From Pleurocapsa sp. CCALA 161 (GTDB lineage: Bacteria > Cyanobacteriota > Cyanobacteriia > Cyanobacteriales > Xenococcaceae): a stretch of DNA of 64,000 nucleotides. Below are positions 1 through 64,000 of this stretch, piece after piece; position 1 is the stretch's first letter, and each line of letters opens with the position of its first letter. A model generated the notes under the pieces. It ran no database searches, was not told the origin of the DNA, and worked only from the letters and a program-made list of their open reading frames with translations. The stretch covers positions 62,001 to 126,000 of the forward strand of contig NZ_PVWF01000002.1 of assembly GCF_003003995.1 (NCBI RefSeq), written 5' to 3'. The position numbers were made by a program, and so were the translations under genes.

Positions 1-2
1 GC

Positions 3-128
3 ATTATTGACTGTTCGGGAATTGCTTTTAGCTTTGATAATCTTTTTTTGACTGCAGAAGAAGCAAGTATTAAAGGACGTGCTGCTATAGAAATTGCTTT
101 TGATTTTGATAGATATCCTCAGTACTAA
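3..128 (+). CDS. 3' end of an unidentified gene (partial)
   Basis: An open frame enters from the left edge and ends at TAA 126-128, giving about 41 C-terminal residues that start IIDCSGIAFSFDNLFLT and finish DFDRYPQY. The frame is open across the whole available stretch. The acidic/aromatic tail looks like real coding sequence, but the family is not recognisable from this fragment. A loose resemblance to the end of a STAS-like domain was considered and cannot be supported. The 150 bases between its stop and the next gene are AT-rich and show nothing clear. Confidence 0.5.
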   Translation: MIDCSGIAFSFDNLFLTAEEASIKGRAAIEIAFDFDRYPQY

Positions 129-280
129 AACTAATCAATTGTTCAATCTTGAATGAGCGTGCGCTCATTGATAAGTAATGCTGCTACAAAATAATTAAGA
201 TATGTGAGTTTTTTGAAGTAACATTTTTTATATAATTAAAACGATTAAAAGCAAATTTTTATTCGGCAATTTTATAAGAT

Positions 281-1492
281 ATGGTTTTTACGGTTAAATC
301 AGCCAAATCAATTGATTATAGTCAAATTCGCCCTGAAATAAACAAGTTGCAGTCCAACTTAGTTGAGTGGCGACGCAAGCTACACCAAAAGCCAGAGTTA
401 GGTTTTGAAGAACAAATAACCTCCGAGTTTATTCAGCAACAGCTTCAAATCTGGAATATTCCTCATCAAGGGGGAATTGCCAAAACAGGTGTTGTGGCAG
501 TGATTGAAAGCGATCGCCCAGGCAAAGTATTGGGCATTCGTGCGGATATGGATGCCTTGCCCATTCAAGAAGCTAACGAGGTAGCTTATAAATCTCAACA
601 TGAAGGTAAAATGCACGCCTGCGGTCATGATGGTCATACAGCGATCGCTTTAGGAACAGCTTATTATCTCCAGCAGCATCGCGATCGCTGGCAAGGAACG
701 GTGAAAATTATCTTTCAACCTGCGGAAGAAGGACCTGGAGGCGCAAAACCGATGATTGAGGCGGGAGTGTTACGCAACCCAGACGTTGATGCAATTATTG
801 GTCTACATCTTTGGAATAATTTGCCTTTAGGGACAGTAGGAGTTCGTCCTGGGGCATTAATGGCTGCGGTGGAATGTTTTCGCGCTTCTATTTTGGGACA
901 AGGTGGTCATGGGGCGATGCCAGATCAAACCGTAGACTCGATTGTAGTTGCCAGTCAGATTGTTAATGCGCTGCAAACTATTGTGTCTCGTAACGTTAAA
1001 CCATTGGATGCTGCGGTGGTCACAGTGGGGGAATTTCAGGCAGGGACAGCTTTAAATGTGATTGCGGATACAGCCAAGATCGGCGGGACAATTCGCTATT
1101 TTAATCCTGAACTAGAAAGCTTGATTAGAGAGCGCCTAGAGGCTATTATTGCTGGAGTTTGTCAGATGCATGGTGCAGCATATCAACTCGATCACTGGCA
1201 ACTATATCCTCCCACAATTAACGATCGCGCGATCGCTGAATTAGTTTCTTCTGTAGCTATGGAAGTAGTCGAAACTCCCGTAGGAGTAGTTCCAGAGTGC
1301 CAGACTATGGGGGGAGAAGATATGTCTTTCTTTTTGAATGAAGTACCAGGATGTTATTTCTTTCTAGGTTCGGCTAATCCTGAGAAGAAGCTAGCTTATC
1401 CCCATCATCACCCTCGCTTCGATTTTGATGAAACTGCCTTGGGGATGGGAGTAGAAATGTTTGTCCGCTGTGTGGAAAAGTTTCTGGTCTGA
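281..1492 (+). CDS. M20-family N-acyl-amino-acid amidohydrolase (hippurate/IAA-amino-acid hydrolase type)
   Basis: This is a metal-dependent amidohydrolase that cleaves N-acylated amino acids, probably cytoplasmic as no signal peptide is visible. At 403 aa it matches the family length. Motifs in order: RADMDALP (about 88-94), the metal-binding CGHDGH (114-119), FQPAEEGPGG (145-154), a Gly/His-rich dimerisation region with GGHGAMP near residue 210, and MGGEDMSFF with PHHHPRFD towards the C-terminus. These fit the M20D group (hippurate hydrolase, IAA-amino acid hydrolase, N-acetyldiaminopimelate deacetylase). The exact substrate cannot be told. ATG start; it stands alone, with a repeat-rich spacer downstream. 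Confidence 0.93.
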   Translation: MVFTVKSAKSIDYSQIRPEINKLQSNLVEWRRKLHQKPELGFEEQITSEFIQQQLQIWNIPHQGGIAKTGVVAVIESDRPGKVLGIRADMDALPIQEANEVAYKSQHEGKMHACGHDGHTAIALGTAYYLQQHRDRWQGTVKIIFQPAEEGPGGAKPMIEAGVLRNPDVDAIIGLHLWNNLPLGTVGVRPGALMAAVECFRASILGQGGHGAMPDQTVDSIVVASQIVNALQTIVSRNVKPLDAAVVTVGEFQAGTALNVIADTAKIGGTIRYFNPELESLIRERLEAIIAGVCQMHGAAYQLDHWQLYPPTINDRAIAELVSSVAMEVVETPVGVVPECQTMGGEDMSFFLNEVPGCYFFLGSANPEKKLAYPHHHPRFDFDETALGMGVEMFVRCVEKFLV

Positions 1493-1540
1493 TTTATGAT
1501 ACTAATGGTTTTTAGCTATAAACTATAAGCTTTTAAAACA

Positions 1541-1620
1541 TTTTACCCTTGTCCTAAAGGACAAAGGCTTGAGCTGCATGTAGCTTCGAGACCGTAGGGA
1601 ATCCTTTAGGGCAAATGGTA
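1541..1620. repeat. Small interspersed palindromic repeat
   Basis: The spacer after the amidohydrolase contains TTGTCC-TAAA-GGACAA (a 6-bp stem with a 4-base loop) and then a second related core, ATCCTTTAGGGC. The same TCCTTTAGGA core appears in the 37-bp tandem repeat at 26557-26704 and in the hairpin at 3981-4008, so it looks like a dispersed intergenic repeat family rather than a terminator; no T-run follows. Confidence 0.45.
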
Positions 1621-1640
1621 TACCTTAAATCAGCAACGCC

Positions 1641-2111
1641 TTAATTTCTAGTCAGCCATTTTTGAGCATTTAGGCGCTGAATCGTATACATTACCAACAG
1701 CTCTAAATTAACTCTCTTTTCGTCAATCATAAAAGATTCAATCGTACTAGGAGCATGACCATAAGTAGAACTAGAAAATGCTTTTTGTCCTGAAATGTCT
1801 TCATCAGGAAAGTAAATATTAAATTGGCGATCGCCGTTTTGCCACTTACCCACTACCTGCCAACAGGGTTGGTTAGAACTTGCTCCTTTGATGGGAACTT
1901 CTTGCTGAACAAAAGTTAAATTTACATGATCAATTCCTGCTTTTGCCATTGCTTCTTTGAGACTAGGCAGATAATGCTCTTGAATAAATTCGTGGAAAGG
2001 CTTGTCTTCAAGCTTAGGCGGTTTTTCTTTTTTTGCTTTGGCAGCAGGTTTAGCATCTGCTTTCACTTCTGTCGTCGGTTTTACTTCTTGCTTGTTTGTT
2101 TCCTCTGCCAT
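1641..2111 (-). CDS. DUF2996 family protein (LPA3-like, putative photosystem II biogenesis factor)
   Basis: A soluble 156-aa protein conserved in cyanobacteria and plastids. The first 40 residues are low-complexity Lys/Ala/Pro/Glu; the conserved part begins near DKPFHEFIQEHYLPSLKEAM and ends with LVMYTIQRLNAQKWLTRN. It corresponds to Pfam DUF2996; from memory, the Arabidopsis family member is Low PSII Accumulation 3, which implies a role in assembling photosystem II (CP43), but this is by family, not shown here. ATG start preceded by a short spacer; monocistronic by context. Confidence 0.8.
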   Translation of the reverse strand: MAEETNKQEVKPTTEVKADAKPAAKAKKEKPPKLEDKPFHEFIQEHYLPSLKEAMAKAGIDHVNLTFVQQEVPIKGASSNQPCWQVVGKWQNGDRQFNIYFPDEDISGQKAFSSSTYGHAPSTIESFMIDEKRVNLELLVMYTIQRLNAQKWLTRN

Positions 2112-2213
2112 GTTTCACCAAATTTACAGCTTAAGCTACAGTATCCATTAGATGTAAATTATTCTATCACGGCTGTTTATAACCAAATTGATTTAACCAG
2201 AATCCAAGGTGAC

Positions 2214-2558
2214 TTAACTAGCTTTTAAAAATAACGTGGCGATCGCTTCTCGAAAAAAGAAATATGCATCCCAAATAATCAAGCTATACAGCGCAGTTAG
2301 AGCGATCGTCATTCCTAGCTTTTTTATTGTTAATATGCCTGCACTGGCATAAGCCAACCAGTAAATCATAAAAGGAGTGGTTAAATAGCAGAAAAAACCA
2401 TAACCCAAAGATTTAAGAATTACTTGAACTATTGTATAGTCGATGCTGTTGGCTATTATTAGGACAATGCCAAGAGATAAAATACCAGCGACAAACTGCA
2501 GAATATTGTTTTTTAGCAGTATAAATAAAATACTTGGATTACTTGGCGAGTTTTTCAT
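2214..2558 (-). CDS. Small integral membrane protein, function unknown
   Basis: 114 aa with three hydrophobic segments (roughly residues 18-38, 45-70 and 77-100), ending in a short amphipathic tail FFREAIATLFLKAS. No motif links it to a known family. It lies on the same strand as the DUF2996 gene, about 100 bases upstream of that gene's start, so the two might be cotranscribed. A small cyanobacterial membrane protein is the most that can be said. Confidence 0.6.
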   Translation of the reverse strand: MKNSPSNPSILFILLKNNILQFVAGILSLGIVLIIANSIDYTIVQVILKSLGYGFFCYLTTPFMIYWLAYASAGILTIKKLGMTIALTALYSLIIWDAYFFFREAIATLFLKAS

Positions 2559-2739
2559 GAGTAAATAGCTCTCTATCCCTAGCTTTTAACCAAAAAAGAT
2601 ACTTGTATTATTTGTAGTTACTCAGTAATTATATCTAAGTATTTCTCGGTATTTTTTGAAGAGTTGAACAAGTTGATTAAGCGGATGTATAGTTGTGATG
2701 AGGATCTATCTAAGTAGATTTAATTAGATAATTAGACAC

Positions 2740-2775
2740 AAAAAAAACCGAACTTAGAAAGGATTTCCAGTTCAG
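2740..2775 (-). terminator. Intrinsic terminator for the small secreted protein gene
   Basis: Read on the minus strand this is CTGAACT, a 14-base loop region, AGTTCGG and then eight T residues. The stem is 7 bp with one U-G pair, and the T-run follows directly. It lies about 50 bases beyond the stop codon of the 2827-3069 gene. Confidence 0.7.
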
Positions 2776-2826
2776 CTTGATTAATTAATTGAAAAAATAT
2801 CTAATCTTTGTTTGTCTCGAAGCTGA

Positions 2827-3069
2827 TTAGACTTGGCTCGTATTTTGTAGACTTTGAATACAGACCGCACAAGAACAGCCAAAATGATTCATTGAGGTAT
2901 CTGTGTTGCTGGCTTGCAGAACAGGACTAACAACATTTAAGCTAACAACAGACGATCGCCAGTGATGATCGATGGTTAGAGGAGTAGTGGCGGTCGCTGG
3001 ATTAATTACCAACAATAAAGCTACGAAGCTAGCAGATGCAGCCAGTAAACGTAAAATGTTTTTAAGCAT
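2827..3069 (-). CDS. Small secreted protein with a C-terminal CxCxxC motif
   Basis: 80 aa. A short basic start (MLKNILRLL) is followed by a hydrophobic stretch to about residue 25 ending ATATT, a typical Sec signal peptide. The mature part is about 50 residues and contains FGCSCAVCIQ near the C-terminus (pattern C-x-C-x-x-C), which could bind metal or form a disulfide. The family is not recognised. It has its own rho-independent terminator, which supports it being an expressed gene. It is divergent from the creatininase-family gene. Confidence 0.62.
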   Translation of the reverse strand: MLKNILRLLAASASFVALLLVINPATATTPLTIDHHWRSSVVSLNVVSPVLQASNTDTSMNHFGCSCAVCIQSLQNTSQV

Positions 3070-3177
3070 AAAAATTTAATTGAGGAAATACGTAAAGTTA
3101 TTTATAGGTTAATGCCAATAATTATAGCGGTTGCGCTCAAAATTTCGTAGTTCAATTTAGACGAATATTATAGTTAT

Positions 3178-3984
3178 ATGATGCACGGCTTTATTCCTCC
3201 TCAACGCTATTTTCCCTATCTTACCTGGTCAGAAATTGAGCAGATGCCTGACAAGGAGAATGTAGTAATTATCCAGCCTCTTGGGGCGATCGAACAACAT
3301 GGACCTCATTTACCCATTGCCGTAGATTCCGCGATCAGTTTGGGAGTATTGGGGAAAGCTTTATTAGAATTAAACGATCATATTCCTGCCTATGCCTTGC
3401 CCTGTCTTTATTATGGGAAATCAAATGAACACAGTGGTTTTCCTGGCACAATTACTCTTAGCACCCAGACTCTTTTAGCCGTAATTAGCGAGATGGCTCT
3501 GAGTATCTATCGTTCAGGCTTTCGCAAGCTCGTACTGATGAATTCCCATGGAGGACAGCCTCAAATTATGGAGATCGCTGCTCGGGATCTCCATCAAGAA
3601 CATCCAGACTTGGCGGTGTTTCCTTTGTTTACCTGGCGTGTTCCTCATGTTGTTGGGGAGATGTTAACACCACAAGAACAAGAATACGGCATTCATGCAG
3701 GAGATGCTGAAACCAGTATTATGCTGTCACTATTGCCACAGCAGGTTCAAATGGACAAGGCAGTCAAAGAATACCCCCAAGGCTTACCAGAAAACAGCTT
3801 ACTCGACATGGAAGGCAAACTGCCATTTGCTTGGGTAACCAAAGAATTGAGTAAGAGCGGAGTCATGGGAGATGCTACCGTTGCGACTAAAGAAAAAGGC
3901 GATCGCATTTTAGAATCTTTAGCTAAGGGTTGGGTTCAAGTAATTGAAAATGTCTATCAATTTCAACAACCCAATGTTAATTGA
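3178..3984 (+). CDS. Creatininase family amidohydrolase
   Basis: 268 aa. The creatininase signature is clear: QPLGAIEQHGPHLPIAVD near residues 34-50 supplies metal ligands, then NEHSGFPGTITLS (about 83-95), MNSHGGQ (about 121-127) and HAGDAETSIML (about 178-188). Family members hydrolyse cyclic amides or related substrates (creatinine, or FAPy in riboflavin/F420 pathways). The cyanobacterial substrate is unknown, so no specific reaction is claimed. Start is ATG 3178; a second Met follows directly and is equally possible. Confidence 0.88.
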   Translation: MMHGFIPPQRYFPYLTWSEIEQMPDKENVVIIQPLGAIEQHGPHLPIAVDSAISLGVLGKALLELNDHIPAYALPCLYYGKSNEHSGFPGTITLSTQTLLAVISEMALSIYRSGFRKLVLMNSHGGQPQIMEIAARDLHQEHPDLAVFPLFTWRVPHVVGEMLTPQEQEYGIHAGDAETSIMLSLLPQQVQMDKAVKEYPQGLPENSLLDMEGKLPFAWVTKELSKSGVMGDATVATKEKGDRILESLAKGWVQVIENVYQFQQPNVN

Positions 3985-4008
3985 TAATCCTTTAGGAATG
4001 ATTATCAA
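3981..4008. terminator. Perfect 9-bp hairpin between convergent genes
   Basis: TTGATAATC (3981-3989) pairs exactly with GATTATCAA (4000-4008) around a 10-base loop that carries the TCCTTTAGGA core. It starts at the stop codon of the creatininase-family gene and lies before the stop of the convergent protease gene. It may end transcription from either side, but neither flank has a strong T-run. Confidence 0.45.
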
Positions 4009-4015
4009 TAGTTGT

Positions 4016-4726
4016 TTATTGCTCATTGCTCATTGCTAGTTGCTCACTATCCGCATCGCAATGTTGTTGAATCACGGCATAACATTCCTCGACGGAGGCT
4101 CTAGCTGTCATTGCTGCTACTAAAGCTTCATAAGATTGCTGGTGTCGAGTCAAAAGATTAGTCGCTTGTAGTTGCGCCCAACGTTCTTTTTGAGGATATC
4201 CTATCTCTGGTAAACCCGCCATCATTAAAGCCTGCTGGAGCTGCTGTCTGTCTTCTGCACCTCCTTGGGAGTCGCCATAAACCATTTTTTCCGCAGCAAT
4301 TCCTGCCATCCAAACAGTACAGAAGCGTTCTAAACTGAGACGCATTTTTTCTAGTTCAAAAGGTTGAGCAGTTAGAGATTTGGTATCAAACCCCACTCCA
4401 CCTCTACCTAACTTGCCTTGTTTGAGAACTTCCCAAGCAGTTAAGGTGTAACCAGTGATGGGAATGCCCAAAAAATAAGCGGTCAAGAAATGCCCTGCTT
4501 CGTGATTGATGATGCGTTGACGTTGTTCGGCAGAAGCAAATAAGTCTAACAGCAAAGAAACGCCTCGACTATTCCAGCTTAAAGTATCTGCGGTCGCTAA
4601 ACTGAGGATACCGAAGGTAAGAGCAGCAGGAACTACAGGAGAAATATGAAAAATCGGCCCGAGTAAAGAAATCATAGTCATCAAAAAGATTCCTATGGCA
4701 ATTAGATTTAGAGCAGTTTGGGGCAT
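4016..4726 (-). CDS. Membrane M41-like zinc peptidase without AAA domain
   Basis: 236 aa. Two hydrophobic segments fill residues 5-50. The zinc-peptidase motif HEAGH is at about residues 75-79, followed by the FtsH-like pattern LTAYFLGIPITGYTL. A later stretch with WMAGIAAEKMVYGDSQGGAEDRQQ resembles the third-ligand region of M41 proteases. The AAA ATPase module of FtsH is absent, so this is a stand-alone peptidase domain of the kind seen in cyanobacteria and plastids. The last residues, SEQLAMSNEQ, are encoded by an AGCAATG heptamer repeat that runs past the stop codon, so the extreme C-terminus is probably repeat-derived. Confidence 0.8.
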   Translation of the reverse strand: MPQTALNLIAIGIFLMTMISLLGPIFHISPVVPAALTFGILSLATADTLSWNSRGVSLLLDLFASAEQRQRIINHEAGHFLTAYFLGIPITGYTLTAWEVLKQGKLGRGGVGFDTKSLTAQPFELEKMRLSLERFCTVWMAGIAAEKMVYGDSQGGAEDRQQLQQALMMAGLPEIGYPQKERWAQLQATNLLTRHQQSYEALVAAMTARASVEECYAVIQQHCDADSEQLAMSNEQ

Positions 4727-4809
4727 TATTAATATATTTATTTAAAATTTTATTTCAAATCTTATACATATATTAAGTATATTGATTTTAGCTAACAAAC
4801 TGCATTTAA

Positions 4810-5493
4810 TTAGTTTTGCCCAGGTTCTTTAGTCGGGAGTTGATTCTGAGTTCCTGTTTCTGGCTGAGTTTTAGTAGTTTGATCTAGAGGAGCCGATTTA
4901 GTTGGGGTGGTTTTGGGAACAGGAATCATAAACAATGCACCCGCAGCAAAAGCTAAACTCGATATACCAATGGCAATGGGAGTTAACCTTTCGCTTAAGG
5001 GTTGTTCTGGTTTACGATAGCGTTTGCTAACTGGCTTTAGTTCTAGGGTCATATTCGGCAAAACAGAACGATCCGCATAAAATTGATCGATCGCATCAAC
5101 TAAATCGAAAAGTTCTACAGTGGTAATGTCAATTTCGGTTTTGGCTTCCCCCTGATCGGGTTGAGGTTGTAGGGTCAGACGATGTAGATGTTGGTCTGGT
5201 ACTTTGCTAATAGATACTTGAGGATATTCAGCAGTAGTTTTATCAGTGTCGGCTGAAAATAACCCGCTTAAAAATCCTTGAGCATAATTACTGACGGCGT
5301 AAGCAAGATTAGTTAAAAAAACGCTCCCACCACTCAACTTTTGATTCGACTTGAGTAAATGACATTCAGCATTGATGAGAATAGACATTGGCAGTTGTCC
5401 GCTCAAAATGTCAGCACTTTCTGCATGAACATCTTCAATACCTTCTAAAATCAGATTGCAGCTAGGCAAACTATACTGTCTTTTGGTACTCAT
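4810..5493 (-). CDS. DUF4335 family protein
   Basis: 227 aa cyanobacterial protein of unknown function. The N-terminal part (YSLPSCNLILEGI through NAECHLL) matches the conserved start of DUF4335. A basic stretch KRYRKPEQPLSER precedes a single hydrophobic segment (about residues 172-190, IAIGISSLAFAAGALFMIPV), followed by a Pro/Thr/Gln-rich tail, suggesting a membrane anchor late in the protein. Its start lies 2 bases beyond the stop of the DUF3038 gene, so the two form an operon. Confidence 0.82.
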   Translation of the reverse strand: MSTKRQYSLPSCNLILEGIEDVHAESADILSGQLPMSILINAECHLLKSNQKLSGGSVFLTNLAYAVSNYAQGFLSGLFSADTDKTTAEYPQVSISKVPDQHLHRLTLQPQPDQGEAKTEIDITTVELFDLVDAIDQFYADRSVLPNMTLELKPVSKRYRKPEQPLSERLTPIAIGISSLAFAAGALFMIPVPKTTPTKSAPLDQTTKTQPETGTQNQLPTKEPGQN

Positions 5494-5495
5494 AA

Positions 5496-6125
5496 TTAAG
5501 CTACTTCTCCATCAAACAAACTATACCAAACACGCTGCATACCCCTCGTCCCAGTACAAAACAAAAGCTTGTCCAACAAGGATAAAGCCAATTCGTTGAG
5601 CTGTTCTTCAGAGGCAATATAGGCCGATACTTTAGCACGACGAGAGTTCATCCGACTACGAAAATGAGCGCGAAATCTTTCTAAATATTCAGAGAGACGA
5701 AAATGATTATCTAAGGGAAGATTTTTTTCGCGCATTTGTTGTTCTGCCAACAATAGCTGTCGAATTACGACCATTAAATCTTTAGCTCTAAAGCCAGCAA
5801 TAATTACCAGCGCCTTTGCCTGATCTAAGCTCAAATAATCTCTAGTGTAGGAACGCCGCCAAGGATTACTACAGCGCAAACGCCAAAGATTAACCCGATG
5901 TTTGACAACTCCATCAATGCCCAATTGTCTGGCTGTCGCCAGCATGTGTTCTGATGCCCCTAATTCCAAAGCTTCTAATGCGAGTAACAGCAGATCTATT
6001 TGCTGTTGAGTGCGAGGAGAACAAACCTTAGTAGGAAGAGATATGTCTGGTAAAGTAGTTAAAATTGAGGCTGGGCTGTCTTCTAAAGATTGATGTTCCG
6101 ATTCTAAACTTGCAGATTGGCTCAT
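5496..6125 (-). CDS. DUF3038 family protein
   Basis: About 209 aa from ATG 6125; the frame extends upstream to 6182, but the extra 19 residues look unlike the family. Conserved features are LPDISLPTKVCSPRTQQQID, the ALELGASEHML stretch and the basic RCSNPWRRSYTRDYL region. The protein is soluble and mainly helical by composition. No biochemical role is known. The tight coupling to DUF4335 (2 bases apart) and the wide cyanobacterial distribution of both suggest that the two products work together. Confidence 0.82.
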   Translation of the reverse strand: MSQSASLESEHQSLEDSPASILTTLPDISLPTKVCSPRTQQQIDLLLLALEALELGASEHMLATARQLGIDGVVKHRVNLWRLRCSNPWRRSYTRDYLSLDQAKALVIIAGFRAKDLMVVIRQLLLAEQQMREKNLPLDNHFRLSEYLERFRAHFRSRMNSRRAKVSAYIASEEQLNELALSLLDKLLFCTGTRGMQRVWYSLFDGEVA

Positions 6126-6269
6126 TATAAAATTAAGTCCAAATTTAAATTGCCGATGATTGTTCTTTGTCGAGGATAACAAATAATTCTCTGGTGTTAT
6201 GATGCCATAGCTATTCGACTCAAAAACCAGTCTAGCCTGATTTTTTGCAGTTTATCGATCAAAAAAAGT

Positions 6270-6788
6270 ATGCAACTTCACTCTTTAATCCGCGATATTC
6301 CCGACTTCCCCGAATCAGGAATTTTGTTTCGGGATATAACTACTCTTTTAAACGATGCCCAAGGTTTACGCCATACTATTGATCGCCTGTGTGAAGAATG
6401 CCAAATAGCTAATTTAACACCTGATTATATTGTTGGCATGGAATCAAGAGGATTTATTTTTGCCACTCCCCTGGCATATCAACTCAACGCGGGGTTTATC
6501 CCTGTACGTAAGCCAGGAAAACTTCCTGCCCCTGTTTACTCAGCTACCTATGAGCTGGAATATGGCACAGATCGACTAGAAATTCATCAAGACGCGATCG
6601 CTCCTGGAGCAAAAGTGCTAATTGTTGACGACTTATTAGCCACAGGAGGAACGGCTAAAGCTACGGCACAGTTGCTGTCACAACTGCAAGCTGAAGTGGT
6701 TGGATTTGCCTTTGTGATTGAGCTATTGGCGCTTAAGGGAAGAGATAAATTACCGACTGTGCCGTTGATTAGTTTAGTTAAATACTGA
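6270..6788 (+). CDS. apt: Adenine phosphoribosyltransferase
   Basis: Salvages adenine with PRPP to give AMP in the cytoplasm. 172 aa is the usual length. It has [21 protein letters not shown] at the N-terminus, [14 protein letters not shown] (about 55-68), [21 protein letters not shown], and the PRPP loop [17 protein letters not shown] (about 117-133). ATG start. It is divergent from the DUF3038 gene, with a 144-base shared promoter region. Confidence 0.97.
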
Positions 6789-7072
6789 TTTACCTCAAGC
6801 TGTAACTTGTTTGGTTGTATATTATTTCAAGCAAATAAGTTACAAAATTTTGACAGTTTAATCTTAATCTAGAAGCAGTGATCATAAAACTTGGCAAAGA
6901 GTATAAAATTGTCTATGTTTTAAGGCCATAGATTTTATTATCTGGCAGCGGAATCAGGTTAATCGAGACAAATCATTGTTCAAAAACAAGTAGAATTTGC
7001 TGCCCAAACCGTCGCCTATTTTAAGATCTTCAGTCAAAAATTATGTTAATTATTAAATTGAAGGAGTGAGGA

Positions 7073-8692
7073 GTGGGTCAGAAAAATAAATTCATCAAAG
7101 TAGTTGGGGTTAGCACAGCGATCGCGCTAAGTAATATTATCACCACTGTTGCTCAAGCACCTAATGTTACTGCTCAACAGATTGCTCAAGAAAGTGATCT
7201 GCCAGATACAGATCGAGAAATTGAATCTGGTCAACAGCCTGTCTCAGATGTTAAAAAGCTTAATCCTAGCGGTAATCCCCTGTCATTTCCAACTACACCA
7301 GAAGAAGTTCAAGTAGATGCTCAAAAACCGATTACCTTAGAGCAAGCACTACAACTATCCTTGAAAAACAATAAAGAAATTGAAGAAGCGAGAATACAGG
7401 TAGAACGAGCTGAGGCCGAATTAAAACAGCAAAAAGCAGCTCTGTATCCTAATTTAGATTTGACGAGCGGATTAAGTTATGGAAACGATCTGTTTCTCGA
7501 TAGTGTTACTGAGCAGAGGATCGATCAAGATGTAGAAGATACCTTAGATCAAGCCCGCGCTCAGGATCCTAATCTTACAGATGCAGAACTTGGGCAGATA
7601 GAAGACAATGTCAGACAGAGCGCAGAAGATCAATTTACTGATACTAGCTCCGCTAGCTTTGATTTCCAGGGTGGTTTGGGCATCAACTATGATATCTATA
7701 ATGGTGGTCGAAGAGGAGCGTCGATCCGTGCTGCGGAAAAGCAATTACGCAGCACAGAGCTGGATTTAGAGAGAATTGTCGAAGAGGCTCGTTTTGAAAC
7801 TGCCAGAGATTATTTCAATCTACAGAATGGAGATGCTCAAGTCGAGATCCAACAAGCAGCTGTGCAAGACGCGACTCAAACCTTAAAAGATGCTCAACTT
7901 CTACAAAAAGCAGGACTAGGCACTAAATTTGAAGTATTGCAGGCACAGGTAGAATTAGCTCAGGCAGAACAACAGTTAACAACGGCGATCGCTAATCAAA
8001 ATATTGCTCGTAGACAGTTGGCAGAAACATTGAGCGTATCCCACAGTACCGATCTTGCTACTGCTGATCAAATCGCGGAAGCAGGAATTTGGAATTTAAA
8101 ACTACCTGAAACTATTGTCCAGGCTTTTAAAAACCGTGCTGAACTAGAACAATCCTTGTTACAAAGAGAAATTAGCCAGGAACAGCGCACTATAGCTCTA
8201 TCCCAAACTAGACCAAACCTCAGTGCTAGTGCTAACTATAGCCTTAATGATGATTTTGAAGATGATTTTGATATTACCGATCAATATCAGCTAGGCTTAA
8301 ATTTACAGTGGCGACTATTTGACGGTGGCGCGGCTAGTGCAGGAGCAGAACAGGCGGACAGAGATCGTGAAATTGCCGAAACACAGTTTGCTAACCTGCG
8401 CAATCAAATTCGTTTTGCCGTAGAACAAGCCTTTTATCAATTGAGGTCTAATCAAAATAACATTATTACTACTACCAAGGAAGTGGAGTTAGCAACAGAA
8501 AGTCTGCGTTTGGCTAGACTACGTTTTCAGTCAGGAGTTGGAACTCAAACTGACGTAATTGATGCTCAGACTGCGTTAACTAGAGCTCGGGGAGACAGAC
8601 TTAGCTCGATTATTGATTACAACCAGTCCTATGCTGATTTAATCAGACAAGTTTCGAATACTCCTGATAATGGCTTACAGGATTTACCATAA
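7073..8692 (+). CDS. TolC-family outer membrane efflux protein
   Basis: 539 aa, outer membrane channel of type I secretion and RND/ABC efflux. The start is GTG 7073, six bases after AAGGAG (7061-7066). A signal-like N-terminus (about residues 1-33, through AQAPNVTAQQ) is followed by an acidic linker and two OEP repeats; the repeats carry long helical stretches (KNNKEIEEARIQVERAEAELKQ; FANLRNQIRFAVEQAFYQLRSN) and the NGGRR/DGG turn motifs. No inner-membrane partner is adjacent; the RND/adaptor pair at 23.3-28.0 kb could use it, which is inference. Confidence 0.92.
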   Translation: MGQKNKFIKVVGVSTAIALSNIITTVAQAPNVTAQQIAQESDLPDTDREIESGQQPVSDVKKLNPSGNPLSFPTTPEEVQVDAQKPITLEQALQLSLKNNKEIEEARIQVERAEAELKQQKAALYPNLDLTSGLSYGNDLFLDSVTEQRIDQDVEDTLDQARAQDPNLTDAELGQIEDNVRQSAEDQFTDTSSASFDFQGGLGINYDIYNGGRRGASIRAAEKQLRSTELDLERIVEEARFETARDYFNLQNGDAQVEIQQAAVQDATQTLKDAQLLQKAGLGTKFEVLQAQVELAQAEQQLTTAIANQNIARRQLAETLSVSHSTDLATADQIAEAGIWNLKLPETIVQAFKNRAELEQSLLQREISQEQRTIALSQTRPNLSASANYSLNDDFEDDFDITDQYQLGLNLQWRLFDGGAASAGAEQADRDREIAETQFANLRNQIRFAVEQAFYQLRSNQNNIITTTKEVELATESLRLARLRFQSGVGTQTDVIDAQTALTRARGDRLSSIIDYNQSYADLIRQVSNTPDNGLQDLP

Positions 8693-8735
8693 AGTCTTGT
8701 AAGCTCTAAGCTCTAAGCTTGTAGTTCATAATAAA

Positions 8736-10019
8736 ATGTGGTTGAGTAAATTAAAAAATACGAATAATTGGACATGGCGCTGTTTTTGTGTCAGTGTCCT
8801 TTTTTTGCCGCTTTTTCCTGCTTTAGGAGCATTAGGATTAGTAATTGTTTTGGGCATAATTTGGCGAGATAACTATGAGCAAATTGTCCACAATGATCTT
8901 AATCGAGCCTTCGGTATCTTAGCTGGTCTATTAATTATTAGTTCGGCATTAGCAAAATATCCTCAGTCAGCATGGTTAGGGTTAGCTAATTTCCTGCCTT
9001 ATTTTGCCTTATTTATGGCGCTTAGATGTTTGATTACCGAACCTAGACAGCTTCGCTACTTATCTTGGCTTTTAATACTTCCTTCTTTACCGATAGTGCT
9101 GCTTGGTTACGGACAACTTTTCTTGGCTTGGGATACAAACCCTTTAATAGAAAGTATTTTTGGTTGGCAGTTAATTCCCTTGGGAGTGCCTACTGGCAGA
9201 ATGTCATCGGTGTTTATTTACACTAACTTTCTGGCAATTTATCTGGCGATCGCCTTTACTCTAACATTAGGACTATGGTGGTCAACTTGGCGAGAAAAAA
9301 CAACTAAATTAAAAGCTGCTACTCTATTCTCTTTGTTGCTACTGACGCTAATTTTATTTGCCGATATTAGTGGTTTAGTTCTGACTAGCTCTCGCAATGC
9401 TTGGGGATTGGCTGTATTTAGCTTTATGGCTTATGCTCTCTACTTAGGGTGGAGATGGTTAGTATGGGGCGTTACTAGTGCTGCTACGGCTATTCTCTGG
9501 GCTTCTTTTGCCCCGAATCTTGGCGGGACACAATTACGTCGAGTAGTACCTGCTTTTATTTGGCTCAGGCTATCAGACCAGGCATATGAGCGTCCTGTAG
9601 AAACTTTGCGCCTTACTCAGTGGCAGTTTTGCTGGGATTTAATTACAGAGCGTCCTATTTTTGGTTGGGGACTCCGCAACTTTACACCCCTTTATGAAGC
9701 CCAAATGAATCTCTGGCTAGGGCATCCCCACAACTTATTTTTGATGTTTGGTGCAGAAACAGGAATTATCTCTTTACTGTTGTTTTTAGCAATTATTGCC
9801 ACAATTATGTTTCCAGTTGTTAAGCTATGCTCAACCTGGTCTAGTCAAAAATCTGACCTGATTGTATTTAGCTATTTAGTGGCTTTTATAGCCTATATTT
9901 TTTTTAACCTCACAGATGTTACCGTTTTTGACCTGCGCGTAAATACTATTGCTTGGATCTTATTAGCAGCGATGAGTGGCGTAACTAATGCCAAATTAAG
10001 CAAACCTAAAATCAAATAG
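8736..10019 (+). CDS. O-antigen ligase / IctB-type polytopic membrane protein
   Basis: 427 aa with about ten hydrophobic segments. The Wzy_C/WaaL-type signature is the long loop with RPIFGWGLRNFTPLYEAQM and LGHPHNLFLMFGAETG (about residues 305-345), where the His of GHPHN is the conserved loop residue. Cyanobacterial relatives include IctB, once linked to bicarbonate accumulation, but O-antigen or polysaccharide ligase/polymerase activity is at least as likely. It starts about 40 bases after the TolC-type gene, so the two may be cotranscribed. The spacer contains an AGCTCTA heptamer repeat. Confidence 0.85.
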   Translation: MWLSKLKNTNNWTWRCFCVSVLFLPLFPALGALGLVIVLGIIWRDNYEQIVHNDLNRAFGILAGLLIISSALAKYPQSAWLGLANFLPYFALFMALRCLITEPRQLRYLSWLLILPSLPIVLLGYGQLFLAWDTNPLIESIFGWQLIPLGVPTGRMSSVFIYTNFLAIYLAIAFTLTLGLWWSTWREKTTKLKAATLFSLLLLTLILFADISGLVLTSSRNAWGLAVFSFMAYALYLGWRWLVWGVTSAATAILWASFAPNLGGTQLRRVVPAFIWLRLSDQAYERPVETLRLTQWQFCWDLITERPIFGWGLRNFTPLYEAQMNLWLGHPHNLFLMFGAETGIISLLLFLAIIATIMFPVVKLCSTWSSQKSDLIVFSYLVAFIAYIFFNLTDVTVFDLRVNTIAWILLAAMSGVTNAKLSKPKIK

Positions 10020-10104
10020 TCGAGAATCAAAGGTAATATTTTTTTATGGTCATACTAGTAGAGCTATCAAAATTATCAACAGTCTAGTACTAAATTTGAC
10101 TCTA

Positions 10105-10818
10105 ATGGAAATTCTAATTATTGAGGACGAACAGGAAATCGCTCAATTAATTGAACAAACCTTAACCAAAGAAAGTTTTTCCTGTCGTGTTGCTAACGAT
10201 GGATTGACGGCATTAGCTATTTTGAAGCAGCAACAACCTGATGTCGTTATTCTCGATTTGATGTTGCCTGGTTTAGATGGATTAGAAGTCTGTACCCGTA
10301 TTCGCCAGCAGCCTTACGATAAAGATCCCTACATCATGATGCTGACTGCTAGGGGGGAAGAAATTGACCGAGTTATCGGACTTTCTACAGGTGCAGATGA
10401 CTATTTAGTCAAACCCTTTAGTCCCAGAGAACTAGTTGCTAGAGTCCGCGCCTTGCTGCGTCGCAGTCTGCGCCACGAAGTATCTGAAGACAATCAAACT
10501 TATCGCACCAAACATTTTACTGTCGATTTAGATCAGCACCTAGCAACTAGACAGTTAGATTCTCAAACCTCGGAAGAATTAGATCTGACTACCTTAGAAT
10601 TTAATCTTCTCTCTACTTTTCTTAGCTATCCTGGACGAGTTTGGAGTCGTACCCAGCTAATTGATCGACTTTGGGGTAATGATTTTTTTGGGGATGAACG
10701 AGTCGTGGATACTCATATTAGAAGACTGCGTAAGAAGATTGAGCCAGATTCAGCAAATCCCACCTTTGTCAAAACTGTGGTTGGTGTTGGTTATAAGTTT
10801 GAAGATGACCACGTTTAA
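10105..10818 (+). CDS. OmpR/PhoB-family response regulator
   Basis: 237 aa from ATG 10105 (a TTG at 10096 would add three residues). The receiver domain starts MEILIIEDEQEIAQLIE, with the phospho-acceptor Asp in VVILDLMLPGLDGLEVC, Thr in MLTARGEE and Lys in VKPFSPREL. The winged-helix output domain (about residues 130-235) carries LTTLEFNLLSTFL and DERVVDTHIRRLRKKIEPD. No histidine kinase is adjacent, so its partner is unknown. Confidence 0.95.
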   Translation: MEILIIEDEQEIAQLIEQTLTKESFSCRVANDGLTALAILKQQQPDVVILDLMLPGLDGLEVCTRIRQQPYDKDPYIMMLTARGEEIDRVIGLSTGADDYLVKPFSPRELVARVRALLRRSLRHEVSEDNQTYRTKHFTVDLDQHLATRQLDSQTSEELDLTTLEFNLLSTFLSYPGRVWSRTQLIDRLWGNDFFGDERVVDTHIRRLRKKIEPDSANPTFVKTVVGVGYKFEDDHV

Positions 10819-10997
10819 CAACTTTAACGTCAGACAATTTGTGCAAAGTTTGTAAAGTTTTCACCGCTTCTGCAATATCTCCTCGAAAATCATTAGATTT
10901 GTTTATGATTTCTTACCAAATAGTCTGATTTTTAGCGAAAAATGAACGATTTAGCTATGGTAAGAATAGGTCTGAGGGTCAGCTTATTTTTTATCTT

Positions 10998-11855
10998 ATG
11001 AATAATAGTCTATATCAAGATATTCGCGAGTTTTATGATGCTTCTAGTGAACTATGGGAGTCTATCTGGGGCGAACACATGCACCACGGTTACTATGGTA
11101 AGAATGGTAACTACAAGCTTGATCGCCGTCAAGCCCAAATTGAACTAATCGAAGAGCTATTACTTTGGAGTGGTTATCACGACAATAATCCTCCGCAAAA
11201 CATTATTGACGTTGGCTGTGGTATTGGCGGTAGTACTCTACATCTAGCACAAAAATTTGGTTGTAAAGCCACAGGCATTACTCTTTCTCCTGTTCAAGCA
11301 TCAAGGGCAAAAGAAAGAGCCTCCACCGCTGGTTTAGAAAGTCGAGTAAATTTTGAAGTGGCTAACGCTCTAGCAATGCCTTTTGGGGACGACACTTTTG
11401 ACCTCGTGTGGTCGTTAGAAAGTGGCGAGCATATGCCAGATAAGGCTAAGTTTCTGTCTGAATGTTATCGAGTTCTCAAACCAGGGGGGAAAATGATTTT
11501 TGCTACCTGGTGTCATCGAGAGACTGATTCCTTAGCAGGAGATTTGACTCCTAGTGAGGTGGGTCATCTTAAAGAGATTTATCGAGTATATTGTTTGCCT
11601 TACGTTATTTCTCTTTCGGAGTATCGGAAAATTGTGACAGAGTGCGGTTTTCAAAACATGAAATCCGATGATTGGTCGATCGCGGTTGAGCCATTTTGGG
11701 ATGTGGTGATCGATTCGGCGATCGCCCCTCAGGCAATTGCTGGTTTGTTTAAAGCAGGTTGGCAAACGATTCAAGGAGCATTATCTCTGGGCTTAATGAG
11801 TCGTGGTTATGCTAGAGGATTGGTTCGCTTTGGCTTGATTTGTGCGAGTAAATAA
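10998..11855 (+). CDS. Gamma-tocopherol-type methyltransferase
   Basis: 285 aa SAM-dependent methyltransferase. The N-terminal YDASSELWESIWGEHMHHGYY is the signature of the gamma-tocopherol/MPBQ methyltransferase family. Motif I is DVGCGIGGSTLHLA (about residues 72-85), followed by GITLSPVQASRA and the acceptor-side SLESGEHMPDK. There is no obvious plastid-like or membrane leader. The next gene encodes HPPD, the same order as slr0089-slr0090 in Synechocystis (known), which strongly favours alpha-tocopherol formation from gamma-tocopherol. The spacing to hppD is 32 bases, so they form an operon. Confidence 0.9.
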   Translation: MNNSLYQDIREFYDASSELWESIWGEHMHHGYYGKNGNYKLDRRQAQIELIEELLLWSGYHDNNPPQNIIDVGCGIGGSTLHLAQKFGCKATGITLSPVQASRAKERASTAGLESRVNFEVANALAMPFGDDTFDLVWSLESGEHMPDKAKFLSECYRVLKPGGKMIFATWCHRETDSLAGDLTPSEVGHLKEIYRVYCLPYVISLSEYRKIVTECGFQNMKSDDWSIAVEPFWDVVIDSAIAPQAIAGLFKAGWQTIQGALSLGLMSRGYARGLVRFGLICASK

Positions 11856-11887
11856 AGAGGCTAAATAAACACGCCAGCGGTATTTTT

Positions 11888-12955
11888 ATGAAGATCGATC
11901 ATGTTCATTTCTACACCAGAAATGCAGCACGAACAAAAGACTGGTTTATCCGCAATGTTGGCTTTCAAGCGATCGGCAACTGTATTAGTCAACATACCCA
12001 TACAGAGTTAATTGCTATCAATTCAGCTTATTTTGTCATTTCTTCTCCCCTCAATTCGACAAGTCCAGTAGCTCAATATCTCAATCATCATCCAGAGGGA
12101 GTTGCCGATGTTGCTTTTAGGGTCAAAAATTTAGCTGCCACGATTGAGCGTAGTTGCCGTTTAGGAGTAAAAACTGTCCAGAATATTCAGCTATGGCAAT
12201 CATCTTTAGGCAAGTTTAAATTTGCGCAAATTACTGGGTGGCAAGATCTACAGCATACTTTGATTGAAGAGACAGGACAACCTGACTGCTGTATTCCCAT
12301 TGCTTTAAAACCCTATGAAATTAAGCATACTAGTAAGTCTAGTCAGTCTCATCTTACTCAGATTGATCATATAGTTTTAAATGTGGGTCAGGGTAAATTA
12401 GACCCTGCGGTTAAACTCTATCAAGAGTTATTCAACTTTGAAGTTCGACAAAGCTTTGAAATCCAAACTAGTAGTTCGGGATTAACTAGTCAGGCTTTAA
12501 TTGATGATGAGGGGGAAGTGCAGTTTAATATCAATCAACCCACTACAGCTAATTCTCAAATTCAGGAATTTATCAATTTTAATCGCGGAGGGGGTATTCA
12601 ACATTTGGCATTGCGATCGCAAAATCTAATTGCTGATGTTGCTCAATTACAGCAGAAATTAAAGTTTTTAACTGTTCCCCAGGCTTATTATAATAACCTC
12701 AAACCATTGTTGTTTTTGAATGGGGCAGAAAGAACAGCCGTTATTGAACAGCAAATTTTAGTAGATAGCGATCGCCGCACTTCTCCCCAGTCGTTATTAA
12801 TGCAGATCTTTACGCAACCTATTTTTGAACAGCCAACCTTCTTCTTAGAATTGATTGAACGAAGACATTCTGCTCAGGGTTTTGGTCAAGGTAATTTTAA
12901 AGCATTATTTGAGGCAGTAGAAAGACAAAGCAATGCTAACTTAGAAATCTCCTAG
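11888..12955 (+). CDS. hppD: 4-hydroxyphenylpyruvate dioxygenase
   Basis: 355 aa; converts 4-hydroxyphenylpyruvate to homogentisate, the head group precursor of tocopherol. Two vicinal-oxygen-chelate halves are visible, starting IDHVHFYTRNAARTKDWF and IDHIVLNVGQGKLD. The iron ligands expected for the family are His in IDHIVLN, His in GGGIQHLALRS and Glu in TFFLELIERR. Length and motif order are complete. It sits between the tocopherol methyltransferase and an SDR gene that starts 2 bases after its stop. Confidence 0.95.
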   Translation: MKIDHVHFYTRNAARTKDWFIRNVGFQAIGNCISQHTHTELIAINSAYFVISSPLNSTSPVAQYLNHHPEGVADVAFRVKNLAATIERSCRLGVKTVQNIQLWQSSLGKFKFAQITGWQDLQHTLIEETGQPDCCIPIALKPYEIKHTSKSSQSHLTQIDHIVLNVGQGKLDPAVKLYQELFNFEVRQSFEIQTSSSGLTSQALIDDEGEVQFNINQPTTANSQIQEFINFNRGGGIQHLALRSQNLIADVAQLQQKLKFLTVPQAYYNNLKPLLFLNGAERTAVIEQQILVDSDRRTSPQSLLMQIFTQPIFEQPTFFLELIERRHSAQGFGQGNFKALFEAVERQSNANLEIS

Positions 12956-12957
12956 TA

Positions 12958-13782
12958 ATGAAATATCTCAATCAACACGCGATTATTACTGGTGGTTCTA
13001 GCGGGATTGGCAAAGCAGTCGCTAAATTACTCACACAGCAAGGAGCAAACATTACCTTAATTGCTCGCGATCGCCATAAGTTAGCCCAAGCGCAGCAGGA
13101 ATTGCAGCAAGTAATGGTTAATCAAACTCAGCAAATCAATATTGCCCAGGCTGATGTGGCAGATCGAGCATCGATCACCTCTGCGTTAGAACAAGCGATC
13201 GCCACTTTAGGCTCCCCTAAATTATTAATTACCTCCGCTGGGATAACTCATCCTGGTTATTTCACCGAAATTCCTTTGGAGATTTTTGAACAAATTATGT
13301 CGGTCAATTATTTTGGCTCTCTATACAGTATCAAAGCTGTCTTACCCGCTATGATTGAGCATCCCCCAGGGCAGATTGTGCTGATCTCTTCGGGAGCGGG
13401 CTTGATCGGTATTTACGGCTACAGTGCCTACTGTCCCTCAAAATTTGCCCTGAGAGGGTTGGCAGAATCTTTACGGGGAGAACTCAAACCGAAAGGAATT
13501 AAGCTCACGGTGGTTTACCCCCCCGATACCGATACCCCTCAGTTAGCTGCGGAAAATAAAATTAAGCCCCCAGAGACGAAACAAATTACCGCTTCAGCTC
13601 AAGTTTTGACTGCTGAAGCGGTAGCTCAAGAAATTTTGCAAGGAGTAGCCAAAAATAAATTTGCGATCGCTCCTGGCATGGAACTAATGACTCTAAATCG
13701 TTGGCATAGCTTACTTTCTCCCTTACTTAATTGGTACTTTGACAGAATTGTCGATAAAACTGTAGATAGAACTAATCAATAG
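12958..13782 (+). CDS. SDR oxidoreductase resembling 3-ketodihydrosphingosine reductase
   Basis: 274 aa short-chain dehydrogenase. It has the nucleotide-binding TGGSSGIGKA (about residues 11-20), NNAG-equivalent TSAGITHPG, catalytic Ser in VLISSGAG, and the YSAYCPSK tyrosine-lysine pair (about 158-165). The segment TVVYPPDTDTPQLAAENK closely follows the YPPDTDTPG signature of eukaryotic KDSR/FVT1 enzymes. The start is coupled to the hppD stop (2 bases). Known function of relatives is reduction of 3-ketosphinganine; here a role in lipid or prenylquinone metabolism is inferred from the operon and not proven. Confidence 0.85.
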   Translation: MKYLNQHAIITGGSSGIGKAVAKLLTQQGANITLIARDRHKLAQAQQELQQVMVNQTQQINIAQADVADRASITSALEQAIATLGSPKLLITSAGITHPGYFTEIPLEIFEQIMSVNYFGSLYSIKAVLPAMIEHPPGQIVLISSGAGLIGIYGYSAYCPSKFALRGLAESLRGELKPKGIKLTVVYPPDTDTPQLAAENKIKPPETKQITASAQVLTAEAVAQEILQGVAKNKFAIAPGMELMTLNRWHSLLSPLLNWYFDRIVDKTVDRTNQ

Positions 13783-13863
13783 TAGATCCAAGGTGATTAA
13801 TTATTAATAGGGGCAAAATATACACATAAGATATATATCGAGACATTAGCATCGCCAACTATT

Positions 13864-14514
13864 CTAAGAAGAAGACTTATTTACCTCAAAGCCTCCAAAG
13901 TTTTGGTCAAATTTCTGTTTGGTCATTGGCTGACTAACCATAATTCCTTCTTCTCCTAAGTTTTCCAGCGGCTCCCCTTCAACACTAATCCAAATAGGGT
14001 CTTGATCGGTAGCAGCACTGGCAGTATAAATAATCTGAGCCAGTCGACTACTCATCGAGGCACTACCTCCACCAGAGACAAATTCTTGAGATAAGTTAAT
14101 ATGAGTTCCTTTTTGATCCTTGGATAAGCTCAGTAAATTAGTTCCTTGAGGTATGGCAGTAGTATATTTGGCATCTGCGGGCGGTTGAGCCAGCAAAGTT
14201 TCTAATGATGCTTTTAAAACGCTCTCTGGCTTAACTGATTTTTGAAAAGTCATTGGTTTAGAAACCAATTCAATACTCTCTTGTGTGGGATTGAGCCAGT
14301 AAATTTCGACCATTAGATCTTGCGTAATGGCTGCTGGTGCGGGGAGATCAGTTTCTTTTTTCTCGATAGGAGAAGGAACGGGTTGAACATTTTGCGTTTT
14401 TTGGTCTAAATTAGATTTTGCCCACCAAGCAACCCCCCCTCCTGCTGCTAAGATAACTCCTGTGATGGCAGCCATCACGGTGATTGAAAGACGATTTTTA
14501 TTGCGATCCTGCAT
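13864..14514 (-). CDS. GerMN-domain protein, membrane-anchored
   Basis: 216 aa. One N-terminal hydrophobic segment (about residues 11-30) anchors or secretes the protein, followed by a Pro/Gln-rich linker. The GerMN domain occupies about residues 68-205, with EIYWLNPTQESIELV, ESVLKASLETLL, LLSLSKDQKGTHINLSQEF and DPIWISVEGEP. GerMN is found in spore germination and cell-envelope proteins of many bacteria; in cyanobacteria the role is unknown. It shares its strand with the DUF2993 gene 46 bases upstream. Confidence 0.85.
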   Translation of the reverse strand: MQDRNKNRLSITVMAAITGVILAAGGGVAWWAKSNLDQKTQNVQPVPSPIEKKETDLPAPAAITQDLMVEIYWLNPTQESIELVSKPMTFQKSVKPESVLKASLETLLAQPPADAKYTTAIPQGTNLLSLSKDQKGTHINLSQEFVSGGGSASMSSRLAQIIYTASAATDQDPIWISVEGEPLENLGEEGIMVSQPMTKQKFDQNFGGFEVNKSSS

Positions 14515-14560
14515 GGACTATGCTCCTGATACAAGGAAATGTCTGGGTTTAAACTGAAGA

Positions 14561-15412
14561 TTATGGCATCTTTGTTTCTAGTCTAACGAAACTGATTAGC
14601 TGTAAATTATCTTCATTGATTTCTAATTGTAGGATACGGGCTAGAATTCCGTCTGCTGACAAAGTATTTAGGTTCAAGCGATCGCTAATTCCAGTCGCAA
14701 AACCATTGAGCAGTCTAGACGACATCGGACGACCATTAACTGTTCCCTGGGGATCGAGCAAACGAACCCGTTCGCCGTCAATAACTTTGAGGGTTAATCT
14801 TAGACTAATAGCTAATTCTCTAGAGGGATTTTTTGCCTCAGAAGTTCCAATTGAACTCGTCGTTAGAGGAAGACTTGGTCTTGGTCTACTCAATTTAAAA
14901 CTTATTTGCAGACGATTTTGAGGTCTTAGTTCAAGCTGCACATCTGATAGTTGATAACTAATGTTAGTTGAGCCAGCCTTGCTCGCTATCAGCCGATTAA
15001 GAGTGTTTTGGAGTTGAGCTTGAATCTCAGTTGATTGCAGAGCTTGATTGAGATCTTTTTGGGTAAATACTACCTTGACTGCTCCCGCAGCAGGCGCAGC
15101 CAACGATTCTCTCAGGCGATCGATGTTGCTCAACTTTATTTTTGCCAGCTTAACGGCTAAAGGATCGGTTTCTAAATCGAAGGAGGCAATCCGAATCCCT
15201 GGCTTGATTCTAATCCCTCTACTAGCAATTCTGATCCGAGCTAATTTTCCCAGAGCAGCATCATAGTTGGGTTGATTATCAATTCTAACTGCCTGTTGCT
15301 CGACACTAATTACCTGAGAGCTAATTTCGCCTTGAGCAATTCGATCTAGGATTATTCCTCCGCTAGAACCTATGCCCAGCAATCCTGCCAGCACAATCGT
15401 GAGAATTTCCAT
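14561..15412 (-). CDS. DUF2993 (LmeA-like) lipid-binding protein
   Basis: 283 aa. A hydrophobic N-terminus (residues 3-22) is followed by a beta-rich DUF2993 domain: QAVRIDNQPNYDAALGKLARIRIASRGIRI, FDLETDPLAVKLAKIKL and VVFTQKDLNQALQS. LmeA of mycobacteria is a periplasmic phospholipid-binding protein of this family; the cyanobacterial role is unknown. Same strand as the GerMN gene downstream; both look like envelope proteins. Confidence 0.85.
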   Translation of the reverse strand: MEILTIVLAGLLGIGSSGGIILDRIAQGEISSQVISVEQQAVRIDNQPNYDAALGKLARIRIASRGIRIKPGIRIASFDLETDPLAVKLAKIKLSNIDRLRESLAAPAAGAVKVVFTQKDLNQALQSTEIQAQLQNTLNRLIASKAGSTNISYQLSDVQLELRPQNRLQISFKLSRPRPSLPLTTSSIGTSEAKNPSRELAISLRLTLKVIDGERVRLLDPQGTVNGRPMSSRLLNGFATGISDRLNLNTLSADGILARILQLEINEDNLQLISFVRLETKMP

Positions 15413-15488
15413 AACCTTAAGTTCCTAATTGAGGCAGAAGATTATTGTTGATGTTATGTTTGCTCTGTTTTAGCCTCATCCTTACTAT

Positions 15489-15980
15489 TTAGCCAGGCTT
15501 GACTCGCATTAAAACTTGACCAAACTCTACCGGTTCGCCATTTTGTACCATTATTTCCATAACTTGTCCCGTCACCTCTCCTTCAATTTCATTCATGAGC
15601 TTCATCGCCTCAATGATGCATACTGTATCCCCTTTAGTAATGCGATCGCCTACTGCGACAAAGGGATCTTCATCAGGAGCGGGTGCGGAATAGAACGTCC
15701 CCACCATTGGGGAGGTAACATCAACCCATTTCTTGTCATCTACCGTCGGTGTGACAGTAGTTTCTGGAGACGAAAGTGTTGGGGTTGCGGGGGGTGTTGG
15801 CGCAACAGACGGTGCAGCTTCAACAAGCTGAGGCGAAATCGCCGGGGGGGCTACTGCCACCAAGCCCTTTTCTTTGCGTACCGTTAATTCAAAATCATCA
15901 TTTTTGAGAACCAATTCGGTGATGTCGGTTTGAGCGATCGCCCCTAACAGTTCACGAAGTTCTTGGAAATTTATAGACAC
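15489..15980 (-). CDS. accB: Biotin carboxyl carrier protein of acetyl-CoA carboxylase
   Basis: 163 aa. The N-terminal helical region (INFQELRELLGAIAQTDITEL) is followed by an Ala/Pro/Thr-rich linker (about 41-82) and the biotinyl domain, with the biotin acceptor Lys127 inside EAMKLMNEIEGE. It feeds fatty acid synthesis through acetyl-CoA carboxylase. It lies directly downstream of efp on the same strand, the usual cyanobacterial efp-accB arrangement. Confidence 0.97.
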   Translation of the reverse strand: MSINFQELRELLGAIAQTDITELVLKNDDFELTVRKEKGLVAVAPPAISPQLVEAAPSVAPTPPATPTLSSPETTVTPTVDDKKWVDVTSPMVGTFYSAPAPDEDPFVAVGDRITKGDTVCIIEAMKLMNEIEGEVTGQVMEIMVQNGEPVEFGQVLMRVKPG

Positions 15981-16098
15981 AAACTATACAGCCGTTATTA
16001 AGAGTAATGTTTTCTTTCTCAAAGATAGTTGTGTAGTATTTATACGTATCTAAGAGATTTCGGAGATTGCTAATGAATTTCTTAGGAAAGATCGAGAT

Positions 16099-16659
16099 TT
16101 AATTTTCTCGACCCAGATAAGAACCATCACGAGTATCGACCTTAATCTTTTCACCAATGGCAATAAATAAAGGTACCATTACTTGAGCGCCTGTTTCGAC
16201 AATAGCAGGCTTAGTGCCTCCTGTGGCAGTGTCGCCTTTAACGCCTGGGTCAGTATCAGTGATTTCTAAGACGACAGAGGTGGGTAATTCTATCTCTAGC
16301 ACCTTCTCATCCCAAAAAATGACGTTAACCTCCATTTCTTCTTTGAGAAAGTTAATGCGATCGCCTAAATTATCGCTACTCATGCGCGTCTCTTCATAGG
16401 TTTGCATATCCATAAAGACAAATTCTTCTCCATCTTTATAGGTATATTGCATGGTGCGCTTTTCTAAATTTGCTTGGGGAACGGTTTCTCCAGCACGAAA
16501 CGTTTTTTCGATAGTGTTTCCTGTTTGGACGTTTTTGAGCTTAGTTCTGACAAATGCTGAACCTTTACCTGGTTTGACGTGCAGAAACTCTACTACTCGC
16601 CAGACATAACCATCCATCTCAACAGTAACTCCCGTGCGAAAGTCATTACTAGAAATCAT
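16099..16659 (-). CDS. efp: Translation elongation factor P
   Basis: 186 aa, standard length. It relieves ribosome stalling at polyproline. The N-terminal KOW-like domain has [17 protein letters not shown], with Lys32 at the loop tip that reaches the peptidyl-transferase centre. The central domain and the C-terminal [23 protein letters not shown] box are intact. Cotranscription with accB is likely (118 bases apart, same strand). Confidence 0.98.
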
Positions 16660-16963
16660 GCAGCTAAAAATATGTGCTTAAAGATCGACATTTAATTGTA
16701 CCTGATGGCGGGCTTCAACAAAGATGTGTCACCAGGGATGAAGGATAAAGCAGTGATGATGGGATGGGCGATCTTCAAGTATGACAGTCTCTAGTCGCCT
16801 ATTCTTCTGTGTTCTTAAATTAAAAGCAATTGAGTACCAACAGAAGTAAAGAAATGTTGACAAGGGAGAGCAAATACTAAGAACATACACCTTAGTAGTT
16901 TTGGTTGGGCTGAATATTTTCGGGCGACTGTCAAGATTAGATTTACGGACATATTACATATTT

Positions 16964-18076
16964 ATGAACATTAAGAAAAGTACTTTTTTAAGCAGATGTC
17001 AGCTTGATCGCATTGTTACCTTGATTTTAGCAGTGATGATTGTGGTAACTGGTTTGGTTGCTTGGCAACCGCAAGCATCGGCTGTTCTAGCTCAGGGCGA
17101 TGCTGTCACCGATCCCCAGGCTATTTTGCGCTATGCACTGCCCATTGAAAATGATTCCGTTAGGAAACTGCAAAAAAGTTTGGAAGAAATTTCTAACAAG
17201 CTCAGGGCTAAACGCTGGAAAAATATTAGTCGTAATATTACAGACGCAAGTTTTGTCTTATCTGCTCGTCGTCAGCAGCTATTGGCGACTATTCCTGATG
17301 AACGAAAGTCTCAAGCAGAAGAACTAATTGACCAACTAGCTCAGGGAACTACCGAACTGCAAGAAATTGTCGCTGCTAAAGATCGCGAAGCTACCTATCT
17401 TAAAAGAGCAGAGCTGCTAAATTTAGTCACTGATTTAGAAGAGCTAATGGTCGTGGGCTTTCCTTATGAAGTTCCTGCTGAGTACTCTGATTTACCCCAG
17501 CTTTTAGGGAGAGCAACTGTAGCAATGGAGACAAATAAAGGCGATCTTACCGTCGTGGTAGATGGTTATAGTGCGCCCGTTAACGGGGGGAATTTTGTTG
17601 ATTTGGTTAAACGAGGTTTTTACGATGGTTTAGAATTTAATCGTGCCGAAGATTTCTATATTTTGCAGGCGGGAGATCCACCAGGAGAAGCCAATGGTTT
17701 TATTGACCCTAAAACTAATGAATATCGAGCAATTCCGATGGAAGTATTGGTTAAGGGGGACGATTTACCCGTATATGGAGAGACTTTAGAGGAACTAGGT
17801 CGCTACCTAGACCAACCAGTAATTCCTTTTAACTCTTATGGTGCAATGGCTTTAGCTCGTCCAGGAGACGATCCTAACGGTGGTTCTTCTCAGTTTTTCT
17901 TTTTCAAGTTTGATACAGAAGTTACGCCTCCTGGATATAACCTAATGGATGGGCGTTACTCTGTCTTTGGCTATCTTACCGAAGGCAAGGAAGTTTTAGA
18001 AGAATTAACCGCAGGAGATAAAATTATTTCTGCCAAGGTAATTAAGGGAATTGAAAACTTGAAAGAACCTGACTAA
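16964..18076 (+). CDS. Cyclophilin-type peptidyl-prolyl isomerase, thylakoid-lumen (TLP40) type
   Basis: About 370 aa from ATG 16964; the frame is open to 16901, but the internal ATG gives a clean signal peptide (hydrophobic ILAVMIVVTGLVAW, cut after QASA). A helical N-terminal region (about residues 50-160; RRQQLLATIPDERKSQAEELIDQL) precedes the cyclophilin domain, which contains VDGYSAPVNGGNFVDLVKRGFYDGLEFNR and GGSSQFFFFKF. This helical-plus-cyclophilin layout matches plant TLP40 and cyanobacterial homologues of the lumen or periplasm. It is followed by an imperfect hairpin. Confidence 0.92.
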   Translation: MNIKKSTFLSRCQLDRIVTLILAVMIVVTGLVAWQPQASAVLAQGDAVTDPQAILRYALPIENDSVRKLQKSLEEISNKLRAKRWKNISRNITDASFVLSARRQQLLATIPDERKSQAEELIDQLAQGTTELQEIVAAKDREATYLKRAELLNLVTDLEELMVVGFPYEVPAEYSDLPQLLGRATVAMETNKGDLTVVVDGYSAPVNGGNFVDLVKRGFYDGLEFNRAEDFYILQAGDPPGEANGFIDPKTNEYRAIPMEVLVKGDDLPVYGETLEELGRYLDQPVIPFNSYGAMALARPGDDPNGGSSQFFFFKFDTEVTPPGYNLMDGRYSVFGYLTEGKEVLEELTAGDKIISAKVIKGIENLKEPD

Positions 18077-18101
18077 TGAACAATAGGTAGTCAGTAGTCA
18101 G

Positions 18102-18125
18102 GGGGATGGGTGTAGGCCCATCTCC
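18102..18125 (+). other. 9-bp hairpin downstream of the cyclophilin gene
   Basis: GGGGATGGG (18102-18110) pairs with CCCATCTCC (18117-18125) with one G-U pair and a 6-base loop. It follows the cyclophilin stop by 25 bases and may stabilise or end the transcript, but there is no T-run, so a terminator call is weak. Confidence 0.35.
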
Positions 18126-18178
18126 TCCTAGCTAAATAGTTGACGCTTTTAAACTAAACAACTCTCCAGTAATTAACC

Positions 18179-19189
18179 ATGACTGACGAACTTCTGGTTA
18201 AAGATTTAGGTGAACATGGTCTGTTAGAGAGATTACAGCGTTTTTGTCCTGTTGATGTGGTGGGGGACGATGGGGCAATTTTGGCGATCGCCGACCAGAA
18301 ATCCTTAGTGGTGACCACAGATGTTCTAGTGGATCGAGTTCACTTTAGCGATCGCACTACCAGCCCTTTTGATGTGGGTTGGCGAGCCGTAGCCGCCAAT
18401 CTTTCTGACCTGGCAGCAATGGGGGCAAAACCCATCGGCATTACCGTTGGTTTGTCACTTCCTGGGAGTAAGCCAGTAAGCTGGGTTGAATCAGTTTATC
18501 AGGGAATGAGCGCCTGTCTTAAAGCTTATCAGACCCCTTTAGTGGGGGGAGATATTTGTCGTTCAACGGTAGTTAGTTTGGCAATTACCGCCTTAGGAGA
18601 AGTATTGCCCCAGCGAGCGATCTGTCGTCATCAGGCGCGACCAGGAGATGCTATTGTAATTACTGGTTTACATGGTTTATCGCGGGGTGGATTGGAGCTA
18701 CTGCTAAACTTTGATCAAGCACATAATTTGACCAGAGCAGAGCAGGAACGCTTAATTAAAGCTCATCAACGACCCCAGCCTAGATTAGATGTCATGCCTT
18801 ATCTAAGAGAGATTCCTGAATCAGTAGCGATCGCAGGAATGGATAGCAGCGATGGTTTGGCAGATGCGATTCAGCAAATTTGTCAGCGGAGTGGGGTTGG
18901 GGCAATCATTGAACGTTCAGGAATCCAAGTTTTTTCAGGGTTGACGAAATTGGCAGGAAAAGAGACAGCCTGGTCATGGGTGCTGAATGGTGGCGAAGAT
19001 TTTGAGTTGGTTTTGTGTCTTCCCCAGTTTTATGCCATCAAACTGGTGGAGATGTTAGGCAATTACGCAGCAATAATTGGCACAATTACGGCAAATACCG
19101 CCATCCAGATGGCAGACTCCCCTAATTTAGCCTCTCCTAAATTGCTAACAGAATTTTTAAATCAAGATCGGGGATTTCAACATTTCTAG
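18179..19189 (+). CDS. thiL: Thiamine-monophosphate kinase
   Basis: 336 aa; phosphorylates thiamine monophosphate to the pyrophosphate cofactor. The AIRS/PurM-like fold motifs are present: GDDGAIL near residue 28, TTDVLVDRVHFSDRTTSPFDVGWRA, NLSDLAAMGAKPIG, VGGDICRS, GMDSSDGLADAI and LNGGEDFELVL. ATG start. Downstream lies a 226-base spacer with a strong inverted repeat before the histidine kinase gene. Confidence 0.96.
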   Translation: MTDELLVKDLGEHGLLERLQRFCPVDVVGDDGAILAIADQKSLVVTTDVLVDRVHFSDRTTSPFDVGWRAVAANLSDLAAMGAKPIGITVGLSLPGSKPVSWVESVYQGMSACLKAYQTPLVGGDICRSTVVSLAITALGEVLPQRAICRHQARPGDAIVITGLHGLSRGGLELLLNFDQAHNLTRAEQERLIKAHQRPQPRLDVMPYLREIPESVAIAGMDSSDGLADAIQQICQRSGVGAIIERSGIQVFSGLTKLAGKETAWSWVLNGGEDFELVLCLPQFYAIKLVEMLGNYAAIIGTITANTAIQMADSPNLASPKLLTEFLNQDRGFQHF

Positions 19190-19198
19190 GCAATAAAC

Positions 19199-19217
19199 GT
19201 GCGTAACATCAGTTATT
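19199..19217 (+). repeat. Dispersed 19-bp motif, copy 1
   Basis: GTGCGTAACATCAGTTATT occurs just after the thiL stop. A one-mismatch copy is at 49113-49131 and a 16-base complementary copy at 62243-62258. All three are intergenic. It may be the edge of a degraded mobile repeat. Confidence 0.5.
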
Positions 19218-19331
19218 CATCCATACCACAGGGAAAATGGTTATCCTGTTATAGATTTGTTAGTTAATAATGGGAATCATAATGCTGTAAGAGAAGATTG
19301 TGAGCTATTTAGCCTAATAATTTTTTTTCTC

Positions 19332-19387
19332 TGACCGCGGAAGGCGGTCAACGTTACACCGTCGTTTTACGACGGTGTAACGTTGAC
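19332..19387 (+). promoter_or_regulatory. Perfect 19-bp inverted repeat with a competing 7-bp hairpin
   Basis: GTCAACGTTACACCGTCGT (19347-19365) is followed by the loop TTT and its exact reverse complement (19369-19387). An upstream hairpin, TGACCGC (19332-19338) with GCGGTCA (19344-19350), shares four bases (19347-19350) with the long stem, so the two cannot form fully together. There is no T-run on either side, so this is not a plain terminator. It ends 28 bases before the histidine kinase start and would lie in its 5' leader or operator. Confidence 0.7.
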
Positions 19388-19415
19388 TCATCGGGAATAG
19401 CTCATTGAAACTGCC

Positions 19416-21419
19416 ATGAATCAACTCGATCACGGTTCATTAAAACTAATGCCCCTTTCAATTTCTCACCCAAATATAGAGCAGCGATTGCCTAAGATGA
19501 TGCAACAAGCCCGAGGTAGCGAACAGTTGGCAACCGCTATTTTGCAGATTGCCTTAAATAACTCAGATAGCTCAACAATTTTGTCAGATTTGGCAACAAC
19601 GATCTGCCAATCATTTACTGCAAATGGATGTGTTGTCATTTCCCAGGGGACTAATTCTCTGGAGACCAATCAAATTGGCTATTGGCAAGAAACAGGCTTA
19701 TTTACAGAGTCAGCAATTGAGCAGCTATCCCGCTTATCAATCCATCAGGATTCAACCCCATCTTCTTTAGTCGAAACTACATCTCCTTTATACAAGACGA
19801 TTGATTGTTTAATCGAAAATATTTTACCGACTCGAACTTGGCTGGGAATCACAACCCAGTTTCAAGGTCGAACTAATGGTTTAGTTTTGTTGTTCAAATC
19901 TGGTTCAGCTTGGAGTCATGATGAACACCAGTTGCTTACCCAAAGCTTGAATCCGCTGGCGATCGCTATTGCTCAAGCACAACTTCAGCAGCAATCCTGC
20001 ACTAAATCTCGCTATCAAACTTTACTCAACAATTTGAGTCAACAAATTAGCCAGGGGTATCGACTAGAATCATTCTTGCAGAATTGTCTGAGTGAGATTG
20101 GTCATGCTCTTAAGCTAGATCGTAGCCTGATTTTGATGTTTAAATATCGCAATCCTTTAAGAGCTAAAGATCGCGATTACCCTTCGGGTACGCTTCGCGA
20201 TCGCGATTTAGTTAAGGGTACTGCTAACATTAATTATCAATGGAGTTCTGAACAAGCTTCATTACCAGCAGAATCCTCATTTAACCTCAATCACTCAAAT
20301 CTGTGTCAGCAAGCCTGGCGTAATGCCCCAAACTGTCTTTACCTCAATCATGCCTCTTTTCCTGATGTGACGGTAGACTCAGTTCCCACCATAGGTAGCG
20401 CGCTGCTGATGATGCCCCTGATGGGTAAAAAAACCAGTGAAACCGATTCGGCAATGGTGCTGGGTTTTCTCGTCTTACAAAGTAATACTATGCGTAATTG
20501 GTCACAAGATGAACTGGAGTTAATCAGTTGGGTTGGAGTACAGATGAGTACGGCAATTATTCATGAGCAAACCCTCAATCGAGTTCAGCTAGTTGTTGAT
20601 GAGAGAACAGCACAACTCAAGTCTAGTATGGATATGCAGGGCAAACTTTCTACTAAAATGCGTCAACACATTAAACAACTGCAAAAGCTCAATCAGCTTA
20701 AAGATGACTTTATGAATAGCATGAGTCATGAACTCAAGACTCCTTTGACCAGCATGAAAATCGCTATTAAGATGCTTCGTCAGACAGAAATATCCCCCCA
20801 AATGCGAGAGAAGTATCTCGATATTCTGGAGGAAGAATGGAATCGTGAATATAATCTGATTAAAGATTTGCTAACCCTGCAACAGGTGGAATCGGGAGAA
20901 TTAAGTTATAAACCTCAAGAACTACATTTGGGTAAAACTATTGAGGATTTGAGGCAATCTTTTGTAGCCAAATGGCAGACAGATCGCAATCTTAATTTAG
21001 TTTGTGCTGTCGAGCCACCAAAGTTAAAAATTCATACTGATGCGGAAAGTTTAGAATATATTTTACATGAACTACTTTTGAATGCTGGTAAATATTGCGA
21101 TGCTCAGACGACAATTGAACTATCTGCATCTCATCAGCTAACTGCCACACAATCAGAAATTGTCATTGCGGTGACTAATGTTGGCGCAGGAATTACTCCA
21201 GAAGAACTGCCGTATATTTTTGACAAGTTTCGACGAGGTAAGGGCGTAACGGATCGTGCTGTGCCAGGAACGGGTCTGGGACTAACATTAGTTCAGTATC
21301 TAGTAGAACATTTAAACGGTAAGATTGAAGTTACCAGTAATCCTGTGGATGATGAGAAGACAATATTCGTGACTACTTTTGTGTTGAAATTACCACAAAT
21401 TCAACCATCTATTGGCTAG
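19416..21419 (+). CDS. GAF-domain sensor histidine kinase
   Basis: 667 aa, no membrane segments, so a cytoplasmic sensor kinase. Two GAF-like regions (about residues 45-190 and 205-385) precede a coiled region and the HisKA box KDDFMNSMSHELKTPLTSMK (phospho-His near 437). The ATPase domain has HELLLNAGKYC (N box), TNVGAGITPEELPYIFDKFRRG (G1/F) and GTGLGLTLVQYLVEHLNG (G2). No receiver domain and no adjacent regulator. Residues about 252-263 (RDYPSGTLRDRD) are encoded by a palindromic repeat that looks inserted in the second GAF domain. Confidence 0.92.
   Translation: MNQLDHGSLKLMPLSISHPNIEQRLPKMMQQARGSEQLATAILQIALNNSDSSTILSDLATTICQSFTANGCVVISQGTNSLETNQIGYWQETGLFTESAIEQLSRLSIHQDSTPSSLVETTSPLYKTIDCLIENILPTRTWLGITTQFQGRTNGLVLLFKSGSAWSHDEHQLLTQSLNPLAIAIAQAQLQQQSCTKSRYQTLLNNLSQQISQGYRLESFLQNCLSEIGHALKLDRSLILMFKYRNPLRAKDRDYPSGTLRDRDLVKGTANINYQWSSEQASLPAESSFNLNHSNLCQQAWRNAPNCLYLNHASFPDVTVDSVPTIGSALLMMPLMGKKTSETDSAMVLGFLVLQSNTMRNWSQDELELISWVGVQMSTAIIHEQTLNRVQLVVDERTAQLKSSMDMQGKLSTKMRQHIKQLQKLNQLKDDFMNSMSHELKTPLTSMKIAIKMLRQTEISPQMREKYLDILEEEWNREYNLIKDLLTLQQVESGELSYKPQELHLGKTIEDLRQSFVAKWQTDRNLNLVCAVEPPKLKIHTDAESLEYILHELLLNAGKYCDAQTTIELSASHQLTATQSEIVIAVTNVGAGITPEELPYIFDKFRRGKGVTDRAVPGTGLGLTLVQYLVEHLNGKIEVTSNPVDDEKTIFVTTFVLKLPQIQPSIG
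20172..20207 (+). repeat. In-frame palindromic insertion within the kinase gene
   Basis: TACCC-TTC-GGGTA (20178-20190) followed by CGCTTCGCGATCGCGAT (20191-20207) forms adjacent palindromes of the kind scattered between cyanobacterial genes. Here it lies inside a coding frame and adds about 12 charged or Gly/Pro residues without a frameshift. Confidence 0.55.
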
Positions 21420-21500
21420 GCTGATGATCGGCTATTTAATATTAGTTGATCGCTTGAAAATTAATTTTATTTCTAACTTGGTCGGCTCTTTGATATCTCT

Positions 21501-23201
21501 ATGAAATGGCACAAAAGTAAACAGCCTGTTTCTCAAAAAAGATTGTTATCTCCTCCTGATAGCTATCATTATTCGCCATTTTTGCGCCGATTTAAAATTT
21601 TTGGTATCTCGATTAAATTACTTTTTTCTCTCTGGTGGGATAAAGTTACGGGTAATAATTCTGCTCAACGCAGACATCGAATTGCCAAATGGTTAGTAAA
21701 AAATATTTTAGCATTAGGTCCGACTTTTATTAAAATTGGGCAGTCTTTATCCACCCGCGCCGATTTAATTCCTATTGAGTATATTGAAGAATTTAGTCAG
21801 TTACAGGATCGAGTTCCGCCTTTTTCTTCCGAGTTGGCGATCGCTGTCATTGAACAAGAATTAGGTAAACCCATCTCAGTACTATTTGCCGAATTTAATC
21901 CCACACCCCTGGCGGCGGCTAGTTTGGGGCAGGTACACAAAGCCAGATTGCATACGGGAGAAGATGTAGTAGTCAAAGTACAGCGCCCAGGTTTGGCTCG
22001 TTTGTTTAACCTAGATTTTGAGATTCTACATCATTTGGTACGCTGGCTCAATCGACTGCTCAAAGGCATCCGTAAGTTTAATTTAGAAGCAATTTATCGC
22101 GAATTTTTTGAGCTTTTATATCAAGAAATTGACTATATTCACGAAGGCAAAAATGCCGATCGCTTTCGCCAAAATTTTCAGGACTATCAGCGAGTTGCGG
22201 TGCCTCAAGTATATTGGCAATACACCACCTCAAAAATTCTCACTCTAGAGTACTTACCAGGTATCAAAATTGATAATCGACCAGCATTAGAAGCCAGTCA
22301 AATTGATACCCAAGCAGTGATTCAGTTGGGCATTACCTGTTATTTAAAACAGCTTTTAGAAGACGGCTTTTTTCAATCTGACCCCCATCCAGGCAATATG
22401 GCGGTAAGTCCGCGAGGGGATATTATCTTTTATGACTTTGGCACGATGGCGGAAGTTAAAACTATTGCCAAAGATCAGATGATCAAGACGTTTTTTGCCG
22501 TGTTGAAAAACGACACTGATGAAGTAGTGGAAACTTTGATCTATATGGGTTTGATTGAACCTGTGGCAGATATGACCCCTGTTAAGCGGATGATTGCCTT
22601 TATGCTCAAGGAGTTTCGTGATAAGCCCGTGGATGTTAGAGCTTTTGAGCAGATCACTGAAGAAGTCTACGCCATTTTTGAGCAGCAGCCCTTTCGCTTG
22701 CCACCCCAGATGACTTTTGTGGTCAAATCCTTAACTACTCTAGATGGCATCGCTCGCGCTCTAGATCCCCAGTATAATCTCTTGGCAGCAGCCCAACCCT
22801 TCCTGAAGCAAATTGCCTTTCAGCAGCAGCAGGGGAGTATGTTAGGTATCTTGGCTCGACAAACTAAAGACTTTATTCAGTACAAACTTAGACAGCCTAA
22901 CCGTACTCAAACCTCGATCATGCGTCTAGAATCTCGTTTAGATCTAGGTGAGTTACAGGTTAAGGTTAAATCCATCGAAAGCGAGCGATCGCTTAAACAA
23001 ATCCAATTGGGCATCAAAAGCCTTATCTATACTTGTTTATCGGGGTTTTGCCTTTTGTCAGGCTCAGTATTGCTAGTTGGTCAAATCAAAGGGGTGGCGA
23101 TCGCTCTTTTTTGTTTTGCTACCTTTTGGTTTATTCTGCTGCTGCGCTCTTTAACCAGTATGGCAGCTAGAGAAAAGATGTATAAGATGGCGCAAAAGTA
23201 G
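21501..23201 (+). CDS. ABC1/UbiB-family atypical kinase (AarF)
   Basis: 566 aa. The UbiB/ADCK hallmark KxGQ motif is in FIKIGQSLSTRADLIP (about residues 74-90), followed by the alanine-rich loop PLAAASLGQVHKA in place of the usual P-loop, VVKVQRP, the EIDYIHEGKNADRF element, the catalytic DPHPGNMAV and the metal-binding FYDFGTMAE. Two hydrophobic segments close the protein (about 510-555). Members support quinone and tocopherol biosynthesis or lipid homeostasis; which one applies here is unknown. Its TAG stop is the first element of a GTAGTGG heptamer array. Confidence 0.93.
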   Translation: MKWHKSKQPVSQKRLLSPPDSYHYSPFLRRFKIFGISIKLLFSLWWDKVTGNNSAQRRHRIAKWLVKNILALGPTFIKIGQSLSTRADLIPIEYIEEFSQLQDRVPPFSSELAIAVIEQELGKPISVLFAEFNPTPLAAASLGQVHKARLHTGEDVVVKVQRPGLARLFNLDFEILHHLVRWLNRLLKGIRKFNLEAIYREFFELLYQEIDYIHEGKNADRFRQNFQDYQRVAVPQVYWQYTTSKILTLEYLPGIKIDNRPALEASQIDTQAVIQLGITCYLKQLLEDGFFQSDPHPGNMAVSPRGDIIFYDFGTMAEVKTIAKDQMIKTFFAVLKNDTDEVVETLIYMGLIEPVADMTPVKRMIAFMLKEFRDKPVDVRAFEQITEEVYAIFEQQPFRLPPQMTFVVKSLTTLDGIARALDPQYNLLAAAQPFLKQIAFQQQQGSMLGILARQTKDFIQYKLRQPNRTQTSIMRLESRLDLGELQVKVKSIESERSLKQIQLGIKSLIYTCLSGFCLLSGSVLLVGQIKGVAIALFCFATFWFILLLRSLTSMAAREKMYKMAQK

Positions 23202-23264
23202 GTAGTGGGTAGTGGGTAGTGGGTAGTGGGTAGTGGGTAGTGGGTAGTGGGTAGTGGGTAGTAG
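23202..23264. repeat. GTAGTGG heptamer tandem array (8 perfect units plus 1 variant)
   Basis: Eight exact copies of GTAGTGG followed by GTAGTAG begin on the base after the TAG stop of the ABC1 kinase gene. This is a short tandem repeated repeat of the type found in many cyanobacteria. It is non-coding. Confidence 0.9.
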
Positions 23265-23305
23265 TTACTCTCTCAGGCTGCGATCTGCACCATTATTAAG
23301 AGCGA

Positions 23306-26300
23306 TTACGTTCCGCGTACCTTACGGATCGCTTGTTTTTCGAGAGGATTGGTTGGTGGGAAATGATTGAGTTTGCTACCAGAGAAATCTCTCAGTAAGC
23401 CCATAATGGCTGGAACAACTGTAGGAGTAAGAATAGTTGAGAATGCCAAGCCTCCTGTTAAAACGATTCCCAATCCTTGATAGAGTTCTGCACCTTGTCC
23501 TGGAATGATTGCTAGGGGTAACATACCTAAAACGCTAGTTCCCGCCGACATAAAGATTGCCCGTAAGCGATCGCGAGTTGCTTCATAAAGAGATTTGTCG
23601 TAATTCATCCCTTCTGCTTGTAGTTGTAGGGCGCGATCGACTAACAGGATCGCATTATTGACGACAATTCCTGTCAAAATAATAAATCCCAGGGCGGTAA
23701 TCATATCTAAAGGGACGATTAAACCAGGGATGCGGTTGGCAATTACCAAACATAATAAAGCACCACTCAATCCCATCGGTACAGTCATCATAATCACCAA
23801 AGGATAGAGAAAAGAACGATAAAGGGCAACTAATAGTAAGTAAGTGATTAAAATGGATAGAGAAAAAGCTCTTATTAATTGAGCGATAGTTTCTGCCAAG
23901 CGATCGGCCGAACCAGCTAATTCTAGACGATAGCCAGCAGGTAAACTATTACGCAAAGGTGCGAGAACTTCATTTTCTGCTTGCTCGACTAAAGAACTCA
24001 AAGGTGCATCGGGTGCTAAAGAAGTAGTTAAAGTAACAGATCGCTCTAAATCAACGTGATTAATGACATCTGCACCAGTTGTTTCTCTAATTTCGGCTAC
24101 GTCACTTAATTGGATTAGTCCTTGACTTGTATATAAAGGTAATTGACGCAATTGTTCTGGGGTTTCAACGAAAGTATCTTGCAGTTCCACAGACACATCT
24201 AATTCTTCTTTCCCATCGATATAATCAGAAGCAAAACGCCCACCTAAAGCAGCTTCTACCATCGAGCCGATTTCTGCTTCGTCGATACCGACTTCTGCTA
24301 AACGTTCGCGGTTGGGAATAACTTGTAATTCTCCTGCACCAAAAACGAAGTTAGAACGGACATTTTCTACTCCTGTAAAAGAACGCAATTTTTCCGTAAT
24401 TTCTCGGTCTAACTGACTTAATTCTGCCAAATCCGTACCAATAATATCAATTTCAAATTCTTTACCTGGATCTTGAAAAATAGAGAGACGAGTTGGCACT
24501 AAAAAGCGATAACCAGGAAAATTATTACTGGCAGCGCGCATCCGATCAACCATATCTGCAAGTCCTTGAGTAGTCGCAAATTCAGGCTTTAAAATTGTCG
24601 CAATACCCCTTCTCCCAGGTCGTTCGATCAACATAACCCGATCTACTTCTGGTTGTTGACGTAAAAATTCTCTTGGTGCTGCTGAAAGCTCAATGGCTTC
24701 GGGAATACTCGTTCCTGGTAAGGGTTCTGCTGCCCACAAGAGTAAATTGCGATTTCCTTCAGGTAAATAATCAGCAGGAGGTAAAAGAAACAAACAAGAA
24801 ACTAAAAGAGTTAAAGGAATAGCTAGTAAAAATAATCTGCGTCCGATTTTACCCCTTCCTAAAGACCATCTGACCGTATTAGCTAGAAAATTCTCTAATT
24901 TGCCTTGAAATAACTGAAAAATAGCGGATGTTTTCGCCACAGATCGCTCTAACCAATTACCACCGATATATTCCCCTCCCTCCATCATTTGCATTGCTTC
25001 GGATTGTTTGAGAAATAAACCAGATAACATGGGGACTAAAGTTATCGCAGCAAGCAGAGAAAATAAAGAAGAAGCCGATAAAGCGATCGCCATATCGTAA
25101 AATAATTGTCCTGCTTCCCCTGTCACGATTATTAGAGGCAAAAATACCACCACATTAGTCAGAGTAGAACCTAACATTGCCCCCCAAACTTCCTGCGTGC
25201 CATCGATCGCTGCGGAGACTGGTCTTTTGCCTTGTTGTAGATGCGTAAAAACATTCTCAATCACCACGATCGCATTATCGACTACCATCCCCACAGCAAA
25301 GGCTAAACCTGCCAAACTGATAATATTCAGCGTTCGTCCTAAGAAAGACATGACGATAAATACAGCAATTAAAGTAGTTGGAATAGTCAAAGCAATCACA
25401 GCTACTGTTCGCATCGAACCGAGGAAAAGAATCAACACCGCCGTAGCTAGCAGCGCACCAGTCAGTAAATTTCCTTCGACTAAAGCGATGGATTGATTGA
25501 TATATTCACTTTCGTCATAGTTATAAACAAAGCGAATTCCTTCTCCATCTCGATCAAACTGGGTTTGAAATTCCGAGATAATTTCTCTAACGCCTCTAGC
25601 TACATCTGGTACATTAGCCCCAACTCGACGGATAATCCCAATCGCCACGGCGGGTTCGCCATTAAAAATCAAAGCACTCTCTTGAACTCTTCGTCCCATC
25701 TGTACTTGGGCGACATCTCTTAAATAAACCGTTCCCGAAGCATCCCGTCGCAGGACAAACCCTTCCATTTCGGCTAACTGTTGCGATCTACTGACAGTCC
25801 GCACTCGATATTCTCTTCTACCCACTACCAAAGGGCCACCCCGAATATCGCGGTTATTATCTTGTAAGACCCGAACCACATCACTAATAGTCAAGTTGCG
25901 ATCGGCAAGTGCTTGGGGATCGACTCTTACCTCCACTTCTCTTTCCCTACCCCCAGGGATAATAAACTGTCCCACACCTTCAACTCGACGCAATCTAGGC
26001 ACGATCGTATCTTCAGCTAAATCTCGATAGCGATCGGGATTGCTTTGCTCCCCTTCCTTGGGGGCGATCACAATCCACATCATCGGCGAACTATTCCCGC
26101 CAACCAATTCCACATTAGACTCGCTGGTTTCTTCTGGTAATTCTTCTACCTGTTGCAATTTATTTAAAACATCTACCAGACGTTCGTTGAGATCGCTACT
26201 CCAATCAAACTCCAGAGTGATACTACTAATACCAGGACGAGAATTACTATCAATTTTTTGTACGCCTAAAACCTCCTCCATCCTTTCTTCGATAGGACGA

Positions 26301-26491
26301 GTTACTAAATCCTCCACTTCCGTCGGAGAAGCACCAGGATAAGGAGTCGTAATACTAATTTCTGGGCGATCGCCCCCTGGTTGCAATTCTAAGGGCAAAT
26401 TTAAAAGTGAAAATATTCCTAATACCGCTAGCAAACAAAATAAAACAAAAGTTCCATGTCGCCAGCGCACCGCAGTTTCAATAAAATTCAT
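23306..26491 (-). CDS. RND-family efflux transporter permease
   Basis: 1061 aa inner-membrane proton-driven pump with the classical layout: TM1 at residues 13-33, large periplasmic loop, TM2-7 with the central AFAVGMVVDNAIVVIENV (TM4 region), second periplasmic loop and TM8-12 with GFIILTGIVVNNAILLVDRA. The N-terminal TTPYPGASPTEVEDLVTRPIEE is typical of AcrB/HAE and related efflux pumps. The adaptor gene lies 212 bases upstream across a repeat array; the two form a pump that would need an outer membrane TolC protein. Substrate unknown. Confidence 0.95.
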   Translation of the reverse strand: MNFIETAVRWRHGTFVLFCLLAVLGIFSLLNLPLELQPGGDRPEISITTPYPGASPTEVEDLVTRPIEERMEEVLGVQKIDSNSRPGISSITLEFDWSSDLNERLVDVLNKLQQVEELPEETSESNVELVGGNSSPMMWIVIAPKEGEQSNPDRYRDLAEDTIVPRLRRVEGVGQFIIPGGREREVEVRVDPQALADRNLTISDVVRVLQDNNRDIRGGPLVVGRREYRVRTVSRSQQLAEMEGFVLRRDASGTVYLRDVAQVQMGRRVQESALIFNGEPAVAIGIIRRVGANVPDVARGVREIISEFQTQFDRDGEGIRFVYNYDESEYINQSIALVEGNLLTGALLATAVLILFLGSMRTVAVIALTIPTTLIAVFIVMSFLGRTLNIISLAGLAFAVGMVVDNAIVVIENVFTHLQQGKRPVSAAIDGTQEVWGAMLGSTLTNVVVFLPLIIVTGEAGQLFYDMAIALSASSLFSLLAAITLVPMLSGLFLKQSEAMQMMEGGEYIGGNWLERSVAKTSAIFQLFQGKLENFLANTVRWSLGRGKIGRRLFLLAIPLTLLVSCLFLLPPADYLPEGNRNLLLWAAEPLPGTSIPEAIELSAAPREFLRQQPEVDRVMLIERPGRRGIATILKPEFATTQGLADMVDRMRAASNNFPGYRFLVPTRLSIFQDPGKEFEIDIIGTDLAELSQLDREITEKLRSFTGVENVRSNFVFGAGELQVIPNRERLAEVGIDEAEIGSMVEAALGGRFASDYIDGKEELDVSVELQDTFVETPEQLRQLPLYTSQGLIQLSDVAEIRETTGADVINHVDLERSVTLTTSLAPDAPLSSLVEQAENEVLAPLRNSLPAGYRLELAGSADRLAETIAQLIRAFSLSILITYLLLVALYRSFLYPLVIMMTVPMGLSGALLCLVIANRIPGLIVPLDMITALGFIILTGIVVNNAILLVDRALQLQAEGMNYDKSLYEATRDRLRAIFMSAGTSVLGMLPLAIIPGQGAELYQGLGIVLTGGLAFSTILTPTVVPAIMGLLRDFSGSKLNHFPPTNPLEKQAIRKVRGT

Positions 26492-26539
26492 AATAGTTTA
26501 ATTTTTAGTTGTTAAATTTTCCCCTTTCCCTTTCCCCTT

Positions 26540-26704
26540 ACCTACTACCTACTACCTATTTGCGAAGCTTATCCTTTAGGACTACCTACTACCTATTTGC
26601 GAAGCTTATCCTTTAGGACTAACTACTACCTATTTGCGAAGCTTATCCTTTAGGACTACCTACTACCTATTTGCGAAGCTTATCCTTTAGGACTACCTAC
26701 TACC
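26540..26704. repeat. CCTACTA heptamers and four copies of a 37-bp tandem repeat
   Basis: After heptamers CCTACTA (26540-26556) comes a 37-bp unit, TATTTGCGAAGCTTATCCTT followed by TAGGACTACCTACTACC, at 26557-26593, 26594-26630, 26631-26667 and 26668-26704. The copies are nearly identical; the second has one C-to-A change. The unit joins the palindromic TCCTTTAGGA repeat to the heptamer. It fills the gap between the RND gene and the adaptor gene and touches the adaptor's stop codon. Confidence 0.9.
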
Positions 26705-28035
26705 TACCGAACAACCTTAACCATCGCACCATCACTCAACCCATCTCCCCCGCTTAAAACGATCGCTTGTCCCGATCGCAATTGTGGGTTGTAAATAGCA
26801 ACGCGATCGCCCATATCAGCCATCATTTCTACTTCAATTTCTTGAGCTTGGTTATCGGCTAGGGTATAGACTAACCAACGATCTTCTCTCCTGGTAATAG
26901 CATCCCGTGAAATAACAAAACTAGGGCGATCGCTCTGTAATTGCAGATTCCCCATGACAGCCATCCCAGATAATAAACCTGGAGGAGGATTGTCTAAACG
27001 CACTCTAATTCTTTGTCTTCTGGAGGCTGTATCTGTTGTGGGAACTATCCCTGTAATAGTGGCGCGCCCTTGCCATTGAGGTAAAGCACGGGTATTCAAG
27101 GTTACTGGCAATCCTGGTTGAATGCTGCTTGCTAGTTCTTCAGGAACTTCTAAAAAGACATCTAAGCTATCGCTAGCAACTAAAGTCGCGATTTGATCGG
27201 CACTTTCAACATAATCCCCCGCGCTGACGTGCCTTTGCTGTACTACTCCATCAGAGATTGCTTGAATTTGAGTACGTTCTAAATCTATTTCCGCGCGATT
27301 TACAGCTGCTTCGGCTGCTGCGACATTTGCTCGTTGTGCCTCAATCTCCTCACGAATCGGCCCAGCGATCGCTTCTTGCAAGGAGGCTTCTGCTTCTAAA
27401 GTATTTCCTCTAGCATCATCGACAGCCGAACGGGCTTCAATTAAGCTTCTTTGGGATTGCGCCCCTTGTGCGACTAAATCCGAAGTACGTTCGAGATTAT
27501 CTTGTGCCTCTTGTTCTCTAGCTCGTGCAGAACTTAAAACCGCTTGTCTTTGAGCGATAATTTCGGGGCGCGTACCCACTTCTAAACGGGCGAGATTGCT
27601 TTGTGCTTGTGCCAAACGTGCCTTTGCCTGAGCAAGTGCCACTTCTCCGTCAGCATTATCAAGAATAGCGATCGTCGTTCCTCTTTCAACGCGATCGCCT
27701 GGTTCGACGAAAATTTCTTCCACTAAACCATCAATTCGGGAACGAATATTGGCTTGTTGTCTGGATTCTACTTGACCGAGAAGTTCTACTTCTCTAGTAG
27801 CATTACCAGTAGTTAAATTAGTTGTTGAAATTGGGCGAGGCGGAGTTGTCTGTTGCGCTACCGCAGCCTCAGGTGGGCTAGCGTCAGGTTCAAAAATCTG
27901 CCAGATTCCGCCAATCGCAGCGATCGCAATCAAGATAAGAATCCAACGCCAAGAATTTTGATGATGAGGTGGCTGAGATAAGGATGGCTCTGATTCTGAT
28001 GATTCCTTCGTCACTTCAGGCTCAAAATTGTTCAT
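26704..28035 (-). CDS. RND efflux periplasmic adaptor (HlyD/MFP family)
   Basis: 443 aa. A single N-terminal membrane segment (about residues 30-46, WILILIAIAAIGGIWQI) is followed by the lipoyl/barrel-sandwich half EVELLGQVESRQQANIRSRIDGLV, a long alpha-hairpin (about 135-245, rich in Ala/Glu/Arg) and the second lipoyl half with ISDGVVQQRHVSAGDYV. It links the RND pump to an outer membrane channel. The TAG stop directly abuts the repeat array. Two small genes lie upstream on the same strand. Confidence 0.94.
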   Translation of the reverse strand: MNNFEPEVTKESSESEPSLSQPPHHQNSWRWILILIAIAAIGGIWQIFEPDASPPEAAVAQQTTPPRPISTTNLTTGNATREVELLGQVESRQQANIRSRIDGLVEEIFVEPGDRVERGTTIAILDNADGEVALAQAKARLAQAQSNLARLEVGTRPEIIAQRQAVLSSARAREQEAQDNLERTSDLVAQGAQSQRSLIEARSAVDDARGNTLEAEASLQEAIAGPIREEIEAQRANVAAAEAAVNRAEIDLERTQIQAISDGVVQQRHVSAGDYVESADQIATLVASDSLDVFLEVPEELASSIQPGLPVTLNTRALPQWQGRATITGIVPTTDTASRRQRIRVRLDNPPPGLLSGMAVMGNLQLQSDRPSFVISRDAITRREDRWLVYTLADNQAQEIEVEMMADMGDRVAIYNPQLRSGQAIVLSGGDGLSDGAMVKVVR

Positions 28036-28186
28036 CTTTATATAATGTAGTGTTAAATAGTCATCTAAATAAACATCCTGCCCGAAATAGTTCGGGCGAA
28101 GGTTTGACGAGCAAGATCTTAAGTCCTAGATACTGGAAATTATTTAATTTGTCATATCTAGAAGTAAGCTAATCGCGTCAAAAGTC

Positions 28187-28333
28187 TTATGTTTGAGGAA
28201 GATTACTAGGTTCTGTAGGATTTTCAGAATTGTTAGTATCTTTACTACCAGAGCAAGCTTGGGCAGATAAAGGTACGATTGTGGCAGCAAACATTAAAAC
28301 ACCTGCTAAGATTGGCAACAACTTAATTTTCAT
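28187..28333 (-). CDS. Small secreted protein (48 aa) upstream of the efflux adaptor
   Basis: ATG 28333 to TAA 28187. Residues 1-26 form a textbook signal peptide (MKIKLLPILAGVLMFAATIV, cut near SAQA). The mature peptide is about 22 residues, CSGSKDTNNSENPTEPSNLP then QT. It begins with Cys after SAQA, so a lipoprotein is possible although the box LSAQAC is not canonical. It is too short for normal gene calling but has a good start region (GGGAA about 13 bases upstream) and fits the spacing between the adaptor gene and the 28483-28857 gene. Function unknown; export beside an efflux system suggests a periplasmic accessory. Confidence 0.55.
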   Translation of the reverse strand: MKIKLLPILAGVLMFAATIVPLSAQACSGSKDTNNSENPTEPSNLPQT

Positions 28334-28482
28334 AGTCTTGATTTTCCCAAGTTTTATTGTTGGTTATTGACTATTATGAAAATAGAATGTGACAGAGAAA
28401 TGTCAGCACAATTCAAAATTTAAAATTGGCAATTAATAATTTAATTAAGCTATTGGTCTGATTCTGTTACCTAGCAAAATAA

Positions 28483-28857
28483 TTAATAATAAATTAACTC
28501 TCTTACTTGTTCTACAGATAAATTAAGTTTTTTAGCGATCGCCATTTCTAGCTGATCTGATTCAGTTATGGGTATTTTAAATTCTTGTTTCTGAATGGCA
28601 CTTGTAGCTTGTTGGACTTGGACTTGAGAGGAATTGGATTGGCGATCGACTTTCACTTTAATTGATAAAATTTGCCCAGAGGGAGATGGTTGATTTTGGT
28701 TGACTTCTAATTTGCGATCGCTATAATTACTAAGACGTAAATTTTGGGCGGTAATAAATTGAATTATTAGCCAAAAAACTAGTCCAATCAAAGGTAAAGG
28801 TAGCCAAAATTCTACACCCAAAGAACCTAAAAAACGAAGCCATTGAAATCGACGCAT
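28483..28857 (-). CDS. Single-pass membrane protein of unknown function
   Basis: 124 aa. An N-terminal basic start and one membrane helix (about residues 17-37, FWLPLPLIGLVFWLIIQFI) precede a Gln/Ser-rich linker and a C-terminal domain ending AIAKKLNLSVEQVRELIYY, whose LSVEQVREL resembles a small helix-turn-helix or helical docking motif. Family not recognised. Its start is only 26 bases from the divergent histidine kinase start, so the two must share promoter DNA. It probably belongs to the efflux locus. Confidence 0.65.
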   Translation of the reverse strand: MRRFQWLRFLGSLGVEFWLPLPLIGLVFWLIIQFITAQNLRLSNYSDRKLEVNQNQPSPSGQILSIKVKVDRQSNSSQVQVQQATSAIQKQEFKIPITESDQLEMAIAKKLNLSVEQVRELIYY

Positions 28858-28883
28858 TAAAATATTGTAGTTAAAAACGATAA

Positions 28884-30170
28884 ATGTTCCATCATAGCCG
28901 TCGTCGTCTTGCCTATTGGTTTACCATCTCGATGGGTGGTATCCTGGCTTTGTTTGCTTTGACTCTTTACTACATTCAGTTGAGAGAGAAAATTCGCATT
29001 GTTGACCAAGCATTATATATGCAAAGCAAATATGTCACTTCAAAAACACAATATCAACTTCAGCAAGAAACATGGCAAATTGAAATTAGAGATATTTCAC
29101 TTCAAGGAATGAAAGCCTTACCTCTGGGTATGGAAGTAGAGCTAGCTTACATTCGTTGGTACGATCGGCAAGGAAATTTACTAGAGTTAATCGGCAAAAA
29201 TACCACCAAACAATTTGACGCAGTATCGAAATATCAAACTCTCAATCCTAGTCGCTCTTGTCAGTCAAGCGATCGCGATGAATTGGTTCGTCAATTAACA
29301 TTGCCAGTTTATTATAATCAAGTGGCGATCGGTTATTTACAAATTGCTAATTCTCTGTGTTCGATTCAAAAAGATTTGGCAAAAACTCAATTGTTTTTAG
29401 CTTTAGGTGTACCATTAACTCTGGGTTTGACTGGTTTAGTGGGTTGGTTTTTGGGCGGAGTAGCAATGAAACCGACTCAGAAAGCTTACGAACAATTACA
29501 ACGTTTTACGGCTGATGCTTCTCACGAATTACGCGCCCCGATCTCGGCAATTTTAAGTAATGCTCAAGTCGGTTTATTGTCTCCTGCGGATGATTCTAAT
29601 CAGCCTCGTCAAAGGTTGGAAAATATCGTTACGATTACGAAGTCAACCAGTAGCTTAATTAGTAATTTATTATTTTTAGCACGTCATGAAGGAAGACTAA
29701 ATCCTGATGATTTAGAAGCGATTGACTTACACGATTTGTTGCAATCTTTGAGCAGTGAATTTCAAACTTTAGCTACAGAGAAAAACTTGAATTTTGTTAG
29801 CGATCTTTCTCCCTCGACCGTTGTTTTTAAAGGCGATCGCGAACTTTTACAACAGGCTCTTAAAAACTTAATTAATAATGCTTATAAATATACACCTGCT
29901 GGCGGAAAAGTTGGTTTGACACTGGCGATAAAATCTCGTCAAGGAATTATTAGTATTGAAGATAATGGTATTGGTATTCCTCCCGACGATTTACCCCGCA
30001 TTTTCGATCGCTTTTATCGAGTAGACATAGCGCGATCCAGAGAAACAGGAGGTTTTGGCTTGGGCTTGGCGATCGCCAAGCAAATTATTCAAGCCCATAA
30101 TGGTCAAATTACCGTGGAAAGCTCTTTGGATAAAGGTACTAAATTTCAGATTTTTTTACCGATAGTTTAA
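28884..30170 (+). CDS. Membrane sensor histidine kinase divergent from the efflux genes (NrsS/RppB-like)
   Basis: 428 aa. Two membrane helices (about residues 10-30 and 168-192) bracket a periplasmic sensor of about 135 residues with two cysteines (SRSCQSS, SLCSIQ). HisKA is FTADASHELRAPISAILSN (phospho-His near 215), followed by the N box LKNLINNAYKYT, the G boxes ISIEDNGIGIPPDDLPRIFDRFYR and GFGLGLAIAKQII. Layout and divergence from RND genes recall the nickel-responsive NrsS/RppB system of Synechocystis, but no response regulator gene is present here. It may control the adjacent pump through a distant regulator. Confidence 0.9.
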   Translation: MFHHSRRRLAYWFTISMGGILALFALTLYYIQLREKIRIVDQALYMQSKYVTSKTQYQLQQETWQIEIRDISLQGMKALPLGMEVELAYIRWYDRQGNLLELIGKNTTKQFDAVSKYQTLNPSRSCQSSDRDELVRQLTLPVYYNQVAIGYLQIANSLCSIQKDLAKTQLFLALGVPLTLGLTGLVGWFLGGVAMKPTQKAYEQLQRFTADASHELRAPISAILSNAQVGLLSPADDSNQPRQRLENIVTITKSTSSLISNLLFLARHEGRLNPDDLEAIDLHDLLQSLSSEFQTLATEKNLNFVSDLSPSTVVFKGDRELLQQALKNLINNAYKYTPAGGKVGLTLAIKSRQGIISIEDNGIGIPPDDLPRIFDRFYRVDIARSRETGGFGLGLAIAKQIIQAHNGQITVESSLDKGTKFQIFLPIV

Positions 30171-30387
30171 TTAGATTATTTAAGCGGTTCAAGACTAAAA
30201 CCTTGTCTGACTCAAAAGCTTATAGCTTACAGCTTATAGCTGGAATCACCGACTGTTTACACCCAATGCGGTGGGTGCAAGCGGCGCTGAGCAATAAAAT
30301 AAACTGACATAGAGAAAATCTAAAACAAATTTTAAAGCAGAGGGGGGTTCGATTAAACTTACAGGTATTCGCGCTGAGAAATATTTT

Positions 30388-31977
30388 ATGAACAATATTG
30401 CACTTTGGCAACGCTATCAAGACTGGCTTTACTTCAATGAAGATTTAGGTTTCTATTTAGATATTAGCCGTATTAGCTTTGATGCAGCCCAAATCGAACA
30501 ACTAAAACCCAAGTTTGACAAGGCATTCAAAGATATTGCAGCTTTAGAAGGGGGAGCGATCGCCAATCCTGATGAAAATCGTATGGTTGGTCACTACTGG
30601 CTACGAGATCCTGAGCTAGCACCAACTGCTGAACTAAGACAGGATATTATAGACACCATCAATAGTGTGCTTGATTTTCAACAAAAAGTACATAGTGGAG
30701 AAATCCATCCCCCTAACAGTGCCAAGTTCACTGACATCCTCTCAATTGGGATTGGTGGTTCGGCTTTAGGCCCTCAGTTTGTGGCTCAGGCTCTAGCTCC
30801 TAACGCTCCTCCCCTCAAAATTCATTTTATTGATAATACCGATCCAGCGGGAATTGATAAAGTTATTGCCGAGATTGGCGATCGCCTCTCAACTACTTTG
30901 GTATCGGTGATTTCCAAGTCTGGCGGTACGCCCGAAACTCGCAATGGGATGCTGGAAGTCAAAAAAGTTTATGCTGACCACAACCTCGATTTTGCTGCTC
31001 ATGCTTTTGCCATTACAGGAAACAGTAGTAAATTAGAAGCGATCGCCGAACGAGAAGGCTGGCTGGCTATTTTCCCCATGCGTGATTGGGTTGGGGGACG
31101 GACTTCGGAATTATCTCCTGTCGGTTTAGTCGCTGCTGCACTACAGGGAATTGACATTAAACAGATGTTAGAAGGTGCAAAGGCAATGGATGCCCTGACT
31201 CGTAAGCCCAGCCTTAAGGATAACCCCGCAGCACTACTAGCGATGGCTTGGTACTGTGCAGGACATGGCAGGGGCGAAAAAGACATGGTAATTCTGCCTT
31301 ATAAAGACAGTTTATTGCTGTTTAGTCGCTATCTCCAGCAGCTCATTATGGAATCCTTGGGCAAAGAGATGGATCTAGATGGCAAGGTAGTTAATCAGGG
31401 GATTGCGGTCTATGGTAACAAAGGCTCAACCGATCAACATGCTTATGTTCAGCAGCTAAGAGAAGGGGTAAATAACTTTTTCCTCACTTTTATTGAAGTC
31501 TTAGAAGATCGCTCTGGTGAATATGTCGAAATTGAACCAGGGACTACTTCGGGCGACTATCTCAAAGGATTTTTATTGGGTACTCGTACTGCATTGAACG
31601 ATAAGCAGAGAGATTCGATTACGATTACTATACCCAAAGTCAATGAGCGCATTGTTGGTGCTTTGATTGCACTGTATGAACGGGGAGTGAGTATTTATGC
31701 CTCTTTAGTTAATATCAATGCCTATCACCAGCCAGGGGTCGAAGCTGGGAAAAAAGCAGCGGCAACGGTATTAGACATTCAGAAAAAAGTTGTTGATACT
31801 CTCAAACAAACCGATGATCCTTTATCTCTTGATGAATTATCAGCCAAGGCGCAAATTAAAGATGAGGTCGAAACGGTCTATAAAATTGTGCGCCATTTAA
31901 ATGCTAATAAGCGAGGTATTATCGTCCACGGTAATATTGGTCAACCTAAGACAATTAAAGTTGCTTGGCAAAAATAA
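30388..31977 (+). CDS. pgi: Glucose-6-phosphate isomerase
   Basis: 529 aa. Interconverts glucose-6-phosphate and fructose-6-phosphate in glycolysis and the oxidative pentose phosphate cycle. The sugar-phosphate motifs are present: [32 protein letters not shown], and [18 protein letters not shown] and [19 protein letters not shown] around the active site. ATG start. It is followed by a strong intrinsic terminator. Confidence 0.97.
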
Positions 31978-32034
31978 TTCTCGCAACCTCGCAACTTAGG
32001 GAAATTATAGTCATTTCCCCTAAAAAACAGATGA

Positions 32035-32079
32035 TTTGGTAAGAGCAAACCAACTTTCGCTCTTACCAGACAATTTTTT
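32035..32079 (+). terminator. Intrinsic terminator of pgi
   Basis: TTTGGTAAGAGC (32035-32046) pairs with GCTCTTACCAGA (32059-32070): 12 bp, 9 of them unbroken Watson-Crick, with one T-G near the base. The loop is 12 bases and six Ts follow at 32074-32079. A weaker hairpin (AGGGAAAT/ATTTCCCCT) lies just upstream. The remaining 200 bases before the transporter operon show no clear NtcA site. Confidence 0.85.
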
Positions 32080-32284
32080 AATTAATTCGATTTAGCCTAC
32101 TGACTATCAATAACTCCAATTTCTTTCAGCAAAAGATCTTAAGGACATTGTCCCTGGTGGTATAAACGATCGCGATCTAATTCTATTTTGATTACCAATA
32201 GTTAATAATAATCTCGATTTCTTCTCGATTGTTGCTTTGAATAAAAATTACAATTAAGAGACTTTTTAAACATTGGTAAAATCT

Positions 32285-33370
32285 ATGCGTAAATCTACTT
32301 TGATATTAGCGATCGCCCCTTTGATTTTTATGCTCGGTGCTTGTAATAGTGAGTCAGACAAAACGAGAGATCCAACCAATACTGCTAGTAATACAGAAGC
32401 GCCCGTTGCGAGGAATACACTTAATACTGTTAATAATATTAAAAAACGTGGCAAACTGATTTGTGGTGTAAGTGGAGAATTACCAGGGTTTAGTTTCTTA
32501 GGAACTGATGGCAAATACAGCGGTATTGATGTTGATATTTGTCGAGCGATCGCTGTTGTCTTATTTGACAATCCAGATGCTGTAGAATTTAGAAATTTGA
32601 ACGCTAAAGAACGTTTTACCGTCTTACAAACAGGAGAAATTGATATCCTCAGCCGTAATACCACTTGGATTCTCAGTCGTGATGCTTCAATAAGTTTAGA
32701 TTTTGCCCCCGTGATTTTCTATGATGGTCAAGGAATAATGATTCGTAAAAATAGTGGCATCAAATCCCTTGAAGATTTAAAAGGTAAAGGGATTTGTGTG
32801 CAAACGGGGACAACAAATGAGCAGAATTTAGCGGATCAAATGCGCAAGCTTAATGTTAGCTATAAACCCGTTGTTTTTGAAGATGTTAATATTACCTTTG
32901 CCACCTATTCAGAAGGTCGTTGTGATGCCATTACCGCCGATCGCTCGGCATTAGTTTCTCGACGCACCACTTTACCGAAACCAGAAGACAATGTAATTTT
33001 GGATGAGTTATTATCTTCAGAACCCTTAGCTCCAGCAGTTAAACAAGGTGATTCTCAGTGGACCGATCTGGTAACATGGGTAGTCTATACCCTCATCAAA
33101 GCTGAAGAATTGGGGATTAATTCGCAGAATTTGGCAAAATTTTCAACTAACACTGATCCCAATATTAAACGCTTTTTAGGAACAGAAGGAAACTTGGGTG
33201 AAGGGTTAGGATTAAGCAATGATTTCGCTGCTAAAATTATCAAAAATGTAGGTAATTATGGTGAAATTTACGATCGCAACCTAGGTAAAAATTCTCAACT
33301 GAATCTTGCCCGTAATCAAAATAGGCTTTGGACTCAAGGTGGGTTACTTTACTCGCCCCCATTTCGATAA
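32285..33370 (+). CDS. Polar amino-acid ABC transporter substrate-binding lipoprotein (NatF-type)
   Basis: 361 aa from ATG 32285 (a TTG 12 bases upstream is unlikely). Signal peptide with lipobox: LIFMLGAC, so Cys20 would be lipid-anchored. The mature protein is a family-3 solute-binding protein: VSGELPGFSFLGTDGKYSGIDVDICRAIA, RFTVLQTGEIDILSRNTTW and GRCDAITADRSALVS. It begins a four-gene operon with two permeases and an ATPase, matching the cyanobacterial N-II (NatFGH-BgtA) transporter for acidic and neutral polar amino acids (known in Anabaena; assignment here by similarity). Confidence 0.92.
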   Translation: MRKSTLILAIAPLIFMLGACNSESDKTRDPTNTASNTEAPVARNTLNTVNNIKKRGKLICGVSGELPGFSFLGTDGKYSGIDVDICRAIAVVLFDNPDAVEFRNLNAKERFTVLQTGEIDILSRNTTWILSRDASISLDFAPVIFYDGQGIMIRKNSGIKSLEDLKGKGICVQTGTTNEQNLADQMRKLNVSYKPVVFEDVNITFATYSEGRCDAITADRSALVSRRTTLPKPEDNVILDELLSSEPLAPAVKQGDSQWTDLVTWVVYTLIKAEELGINSQNLAKFSTNTDPNIKRFLGTEGNLGEGLGLSNDFAAKIIKNVGNYGEIYDRNLGKNSQLNLARNQNRLWTQGGLLYSPPFR

Positions 33371-33445
33371 ATTTTCAAGTGATAAATGAAGTAAAACCCA
33401 TCAATAAGCTAACGAGAAACAAGAAATTTTCTTATCTTCTAAGCA

Positions 33446-34372
33446 ATGACCCATTCAAAACCACCACTCTGGCGTGATCATCGCTTTTGGCAAATTATTG
33501 TACAATTAGCGGCGGTCATTTGCGCGATCCTAATCGTTGTTATTTTGGGGCTGAATTTGAACCGAAACCTACAGCAATTGGGGATCAAGTTTGGATTTAA
33601 TTTTCTGCAACAAGAAGCCTCTTTTGATATTGGTGAAACGATTCTGTCCTATCAACCAACCGATACTTATACCCGTGCTTTATTGGTAGGTCTGATCAAT
33701 TCTCTAAGAGTGGCGATCGCGGGAATTTTTCTCACTACAATTGTCGGTATTACAGCAGGAATTGCTCGCCTATCTGATAACTGGTTAGTGCGAAATATTA
33801 GCCTTGTTTATGTCGAGATCTTTCGGAATACACCGCTATTATTGCAATTGTTTTTTTGGTATTTTGCTGTTTTCTTGAGCTTGCCGAACGTTGAGCATAA
33901 AGCATCAGTTTTAGGGTTAATTAAATTTAGTCAAAATGGTATAGAACTATTAGGATTAAACTTTTCACCAGAGTTTTCAACATTACTGTTGGGATTAACA
34001 TTTTATACAGCCTCGTTTATTGCCGAAATTGTCAGAGGAGGAATTCAATCCGTCGCTAAAGGACAGTGGGAAGCAGGGAGATCTTTAGGCTTAAAACCAT
34101 CTTTAATTATGCGATTAGTGGTTCTTCCCCAAGCATTACGGGTGATCGTTCCTCCCTTGACCAGTCAATATTTGAATTTAGCTAAAAATTCTAGTTTGGC
34201 AATTGCGATCGGTTATCCCGATATATATTTTGTTGCCTCTACAACCTTTAATCAAACAGGAAAAGCTGTAGAAGTAATGTTATTAATCATGCTAACTTAT
34301 CTTACCTTTAGTTTGATTATCTCTTTTTTGATGAATTTATTAAATCACACCGTACAAATTCAAGAAAAATAA
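33446..34372 (+). CDS. Amino-acid ABC transporter permease (NatG-type)
   Basis: 308 aa. Hydrophobic segments near residues 18-40, 90-112, 125-145, 190-210 and 265-300. The HisMQ-type permease signature appears as ALLVGLINSLRVAIAGIF and the EAA loop AGRSLGLKPSLIMRLVVLPQALR (about 210-232). Second gene of the operon, 75 bases after the binding protein gene. Confidence 0.92.
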   Translation: MTHSKPPLWRDHRFWQIIVQLAAVICAILIVVILGLNLNRNLQQLGIKFGFNFLQQEASFDIGETILSYQPTDTYTRALLVGLINSLRVAIAGIFLTTIVGITAGIARLSDNWLVRNISLVYVEIFRNTPLLLQLFFWYFAVFLSLPNVEHKASVLGLIKFSQNGIELLGLNFSPEFSTLLLGLTFYTASFIAEIVRGGIQSVAKGQWEAGRSLGLKPSLIMRLVVLPQALRVIVPPLTSQYLNLAKNSSLAIAIGYPDIYFVASTTFNQTGKAVEVMLLIMLTYLTFSLIISFLMNLLNHTVQIQEK

Positions 34373-34389
34373 ACTCAGAAAATATTATT

Positions 34390-35418
34390 TTGCAGAAAAT
34401 ACAATTAACTTGGCTACGCAAAAATTTATTTAATAGTTGGTATAACAGTCTCTTAACAATCTTATGCTTACTGTTGATTATTCAGTTTATTCGAAAATTC
34501 GTCTGGTGGACAATTGCTGAAGCACAATGGCAAGTCGTTCAAGTCAATTTACCCCTGTTTTTAGTCGGTCGTTTTCCTCAAACCTCTTATTGGAGACTCT
34601 GGATTGTTTTAGGTATAATTACATTTTTAATTGTTATTACCTGGAGTGTATTTATAACTCAGAAAAATCTAATAAAACATAAATTTATAAATCTTCTTGT
34701 TCCTTGGCTTGCACCTACATGGTTATTATCTTGCCCATTAATTCTTTGGTTCATGGGTGGAGGGTTGGGACTACAGTCTATCTCCACAAATTTATGGAAT
34801 GGCTTAATTTTAACCTTATTAATGGCAGTAATTAGTATTGTTATCTCCTTCCCCTTGGGAATTTTATTGGCATTAGGAAGAACCAGTAATCTATTTATTA
34901 TTCGTTGGTTTTCTATTCTTTATATTGAAATTATTAGAGGTCTACCATTAATTGGTATTTTGTTTATTGCTCAAGTGATGTTACCCTTATTTTTACCCAC
35001 AGAATTACGTTTAGATCGCTTGATTAGAGGCATTGCTGGACTCGTTTTGTTTAGTACAGCTTACATGGCGGAAAATGTACGAGGTGGACTTCAATCCATA
35101 CCTAGAGAACAAATTGAAGCGGCAAAAGCACTCGGATTGCCAACCCCTTTAGTTATTATATTAGTTGTCTTACCTCAAGCTTTACGGGCAGTAATTCCAG
35201 CGATAGTAGGGCAATTTATTGGTTTACTGAAAGATACTTCATTATTATCTTTAGTAGGATTAGTGGAATTAACTGGAATGTCCCGATCAATCCTGGCACA
35301 ACCACAATTTATTGGAAGATATGCTGAAGTTTATATTTTTGTGGGTTTATTGTATTGGGTCTTTTGCTATTCAATGTCTTTGGCTTCTCGACGATTGGAG
35401 AAGCAGTTGATTAATTAA
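34390..35418 (+). CDS. Amino-acid ABC transporter permease (NatH-type)
   Basis: 342 aa. The start is TTG 34390; no ATG is in place nearby and the reading MQKIQLTWLRKNL fits a normal permease N-terminus. Eight or so hydrophobic segments with the EAA loop EAAKALGLPTPLVIILVVLP (about 243-262). It is 17 bases after the NatG-type gene, so translationally coupled or nearly so. It forms a heterodimeric membrane channel with the previous product. Confidence 0.9.
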   Translation: MQKIQLTWLRKNLFNSWYNSLLTILCLLLIIQFIRKFVWWTIAEAQWQVVQVNLPLFLVGRFPQTSYWRLWIVLGIITFLIVITWSVFITQKNLIKHKFINLLVPWLAPTWLLSCPLILWFMGGGLGLQSISTNLWNGLILTLLMAVISIVISFPLGILLALGRTSNLFIIRWFSILYIEIIRGLPLIGILFIAQVMLPLFLPTELRLDRLIRGIAGLVLFSTAYMAENVRGGLQSIPREQIEAAKALGLPTPLVIILVVLPQALRAVIPAIVGQFIGLLKDTSLLSLVGLVELTGMSRSILAQPQFIGRYAEVYIFVGLLYWVFCYSMSLASRRLEKQLIN

Positions 35419-35502
35419 AATTTAGGTTTTTTCTATCTCTATTAAAAAACAGAGAAAAGATAAAGACTAAGATTATTATATCTGATTGATTTGAAATTAA
35501 AA

Positions 35503-36243
35503 ATGCAAGAACAAACACAAATTATTGTTGCCGAAAATGTTCATAAGTGGTATGGTAAATTTCATGTTTTAAAAGGGGTTGATTTAATTGTTGATCGAGG
35601 AGAAGTTGTTGTTTTAATGGGTCCTTCTGGTTCAGGAAAATCAACATTTATTCGAACATTTAATGCTTTGGAAGATTATCAAGAGGGTAGTATTCGAATT
35701 AATGGAATTACTCTTAGTAATGATTTGCGGAATATTGAACTCATTCGCCAAGAGGTAGGAATGGTATTTCAGCAATTTAATTTATTTCCTCATTTAACCA
35801 TTTTAAATAATGTCACTTTAGCGCCGATTTGGGTACATAAACTATCTAAGATAAAGGCTAAAGAATTAGCGATGCAACTGCTAGAACGGGTGGGTATTTT
35901 AGAACAGGCTAATAAATATCCAGGACAATTATCTGGCGGACAACAACAACGGGTGGCGATCGCGCGAGCATTAGCTATGCAACCAAAAATCATGTTATTT
36001 GATGAACCAACCTCAGCATTAGATCCAGAAATGGTCAGAGAAGTATTAGATGTAATGAAAAATCTGGCGAGGGAAGGCATGACAATGGTTATAGTGACTC
36101 ATGAAGTTGGCTTTGCGCGAGAAGTTGCCGATCGCGTTATCTTGATGGACAGTGGTTCTCTGGTGGAATCCGCAACGCCAGAACTCTTTTTTACCGCTCC
36201 AAAACAAGAAAGAACACGCAAATTTTTGTCCCAAATTCTTTAG
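35503..36243 (+). CDS. Amino-acid ABC transporter ATP-binding protein
   Basis: 246 aa from ATG 35503 (a TTG 12 bases before is possible). Walker A is GPSGSGKST (about residues 39-47), Q-loop [12 protein letters not shown], signature [16 protein letters not shown], Walker [14 protein letters not shown] and the switch His in VTHEVGF. Polar-amino-acid subfamily (GlnQ/BgtA type). Fourth and last gene of the operon; in Anabaena the matching ATPase is encoded elsewhere and shared, so a dedicated in-operon ATPase is a local difference. Confidence 0.95.
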
Positions 36244-36329
36244 GTTATACCAATTTTAAAAATAATCAAAATAATCTTTGCGCTCGTAATTCAATTTTTT
36301 TTGAGTTAGAAACCTTTGAAGTCGCGTAC

Positions 36330-37475
36330 TTATGAGCTATCAGCTATTAGCAAATACCCTCCTAAGCCAACACCAATTAAATTTGGTAACCACGCAGCCA
36401 GCCAAGGAGAAATTACCCCTGTGATTCCTAATGAGCCTAGGGCAAAACCTAGGCAATAATAAGCAAAAACAATTCCTATACACAGAGCAAAACTTTTGGC
36501 ACGATTTAACTCAAAGTATTTTATCCCCAAAGCAGAACCAATTAAGTTAAAAACTACGCAGATAAAGGGAAAAGCGTATTTTTGCTGTATTAGCACAGCA
36601 AATTGAGCAATCGTAGTTGGTTCAGCACTATCTTTGATTAAATTTACGTATGCTTTTGCCTGGCGGATGTTCATATCTTCAGGACTACGTTTTTGATTGA
36701 CAATCTGGAAGATAGTTTCTGGAAAAGGTACTTGTACAGTGGTAAATTCTTCCGTAGTATTGATCTGAGGGTGATCATCAAACTGGGCGATCGCTCCTTG
36801 AGATAAATCCCAGGTTTGCTCTTGCTGATTCCATTGAGCAGATTGTGCAGTAATAATCTGTTTGACTTGTGCTTGTTTAAAATCAAGAATGGTTACTCTG
36901 ATTAACCTTGGTTGGTCATATTGTTCGGCAAAGTAAATTCGCTGGAGTTTTTTGCTAGCATCTCTACCTGATGCATATTCAGCATAGTAGATATCTTGGT
37001 TTTGTAAGTTTAATTCCGTCTTTTCCAGGTATGGATTTTGCAGTAAATTTGCCTGATAGTTAGCAGCAGGAACAATTAGTTCATTGAGGAAAAACGTAAT
37101 TCCTGTGACGATTAAACTAAACAACAAAGCAGGTAAAACAATTCGATAGCTGCTAATACCAAAACTAAACAGAGCAATTAATTCGCGATCGCTATTTAAT
37201 TGACCATAAATAAGTAAACTCGTTAACAGAATTGAAATCGGTAAAGCATAAGCAGCATATTCAGGAATCTTATAGTAAAAGACGAGGATGGCGATCGGTA
37301 TTGGTAGCTGGTATTCATTAATTTTGAAGGCTAAATCGGCAACTGTCCCAATAGCTACCCCGAGAGTCGTTAAGCAGCTTACGCTAAACAAGAAAACCCA
37401 ACTTAATTGCCGAACTAAATAGCAATCCATCAAGGAGATTTGCCAGCTATATTTGATGCTGTGGTTGCGTCCCAA
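36330..37475 (-). CDS. LptF/LptG-family permease (YjgP/YjgQ)
   Basis: 381 aa inner-membrane component of lipopolysaccharide export. Three N-terminal membrane helices (about 26-48, 60-80, 105-128), a periplasmic beta-jellyroll region (about 130-270, with IYFAEQYDQPRLIRVTILDF) and three C-terminal helices. Start MGRNHSIKYSWQISLMDCYLV; Met16 (MDCYLVRQL) is an alternative. A 71-aa gene ends 3 bases before it. One permease gene is normal for cyanobacteria, where it may act as a homodimer. Confidence 0.9.
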   Translation of the reverse strand: MGRNHSIKYSWQISLMDCYLVRQLSWVFLFSVSCLTTLGVAIGTVADLAFKINEYQLPIPIAILVFYYKIPEYAAYALPISILLTSLLIYGQLNSDRELIALFSFGISSYRIVLPALLFSLIVTGITFFLNELIVPAANYQANLLQNPYLEKTELNLQNQDIYYAEYASGRDASKKLQRIYFAEQYDQPRLIRVTILDFKQAQVKQIITAQSAQWNQQEQTWDLSQGAIAQFDDHPQINTTEEFTTVQVPFPETIFQIVNQKRSPEDMNIRQAKAYVNLIKDSAEPTTIAQFAVLIQQKYAFPFICVVFNLIGSALGIKYFELNRAKSFALCIGIVFAYYCLGFALGSLGITGVISPWLAAWLPNLIGVGLGGYLLIADSS

Positions 37476-37478
37476 GGC

Positions 37479-37694
37479 TTAACTTTCCAGCAAATCCTTT
37501 GCCTTTTGGTAAACTAACTTTTCCGCTTCAGTAGCAGATGCTAAAGACTCAGCATGAATTTGTTCTAGACCAGCAATATAGTCGTGTTTCTGGCTGAGAA
37601 CCCTGTTTGCTTTGGTTGCAGTAATAGTTGCTAGTTGCGCTCTTAAAGGAAGCTTGCGAAACACAGCCAAACGTTGTGATAAAGATGACATCAA
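37479..37694 (-). CDS. Small hypothetical protein coupled to the LPS-export permease
   Basis: 71 aa, soluble, helical: SLSQRLAVFRKLPLRAQLATI then two amphipathic helices ending LVYQKAKDLLES. Family not recognised. The stop lies 3 bases before the start of the LptF/G gene, so cotranslation is likely and a link to envelope transport is a reasonable inference. ATG ATG start; either Met could be used. Confidence 0.6.
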   Translation of the reverse strand: MMSSLSQRLAVFRKLPLRAQLATITATKANRVLSQKHDYIAGLEQIHAESLASATEAEKLVYQKAKDLLES

Positions 37695-38268
37695 TAATTA
37701 AAATTAAAATGGGTAAAACTAGCGTAGTAAATTAGGCTTTATTTATACTTACCAGATCATTTGAATTTATGCTCGCCACAGTAAATCTCAAATTCTTATT
37801 TAATCTTCAAGCTCACGGAATGAGAACAAGTTCAAACAGAAACGAGATCAATTTAATAAATCTTATTATTAAGCTAACGAGAATTTTGCGATCGCAATTA
37901 TTAGCCAAGAATAATTCTAATCATTATTATAGTTACAGTGCTATCTTGCATTCTACAATCTAAATAGAGTCAGGATTATGTCCAAGAACTGCAAATACCT
38001 ATTTGATTTAATCGCTTTTTCTTTAGGGATATTGTTTGGCAATTATTATAATATCTGCTGGGATAGTTTAATTGTACGACGCTTATTTTTATCATTACCC
38101 TCCTGTCAGTTTTAAATAACGATGCTAGTATGGATGCTGAGAATCATAAGATTAACGATTAAGTTTGTATTCAGTATCGAAGGTTTTTTCCATAGAGTAT
38201 TGAGATAATTCTTTTCTAATAATCATGTCTCATTAAACACAACAAGCATTGCATAGACAATTCAAATT
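37695..38268. other. 574-base spacer with only weak small ORFs
   Basis: This stretch separates the minus-strand permease unit from the RRM gene. It contains two weak plus-strand frames: 64 codons from ATG 37769 (basic, no family, low support) and 45 codons from ATG 37978. Most of it is AT-rich and probably includes the long 5' leader expected for a cyanobacterial RNA-binding-protein gene. No clear structure was found. Confidence 0.5.
37978..38115 (+). CDS. Possible 45-aa hydrophobic peptide
   Basis: ATG 37978, stop TAA 38113-38115. The product MSKNCKYLFDLIAFSLGILF continues with GNYYNICWDSLIVRRLFLSL and PSCQF. One membrane-like segment (about 8-22) and three cysteines are present. CAGGAT just before the ATG could serve as a weak ribosome binding site. 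No homologue is recognised and it could be chance. Confidence 0.3.
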   Translation: MSKNCKYLFDLIAFSLGILFGNYYNICWDSLIVRRLFLSLPSCQF

Positions 38269-38562
38269 ATGTCAATTTACATCGGCAACCTATCTTACGA
38301 CGTAAGTCAAGAAGACTTAAGTGAAGTTTTCACTGAATACGGAACTGTTAAACGGGTACATATTCCTACCGACCGCGAAACAGGGCGTGTCCGTGGATTT
38401 GCTTTCGTAGAGATGGAGTCTGAAGCCAACGAAGATAAAGCAATCGAAGCTTTAGACGGTGCAGAATGGATGAGCCGTCAACTAAGAGTAAATAAAGCTA
38501 AACCTCGCGAAAATTCTAATTCATTTGCTGGTGGTAGAAACAGTAGAAATAACCGTTTCTAA
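38269..38562 (+). CDS. RRM-domain RNA-binding protein
   Basis: 97 aa with a single RNA recognition motif: RNP2 IYIGNL (residues 3-8) and RNP1 RGFAFVEM (about 43-50), then a short Gly/Asn/Arg tail (FAGGRNSRNNRF). This is the cyanobacterial Rbp family, known to be cold-inducible and to take part in mRNA binding. ATG start. A branched terminator-like structure follows. Confidence 0.93.
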   Translation: MSIYIGNLSYDVSQEDLSEVFTEYGTVKRVHIPTDRETGRVRGFAFVEMESEANEDKAIEALDGAEWMSRQLRVNKAKPRENSNSFAGGRNSRNNRF

Positions 38563-38585
38563 ATTAACTAGCTAAATTGAATTAT

Positions 38586-38643
38586 AAGCGCTTTTTCAAG
38601 ACAGGCTAGATTTTCTAGATCGACTTTTAAAGGCGCTTTTTTT
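38586..38643 (+). terminator. Branched terminator after the RRM gene
   Basis: AAGCGC (38586-38591) pairs with GCGCTT (38633-38638); inside lies a second hairpin CTAGA-TTT-TCTAG. Seven Ts (38637-38643) overlap and follow the outer stem. Such stems are typical of rbp transcript ends, but the outer stem is short. Confidence 0.55.
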
Positions 38644-38703
38644 AGTTGTTATATGTTAAAAACAGGGTGAACAAGTCATATAATCATCTAAGGATATATT
38701 CTG

Positions 38704-39081
38704 ATGTCGCTGGTAAATCGTAGAAGTATAGTAAAACGGACAATCTTACTGTGTAACTTTCTCCATAATTTCTTATTAATGATCTCTCCTCGTTATTGGT
38801 ATCTCAGCACTGTTTTTTTAATCACAGTTTTAAGCACATTAATAAATCCATTGCCCTATTTGGTGGCTTTGCTGTTTTGCGGACTCGCTTTAATTTTGCT
38901 ACTGAATAAAAATCCTTCGACCAGCAATTATTTGAACTGGCGCGTCAAAGGAGGAATTAGAGGCACGATTAGTTTAATATGTTTAATCGTAATCTGCTTG
39001 GTAGTTCCCCAGGTAGAAACAAATGCAGCGCTATTTACTACCCCGATCGATCACTTAAAAAATGATCTGCGGTTTACTTAA
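38704..39081 (+). CDS. Small membrane protein, function unknown
   Basis: 125 aa. Basic N-terminus, hydrophobic segments at about 38-55, 56-75 and 94-110, ending with a short polar tail LFTTPIDHLKNDLRFT. Alternative start at Met26 (MISPRYWYL). No family assigned. It lies 70 bases before glmU on the same strand and might share its transcript. Confidence 0.55.
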   Translation: MSLVNRRSIVKRTILLCNFLHNFLLMISPRYWYLSTVFLITVLSTLINPLPYLVALLFCGLALILLLNKNPSTSNYLNWRVKGGIRGTISLICLIVICLVVPQVETNAALFTTPIDHLKNDLRFT

Positions 39082-39151
39082 ATTTTGCCTAAGCACACCC
39101 ATAAAAGCTATACTCCAATCGGATTTACAAAGTAATTAAACTCAGAAAAGC

Positions 39152-40504
39152 ATGGTAGCGGTAGCAATCTTAGCAGCAGGACGCGGCACTCGCATGAAGT
39201 CCGATTTACCCAAAGTATTGCATACATTAGCGGGGCGATCGCTAGTTGAAAGAGTACTTGATAGTTGTAGCCTTCTCGATCTTGATCGGCAGATTGTGAT
39301 CGTTGGCTATCACGCAGAACAGGTAAAACAGGCGTTGAGTCATCGCCCAGAAGTCGAGTTTGTCGAACAAACCCAACAGTTAGGTACTGGTCATGCAGTA
39401 CAGCAAGTAATGTCTGTTTTAGCAAGGTATCAGGGAGATTTATTGGTTTTAAATGGTGATGCACCCCTATTGCGTCCAGAAACTCTCCAAAAGCTGGTGG
39501 AAGCTCATCAAAACAAGCAAAATGCTGCCACATTATTAACGGCTAACCTGCCTAACCCTCAAGGATATGGTCGAGTTTTTTGTAATAGCGATAGTCTGGT
39601 TAGCCACATCATTGAAGACCGTGATTGTAACATTGCTCAACAACAAAATCGTCGTGTAAACGCTGGGATCTACTGTTTCAACTGGCAAAAGCTAGCAGAA
39701 TCTCTACCTAAGCTATCAACCAATAACGATCAGCAAGAATATTATCTAACAGAAGTGGTTGATTATCTCAACCCCGTCATGGCTTTTGATGCCGAAGATT
39801 ATCGCGAAACTAATGGTATTAACGATCGCCAACAGTTATCAGCTGCCTACGATATTTTACAAACCAGAATTAAAGATAACTGGATGAAGGCGGGGGTAAC
39901 CATGATTGACCCTGGCAGCATTACTATTGATGAACAGGTTGAGCTTGAGCCAGACGTAATTTTAGAACCACAAACCCATTTGCGGGGGACTACTAAAATT
40001 AGCACAGGAAGTCGCATTGGCCCTGGTAGTCTAATTGAGAATAGCCAAATTGGCGCAAACGTTACGATTTTATATTCGGTAATCAGCGATGCTGAAATAG
40101 CTGCTAATACTAGAATTGGCCCTTATGCTCATCTGCGAGGTGGGGTCAAGCTGGGTGAAAGCTGCCGAGTGGGCAACTTTGTAGAAATTAAAAAGACTAC
40201 TGTAGGCGCAAATAGCAATATGGCGCACTTGTCTTATTTAGGGGATGCAACTTTAGGCGATCGCGTCAATATTGGTGCAGGAACAATTACCGCTAACTAT
40301 GATGGTAAGCAAAAACATCCCACCACCATCAAACAGGGAGCTAAAACAGGCTCTAATAGTGTTTTGGTAGCACCTATTACCCTGGGGGAAAACGTCACCG
40401 TAGCAGCAGGGTCAGTAGTGACTCAAGACGTTCAGGATAATGCTTTAGTAGTAGCGCGATCGCGCCAAAAAGAAATCCCTGACTGGCATCAGCCAGAGGA
40501 GTAG
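39152..40504 (+). CDS. glmU: Bifunctional UDP-N-acetylglucosamine pyrophosphorylase / glucosamine-1-phosphate acetyltransferase
   Basis: 450 aa. The N-terminal uridyltransferase half starts [23 protein letters not shown], with NGDAPLL and the GYGRVF patch. The C-terminal half is a left-handed beta-helix with hexapeptide repeats, with [18 protein letters not shown] and the active-site [12 protein letters not shown]. Makes UDP-GlcNAc for peptidoglycan and lipopolysaccharide. Start ATG 39152; complete. Confidence 0.97.
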
Positions 40505-40567
40505 AGAGTCTCACCAGGGTAGTTTTGTTTACAAAAGTATGAGCAAGGAATCAAAAAGAGGGACTGT

Positions 40568-41254
40568 TCATCTTGCCCATTCTGTACTTTTCCAAATCAT
40601 CAAAAATAAAATAGAGGAAATTAACGCACCAAAATTGCATCTAAGACATTGCTTCAAGAGCAAAGAGCGTTTTTGCTCTCTAAATGGTTGTTCCTGATTT
40701 TTTATGTTGTCTTGATTATTTTGTAGATTAGCGATGAGATCTGTCTTTAGCTTCTCAATGTTTGCCGACTCAGGGATATTCACTATTTGTTTAGCTTGCT
40801 GTTGTAAAAGCGCCGAAATCTCATTTTTAGAATTAGCTGCTGTCAACTGTTCCTTAAACTGCTGAATATTATCTTTAAGCATTACCAACTGACCATTAGC
40901 CGTGGCGTTATGTTGATGATAAATCTGCCAACCGTTGTTAATGTTCACAGGAATTACTAAGATCAAAACAACTGCTGCGATCAAGGAAAACCAAGATAAA
41001 AACTTCAATATAATTGCTTCTACAAAGGAGCGATCGCCTTTTTGCCCGTAGAAAATTAAGACCATACCCAGCAAAGCAACAGGAATTCTTTCCATGATTG
41101 CTATTATCGTTTGCAACTCCGACAAAGGGGTAATCTCAGCTTTAATCAGCAAAAATAATAGATTAATTATCGCTATTAACAGTAAGCCATAGCCAACTAA
41201 ACGCCAAATACTGGAGTAAAATACTTGTCTGGCTTGACTTTGTAAAATGGTCAT
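40568..41254 (-). CDS. HpsJ-like membrane protein
   Basis: 228 aa. Four hydrophobic segments (about 15-37, 52-66, 80-102 and 205-222) with a helical, Gln-rich region in between (about 110-195). The arrangement resembles the cyanobacterial HpsJ group linked to polysaccharide secretion in filamentous species. That is a tentative match by layout, not by a decisive motif. It is convergent with glmU and monocistronic. Confidence 0.55.
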   Translation of the reverse strand: MTILQSQARQVFYSSIWRLVGYGLLLIAIINLLFLLIKAEITPLSELQTIIAIMERIPVALLGMVLIFYGQKGDRSFVEAIILKFLSWFSLIAAVVLILVIPVNINNGWQIYHQHNATANGQLVMLKDNIQQFKEQLTAANSKNEISALLQQQAKQIVNIPESANIEKLKTDLIANLQNNQDNIKNQEQPFREQKRSLLLKQCLRCNFGALISSILFLMIWKSTEWAR

Positions 41255-41433
41255 TGACTTATTTTAAAGTTTTAGTTGAATTTAAACCTGTCTAGTATAA
41301 TCTTGTAAAGTCTAGATCGGCAGAGATTCGACCAATTTTAATCGTCATTTCAGCGCTAAAATAACTAACCTGTCGCAAGATAGCCATCCAGCTTTTTCGT
41401 TAAACGTACTCAAAAGCTCGGCAAAGCAGCAGA

Positions 41434-43191
41434 CTAATTACTTTGAAGCTTAAACTGGTCAAACATAATTGCTGGAGTATCGGATTGGCGAAGATCATAA
41501 CGATAGCTGCTCACTTTTCCCGTAGCGGTATCAAAAATACTAAAGACAGTAATCTCATTACTGGCAATATAGGGTAGCGGTTGTCCCAGGCGATCGCTCA
41601 AAGGTGCAAGACTCGGCACAATAGGCTGTAAACCATTAGGGTTGCCTATGGGAGCAAAATTTTGGGGGCTGTAGGGCGGAATTTCTCGTTTATTATCTCC
41701 TAAATGAGCGCCGTAACTATTACCCACGTTTGAAGATTCGAGAAAGTGCATTCCTGAAGCGCTTTGAAACCGATTCCAAAGATGGGAATGTCCATAATAA
41801 ACTAGCCCGACTCCCGCTGATTCTAATAACGGAATTAGATCGCGGATAATATAGTCATCTTGGAGGGGGTAATCATAATAGCGAGATGTTAGCTTGCCAT
41901 CTTCAGAGTAAGATTCCTGAGGCTGAGGATCGCTATAGGGGGGAACAATATTACCTCCTAAAGTATGAGGTGGATGATGAAACATAACTATTTTGTATTT
42001 AGCCTGCTGATAAGCCTGACTGGATAATTCTTGCTTCAACCATTCATACTGAGGGCTTCCTTTGGCGATCGCTTCAAAGATATGCTGTCCATAGCCCCAA
42101 TCTTGCGGGCGATCAAGACTATCTTCGCTTTCTTTATATCTACCCTGGGCATCTGCTTCTAGGCTAGGACTACGCCAAACATTAGTTACATAAAGAGAAA
42201 TTAATCTAATCTCGCCAAAAGTAGTGGCATAGTATTTCTTTCCCCCTGAGTCACTTTGAGGCAGAGTAAAAATTTCTTCATAGGTATCAGTATTAAACGA
42301 GTTGTTCTTAATCCATTCGGCTGCGGTTAAACTATTTGATCGCTTCATATTTGACCCCTCAAGTTGTGCTTTTGCTACCTGACGAGGCTGAGGTTGAGCA
42401 AATTCTTGCTTTAAACTGCGATTGGCTGATACTTTGCCCATCACTTCATGATTGCCAATTGCTGTAAACAAAGGGGCGTGCTGAATAATCTCGCCACCAT
42501 GATAGGTAGTAGTAATACCGTTATGTTCTAGCTGATAGTTTGCTTTCCCCTGAAGACTAGGAAAGAATGCCCCCCCTCGGCGATCGTCAAACCACTCGGA
42601 AGCACGATCTGGAATGTTGACTAAATCCCCAGCAAAAAAGACGGCATCCATACGTCCAATTTTGGCAACTTGCTCTAGGTTAGCGGCAACCATGGGCATT
42701 ACCTGATGGTCTGAGGTGAGCAAAATTTTGAGTGGGGTTTGTGGTGCAGGCATACCAGCCAGGGTAAAGACATCACTATTGTATACTTGTTCTTCTTGAT
42801 TACTGACTACTTGATATGGCACCCGCGCACCAGGAGATAGATTTGTAACTACAGCTTCGTGTCGCCAGATATCACGCTGAGATTTGGCTGGAGGGTTAGA
42901 AATCTGCGAGTCTCGATCTTCACGTACTCTGCTTAGTTTTGTCGTTGTGGCGATCGCGATTTGCTCTAATTGACTACCGTATTTAACTAGATGGCGATCG
43001 CCCTGAAATTCTGTAAACCAAACTACATTTACCGTTGTTTTTGTCGGTAATTGTAACAAAGGATCGCTCAAAAAAGATGTATTCTTATGGATTACTTGCT
43101 GTTGTTCTTGGGCAAAACTCATGGATAAACAATTAATAACGATCAGGGCAAAGATTGTTATAGACAGCGATAGTAGTTTAACGATTTTCAT
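41434..43191 (-). CDS. Secreted purple-acid-phosphatase-type metallophosphoesterase
   Basis: About 585 aa from ATG 43191; the open frame reaches 43299 by a GTG, but Met37 starts a clear signal peptide (MKIVKLLSLSITIFALIVIN then CLSMSFAQ). An N-terminal fibronectin-like domain is followed by the metallophosphoesterase core: LTSDHQVMP, FAGDLVNIPD, AIGNHEVMG, MFHHPPHTLGG and YGHSHLWNRF carry the metal ligands (the first is SDH, not the usual GD). Function is phosphate ester hydrolysis outside the cytoplasm. No Pho box was found by eye. Confidence 0.85.
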   Translation of the reverse strand: MKIVKLLSLSITIFALIVINCLSMSFAQEQQQVIHKNTSFLSDPLLQLPTKTTVNVVWFTEFQGDRHLVKYGSQLEQIAIATTTKLSRVREDRDSQISNPPAKSQRDIWRHEAVVTNLSPGARVPYQVVSNQEEQVYNSDVFTLAGMPAPQTPLKILLTSDHQVMPMVAANLEQVAKIGRMDAVFFAGDLVNIPDRASEWFDDRRGGAFFPSLQGKANYQLEHNGITTTYHGGEIIQHAPLFTAIGNHEVMGKVSANRSLKQEFAQPQPRQVAKAQLEGSNMKRSNSLTAAEWIKNNSFNTDTYEEIFTLPQSDSGGKKYYATTFGEIRLISLYVTNVWRSPSLEADAQGRYKESEDSLDRPQDWGYGQHIFEAIAKGSPQYEWLKQELSSQAYQQAKYKIVMFHHPPHTLGGNIVPPYSDPQPQESYSEDGKLTSRYYDYPLQDDYIIRDLIPLLESAGVGLVYYGHSHLWNRFQSASGMHFLESSNVGNSYGAHLGDNKREIPPYSPQNFAPIGNPNGLQPIVPSLAPLSDRLGQPLPYIASNEITVFSIFDTATGKVSSYRYDLRQSDTPAIMFDQFKLQSN

Positions 43192-43630
43192 TAAACAAAT
43201 TAAAGGCTTAAACCTATTTACGACATTATATTCTTGTAGCTTAAATGAGTCTATTGATAGATGACTATTTACCGAATTAGAATAATACGTAAAAACCACT
43301 ATTGCTTACTTTCTTAAACTAAAAATAAGATCAGAACTTAAGAATCAAAGCATTTCTAAGCTGTTTGAATTGTAATTGCTCTTACCCCTTTATTAAGTTA
43401 AGGTAATGATATCAAGCAGCTAAAATCTGATTAACCAACTAAAAATAATTTTCGATAATTACTGCTAAAAGCTATATGCTATAAAGATTTTAGCCAAGAA
43501 CACAAATCTCTCTGCTGAAGCAAAGTAATCCACAAGAACCTTACCTAAACCCTTGATAAATAGACTTGTTAGCACTTTTTAAGCTAGCTGAACATGTTTT
43601 TTAAGCATATGATAAAGCCAAGATATAATT
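43192..43630. other. Gene-free spacer upstream of the ncRNA unit
   Basis: AT-rich DNA between the phosphoesterase start and the promoter of the putative ncRNA. No open frame above about 40 codons with a plausible start, and no repeat was found. Confidence 0.5.
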
Positions 43631-43660
43631 TAGATACTTTCAACTAAAAGTGTTTATAAT
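43631..43660 (+). promoter_or_regulatory. Promoter of a putative ncRNA
   Basis: A perfect TATAAT at 43655-43660 lies 18 bases after TAGATA (43631-43636), a partial match to TTGACA. Transcription would start near 43667 on the plus strand, where no protein gene follows until hfq at 44828. Confidence 0.5.
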
Positions 43661-43666
43661 AGCAGG

Positions 43667-43853
43667 TAAGAAACGAAGTAATTCTACTAGGTTATTCAAG
43701 CAGGAATATAGCCAAGCTAGTTAAGGCAATTACTGGCAGATAAGTATTTTTAGCTGTTTCAGAGTCCCTGATAGGTTATTGAATTTTGTGTGTTTTGTGG
43801 TATTTTTTCGATCCCACGCTCTTATGGTTGAGTCGTGGGATTTTTTTATCTTA
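43667..43853 (+). ncRNA. Putative non-coding RNA of about 185 nt (6S-like in size; identity open)
   Basis: The segment runs from the predicted start of the TATAAT promoter to the strong terminator at 43811-43847 and is flanked on both sides by minus-strand genes, so the terminator serves no known protein gene. It has no open frame. Internal hairpins include GCC-AAGCTAGTTAA-GGC. The size matches cyanobacterial 6S RNA (about 185 nt), and AATTC near the 5' end can pair with GAATT near position 43781, but closing base pairing is incomplete in a hand fold. tmRNA is excluded by the missing tag reading frame and CCA end. Confidence 0.5.
43811..43847 (+). terminator. Strong plus-strand terminator
   Basis: ATCCCACG (43811-43818) pairs with CGTGGGAT (43834-43841), extended by CTC/GAG across a one-base bulge, followed by seven Ts (43841-43847). 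The opposite strand has CGAAAAAA after the stem, so it works only for plus-strand transcripts. Confidence 0.85.
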
Positions 43854-43945
43854 ATTGAGGATAAATTCCCTTAATTAGGTAATCTCTCAATGGTTATGAG
43901 ACGATGGCTTGAACAATTGAAAATCCTCAAATTGACTAACAAAAA

Positions 43946-44791
43946 TTACAGTGAGTATTGTCCTCGAAATACTTCACTGGCTGGACCCGTCATGTAAACG
44001 CGATTATCCGTAGCTGACCAATTTATTTGCAGACATCCACCAGGAAGCTCTACAGTGCAAAGGCGATCGCATTGATTATTTAACACTCCTGCTACCACAG
44101 AAGCACAAGCACCAGTACCACAGGCAAGGGTAATTCCCGCTCCTCTCTCCCAAACCCGCATCTTGATGTAATCTGGTTTAACCACCTCAATAAACTCGGT
44201 ATTTGTCCGTTGAGGAAAAACAGGATGATGTTCAAACAAAGGGCCAATTTGCTCTAAAGCGATCGCAACACTATCTTCAACAAAAGTAATACAGTGAGGA
44301 TTGCCCATACTAACGGTAGTAACCAACCAAGTGCGATCGGCAACTTCTAGTGGCTGGGCGATAACTTTCCCTTCGATCCCCGCTAGAGTTGTGGGTATTT
44401 TGGGCGCGGATAATTCTGGTTCGCCCATATCCACCGTCACTTCTGCGTTATTTTCCAGCTTCGGTACAATTAAACCTGCCAAGGTATCAATCTGGTAAGA
44501 TTTATTAACTTCGGTATTTGCTTCAAGATCGGCGATAAACTTAGCGAGACAGCGGATGCCGTTGCCACACATTTCTGGTTCTGAACCATCAGAATTATAA
44601 ATTCTCATGCTGTAGTCTGTGCTGGCTTTCCCTGGGAGGGCAAAAATAACTCCGTCACCACCAATGCCAAAATGGCGATCGCAGATGGCGATCGCTTGTT
44701 CGGGAGTAATGATCGGTTCGGCAGCATGACGATTATCAATCAAAATAAAATCATTGCCTAATCCTTGGTATTTGCTAAACTCGATTACCAT
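43946..44791 (-). CDS. dapF: Diaminopimelate epimerase
   Basis: 281 aa. Converts LL- to meso-diaminopimelate for lysine and peptidoglycan. [17 protein letters not shown] at the N-terminus; both catalytic cysteines are present, in [13 protein letters not shown] and in [17 protein letters not shown]. It is divergent from hfq, with start codons only 36 bases apart, so the two share one promoter region, a neighbourhood I recall for cyanobacterial hfq (memory, not checked). Confidence 0.97.
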
Positions 44792-44827
44792 CTTGATTTT
44801 TCCTCTATAGATACGAGAACTAAAAAT

Positions 44828-45040
44828 ATGACTGAATTTAATACCGAACTACCTGGGGTCAGACAAGTTCAAAACTATATTAAAAACAAGCAAGAAGTAG
44901 AACTAAAGCTAGTCACTGACGATTTAGTTGTCGGCAAAATTCTCTGGCAAGACGCTGATTCTCTCTGTATGGTGGATCACTACAGCCAGGAAACTCTAGT
45001 TTGGCGACAAGCTTTGGTCTATCTTAAGCCAAAAGCATGA
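44828..45040 (+). CDS. hfq: Cyanobacterial-type Hfq
   Basis: 70 aa from ATG 44828; the frame is open upstream to 44765 but would overlap dapF. The sequence fits the divergent cyanobacterial Hfq: N-terminal [20 protein letters not shown], Sm1-like [20 protein letters not shown] and Sm2-like [14 protein letters not shown]. In Synechocystis this small Sm-fold protein is needed for type IV pilus motility and binds RNA poorly (known). The dapF neighbour supports the call. Confidence 0.88.
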
Positions 45041-45096
45041 GCCAGGGTGGGCAGCGCCCACCTAATACTTATACTTTTATACTTAATGACAACTAA

Positions 45097-45552
45097 TTAT
45101 CCAAGCTTACTTTTAACTAGTTCTTGGATTTTCTTCCCGTCGGCTTTACCCTTTAACTGTTTCATCGCCGGACCCATTACTTTTCCTAAATCTTTGATGC
45201 TGGTTGCACCAGAAGAGGCGATTAGCTGATCAATAATTTTTGCTACTTCTTCATCGCTAACCTGTTCGGGTAAGTAGGTTTCAATAATTGCTAATTCCTG
45301 GCTTTCTTTGTTGGCTAGGTCATCTCTACCCGCATTGGTAAACTGTTCAATCGAATCACGGCGTTGTTTTGCCTGTTGGGAAAGTAATTCGATTTCCTGT
45401 TCTGGAGTTAGGCTGTCTTGACCCTGGGGACGCAGTTCTACTTCTTTTTCTAAAATTGCCTTCTTAATTCCCCGCACCGTTTGTAAGCGCAGCTTATCCT
45501 TGGCTTTCATTGCCGTTTTGATGTCTTCGCCAATCTGTTCTTTAAGACTCAT
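45097..45552 (-). CDS. GatB/YqeY-domain protein
   Basis: 151 aa, soluble, typical YqeY length. It starts SLKEQIGEDIKTAMKAKDKL and ends SIKDLGKVMGPAMKQLKGKA then DGKKIQELVKSKL. Related to the tail domain of aspartyl/glutamyl-tRNA amidotransferase subunit B; the free-standing protein has no firmly known reaction. ATG start; convergent with hfq. Confidence 0.92.
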   Translation of the reverse strand: MSLKEQIGEDIKTAMKAKDKLRLQTVRGIKKAILEKEVELRPQGQDSLTPEQEIELLSQQAKQRRDSIEQFTNAGRDDLANKESQELAIIETYLPEQVSDEEVAKIIDQLIASSGATSIKDLGKVMGPAMKQLKGKADGKKIQELVKSKLG

Positions 45553-45633
45553 CTTTCCTTTCCTTTACATGAGTCATTTATTATAAAATACTTGTCAAGT
45601 AATACAAAAGAAATCTGATTAATTATCGAAAAC

Positions 45634-45652
45634 AGAGCTAATGCTCTTTTTT
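45634..45652. terminator. Possible terminator downstream of kdpD
   Basis: AGAGC-TAAT-GCTCT followed by five more Ts on the plus strand; on the minus strand AGAGC-ATTA-GCTCT is followed by GTTTTC. The short stem lies just past the kdpD stop and could end the kdp transcript. Confidence 0.35.
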
Positions 45653-45659
45653 CCAAGAC

Positions 45660-46787
45660 TCAATTTGAGGATAAGTTATTTGTTGAAATAATATGTAAAT
45701 CGACATTGTGAAGAACTTTAAGTAACTCTTGTACTGGAGAGCTTCGTAATAATAATTGCCAGCGCGATCGCTGTGTTTGTCCTAATACTACTTGGGTAAT
45801 AAAATACTTATGAGCAGTTTCGGCGATCGCTTGAGTAATATTATTACTATTTACTCGAATGAATTCACCGCCAAATTGTTCGCATAGCTTTTCGCAGGTT
45901 TCCAAATAAAAACTTTCTTCTCTAGTTAAAAAGCGTTCTGGATTGTTAACATATAAAACATATAGACGCGATCGCATTTGACTAGCAAGTCTTGATCCTC
46001 TTCTTAATAAATGAGAGGAATTAGGATGAGTCGAAATACAAACTAAAACCCGTTCATGAATACTACAGTATTTGTCTTTAGGAGTCGTAGATTCGGCTAT
46101 TTCTTCGAGATTATCGGCGATTTCTCGCAGTGCTAATTCTCGCAGCGCAACTAAATTATGTCGCTGGAAAAAATTCTGTAAAGATTGCTCGATTTTGTCG
46201 GGACTATAAATTTTTCCTTCTATCAAGCGTTCTTGTAGAGTTTCTGGAGTAACATCAACTACCACAACTTCGTCAGCTTCATCTAATAAACGATCTGGAA
46301 TCCTCTCTCTAACTACTACCCCAGTAATTTTAGCTACCAAATCATTTAAACTCTCTAGGTGTTGAATATTAACCGTAGAAAAAACATCAATGCCTGCCGC
46401 TAAAACTACTTCTACATCTTGATAGCGTTTTTCTCGCTGCGAACCTGGCACATTAGTATGGGCTAATTCATCGATTAATACTAACTTTGGTTGACGAGCA
46501 AGAATTGCCTCTGTATCCATTTCCGTTAAAGTATTATTGCCTCGTATAATTTGCTGACGGGGAATTAATTCCAAACCTTTTGCTACTTCGGCGGTTTCTT
46601 CTCTACCGTGAGTTTCCAGTAACCCAATAACTACGTCAATTCCTTCTGCCAACAAACATTTAGCTTCCAGTAGCATACGGTAAGTTTTGCCAACACCTGG
46701 GGACATCCCAATATAGATTCGATGTTTACCGCGACGTTGAGAGTATTCGTAAGACAAAGAAGCGTCTATTTCATTACCTTCAATCAT
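45660..46787 (-). CDS. kdpD: Truncated KdpD (N-terminal sensor part only)
   Basis: 375 aa against about 890 for Escherichia coli KdpD. It contains the KdpD N-terminal domain with Walker A GMSPGVGKT (about residues 27-35) and Walker B LVLIDELAHTNVPGS, followed by a USP-like domain (about 245-370; VLVCISTHPNSSHLL to HNVDLHIIS). The membrane segments, histidine kinase core and ATPase domain are absent. Short KdpD proteins are known from Anabaena (kdpABGCD), so this is probably the native cyanobacterial form. It lies 2.3 kb from kdpC, with accessory genes between. Confidence 0.93.
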   Translation of the reverse strand: MIEGNEIDASLSYEYSQRRGKHRIYIGMSPGVGKTYRMLLEAKCLLAEGIDVVIGLLETHGREETAEVAKGLELIPRQQIIRGNNTLTEMDTEAILARQPKLVLIDELAHTNVPGSQREKRYQDVEVVLAAGIDVFSTVNIQHLESLNDLVAKITGVVVRERIPDRLLDEADEVVVVDVTPETLQERLIEGKIYSPDKIEQSLQNFFQRHNLVALRELALREIADNLEEIAESTTPKDKYCSIHERVLVCISTHPNSSHLLRRGSRLASQMRSRLYVLYVNNPERFLTREESFYLETCEKLCEQFGGEFIRVNSNNITQAIAETAHKYFITQVVLGQTQRSRWQLLLRSSPVQELLKVLHNVDLHIISTNNLSSN

Positions 46788-46858
46788 GATTCAAGTTGTT
46801 TGATTGCAACCAAACTGGTTTTATCAAATAGTTCATAAGTAAAATCTAACTCAATTAA

Positions 46859-46911
46859 GCGATCGCGTTTTTTTGATGAGGAAAATGATTAACTTAATTG
46901 CGATCGCTAAC
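46859..46911. repeat. HIP1-bounded repeat, copy 1 (left of the toxin-antitoxin pair)
   Basis: GCGATCGCGTTTTTTTGATG, then AGGAAAATGATTAACTTAAT, then TGCGATCGCTAA. A close copy sits at 47526-47580. The pair encloses the RelE-like toxin-antitoxin genes. HIP1 octamers mark both ends of each copy. Confidence 0.65.
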
Positions 46912-46985
46912 AAGGCTTAAGCGAACATCGCTCATCACCAGGTATTTTCAAATTGTTAATGGCTTATTATGCAACGTAAATACAT

Positions 46986-47237
46986 TTAGCCAATCAGCTT
47001 GTCATATTCTGCATGAGTACCAATCCAAACCCATAAAATACCGTTTTTGACTTCGACTCCTAATGCTCTGTATCCTCTCCCCGCACGAATTGACCAGTAT
47101 TGTCCAACTTTTTTGAAATGTAGCGACGGATGTGATGGATCTGTCTTGAACAATTCATAATTTTGGTCGGCTACTCTCTGAACTGCTTCTGGCAAAGCAT
47201 CATAGCATTTCCAAAATCGCTGGGTTGTATAGTGCAT
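46986..47237 (-). CDS. RelE-like type II toxin
   Basis: 83 aa. MHYTTQRFWKCYDALPEAVQ leads into a RelE/ParE-type fold: FKTDPSHPSLHFKKVGQYWS, IRAGRGYRALGVE and ILWVWIGTHAEYDKLIG at the C-terminus, the last matching the RelE-family end (W.GTH.EYD). It probably cleaves ribosome-bound mRNA (family inference). It overlaps the upstream antitoxin gene by one base. Confidence 0.85.
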   Translation of the reverse strand: MHYTTQRFWKCYDALPEAVQRVADQNYELFKTDPSHPSLHFKKVGQYWSIRAGRGYRALGVEVKNGILWVWIGTHAEYDKLIG

Positions 47238-47440
47238 TAAAGTGTTCGGCAGTTGCCTGCTTCAAATTCTGCCAGAGCTTCATGAGCCAGAAAGTCCAAT
47301 TTTCCTACCGCTATATCCTGCTCAATCTGCTCATCCCAGCGTTGCTCATCTAAATCCAATACCCAATCAACAAGCTGACTTAATTCTTGAGGAGAGAGTT
47401 TCAGAATTTCTGCTTCAATCTGTTTGACTGTAGACATCAC
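47237..47440 (-). CDS. Cognate antitoxin of the RelE-like toxin
   Basis: 67 aa: STVKQIEAEILKLSPQELSQ, then LVDWVLDLDEQRWDEQIEQD, an acidic helical protein ending ALAEFEAGNCRTL. Cyanobacterial antitoxins of this shape usually accompany RelE-like toxins. The stop overlaps the toxin start by one base. Start ATG 47440 or the next Met. Confidence 0.8.
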   Translation of the reverse strand: MMSTVKQIEAEILKLSPQELSQLVDWVLDLDEQRWDEQIEQDIAVGKLDFLAHEALAEFEAGNCRTL

Positions 47441-47525
47441 TCAATGAGGTTTGATTTAGTATTTTTCCATCCTAACAAAAAATATCAGTTAAAAATTGAC
47501 TCGCGGTCTGCTTCGCTGCCCCAGG

Positions 47526-47580
47526 AGCGATCGCCTTTTTTTGATTAAGGAAAATGATTAGCGAAAGTCGCGATCGCTAA
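47526..47580. repeat. HIP1-bounded repeat, copy 2 (right of the toxin-antitoxin pair)
   Basis: GCGATCGCCTTTTTTTGATT, then AAGGAAAATGATTAGCGAAA, then GTCGCGATCGCTAA. It matches 46859-46911 over most of its length and in the same orientation. A third, shorter match (GCGATCGCTAATATTG then CTTTCAT) is at 48285-48307. Palindromic TGCTTCGCTGCCCC / GCGAAGCTGCGCCC repeats lie on either side. Confidence 0.65.
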
Positions 47581-47642
47581 TATTGTTTTCATTGGTCTCG
47601 AAATTGACTTGCGGTCAGCGAAGCTGCGCCCTTGGCGATCGC

Positions 47643-47889
47643 TTAACCAACATTATAAGGCAGAACATTTACGCGCTTGCACCAGTATCTAACTCAGATC
47701 TTGCATCAGTACAAAAAAACTAAATTATGGAGACTGGACAATCAATTTAATACCCTTTTCCCTTTGACCCTTCCCCTTTACCCGAATACCACAGTTAAAT
47801 TACGCGGTAGGTGCAAGATCTCAGTCTAACAATGCCATCACTTCAATAGTACGCCTTTCGCTAGTGAGAGTTAATGGTAAATACGGCAT
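47643..47889 (-). pseudogene. Clan AA (retropepsin-like) aspartic protease, disrupted by a 130-bp element
   Basis: From ATG 47889 the frame reads MPYLPLTLTSERRTIEVMAL then LD and hits TGA. Removing the inserted element (47694-47823) and one copy of the target duplication restores MALLDTGAS, the active-site motif. Further on VNVLPYNVG is readable in another frame, so there is also a frameshift, and the remainder is lost in HIP1 repeat DNA. These are the hallmark residues of the small cyanobacterial aspartic protease family. The gene is dead. Its upstream partner ORF (47949-48209) is still intact. Confidence 0.75.
47694..47823. mobile_element. 130-bp MITE-like element with terminal inverted repeats and target duplication
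   Basis: The left end TCAGATCTTGCATC (47694-47707) matches the reverse complement of the right end, TGAGATCTTGCACC, at 12 of 14 positions. Flanking direct repeats TCTAAC lie at 47688-47693 and 47825-47830 (seven bases with one mismatch, A/G, counting the base before). The interior is AT- and C-rich, with no open frame. The insertion splits the aspartic protease gene at its LLD/TGA motif, and excision in silico restores the frame, which supports a real transposition. Confidence 0.8.
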
Positions 47890-47948
47890 GATACTTATTT
47901 ATCCGCCCAATCTTATTGGTTCGTTCCGTAAAAGAAAAACGTTGACCA

Positions 47949-48209
47949 TCAAGCATTGGCTTCTTTCTTGGCTGTAATTAGAAGATCTGATAATGCTTGA
48001 GCTGCTGTATTATCTGCTTGAGGAGACCAGACAACTGCTTCAGTTTCTGCTAATTGAGTCAAAAGCATATCCTTTGAATTACTATCTTGATTAGATTCCA
48101 AGCTGCATCCTTCCTCTTCAGCAACTGCAAGAAGGAGAAAATGAATTAGTCGCAGTTTGTCTTGATGAGATAGTTGACTGACAGTAGGTAGAACTTCGTT
48201 AAGAGACAT
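47949..48209 (-). CDS. Small partner protein of the disrupted protease (antitoxin-like)
   Basis: About 86 aa from ATG 48209 (MSLNEVLPTVSQLSHQDKLR); the frame also extends to 48242. The first half, LPTVSQLSHQDKLRLIHFLL then LAVAEEEGCSL, is a common start in short cyanobacterial proteins encoded just before clan AA aspartic proteases. The C-terminal half is Asp/Ala/Thr-rich. It may be an antitoxin or chaperone for the protease product, now without its partner. No biochemical role is known. Confidence 0.6.
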   Translation of the reverse strand: MSLNEVLPTVSQLSHQDKLRLIHFLLLAVAEEEGCSLESNQDSNSKDMLLTQLAETEAVVWSPQADNTAAQALSDLLITAKKEANA

Positions 48210-48450
48210 ATTAGTTTTCTTTCTACAAAGCTTTGAATACATCTGTAGCTTAGCTTAAAACATACAATCTCTCATGGCTCAATCGCGATCGCTAATATTG
48301 CTTTCATACTGCTAGAAACTGACGAGCGATCGCATTTTTAACTTTTAATTAAGCGATCGCGCTCATTGGCTCAAGCGATAGTATATCTTCATTATCAAAA
48401 CTGCCAAGTCGTTGAATAAAGCAAAATAACGGGTCTATTTTACTGTGCTT

Positions 48451-49083
48451 CTACTCACAATTTATCAGAGCCTCAATATCTGTCGATACGATCTTCTCCA
48501 AATTGCGTGTAATCTTGCCGATATCCCAATTCCACCAAGCTATTTCAAGTAATGAGCGAATCACCTCATCGTCAAATCGCTGACGAATAAACTTGGCTGG
48601 ATTGCCACCAAAAATTGTATAAGACGGAACATCACTTACCACTACTGATTTTGCCGCAATAATCGCTCCGTCTCCCACCTGCACCCCTGGCATGATCGCT
48701 GTTTCATAGCCAATCCACACATCGTTTCCAATTACTGTATTGCCTTTGTACGGTAGTTCTTCAGGTTGAGGGTCAACTTTTTCCCAGCCGTTGCCGAAGA
48801 TCTCGAACGGATATGTCGAAAACCCATCTAACTTGTGATTTGCACCATTCATGATGAACTTTACGCCTCTCGCCAAAGCGCAAAATTTCCCAATGATTAA
48901 GCGATCGCCGACAAAGGGAAAGTGGTATAAAACGTTACGCTCAAAATCCTCCGAGTCTTCTGGATCGTCGTAATAAGTGTAATCTCCAATGATGATATTG
49001 GGATTCGACACAGTGTTTTTAATGAAGCAGATTTGCTCAAATCCCTTCATTGGATGCTTATCTTTCGGATCGGCTCCGTACAA
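48451..49083 (-). CDS. Vat/CatB-type xenobiotic acetyltransferase
   Basis: 210 aa trimeric left-handed beta-helix acetyltransferase. The start is TTG 49083 (LYGADPKDKHPMKGF), supported by GGAG six bases upstream. Hexapeptide repeats run through IIIGDYTYYDDPE, LIIGKFCALARGVKFIMNGA, the catalytic His in NGANHKLDGFSTYPF, and TVIGNDVWIGYETAIMPGVQ. These features closely follow virginiamycin/streptogramin A acetyltransferases (VatA-E). Resistance is the family function; the natural role in this cyanobacterium is unknown. It sits inside the kdp operon region. Confidence 0.9.
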   Translation of the reverse strand: MYGADPKDKHPMKGFEQICFIKNTVSNPNIIIGDYTYYDDPEDSEDFERNVLYHFPFVGDRLIIGKFCALARGVKFIMNGANHKLDGFSTYPFEIFGNGWEKVDPQPEELPYKGNTVIGNDVWIGYETAIMPGVQVGDGAIIAAKSVVVSDVPSYTIFGGNPAKFIRQRFDDEVIRSLLEIAWWNWDIGKITRNLEKIVSTDIEALINCE

Positions 49084-49112
49084 AATAGTCTCCAGTTTTT
49101 ATAGATAAATAA

Positions 49113-49131
49113 GTGCGTAATATCAGTTATT
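49113..49131 (+). repeat. Dispersed 19-bp motif, copy 2
   Basis: GTGCGTAATATCAGTTATT, one mismatch from the copy at 19199-19217. It lies between the acetyltransferase gene and kdpC, at the junction of the accessory insert with the kdp genes. Confidence 0.5.
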
Positions 49132-49135
49132 AACT

Positions 49136-49723
49136 TCAACGTTTATTCAAATTATCCAACGCCAAATTTAACTTTAAAACATTAACTCCTGGTTCGCCAA
49201 AGATACTTAAAAATCTCCCTTCAGTATTTTTAGTCATTAAAAGTTCAACTTGATTAGTATCCAAACCTCTAGCTTGAGCTACTCTCTGAATTTGTGTTCT
49301 AGCTGCTTCGGCAGTAATGTGAGGATCTAAGCTAGAACCAGAAGTATAAACTAAATCGGCAGTTGGTTCAATTCCTTGTTGTTTTAGTTGGGTAACAGTT
49401 TCTTGAACTCTTGTTTTTAATTCGGGATTACTTGGGGCTAAATTACTTGCACCACTAACCCCAGTTAGTTTAGCATCATCACCTGTGCTGTAATTAGTAG
49501 TACTAGGACGGCTAAAAAAGTAGCGATCGCTTGTGAAATTTTGTCCTATTAAAGCCGAACCGATAATATCACCTTGGGCATTAGTAATTAAACTTCCATT
49601 TGCCTGATTGGGAAAGATAAATTGCCCGAGCGCAATTAATAGAGAAGGATAAATTAAAGCCGTTAATAGCCACAAGATAAAAGTGGTACGAATTCCTGTA
49701 ATTGTTTCTCGAAGTATAGACAT
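49136..49723 (-). CDS. kdpC: Potassium-transporting ATPase subunit C
   Basis: 195 aa. One N-terminal membrane helix (about residues 13-35), then ANGSLITNAQGDIIGSALIGQNF, FFSRPSTTNYS, SGASNLAPSNP and the C-terminal GSSLDPHITAEAARTQIQRVAQARG stretch, all classical KdpC boxes. It stabilises the KdpFABC pump. Fourth gene of the operon on the minus strand, ahead of the accessory insert. Confidence 0.96.
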   Translation of the reverse strand: MSILRETITGIRTTFILWLLTALIYPSLLIALGQFIFPNQANGSLITNAQGDIIGSALIGQNFTSDRYFFSRPSTTNYSTGDDAKLTGVSGASNLAPSNPELKTRVQETVTQLKQQGIEPTADLVYTSGSSLDPHITAEAARTQIQRVAQARGLDTNQVELLMTKNTEGRFLSIFGEPGVNVLKLNLALDNLNKR

Positions 49724-49784
49724 GATTAAAAAGTCAAAAATAAAATATGTATGGGCGTAAGGCTTGCGACCTAAAACTTGCGTT

Positions 49785-50054
49785 CTAAAATCGTTCAGGT
49801 TGGAAAATAACCGTAAAAAGATAGACAGATAACGCCAAAGTTACGCAATATAAAATACCGATCGCGTAAGCGGTATTACGAGTTATTTCTGCACCAGAAG
49901 CAGCCATTACTACAGGAGCAATAATCAAATTCAAACTAATAGTTAAGAATAAGACTATCGCTAAAGGATTTTTGAGAAAACGATCGCCAATATTTTGGAT
50001 TGTTTCGATCATATTTTGATTGAGTGAAAATTTATTTGATTTATCTAATTTCAT
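49785..50054 (-). CDS. KdpF/KdpG-like small subunit
   Basis: 89 aa with two hydrophobic segments (about 32-52 and 63-82). The C-terminal YLFTVIFQPERF matches the KdpF-type ending (short helix then PExF). Anabaena kdp operons contain an extra small gene, kdpG, between kdpB and kdpC; this gene is at that place. So it is either KdpG or a KdpF with an N-terminal extension of about 45 residues. It would sit in the membrane beside KdpA. Confidence 0.8.
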   Translation of the reverse strand: MKLDKSNKFSLNQNMIETIQNIGDRFLKNPLAIVLFLTISLNLIIAPVVMAASGAEITRNTAYAIGILYCVTLALSVYLFTVIFQPERF

Positions 50055-50090
50055 AATCTTGACCTCAATAACGAAGAAAAAAACTTATTA

Positions 50091-50107
50091 CCTACTACCT
50101 ACTACCT
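50091..50107. repeat. Short CCTACTA heptamer array at the kdpB stop
   Basis: Two CCTACTA units (50091-50104) continue directly into the kdpB stop codon (CTA on the plus strand, TAG in sense). Same heptamer family as at 26540 and 62814. Confidence 0.65.
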
Positions 50108-52193
50108 AACTCAAACCAATTTTAGTAATAATTAAATCGATAATTTTAATGCCAACAAACGGCGCAATAATACCACCTAAACCATAAAGCAAAATATTTC
50201 TAGTTAATAATTTATTAGCACTCAAAGGTCTAAATTCTACTCCCTTCAAAGCTAAAGGAATTAAGGCAGGAATAATCAAAGCGTTGTAAATTAAAGCTGA
50301 TAAAACTGCCGACTGAGAACTTGCTAAACTCATAACATTGAGACTACCAATTCCTGCTGCTGCAAACATTGCAGGGATAATAGCAAAGTATTTAGCAATA
50401 TCGTTAGCCAAAGAAAAAGTAGTTAACGCACCACGGGTAATTAATAATTGCTTACCAATAGTAACTAAATCGATTAACTTAGTGGGATCGGAATCTAAAT
50501 CAACCATGTTGGCTGCTTCTTTCGCTGCTTGTGTACCTGTATTCATTGCCAAACCGACATTAGCTTGGGCTAAAGCTGGCGCGTCATTTGTACCATCCCC
50601 TGTCATGGCAACTAACTTGCCTTTTTGCTGTTCATTTTGAATTACGGAAATTTTGTCTTCGGGGGTAGCTTCAGCGATAAAGTCATCGACTCCTGCTTCT
50701 TGGGCAATTACTGAAGCGGTAATGCGGTTATCGCCAGTTAACATGACACTTTTAACTCCCATGCGACGCAATTGATCGAAACGTTCGCGCATCCCTGGTT
50801 TGATAATATCTTTGAGATAAATTACCCCATACATATCTCCATCTAATGCCACACCCAAAGGCGTACCCCCAAGACGAGATACCCTTTCGTAAGCATCATC
50901 TAAATCAGAACTAACTTCGCCACCGCGAGAACGGACAAAACCTTTAATAGCACTAATTGCGCCTTTTCTTACTTCTTTGCCATTGGGTAGATCTGTACCA
51001 CTCATGCGAGTTTTTGCGGAAAATTCAATACCTTCTGCGGAATTGGGTTCAAAATCAATTTTCGCCCCTAATTTCTCTGCGAGTTTGACAATTGATTTGC
51101 CTTCGGGAGTGTTGTCAAATAAACTAGCAGCCAGGGCAACTTGGGCTAATTCCTTTTCGTTATGCCCGTTGACAGGAATAAACTGTTCAGCTAAACGATT
51201 GCCTAAAGTAATTGTTCCTGTTTTATCCAAGACTAAAGTATTGACATCACCACAAGCTTCTACCGCCCTTCCTGAAGTAGCGATAACATTAAACTGTGCC
51301 ACTCGATCCATACCTGCAATCCCAATGGCACTCAGTAAACCGCCAATTGTAGTGGGAATTAATGCCACCAATAGAGAAATTAAGGTTACTACTCCGACAG
51401 GAGAACCAGCATAATTAGCGATAGGGGGAATAGTTGCGACGACGATTAAAAATACTTCGGTGAGAACTGCAAGTAATACAGTTAAAGCAATTTCATTCGG
51501 AGTTTTACTTCTTTCTGCGCCTTCTACCAGGGCAATCATTCTGTCTAAAAAGCCTTTACCAGGATCAGAAGATACTCGAATCTTTAACTCATCAGAAATA
51601 ATTTTAGTACCTCCCGTAACCGAACTTGCCATATCCGAACCTGGTTCTTTAAGTACTGGTGCAGATTCTCCAGTTATTGCCGATTCGTCAACAGAAGCAA
51701 CCCCCTCAATTACTTCTCCATCAGCAGGAATAATATCTCCCGAAATCACTTGAATGATATCTCCTTTATGCAGACTGGTAGAACTAACTTCTTCAATTTC
51801 ACCACTGGGCAAAACTTTTCTGGCGGTAGTATCGGATTTTGTAGAACGTAAGGAATCGGCTTGGGCTTTCCCTCTTCCTTCGGCTACAGCTTCGGCAAAG
51901 TTGGCAAAGAGAATGGTAAGAAAGAGAATAATCGTAACTAAACCATTAAAAAAGAGTTGATTTTCTCCTGGAGTAGCACCAAAAAGATCGGGATTAATAG
52001 TTAGTAAAGCAGTAATAATCGTACCCAGCCAAACCACAAACATGACAGGATTTTTCAACATCACTTTGGGGTTGAGTTTAACAAAGGCATCTTTAAAAGC
52101 GCGTTGGTAAAGTCCTTTAGTATTGACTTTTCTTTGTTTATTTTGTTGATAGCGTTTGCTTTTTTCTGCGATTGGGTGATTGTTAGTGGTCAT
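50106..52193 (-). CDS. kdpB: Potassium-transporting P-type ATPase subunit B
   Basis: 695 aa from ATG 52193 ([15 protein letters not shown]); the longer frame to 52220 adds nine hydrophobic residues unlike the family. Contains the actuator TGES (AITGESAPV), the phosphorylation site [14 protein letters not shown], the nucleotide-binding region, the hinge [17 protein letters not shown] and about seven membrane helices. Drives K+ uptake by ATP hydrolysis with KdpA. The TAG stop continues into a CCTACTA heptamer array. Confidence 0.97.
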
Positions 52194-52231
52194 AATTTTA
52201 AGGAAAAGTATTAATAACAATTTGAGTCGTT

Positions 52232-52487
52232 TTAAGTATTATTTAAGTCTGATAATAATTCATCTTCATTAAGATCAATCATCGAGACTCCATAGTCATT
52301 TAACTTATGCAGAAAAGTGACTTGATTAATACCAATTAAAACAGCCGCCATTTCAGAAGAAAGTTGTTTGAGTTCAAAAAGTTTGATTGCCATCGCCCAT
52401 TTTGCTTCTTGTTCAAATTGTTCTCTAGTTTTACCGATCGCCGATGCGAAAGTTTTCAGGATAATCAATAGTTAATTGCAGAGACAT
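52232..52487 (-). pseudogene. UPF0175 family gene with a frameshift, between kdpA and kdpB
   Basis: From ATG 52487 the frame reads MSLQLTIDYPENF and then runs off to a stop at 52431 (RIGDR). One base along, the other frame continues with ASAIGKTREQFEQEAKWAMA, IKLFELKQLSSEMAAVLIGI then NQVTFLHKLNDYGVSMIDLN, the UPF0175 core. Joining the two at TTTCGCA (skipping one C) gives a full-length family member. So it is either a pseudogene or frameshift-expressed. UPF0175 proteins are usually antitoxin-like partners of PIN toxins; no PIN gene is here. Confidence 0.72.
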
Positions 52488-52517
52488 TGTGTTTTTTCTT
52501 TAATTTCTGACCTTATC

Positions 52518-54203
52518 TTATATATTTTGAGCTATTTGAAAAGCTTCGGCGATCGTACCTAATGCCAAGACAGGGAAAAAGGTAAGTGCGCCGAGAATTA
52601 GAATTACTCCAGCGGTAACTCCAGTAAATAAAGTTGTATCGGTACGCAATGTTCCAGTAGTTTCGGGTACTGGTTGTTTGCGAGTCATGTTATCAGCGAG
52701 TAAAAGTAAGGCAATAATGGGAAGATAGCGTCCAATAATCATTGCTGCTGCTGCGGTAAGATTCCACCAAACAGTTGCATCCCCTAAACCTTCAAAACCC
52801 GAACCGTTATTAGCTGCTGCGGAAGTGTATTCATAAACAACTTGGGAAATGCCATGAAAACCAGGGTTACTAATACCAGATAAAGCATCGGGATAAGCTA
52901 AAGTAATCGCACTGGGAATCAAAACAGCAATAGGATGAACTAATAAAATTACACTAGCTAAAACTATTTCTTGTTTTTCGATTTTTCTCCCTAAAAATTC
53001 TGGGGTTCTTCCTACCATCAAACCGGTTAGGAATACAGTTAAAATTAAGAACACAAATAAGTAAGCTGTCCCCGTACCTTGTCCACCCCAAACTATCTGC
53101 AGAAACATATTAAACAACGTGGCAAATCCACCATTTGGCATTAAAGAGTCGTGCATTCCATTAACCGCCCCACACATAGTTCCTGTAGTAGTAACTGCCC
53201 ATAACGCAGTTTGCGCCCAGCCAAAACGAACTTCTTTCCCTTCTAAATTGTTTGCATTTGTACTAAGAAGATTATTAACAATTGGGTTGCCGTTATATTC
53301 TCCGACTGCTGCGATCGCAATTAAAATTACATAAATAATCAACACCATCCCAAATATTAGCCAACCTTGCTTTTTATTTCCTGCTATTACTCCGTAGGTA
53401 TAAATTAAAGAAGTAGGAATAATTACCATTGCTAAGGTTTCAATTAAGTTAGAAAAACCATTAGGATTCTCAAAAGGATGGGCAGAATTAATGCCAAAGA
53501 AACCACCGCCATTTTCTCCTAATTGTTTAATAATTTCAAAATGAGCAACAGGGCCTCTAGCAATATATTGAGTTGCACCTTCTAAAGTATTCGCAACTGC
53601 TGGTGGAGCTAAACTTTCGGGTACACCTAAGATTAATAAAACAATTCCGCCTACTATTGAAATCGGCAATAAAATACGTGTAATTGATTTAGTTAAATCC
53701 ACATAAAAATTACCCAAAGGATTGCCTGTTAAACCGCGAATAAAAGCGATCGCTACAGCAATTCCCGTAGCTGCCGAGGTAAACATCATAAATCCCAAGG
53801 CAAACATTTGAGAAGCGTAGGAATAAGTAGTTTCTCCTGAATAATGTTGTTGATTGGTATTAGTCACAAAAGAAACCGCCGTATGTAATGCTAAATCCCA
53901 ACTAGGTGCAGTTAATTCTGTCGGGTTTAAAGGTAAAATACCCTGGAAAATTAGCAGAGAAAACACAAATACTAACATGACTAAGTTACTAACCAATACG
54001 CTTCGGGCATATTGCCAACCAGTCATACTTTTTTGATAATTAATACCACCAACTACATAGATTAATTTTTCAATTGGTTGCGCGATCGGCTCTAAAAGAG
54101 TTTTTTGAGCTAAAAAAACACGAGCCATATAACTGCCAAACCACGGGACAATCAAAACTACAATTAATAACGTTAAAGCTATTTGAATAAAACCTTGAAT
54201 CAT
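52518..54203 (-). CDS. kdpA: Potassium-transporting ATPase subunit A
   Basis: 561 aa channel-like subunit with ten membrane helices. The four selectivity-filter-type regions are seen as [55 protein letters not shown] and [20 protein letters not shown]. The helix-rich N-terminus starts [20 protein letters not shown]. First gene of the operon; an AT-rich 260-base region upstream holds its promoter, and no clear KdpE-type site could be found by eye. Confidence 0.97.
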
Positions 54204-54466
54204 TTTAGAGAAGTAAAAAAAATACTTTAGTTTTAACTAATTTATTATTTCAAAACTATTATTAACTAACAATATATCAATTGTTATACTTTTTATTTAA
54301 TTTATTAATTGCTATGCTTAAATATGGATGTATATATTTGCAGGTATAGAAGATATATATATGGTTAAATAAAAAATTCAATTACTATTAATAAAATAAA
54401 AATAGATAAAATTCTAGCTTTACTGTAATTTGTGACAATATTGGATAAAGCGATCGCAAGCAACAT

Positions 54467-54790
54467 TTAATCTTCTTCTAAGTCTTGTTTTAGTATTGCC
54501 TCAATATCCCTTTTACCATGAATGACTCGAACGATCTCAACTTCAGAATCAGTAAGGCGATAAAAAATAATATGTTTTCTAAATCCTTCAATAGCTTGTT
54601 GTCTGACATCTCTTAGTTGAGGATGAGTCAAATTTGATAGTTTTCCTCTCTGGGGAAATTGTGATAACTTCTGAAAAGTCTTTTCTGCTGCAAATAAAAA
54701 ACGTTCTGAAACATCTAAGTTATCTTCAGCTAAATATGTTGCTAATTCAATCAAATCCTTGATAACTTGGGGTCTTTTAAGAATTCTCAT
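54467..54790 (-). CDS. ParE/RelE-family toxin
   Basis: 107 aa. Typical ParE-like layout: LKRPQVIKDLIELATYLAED at the N-terminus, SQFPQRGKLSNL, DVRQQAIEGFRKHIIFYRLT then VEIVRVIHGKRDIEAIL, which is the family C-terminus (I.R.LHG.RDI). ParE toxins inhibit DNA gyrase, RelE cleave mRNA; the subtype cannot be fixed here. It overlaps the ParD gene by one base. Confidence 0.9.
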   Translation of the reverse strand: MRILKRPQVIKDLIELATYLAEDNLDVSERFLFAAEKTFQKLSQFPQRGKLSNLTHPQLRDVRQQAIEGFRKHIIFYRLTDSEVEIVRVIHGKRDIEAILKQDLEED

Positions 54791-55059
54791 TAACCCACAG
54801 GATTGTTTTTCCGCGCTGCAATTTTATCTGTCACTGCCTGACGAATTTCTGCCCAATCTTTTGCTGTCATGGGGGTAGCTTCACCAGAATTTAAACCCTC
54901 TAATAATAATTGTTCTAGTTGCTTTTCTGCTTTTTGTTGGCGATCTTGACGAATTAATTGGCGAATATATTCACTGGTGGTACTATAGCCCCCACTAGCT
55001 ACTTGTTCCTCTATATATATTCGCATCTCTTCTGGTAGAGAAATATTAATACTTTTCAT
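54790..55059 (-). CDS. ParD-family ribbon-helix-helix antitoxin
   Basis: 89 aa. N-terminal RHH DNA-binding part INISLPEEMRIYIEEQVASG then GYSTTSEYIRQLIR, followed by a helical C-terminal toxin-binding region rich in Gln/Glu/Lys. Represses its own promoter and neutralises ParE (family knowledge). It lies first in the pair, overlapping the toxin gene. Confidence 0.9.
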   Translation of the reverse strand: MKSINISLPEEMRIYIEEQVASGGYSTTSEYIRQLIRQDRQQKAEKQLEQLLLEGLNSGEATPMTAKDWAEIRQAVTDKIAARKNNPVG

Positions 55060-55172
55060 GGTTAGATAGTTTTAACCCTACATGACAGATTATGACATTT
55101 TTTGCCATTTTTGAATAGAGCGATCGCTTTGGTGATTAAATTCTCGATTGGCTCTGGTTTGAAACAATGTTA

Positions 55173-55191
55173 TATAATTTGTTATAACAAA
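55173..55191 (+). promoter_or_regulatory. Promoter and 14-bp palindromic operator of the AbrB-Doc module
   Basis: TATAAT (55173-55178) overlaps by one base TTTGTTATAACAAA (55178-55191), a perfect 14-bp palindrome. A protein bound there would block the start site near 55185. The first gene encodes a DNA-binding antitoxin, so autoregulation is the natural reading. No good -35 was found. Confidence 0.6.
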
Positions 55192-55210
55192 CCAGATTTT
55201 GGTTAAAACG

Positions 55211-55432
55211 ATGAAATTAAAAGTGACCACAATTGGTAATTCAACTGGGGTAATATTGCCCAAGAAACTTCTTGAAAAATTACGCATTAGCAAAGGTGAC
55301 ACTCTTTACGTTACTGAAACATCCAGAGGGGTTGAACTTAGTCCTTACGATCAAGATTTTGCTACGCAGATGGAAATAGCGGAATCTATTATGCGCGAAG
55401 ATCGTGATGTGTTAAGAAAACTAGCGGAATGA
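55211..55432 (+). CDS. AbrB/MazE-type antitoxin
   Basis: 73 aa from ATG 55211 (a TTG 12 bases earlier would add four residues). Swapped-hairpin AbrB fold: KLKVTTIGNSTGVILPKKLL then EKLRISKGDTLYVTE. The C-terminal tail (ATQMEIAESIMREDRDVLRK) is the toxin-binding arm. Its stop overlaps the start of the doc-like gene by four bases (ATGA). Confidence 0.9.
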   Translation: MKLKVTTIGNSTGVILPKKLLEKLRISKGDTLYVTETSRGVELSPYDQDFATQMEIAESIMREDRDVLRKLAE

Positions 55433-55821
55433 GCGCACCAATTTGGGTTGAAGAAGAGGTTGTAATTGCCATTCATCTTCGTCAATTAGCAGAACATGGG
55501 GGAAGTGATGGAATTAGAGATAGAGGGTTATTAGAGTCGGCATTATTTAGACCGCGAAATCTACTTAATTATGGCAATTCCACTGTTTTCGACTTAGCAG
55601 CAACGTATGGATACGGAATTACAAATAATCATCCTTTCATAGATGGAAATAAGAGAACTTCTTATGTCGTGATGCGAACTTTTCTTAAACTTAATGGTTA
55701 CGATCTTCAAACTTCAGCCAAAGAAAAATATGAAATTTGGATACGCCTAGCTAGTAATCAAATAAATGAAGCTGATTTAGCTAGATGGATTGAGCAAAAA
55801 TCTGTGAACATAAAAAACTAG
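55429..55821 (+). CDS. Doc-type (Fic-fold) toxin
   Basis: 130 aa. The Doc/Fic core motif HPFIDGNKRTS lies at about residues 69-79. N-terminal region: IHLRQLAEHGGSDGIRDRGL then LESALFRPRN, typical of death-on-curing proteins. Doc toxins phosphorylate EF-Tu and stop translation (known for phage P1 Doc). Pairing with an AbrB-type rather than Phd antitoxin is a recognised alternative arrangement. Confidence 0.92.
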   Translation: MSAPIWVEEEVVIAIHLRQLAEHGGSDGIRDRGLLESALFRPRNLLNYGNSTVFDLAATYGYGITNNHPFIDGNKRTSYVVMRTFLKLNGYDLQTSAKEKYEIWIRLASNQINEADLARWIEQKSVNIKN

Positions 55822-55892
55822 AAGATCGACTTTGACTATACATAATAAAGCGATGGAGCAAAGTAAAACTGCGATCGCCTACTATTAAAACT

Positions 55893-56993
55893 GTGAAAGA
55901 AAATAAGTATTTAAAATTTACTAGTCGTCTTGATCGCATTGTTTGGTTAATTATTGTTACCTTTGCGATCGTGATTTTATTGGAATATAGTACCCCACCA
56001 GAGTATGTCTTTGGTTATTTGTATACGGGTACTATTTTGCTGGCTAATTATGGTTTAAAAACAAAAACTATTTGGCGGATTACTTGGGCAGCGATCGCTT
56101 TGACTATTTTTAACTTATTTTTCCCCAACTTTGAACCCCATACTCTTGCAACAATCGCTAATAGATTAATTGCAGTAATGGCATTAGCAGTAACAGGTTG
56201 GTTAAGTATTCGCAATCGCCACTATGAAGAAGCAGTTGCTCGTTCTCAAGCGCAATTACGTACTCAAGAACAACTAGCTATATTACGAGAAGATTTTGTT
56301 TCTACTTTAACTCACGATCTTAAAACTCCATTATTAGGAGCAATTGAAACTATTAAAGCTTTTCAAAATAAACAATTTGGCGAAATTACCTCTACCCAAG
56401 CCAAAGTTTTGACCATGATGAGTAATTCCCATCGCTCTAGTCTAGAATTAGTACAGACATTACTCGATGTCTATCGTAACGATACCGAAGGAATTCAACT
56501 CAAACGTGAAACTATAGATTTAAGTGCGATCGCATCTCAAATAATTACTAACCTTACTAATCTAGCTACAGCCCGTCAAGTTTATCTTGTTTTAACTCAT
56601 GGCGAGTCTAATTTTCGTTCTCGTTTTATGGTTAACGGAGATCCATTACAATTACAACGAGTTTTTAATAACTTAATTATTAATGGGATCAATCACTCAC
56701 CTCGTAATGGCAAAGTTGAAGTGCAATTAGCTAGCGATGGTAAATTTCATTTAGTTAAAATTCTTGATAGTGGCAGAGGCATTAATACAATCGAATTACC
56801 TCATCTATTTGAACGTTTTTACCAAGGAGGAAATGAAAAAGATAGTTTTTCCACGCGTGCTTCTACTGGTTCGGGTTTAGGATTATATCTAGCTAGACAA
56901 ATTATTAATGCTCATAGCGGTACAATTTGGGCAGAAAATCGCTTACCTCAAGGTGCAGTGTTTGGTTTTCGTTTACCAGCTATTTCTGAGTAA
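55893..56993 (+). CDS. Membrane histidine kinase near the kdp locus
   Basis: 366 aa, GTG start at 55893. Three to four N-terminal membrane segments (about 15-35, 38-52, 60-76, 84-103) are followed by a short coiled region and the HisKA box REDFVSTLTHDLKTPLLGAI (His near 140), N box FNNLIINGINHS, and ATPase boxes ILDSGRGINTIELPHLFERF and GSGLGLYLARQIINAHSG. It has no periplasmic domain of note. Together with the LuxR-type regulator 0.8 kb downstream it may form the two-component pair for the K+ pump, since KdpD here lacks a kinase domain (inference). Confidence 0.92.
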   Translation: MKENKYLKFTSRLDRIVWLIIVTFAIVILLEYSTPPEYVFGYLYTGTILLANYGLKTKTIWRITWAAIALTIFNLFFPNFEPHTLATIANRLIAVMALAVTGWLSIRNRHYEEAVARSQAQLRTQEQLAILREDFVSTLTHDLKTPLLGAIETIKAFQNKQFGEITSTQAKVLTMMSNSHRSSLELVQTLLDVYRNDTEGIQLKRETIDLSAIASQIITNLTNLATARQVYLVLTHGESNFRSRFMVNGDPLQLQRVFNNLIINGINHSPRNGKVEVQLASDGKFHLVKILDSGRGINTIELPHLFERFYQGGNEKDSFSTRASTGSGLGLYLARQIINAHSGTIWAENRLPQGAVFGFRLPAISE

Positions 56994-57023
56994 GTATGTT
57001 TCTAAATGCGGAGTTGTTAATTA

Positions 57024-57572
57024 TTGGAAATTGTAACCAAAAGATTTCTTTTACGAGACTTTATTCAAGAAGATGAACCTTCGTTTTTCGCATATCGTGC
57101 CGATCCGCGATACGCTGAATTCTGTGCGCCAGAAGAATTGACAACTAGCTATACACGGGAACTTCTAATTTTGTTTCACCAGTGGTCGCTCGAACGTCCC
57201 CGCCACAACTATCAACTGGCGATCGCAAGCCATCGAACTTCAGAGTTAATCGGTTGTTGTGGTTTGCGCCTTGAGAATTACAATTCAACTGTAGCAGAAA
57301 TGGGGATCGAATTAGCTCCTCAGTTTTGGAGTCGTTATGCCTATGCGATTGAAGTCGGTCAAGCTTTGATTGAGTTTGGTTTTAGAGAATTAAATTTACA
57401 AGAGATTCGAGGTGTTACTGTCAGTGCAAATATACGTGTGGCACGTTTAGCGCAGCGTTATGGATTTATCCCAATTGGCAAGCATTCTAGTTCAGATTGG
57501 ATGCTAGCGCGAGGATGGAGTCAAACCGAATGGCAGCTCAGAAAAGCAATCGTGGGAAAAAATAGCGATTAA
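57024..57572 (+). CDS. GNAT-family N-acetyltransferase (RimJ/RimL type)
   Basis: 182 aa, TTG start 57024 with GGAG 11 bases upstream. RimJ-like order: EIVTKRFLLRDFIQEDEPSF, ELIGCCGLRLENYN, EMGIELAPQFWSRYAYAIEV and GVTVSANIRVARLAQRYGFI, the last covering the acetyl-CoA binding segment (N.RA..L..R.GF). Substrate unknown. It lies between the kinase and the regulator on the same strand and may be part of that transcript. Confidence 0.88.
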   Translation: MEIVTKRFLLRDFIQEDEPSFFAYRADPRYAEFCAPEELTTSYTRELLILFHQWSLERPRHNYQLAIASHRTSELIGCCGLRLENYNSTVAEMGIELAPQFWSRYAYAIEVGQALIEFGFRELNLQEIRGVTVSANIRVARLAQRYGFIPIGKHSSSDWMLARGWSQTEWQLRKAIVGKNSD

Positions 57573-57820
57573 ACTCGATTCGATTTACAGCCGTTTCCAA
57601 TTGAATAGACTACGCTCTTAATTAATTAACTCGCAGCTCTAAGCCATAAGCTTTAAGCCTTTTCTAATCATTCTAATAACTGTGGTCTACTAACGTGAAA
57701 AACGCTGTATGTTGTTAAACAGTAAGACGATAAGGAGAACGATAAACTAAAAATTGGTATTGTAAGTACAACTAATTAACCATGTTTTGGGATTTTTAAG
57801 TTTTAAATTTTGACTTTTAC

Positions 57821-58477
57821 ATGAATAAAATCCGCGTTTTGCTAGTAGAAGATGACGAACTATTTCGCCTTGGGCTTGTAGTTAGGTTGCAACAAGAAAA
57901 GGGAATAGAAATTTTAGCAGAAGCGATCGATGGAGAAATGGCGGTAGAATTAACCAATCAATATCTACCTGATGTAGTTTTACTCGATGTCGGTTTACCT
58001 GGTATTGGTGGCGTAGAAGCTTGTCGTCAAATTAAACAGTTACATCCTACTATTCCTGTTCTCGTTTTAACTTCCCACTTTAAAAAACAACTAATCGAAC
58101 AGTTGATTGCCGTAGGTGCGTCGGGGTACTGTCTCAAAGGAATTGAAGCAGAGACCTTAATTTTAGCTTTGCGTTCGGTTGCTGCCGGTGCTTCTTGGTG
58201 GGATGCAGCCACAACCGCAGAAATTAGATCGGCGTTTAAATCTACGCCAGTTAAAGAAATTAACGAAAATAATCCTTTGACTAGCAGAGAAACTGAAATC
58301 TTAGCTTTAATTGCAGCAGGTAAAAGTAATAATGAAATCGCTCGACAACTACATATTACGATTGGTACGGTTAGGGTTCATGTCCATGCTATCTTATCAA
58401 AATTAGAAGTACGCGATCGCACTTCCGCAGCGATTATGGCAATTCAACAGAATTTGATCGCGATTGATTCCAAATAA
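57821..58477 (+). CDS. NarL/LuxR-family response regulator
   Basis: 218 aa. Receiver domain IRVLLVEDDELFRLGLVVRL with the phospho-acceptor in DVVLLDVGLPGIGG (Asp near 54) and a C-terminal LuxR helix-turn-helix (LTSRETEILALIAAGKSNNE then IARQLHITIGTVRVHVHAIL). It follows the membrane kinase and the GNAT gene. Pairing with that kinase is likely from position. Confidence 0.95.
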   Translation: MNKIRVLLVEDDELFRLGLVVRLQQEKGIEILAEAIDGEMAVELTNQYLPDVVLLDVGLPGIGGVEACRQIKQLHPTIPVLVLTSHFKKQLIEQLIAVGASGYCLKGIEAETLILALRSVAAGASWWDAATTAEIRSAFKSTPVKEINENNPLTSRETEILALIAAGKSNNEIARQLHITIGTVRVHVHAILSKLEVRDRTSAAIMAIQQNLIAIDSK

Positions 58478-58534
58478 AATTATTCTGAATACTTGATAAT
58501 CTATCTGTCTCCTCTATAGAATTCACCAAAGACG

Positions 58535-58540
58535 TATAAT
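58535..58540 (+). promoter_or_regulatory. TATAAT -10 element before the methyltransferase gene
   Basis: A perfect TATAAT lies about 65 bases after the regulator stop. It predicts transcription starting near 58547, which would exclude TTG 58542 as translation start and favours GTG 58569. Confidence 0.4.
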
Positions 58541-58568
58541 ATTGGCATCCGTAGCTATACATATTGCC

Positions 58569-59528
58569 GTGGTTTCAACCGACAAACTAAAACCAGATTG
58601 GGCGGGAGATGATTTACTCGCTAGGTTGGTTAATCTCTTGATACAAACTAAGCCAATTTACCGTATTATGCAGCGCCAAGCGCGTCGAGTATTAATTAAT
58701 ACTGCCGAAAAAAATGGGATACCCTGGCGCAAAAATTATCAAGATTTAGAAAATTCTTCGGTCAAAGACTTATTAGATTCGATTACTAATTCTGAAATAG
58801 CCTATCCTGATTATTATCAAGTGCCGTTTCATGCTTATGATCGGGGCAATCTTTGTTGGCAGGCAGCTTTTGAGGCAGCTTCAGCGACAAATTCTATGGC
58901 ACTAAGAATCTGGAAAGATGAAGATTTAACTTGGCAAGAGGCACAGCAGCGTTTACGTCATAGCTTTTATCGAGTACTAGAACAATATACTCCTGTAACC
59001 CTTACTGATATTCTAGACTTGGGTTGTTCGGTAGGAATTTCCACTCTGACACTGCATGAGTATTTTACCGCTCGCCAGGATACTCCAATTAATACCGTTG
59101 GTTTAGATTTATCTCCCTATATGTTGGCGGTGGCGCAACAGAGTGATCCACACAAAAAAGTCAGTCGATGGCTTCATGGTTTGGGAGAGTCAACGGGATT
59201 AGCCGACAATTCCTTAAACATGGTAACAATGCAGTTTATCATCCATGAACTTCCGCGCCACGCAACCGAAAAAATATTTCAAGAAGTTTTACGCATCCTT
59301 AAGCCAGGAGGAATTTTGGGCATAGTAGATAATAATCCTGCTTCTCCCGTAATTCAAGGCTTGCCTCCTGTGTTGTTTACCTTAATGAAAAGTACCGAAC
59401 CTTGGAGTGACGATTACTATACTTTTGATGTGGAAGCTGCACTTAAAAAAGCTGGATTTGACTATCAAACAACTATCACTAGCGATCCTCGTCATCGGAC
59501 AATAATTGGTATTAAACCAAAAAATTAA
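58569..59528 (+). CDS. Class I SAM-dependent methyltransferase
   Basis: About 319 aa from GTG 58569; the frame opens with TTG 58542 (328 aa), but a TATAAT just before that makes the later start more likely. N-terminal segment WAGDDLLARLVNLLIQTKPI then methyltransferase motif I DILDLGCSVGISTLTL, motif with TVGLDLSPYMLAVAQQ, and ILKPGGILGIVDNNPA. A small-molecule methyltransferase of unknown substrate. Confidence 0.85.
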   Translation: MVSTDKLKPDWAGDDLLARLVNLLIQTKPIYRIMQRQARRVLINTAEKNGIPWRKNYQDLENSSVKDLLDSITNSEIAYPDYYQVPFHAYDRGNLCWQAAFEAASATNSMALRIWKDEDLTWQEAQQRLRHSFYRVLEQYTPVTLTDILDLGCSVGISTLTLHEYFTARQDTPINTVGLDLSPYMLAVAQQSDPHKKVSRWLHGLGESTGLADNSLNMVTMQFIIHELPRHATEKIFQEVLRILKPGGILGIVDNNPASPVIQGLPPVLFTLMKSTEPWSDDYYTFDVEAALKKAGFDYQTTITSDPRHRTIIGIKPKN

Positions 59529-59857
59529 AAGCCTGAACCAGGTTGATTTAAATAAATATACTAGATTGGTACTCCTACAAAAAGCAAGTCTAATGAACTT
59601 TTTAGGCAAAAGTTGATAATTCAGCTTTTCCCCTTCTTTTATTACTTTGTTTACTACAAAATTTGGTTGTTTTGTTCGGATATATTACAGTTGATTTATA
59701 TCCAAAGCTCCAATCAATGTAGCTATTTCTTTAGATATAAAATATAAAAACTTATTATATATTTTAAGATAACATTTACAACTTTCGATACAGGTTATTA
59801 AAAGTAAAAAACAATAATCTAACAATAAGTGGTCATAAAAAATAGGAAAACTAAAGA
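59529..59857. other. 329-base gene-free AT-rich spacer
   Basis: Upstream of the manganese catalase. No open frame, repeat or hairpin stands out. It presumably contains the catalase promoter, but no clear element was found. Confidence 0.5.
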
Positions 59858-60589
59858 ATGTTTTTTCATAAAAAAGAATTAATCAGTAAACCAATAAATG
59901 TTAAAGACCCTAATCCTCGTTTTGCTCAGTTACTACTAGAGCAATTTGGCGGTGCGACAGGCGAGCTTTCTGCTGCACTTCAATACTGGGTACAGTCATT
60001 TCATACAGAAGATCCAGGCATTAAAGATATGTTGCAAGATATCGCCATAGAGGAATTTAGCCACTTAGAAATGATTGGTAAGTTGATTGAAGTACATACT
60101 AAAAACGCCGATCAAACTGAGGCTTATAAGAGTACTTTATTTGCAGTAAGAGGAGCAGGACCACACTTTTTAGATTCTCAAGGTTCGGCTTGGAATGCTA
60201 ATTATATTAACGAAGGTGGTCATGTAGTACGAGATTTAAGAGCTAATATTGCAGCCGAAGCAGGTGCGCGCCAGACTTACGAATCTTTAATAAAAATAGC
60301 ACCAGATGAGGGGACAAAAGAAACTTTGGTACACTTGCTAACTCGCGAAATTTCCCATACCAAAATGTTTATGAAAGCACTAGATTCGTTAGGGAAACTA
60401 ACCGATCCTTTCTTTGGCAATGTTCAACCTGATGAGACAGTAGACATTTATTACAACTTATCTACTTCGACTCCAGCAGACGACGCAACCGTTGAGGTTG
60501 ACCAGCGAGGACCTTGGAATTCTGATAAAGATTTTCGCTATATTGCCGATCCGATGAAAGAAAAAGAAGAGAAAATGAACGAAGTATAG
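59858..60589 (+). CDS. Manganese catalase
   Basis: 243 aa. Dimanganese ferritin-like enzyme that splits hydrogen peroxide. The four-helix metal-binding set is visible: GGATGELSAALQYWVQSFHT (first Glu), IAIEEFSHLEMIGKLIEVHT (Glu and His), ANIAAEAGARQTYESLI (Glu) and LLTREISHTKMFMKALDSLG (Glu and His). No signal peptide, so cytoplasmic. ATG start. Confidence 0.95.
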   Translation: MFFHKKELISKPINVKDPNPRFAQLLLEQFGGATGELSAALQYWVQSFHTEDPGIKDMLQDIAIEEFSHLEMIGKLIEVHTKNADQTEAYKSTLFAVRGAGPHFLDSQGSAWNANYINEGGHVVRDLRANIAAEAGARQTYESLIKIAPDEGTKETLVHLLTREISHTKMFMKALDSLGKLTDPFFGNVQPDETVDIYYNLSTSTPADDATVEVDQRGPWNSDKDFRYIADPMKEKEEKMNEV

Positions 60590-60715
60590 TTAGCACTGCC
60601 TAATTACTTTATCGAGCAAGAGAAAAATTTAGCTAACTTTAGAGGGCGATTCAATCTTAAGGTGCGATCGCCCATATTTTTTGAAGATTTATAGCGATCG
60701 CCTTTTAAAATAGCA

Positions 60716-60832
60716 ATGAGCGTATTTTGCTTAATACATGGTTCTACCCAAAATTCCAAGTGCTGGAATTTATTAATTCCTGAGTTAGAAAAACTAAATC
60801 ACCAAGCAGTTAAAAACTCTGCTTCTGCTTGA
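60716..60832 (+). pseudogene. N-terminal fragment of an alpha/beta hydrolase
   Basis: A 38-codon frame from ATG 60716 reads MSVFCLIHGSTQNSKCWNLL then IPELEKLNHQAVK before losing similarity (NSASA) and stopping. The HG oxyanion motif and the LIPELEKLNHQAVK stretch are the usual start of small alpha/beta hydrolases. The rest of the enzyme is absent, so this is a remnant, perhaps left by a deletion between the catalase gene and hisZ. Confidence 0.65.
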
Positions 60833-60928
60833 AGAGAACAAAAAAATCTAAATGACTGTGTATTCCTCATCGCATCAGAGCAACAATTGCAGCATAAGCA
60901 TTGTTGAAAAACCAGAACTAATTGATAA

Positions 60929-62143
60929 CTAATTTAAGTTTTCAATTCTGGGAGTACCGTCAGCTTCAATCCAGATTAATTGCTTGATGCGACAGGTTTG
61001 GGCATATTGCTTAATCTCTGCTTCAGGGCGATCGCTTAATTCTAATTCTACTTTAATCGATTTTTCTTCTCTTAACTGTCGTGCATACCGTAACGCTGTC
61101 GCTGCTGCTGCTTTAGAGCGGGGAATAACTAAACAATCACTCTTTGGTGCTTGCTGAGGTAATCTATCGGTAGTTAACAAACAAGCATACAGATCTTCAA
61201 TCGAGAGGTAAAAGCCGATGCCTGGAGATGTCTTTCCTTGGGGGTCATATAGTCCGAGTAATTGGTCGTAGCGTCCTCCTTCTGCTAGAACATAAGACTG
61301 ATGATCTTGGAAACTAACCGCCTTAAATACTATGCCTGTGTAGTAATCAAAAGTTTGTAGCAAACTTAGATCTAAAGTTAGAGGCAGGGGTTGTGTTGAA
61401 CTACTGTTGAGCAATTCAATTAAGGATTTAAGATTATTTACCGCTGCTTGAGCATCATCCTCTAAATCCAGAGTAGATATTTTACTTAATACCTCTTCTG
61501 GTTTTCCTCGCAGATCGAATAAAATCAAAGCCTGTTGTTGCAGGCGTGCATCTAACTCTAAACCTTCAAGGGTGATCCGATCGAGATTAGCGATACAGGT
61601 ACGAACTGAGGCGCGAATTGCTGGGGGAAACACAGCTAAAAGCGATCGCGTTAATCCTGCTTCTCCCAATAAAATTGACCAGTCGGGAATCCCCAAATCG
61701 TTGAGGCAGTCTGCCAGCAAGAGAATGGTTTCAGCATCGGCTAAAACTCCCCCCGCAAAGAGTAACTCTACTCCTGCTTGATAATACTCTAACTGACGAC
61801 CATGATGACCCCCAGAAGCATTACGAAACACATTAGCGCGATAGCATAGACGTTGAGGATCGCTGTTGCCAGCCATACGTGTCACGGCTGCACGAGCAAT
61901 GGATGCCGTAAGTTCGGGTCGTAAACCTAAAGAATTTTCTCCGTTGTTACGAAGCTGAATAATCTTATCTGGTCTAATTGCTCCACCTGCTGTGAGGGTA
62001 TCAAGCCATTCTAGAGTAGAAGTGACAATCCGCTGATAGCCCCAGATTTGAAACTGATGCTGAAGGCGATCGTTAATCCAACGTTTTTGCTCTACCTCTA
62101 AAGGTAGTAAGTCTCTTGCCCCAGCGGGCGGTTGATAAATCAT
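60929..62143 (-). CDS. hisZ: ATP phosphoribosyltransferase regulatory subunit
   Basis: 404 aa, class II histidyl-tRNA-synthetase-like paralogue that activates the short-form HisG, the first enzyme of histidine synthesis. It starts IYQPPAGARDLLPLEVEQKR and has motif 2-like LRPELTASIARAA, LCYRANVFRNASGGHHGRQL and the HisRS-type LAEGGRYDQLLGLY. The histidyl-tRNA-synthetase anticodon domain is absent, as expected for HisZ. Start ATG 62143. Confidence 0.94.
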   Translation of the reverse strand: MIYQPPAGARDLLPLEVEQKRWINDRLQHQFQIWGYQRIVTSTLEWLDTLTAGGAIRPDKIIQLRNNGENSLGLRPELTASIARAAVTRMAGNSDPQRLCYRANVFRNASGGHHGRQLEYYQAGVELLFAGGVLADAETILLLADCLNDLGIPDWSILLGEAGLTRSLLAVFPPAIRASVRTCIANLDRITLEGLELDARLQQQALILFDLRGKPEEVLSKISTLDLEDDAQAAVNNLKSLIELLNSSSTQPLPLTLDLSLLQTFDYYTGIVFKAVSFQDHQSYVLAEGGRYDQLLGLYDPQGKTSPGIGFYLSIEDLYACLLTTDRLPQQAPKSDCLVIPRSKAAAATALRYARQLREEKSIKVELELSDRPEAEIKQYAQTCRIKQLIWIEADGTPRIENLN

Positions 62144-62242
62144 TTTCTAATAATGGTAAAAATTGCGACAAGCCAAATGAGCCAGATTTACCTGCTCGCA
62201 AGAGTATTTTCAGTCCAGACTTATGCTTGATATAGTCATTTT

Positions 62243-62258
62243 AACTGATGTTACGCAC
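62243..62258 (-). repeat. Dispersed motif, copy 3 (inverted, partial)
   Basis: AACTGATGTTACGCAC is the exact reverse complement of GTGCGTAACATCAGTT at 19199-19214. It lies just left of the AGGAGGT array. Confidence 0.5.
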
Positions 62259-62274
62259 TAATCAATCTGCTAAC

Positions 62275-62413
62275 AGGAGGTAGGAGGTAGTAGGTAGTAG
62301 GTAGTAGGTAGTAGGTAGTAGGTAGGAGGTAGGAGGTAGGAGGTAGGAGGTAGGAGGTAGTAGGTAGGAGGTAGGAGGTAGTAGGTAGGAGGTAGTAGGT
62401 AGGAGGTAGGAGG
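62275..62413. repeat. About 20 heptamers of AGGAGGT and AGTAGGT
   Basis: About 140 bp of two alternating heptamer types, read from 62275. It begins 132 bases upstream of the hisZ start and ends at the stop codon of the four-helix gene. The complementary heptamer (CCTACTA) lies on the other side of that gene at 62814-62862. Confidence 0.9.
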
Positions 62414-62788
62414 TTAATTTTGTTTAGCTTTTAATTTTTTGGTAATTGAAACTAATATTTTTATGATTATTTCTATCTCTTTTAATAAAGAACTGAATTT
62501 CGATTTAGGTGCAAGTTCATTGTCTATTATTAGCTCAATCCAGTAGCGAGTTTCACTAGCCTCTTTCAAAGCTATTAAATACTTGGATAAAAAGTCTTTA
62601 TTAGATTGAGCATAAAGTGCTTCAGAACAATTCGCTCCAATTGATGTGCCACTTCTGAGAAACTGTTTTGACAAGACGACAGATGCGCTATTAAAATGAT
62701 TTTTCTGATTTATTTCCGCATAAGCATTTATTACTCTAGATGCAAAAAGTTTGCTTCTTTTCTGGATAGTGATACTATTATTATTCAT
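62414..62788 (-). CDS. Four-helix-bundle protein (S23 family)
   Basis: 124 aa. Helical protein with the S23/four-helix-bundle pattern: RSKLFASRVINAYAEINQKN, SVVLSKQFLRSGTSIGANCS then EALYAQSNKDFLSKYLIALK and EASETRYWIELIIDN. The family is often found in rRNA intervening sequences and beside retroelements (Avd), but neither is present here. Function unknown. It is bracketed by complementary heptamer arrays. Confidence 0.85.
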   Translation of the reverse strand: MNNNSITIQKRSKLFASRVINAYAEINQKNHFNSASVVLSKQFLRSGTSIGANCSEALYAQSNKDFLSKYLIALKEASETRYWIELIIDNELAPKSKFSSLLKEIEIIIKILVSITKKLKAKQN

Positions 62789-62813
62789 AGTTAAAATTAG
62801 GCAGTATTTACAA

Positions 62814-62862
62814 CCTACTACCTACTACCTACTACCTACTACCTACTACCTACTACCTACTA
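62814..62862. repeat. Seven perfect CCTACTA heptamers
   Basis: Seven identical units, 62814-62862, located between the four-helix gene start and the DnaJ-TPR stop. In sense of the DnaJ-TPR gene (minus strand) they read TAGTAGG and follow the TAA stop. Confidence 0.9.
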
Positions 62863-62863
62863 C

Positions 62864-63829
62864 TTACTTTTTTTTCGCCCCAAAAAAACCACTAAAGAAA
62901 CCACTATTCCCAGGTTTGTTATTTTTGTCAGCAGCTTTACCATCACTCCCAGGATGAGATGTTTTAGCTTGATTAGCTACTCTAGTCAACTTGTCTAAAA
63001 CTTTTTTACTTTCCATCACCACTTCATTGTGAGGTTCGGCTTGAACAGCCTTGTCGATATGAACTTTTGCCATCGTCAACTGCTTTTTGTGTAGATAAGC
63101 TCTGCCCATCACGGCATGAGTAACACCATGATTGGGGTTAATTCTCAAAGCATCTTTTAATTCTTGAATTGCTTGATCAAATTCTCCCTTAGAGATATAT
63201 TGTTGCGCTCGATCAACAAAAGTATTAACTCTTGAGTCTACTGTGGGTTCTTCTGCGGGGGGAGAAGCTGATGGCGTTGCGGTCGCTACATCAACTTTAG
63301 TGGGTGGAGCAACCACTGGAGTTGCTTGAACAGGACGGCGGTTACGCCCGCGATCGCTTTTTAACATTAAGTAAACTAAATTTAGCTCACTAATTGCTTC
63401 TATTAGCTCTCCTGATTGTGACAAAGATTTATATTGTTCGGCAGTTAGCTGTTTTAACAGTTTAAGATAGATTAATTCAGCACCATCTCCAGCCTTCAAC
63501 AATTCTTGAGCTAACTGGCTTTTGACTGGAAGATTATTTTTATTCTCCGCTAATCTCTTGCCAATTTGAGTCAAAACTAATTGGTGTTCAGCTAAAGCGC
63601 TTTTTCGCGATAATTGCTCATAAGCAGGATTGACCAGTCTTGATAAAATCTGTTCTGCCGTTCTAGCTTTAGCTGGATCACAACGACACTTATCGGGATG
63701 CAGCTGTTGAGCAATTTTAAGATATTGTGAGCGAATTTGCTTTGATTCAGCGTCGATGGACACACCTAGTATGGCGTGATGATCGGTAATATTGAGCTTA
63801 AAAAGTCCCTGTTTAATCGCAAAAGACAT
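62864..63829 (-). CDS. DnaJ-domain and TPR protein
   Basis: 321 aa from ATG 63829 (MSFAIKQGLFKLNITDHHAI); a TTG at 63862 would add 11 residues. The J domain (about residues 12-75) has the HPD loop in AQQLHPDKCRCDP. A Pro/Ala/Thr-rich linker (about 160-195) leads to two TPR units (about 200-285; VDRAQQYISKGEFDQAIQEL, then RINPNHGVTHAVMGRAYLHK). The C-terminus is Gly/Phe/Lys-rich (GFFSGFFGAKKK). A co-chaperone for Hsp70 is the reasonable role; partner unknown. It ends right at a heptamer array. Confidence 0.9.
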   Translation of the reverse strand: MSFAIKQGLFKLNITDHHAILGVSIDAESKQIRSQYLKIAQQLHPDKCRCDPAKARTAEQILSRLVNPAYEQLSRKSALAEHQLVLTQIGKRLAENKNNLPVKSQLAQELLKAGDGAELIYLKLLKQLTAEQYKSLSQSGELIEAISELNLVYLMLKSDRGRNRRPVQATPVVAPPTKVDVATATPSASPPAEEPTVDSRVNTFVDRAQQYISKGEFDQAIQELKDALRINPNHGVTHAVMGRAYLHKKQLTMAKVHIDKAVQAEPHNEVVMESKKVLDKLTRVANQAKTSHPGSDGKAADKNNKPGNSGFFSGFFGAKKK

Positions 63830-63862
63830 AAAGAAGAGAGATATAAAAGAGCCAGCAGTCAA

Positions 63863-64000
63863 ACTTGCTAAGTAAACATCAATGTTAGATCCAAGCTGTT
63901 GTAATATAGTTCCCTAAAGTTCTTAGGAAATACCAAAAAGAAATAATTTTAGGTTAGGTTGAAGGATGAAACCCAACAGTTATCCCAAATGGATAGGTTT
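63863..64000. other. Right-hand edge, no gene seen
   Basis: The remaining 138 bases contain no recognisable coding sequence or structure; an adjacent gene may begin beyond the window. Confidence 0.5.

Follow-up and report, generated by a model that had tools for sequence, protein, structure and literature searches.

A conserved small RNA gene of Pleurocapsa-group cyanobacteria and its candidate pairing with the leader of the HU mRNA

HU, a histone-like protein of bacteria, is the main nucleoid protein, and small RNAs (sRNAs) that cover a ribosome-binding site (RBS) block 30S loading. In Salmonella, RaiZ, an RNA cut from the 3' end of the raiA mRNA and dependent on ProQ, represses hupA by stopping ribosome loading (Smirnov et al. 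2017, PMC5391140). Among cyanobacterial sRNAs, Yfr1 is 54–57 nt long and has the core CACUCCUCACACC (PMC4734099), and the heterocyst-specific NsiR1 of Nostoc measures ~60 nt and is present in 12 copies, in tandem and with DIF1 promoters, upstream of hetF (PMC9045159). The cyanobacterial Hfq homologue has altered RNA-binding properties, according to a reference cited in PMC6202907.

The locus described here lies in a window of 64,000 nucleotides, i.e. the whole stretch of Pleurocapsa DNA that was analyzed, and its RNA is about 187 nt long. Like Yfr1, Yfr2, and other cyanobacterial sRNAs (PMC6202907, PMC4734099), it has a stand-alone promoter, an unpaired conserved core, and an intrinsic terminator, but its core is different, it matches no Rfam family, and its range is narrow. 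With NsiR1 it shares a cyanobacterial origin and a fixed neighbor gene in divergent or antisense position; by contrast, the window sRNA is much longer, single-copy in its genus, located upstream of a phosphatase gene, and found in coccoid cyanobacteria. The likeness to RaiZ lies in the proposed target, an HU mRNA, and in pairing at or near the RBS. However, the window sRNA has its own promoter and is intergenic, between the phosphatase gene and dapF; the two RNAs have no known sequence relation and are convergent at most. Because cyanobacterial Hfq has altered RNA binding, we propose no chaperone for the sRNA, and no ProQ-type partner of it is known.

Throughout, G000 is the window's own genome, g1 its genus (the Pleurocapsa/Waterburya/Hyellaceae group), and g6 a sister genus with the genomes G022 and G017, while G016 is one genome from a sister genus of g1. 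BLAST finds the stretch in 11 genomes of g1, G000 among them. The covariance model R1, derived from these sequences, recovers a single copy in each of 12 of the 13 g1 genomes (E ≤ 6.7e-11 in each), as well as one in G016. The sole g1 member without the sRNA is G009 (940 contigs), where its absence may be an assembly gap because the phosphatase match is missing there too. The unit is conserved as one block that runs from the upstream box through promoter and RNA to the terminator (Table 1). Mean identity among relatives is 0.5–0.9 across 43597–43856 and ~0.8–0.9 in the conserved blocks; it drops right past the terminator and is mostly 0.1–0.5 just outside the unit. Oriented alignments reveal five kept elements, i.e. 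the TTTTTAATAGTTTGATRAAG box, the spaced promoter, the GTAATTCTACTAGG block, the TTTGTGTGTTTTGTGGTAT(CCTTCTT) stretch, and the terminator. Promoter spacing, terminator, and an RNA length of 174–191 nt are maintained in 12 genomes, and the 3' stretch UUUGUGUGUUUUGUGGUAU(CCUUCUU) is the best conserved part of the sRNA.

Taken alone, the promoter match is at chance level, with 1 match of such quality found vs 1.1 expected in this stretch and 9 vs 7.0 expected in 2.4 kb. A chance pairing of promoter-like and terminator-like sequences that yields no transcript would account for this, but we give that explanation next to no credence, given that the entire unit, spacing included, is conserved in 13 genomes with a sharp end at the terminator, and given the model E-values obtained throughout the genus. 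It is this conservation in relatives that raises the promoter above chance. The TTTTTAATAGTTTGATRAAG box, a possible regulator site or UP element, is found in g1 genomes and G016 and is essentially unique in 2.1 Mb scanned on both strands.

Outside these genomes, R1 has no further match in 291 genomes of the order, the full model, run on 388 genomes sampled from the class, has none beyond the genus, and plasmid and phage collections contain no match to the sRNA. A wider cyanobacterial sRNA family was rejected, as outside the family a model of the 3' half (R2) matched nothing but unrelated terminators, and matches to the motif pattern in Bacteroidetes and Clostridia were taken as chance. Public records with the motif are those of Pleurocapsales cyanobacterium LEGE 10410, Pleurocapsa sp. 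MO_192.B19, a Myxosarcina MAG, Hyellaceae cyanobacterium CSU_1_1, and Waterburya agarophytonicola KI4. The sRNA gene is real, previously uncatalogued, and confined to one group of coccoid cyanobacteria among the genomes sampled.

Table 1. Features of the sRNA locus and of related loci (window positions unless a locus is named)
Feature	Position	Strand	Remarks
Phosphatase gene, purple-acid-phosphatase-like	41434..43188	-	Pfam Metallophos and Pur_ac_phosph_N; synteny
Upstream box, AT-rich, conserved, consensus TTTTTAATAGTTTGATRAAG	43597..43618	+	Identity 0.79 among relatives
-35 element TAGATA	43631..43636	+	TAGAT core retained in nearly all relatives
-10 element TATAAT	43655..43660	+	Invariant in 12 g1 genomes and G016
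sRNA gene	43667..43847	+	One copy per genome by covariance model R1
5' conserved block GTAATTCTACTAGG, left arm of intramolecular helix	43678..43691	+	93.5% of cells paired
Right arm of intramolecular helix	43767..43779	+	Pairs with 5' block
Antisense core TTTGTGTGTTTTGTGGTAT, conserved	43785..43803	+	Near-invariant in alignments
Intrinsic terminator	43811..43847	+	Stem 43811-43821 / 43830-43841, T7 at 43841-43847
dapF	43946..44791	-	Convergent neighbor of sRNA in window
g6 tandem arrays	L087 3350-4150 (G022); L091 3350-3790 (G017)	L091 reverse strand	Promoter-like sequence and terminator each

The terminator hairpin, 11 pairs with a one-base bulge, stands ~150 bases past the promoter and reaches −17.1 kcal/mol vs −5.7 for shuffles (z = −4.7). 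Changes on both sides occur in 4 of its 11 pairs in the alignment of relatives, i.e. it carries compensatory changes. The partner of the 5' block is an internal segment (43767–43779), and the 3' end forms the terminator as a separate hairpin. In the intramolecular helix 93.5% of cells are paired, and shifting the partner by a single column gives ~45% over the whole structure; helix and terminator together have 92.4% of cells paired and 14 double-change cells vs 5.4 in shuffles.

A helix between the 5' block and a segment inside the RNA, together with the near-constant length, could also belong to a structured or protein-binding RNA, i.e. a 6S-like sponge for polymerase or some other protein, with the core as the protein site. 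We regard this as improbable: without its terminator the RNA (43661–43800) shows no gain in stability over shuffles (z = 0.91, on the less stable side), the best conserved block lies outside the conserved helix, and there is no 6S match at the locus while a true 6S RNA sits elsewhere in the genome. The comparison with 6S RNA that the first-pass annotation drew from the size is not supported. A 6S RNA is a rod, closed at its 5' and 3' ends, with a central open bubble; the sRNA has the helix from its 5' block to 43767–43779 and, at its 3' end, the separate terminator hairpin. The sRNA is similar in length to 6S RNA (RF00013) but has no match to its covariance model up to E = 10 on 43300–43950, and the genome's real 6S RNA is on another contig (G000:C120; 72.6 bits, above cut-off). 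The Yfr families that it also named fare no better, since no Rfam family matches, the Yfr1 core is absent from the sequence, and the sRNA is far longer than Yfr1. Rfam 15 families at the gathering threshold have no match in the whole window, and near the locus searches at E up to 10 return chance-level matches only.

Frames of 12–24 codons within the RNA of some species could mean that the unit opens a longer regulatory leader or encodes a small protein. These frames start late, enter the terminator, and are not conserved, and the next downstream genes are on the opposite strand, which makes this reading very improbable; with no reading frame conserved across relatives, a small peptide gene was rejected. 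The first-pass annotation had otherwise described the locus well. Its orphan plus-strand unit (43631–43853) is borne out by conservation as a unit; TATAAT is present with an 18-base spacer from TAGATA at 43631–43660; the strong plus-strand terminator does end in seven Ts; and minus-strand genes, phosphatase and dapF, do flank the sRNA gene on both sides. Promoter, hairpin, and terminator, whose lack of conservation in relatives would by its account have counted against it, are all retained, and its noncoding RNA is supported by a single-copy, conserved unit with no conserved frame and compensatory changes in the terminator.

The phosphatase gene is the divergent neighbor of the sRNA in 13 of 13 sRNA-bearing genomes, and dapF is unlinked to it in G001, G006, G008, and G011, so the sRNA moves with the upstream region of the phosphatase gene and independently of dapF. 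For the same reason dapF was rejected as a functional partner. The phosphatase gene itself is in two separate pieces in G004 (L095/L098) and G008 (L096/L099); the G008 pieces are on one contig with ~2.2 kb between them, perhaps an insertion.

We find that the 15 nt at 43785–43799 are perfectly complementary to CACAAAACACACAAA, a sequence in the hup leaders of G000, G002, and G003, the product of hup being HU (Pfam Bac_DNA_binding). By a simple home-made nearest-neighbor duplex score that leaves accessibility out, the hup leader pairs with the cognate sRNA in all 10 g1 genomes for which a hup locus is available, at −15.7 to −22.1 kcal/mol, while the hup leaders of 14 genomes from other genera average −10.7, i.e. 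background level (mean ~−10). Single-strand folds leave the sRNA core 35–64% unpaired on average, and the sites in the hup leaders are rather open (57–72% unpaired at the RBS). The site is at the Shine-Dalgarno sequence as AAGAAGGAGACCA in G006, G007, G008, and G010 and as GAAGGATATCACAATG in G011 and G012, and several relatives have their Shine-Dalgarno sequence (AAGAAGGAGACCA or GAAGGAUAUCACAAUG) inside the duplex. In the window species and the two relatives closest to it, the site is a CA-rich stretch 31–57 nt upstream of the start codon.

Among sampled genes (~7–15% of each genome), hup ranks 1st of 631 in G006 and 2nd of 288 in G008, two genomes that had no part in finding the target, and 2nd of 356 in G000 and 2nd of 288 in G010; these four ranks are not independent tests because g1 members share ancestry. 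Alternative start codons give ranks of 2, 3, 2, and 6, with G010 sixth. Complements of the core are, overall, no more frequent in eight g1 genomes than matches to the reversed pattern, and the RBS segment of G000 alone is not above background, with 67 of 355 genes as good. Matches to the RBS-type pattern GAAGRANAYYAYN{0,6}ATG are genome-wide about as numerous as expected by chance. Within 30 inspected loci of this type, hup is the sole gene that recurs ahead of a clearly real start, and the hup genes of G006 and G010 matched the pattern by coordinates as well. The neighbors phosphatase, dapF, and hfq were rejected as targets, with unremarkable energies of −10.5, −6.9, and −14.1, respectively.

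Exchanging partners between species weakens the pairing. For example, the G000 sRNA scores −11.7 with the G008 leader and the G008 sRNA −13.0 with the G000 leader, vs −20.4 and −17.4 for the cognate pairs, and a G000-type RNA scores −12.7 with the G010 leader. These losses suggest co-adaptation of sRNA and hup leader, and one change at the base of the G000 clade could also explain them.

The sister genera retain the core, yet their hup leaders have no match, so hup is not the only or the ancestral target; either it was acquired later or there are several targets, hup being one of them. A genuine sRNA whose main targets are other mRNAs, perhaps several or genus-specific ones, with a secondary or fortuitous hup match, is accordingly an alternative to weigh. 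The core GUGGUAUYCUUC is common to g1 and g6, and the g6 hup leader fails to match it; moreover, other leaders do equally well within single genomes, e.g. those of a 484-aa ORF in G000 and a 314-aa ORF in G008. Nevertheless, no other gene is top-recurrent in more than 1 genome (with ~7–15% of genes sampled), and hup alone recurred among the RBS-type matches inspected, and we hold this alternative to be rather unlikely. The hup leaders of Stanieria, where no sRNA was found, reach −16 with g1 sRNAs, and CA-rich leaders therefore match partly by composition.

With moderate confidence, we favor a stand-alone gene for a trans-acting base-pairing RNA of ~187 nt whose core would pair with the hup leader. 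Sequence and conservation alone reveal the features of a trans-encoded base-pairing sRNA, i.e. an own promoter, an intrinsic terminator, no ORF, and a conserved region that is complementary to the hup leader across species and ranks above most genes. Judging from the −10 element and the T-run, RNA polymerase would start near 43667 and stop at the T-run after 43841. The 5' part would then fold onto the internal segment and leave the GU-rich core upstream of the terminator free as the antisense region, which would pair with the leader of the hup mRNA. Because the duplex covers the Shine-Dalgarno sequence, ribosome loading on hup should be blocked in several relatives. In G000 and its two nearest relatives, repression might proceed via a standby site or through mRNA decay, and the mode of action in G000 is less certain because its site is 31–57 nt upstream and its RBS segment is at background. 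By analogy with RaiZ the sRNA should lower HU synthesis, and it probably tunes the amount of HU made.

In g6, diverged tandem sRNA-like units lie upstream of the same phosphatase gene, three in G022 and two in G017, and most bear GGTGGTATTCTTCC-like cores. Like the copies of NsiR1, they stand in tandem, and each has a promoter-like sequence of its own. Of the five units, four score 60–71 bits, partly by construction as these four are in the model's own alignment; two of them match the independent model R1, at 37.8 bits (E = 1.4e-4) and 29.0 bits (E = 0.005). No target was found for the g6 tandem units.

A possible history, which we put forward tentatively, is that the sRNA was born beside the phosphatase gene, was tandem-duplicated in a sister genus, and was recruited in one genus for the control of HU, with hup sites shifting between the RBS and the upstream CA-rich stretch as the core changed; this would be an independent invention, in cyanobacteria, of nucleoid control of the RaiZ–hupA type. 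If true, the barely studied, baeocyte-forming Pleurocapsales would have a new sRNA family, and the clade would preserve in legible form how an sRNA arises, is duplicated in tandem, gains a target, and switches sites.

In Stanieria-like genomes (L088/L089), the region upstream of this phosphatase gene contains a strong terminator hairpin on the plus strand, CCCACCCCTTCCGCTTTGGGATGAGGAGTGGGC. It was rejected as a relative of the sRNA, the core motif being missing, and may be another orphan unit. Within the window, a cyanobacterial Hfq-type gene (44828–45040, plus strand; Pfam Hfq_1) is divergent from dapF. Further along, the minus strand encodes a short KdpD of 375 aa (45660–46787), with sensor and Usp domains only and without the histidine kinase domain, and a ParE-like toxin (46986–47440; Pfam ParE_like, 2.3e-6), which is overlapped by a small upstream ORF without Pfam match that is probably its antitoxin.
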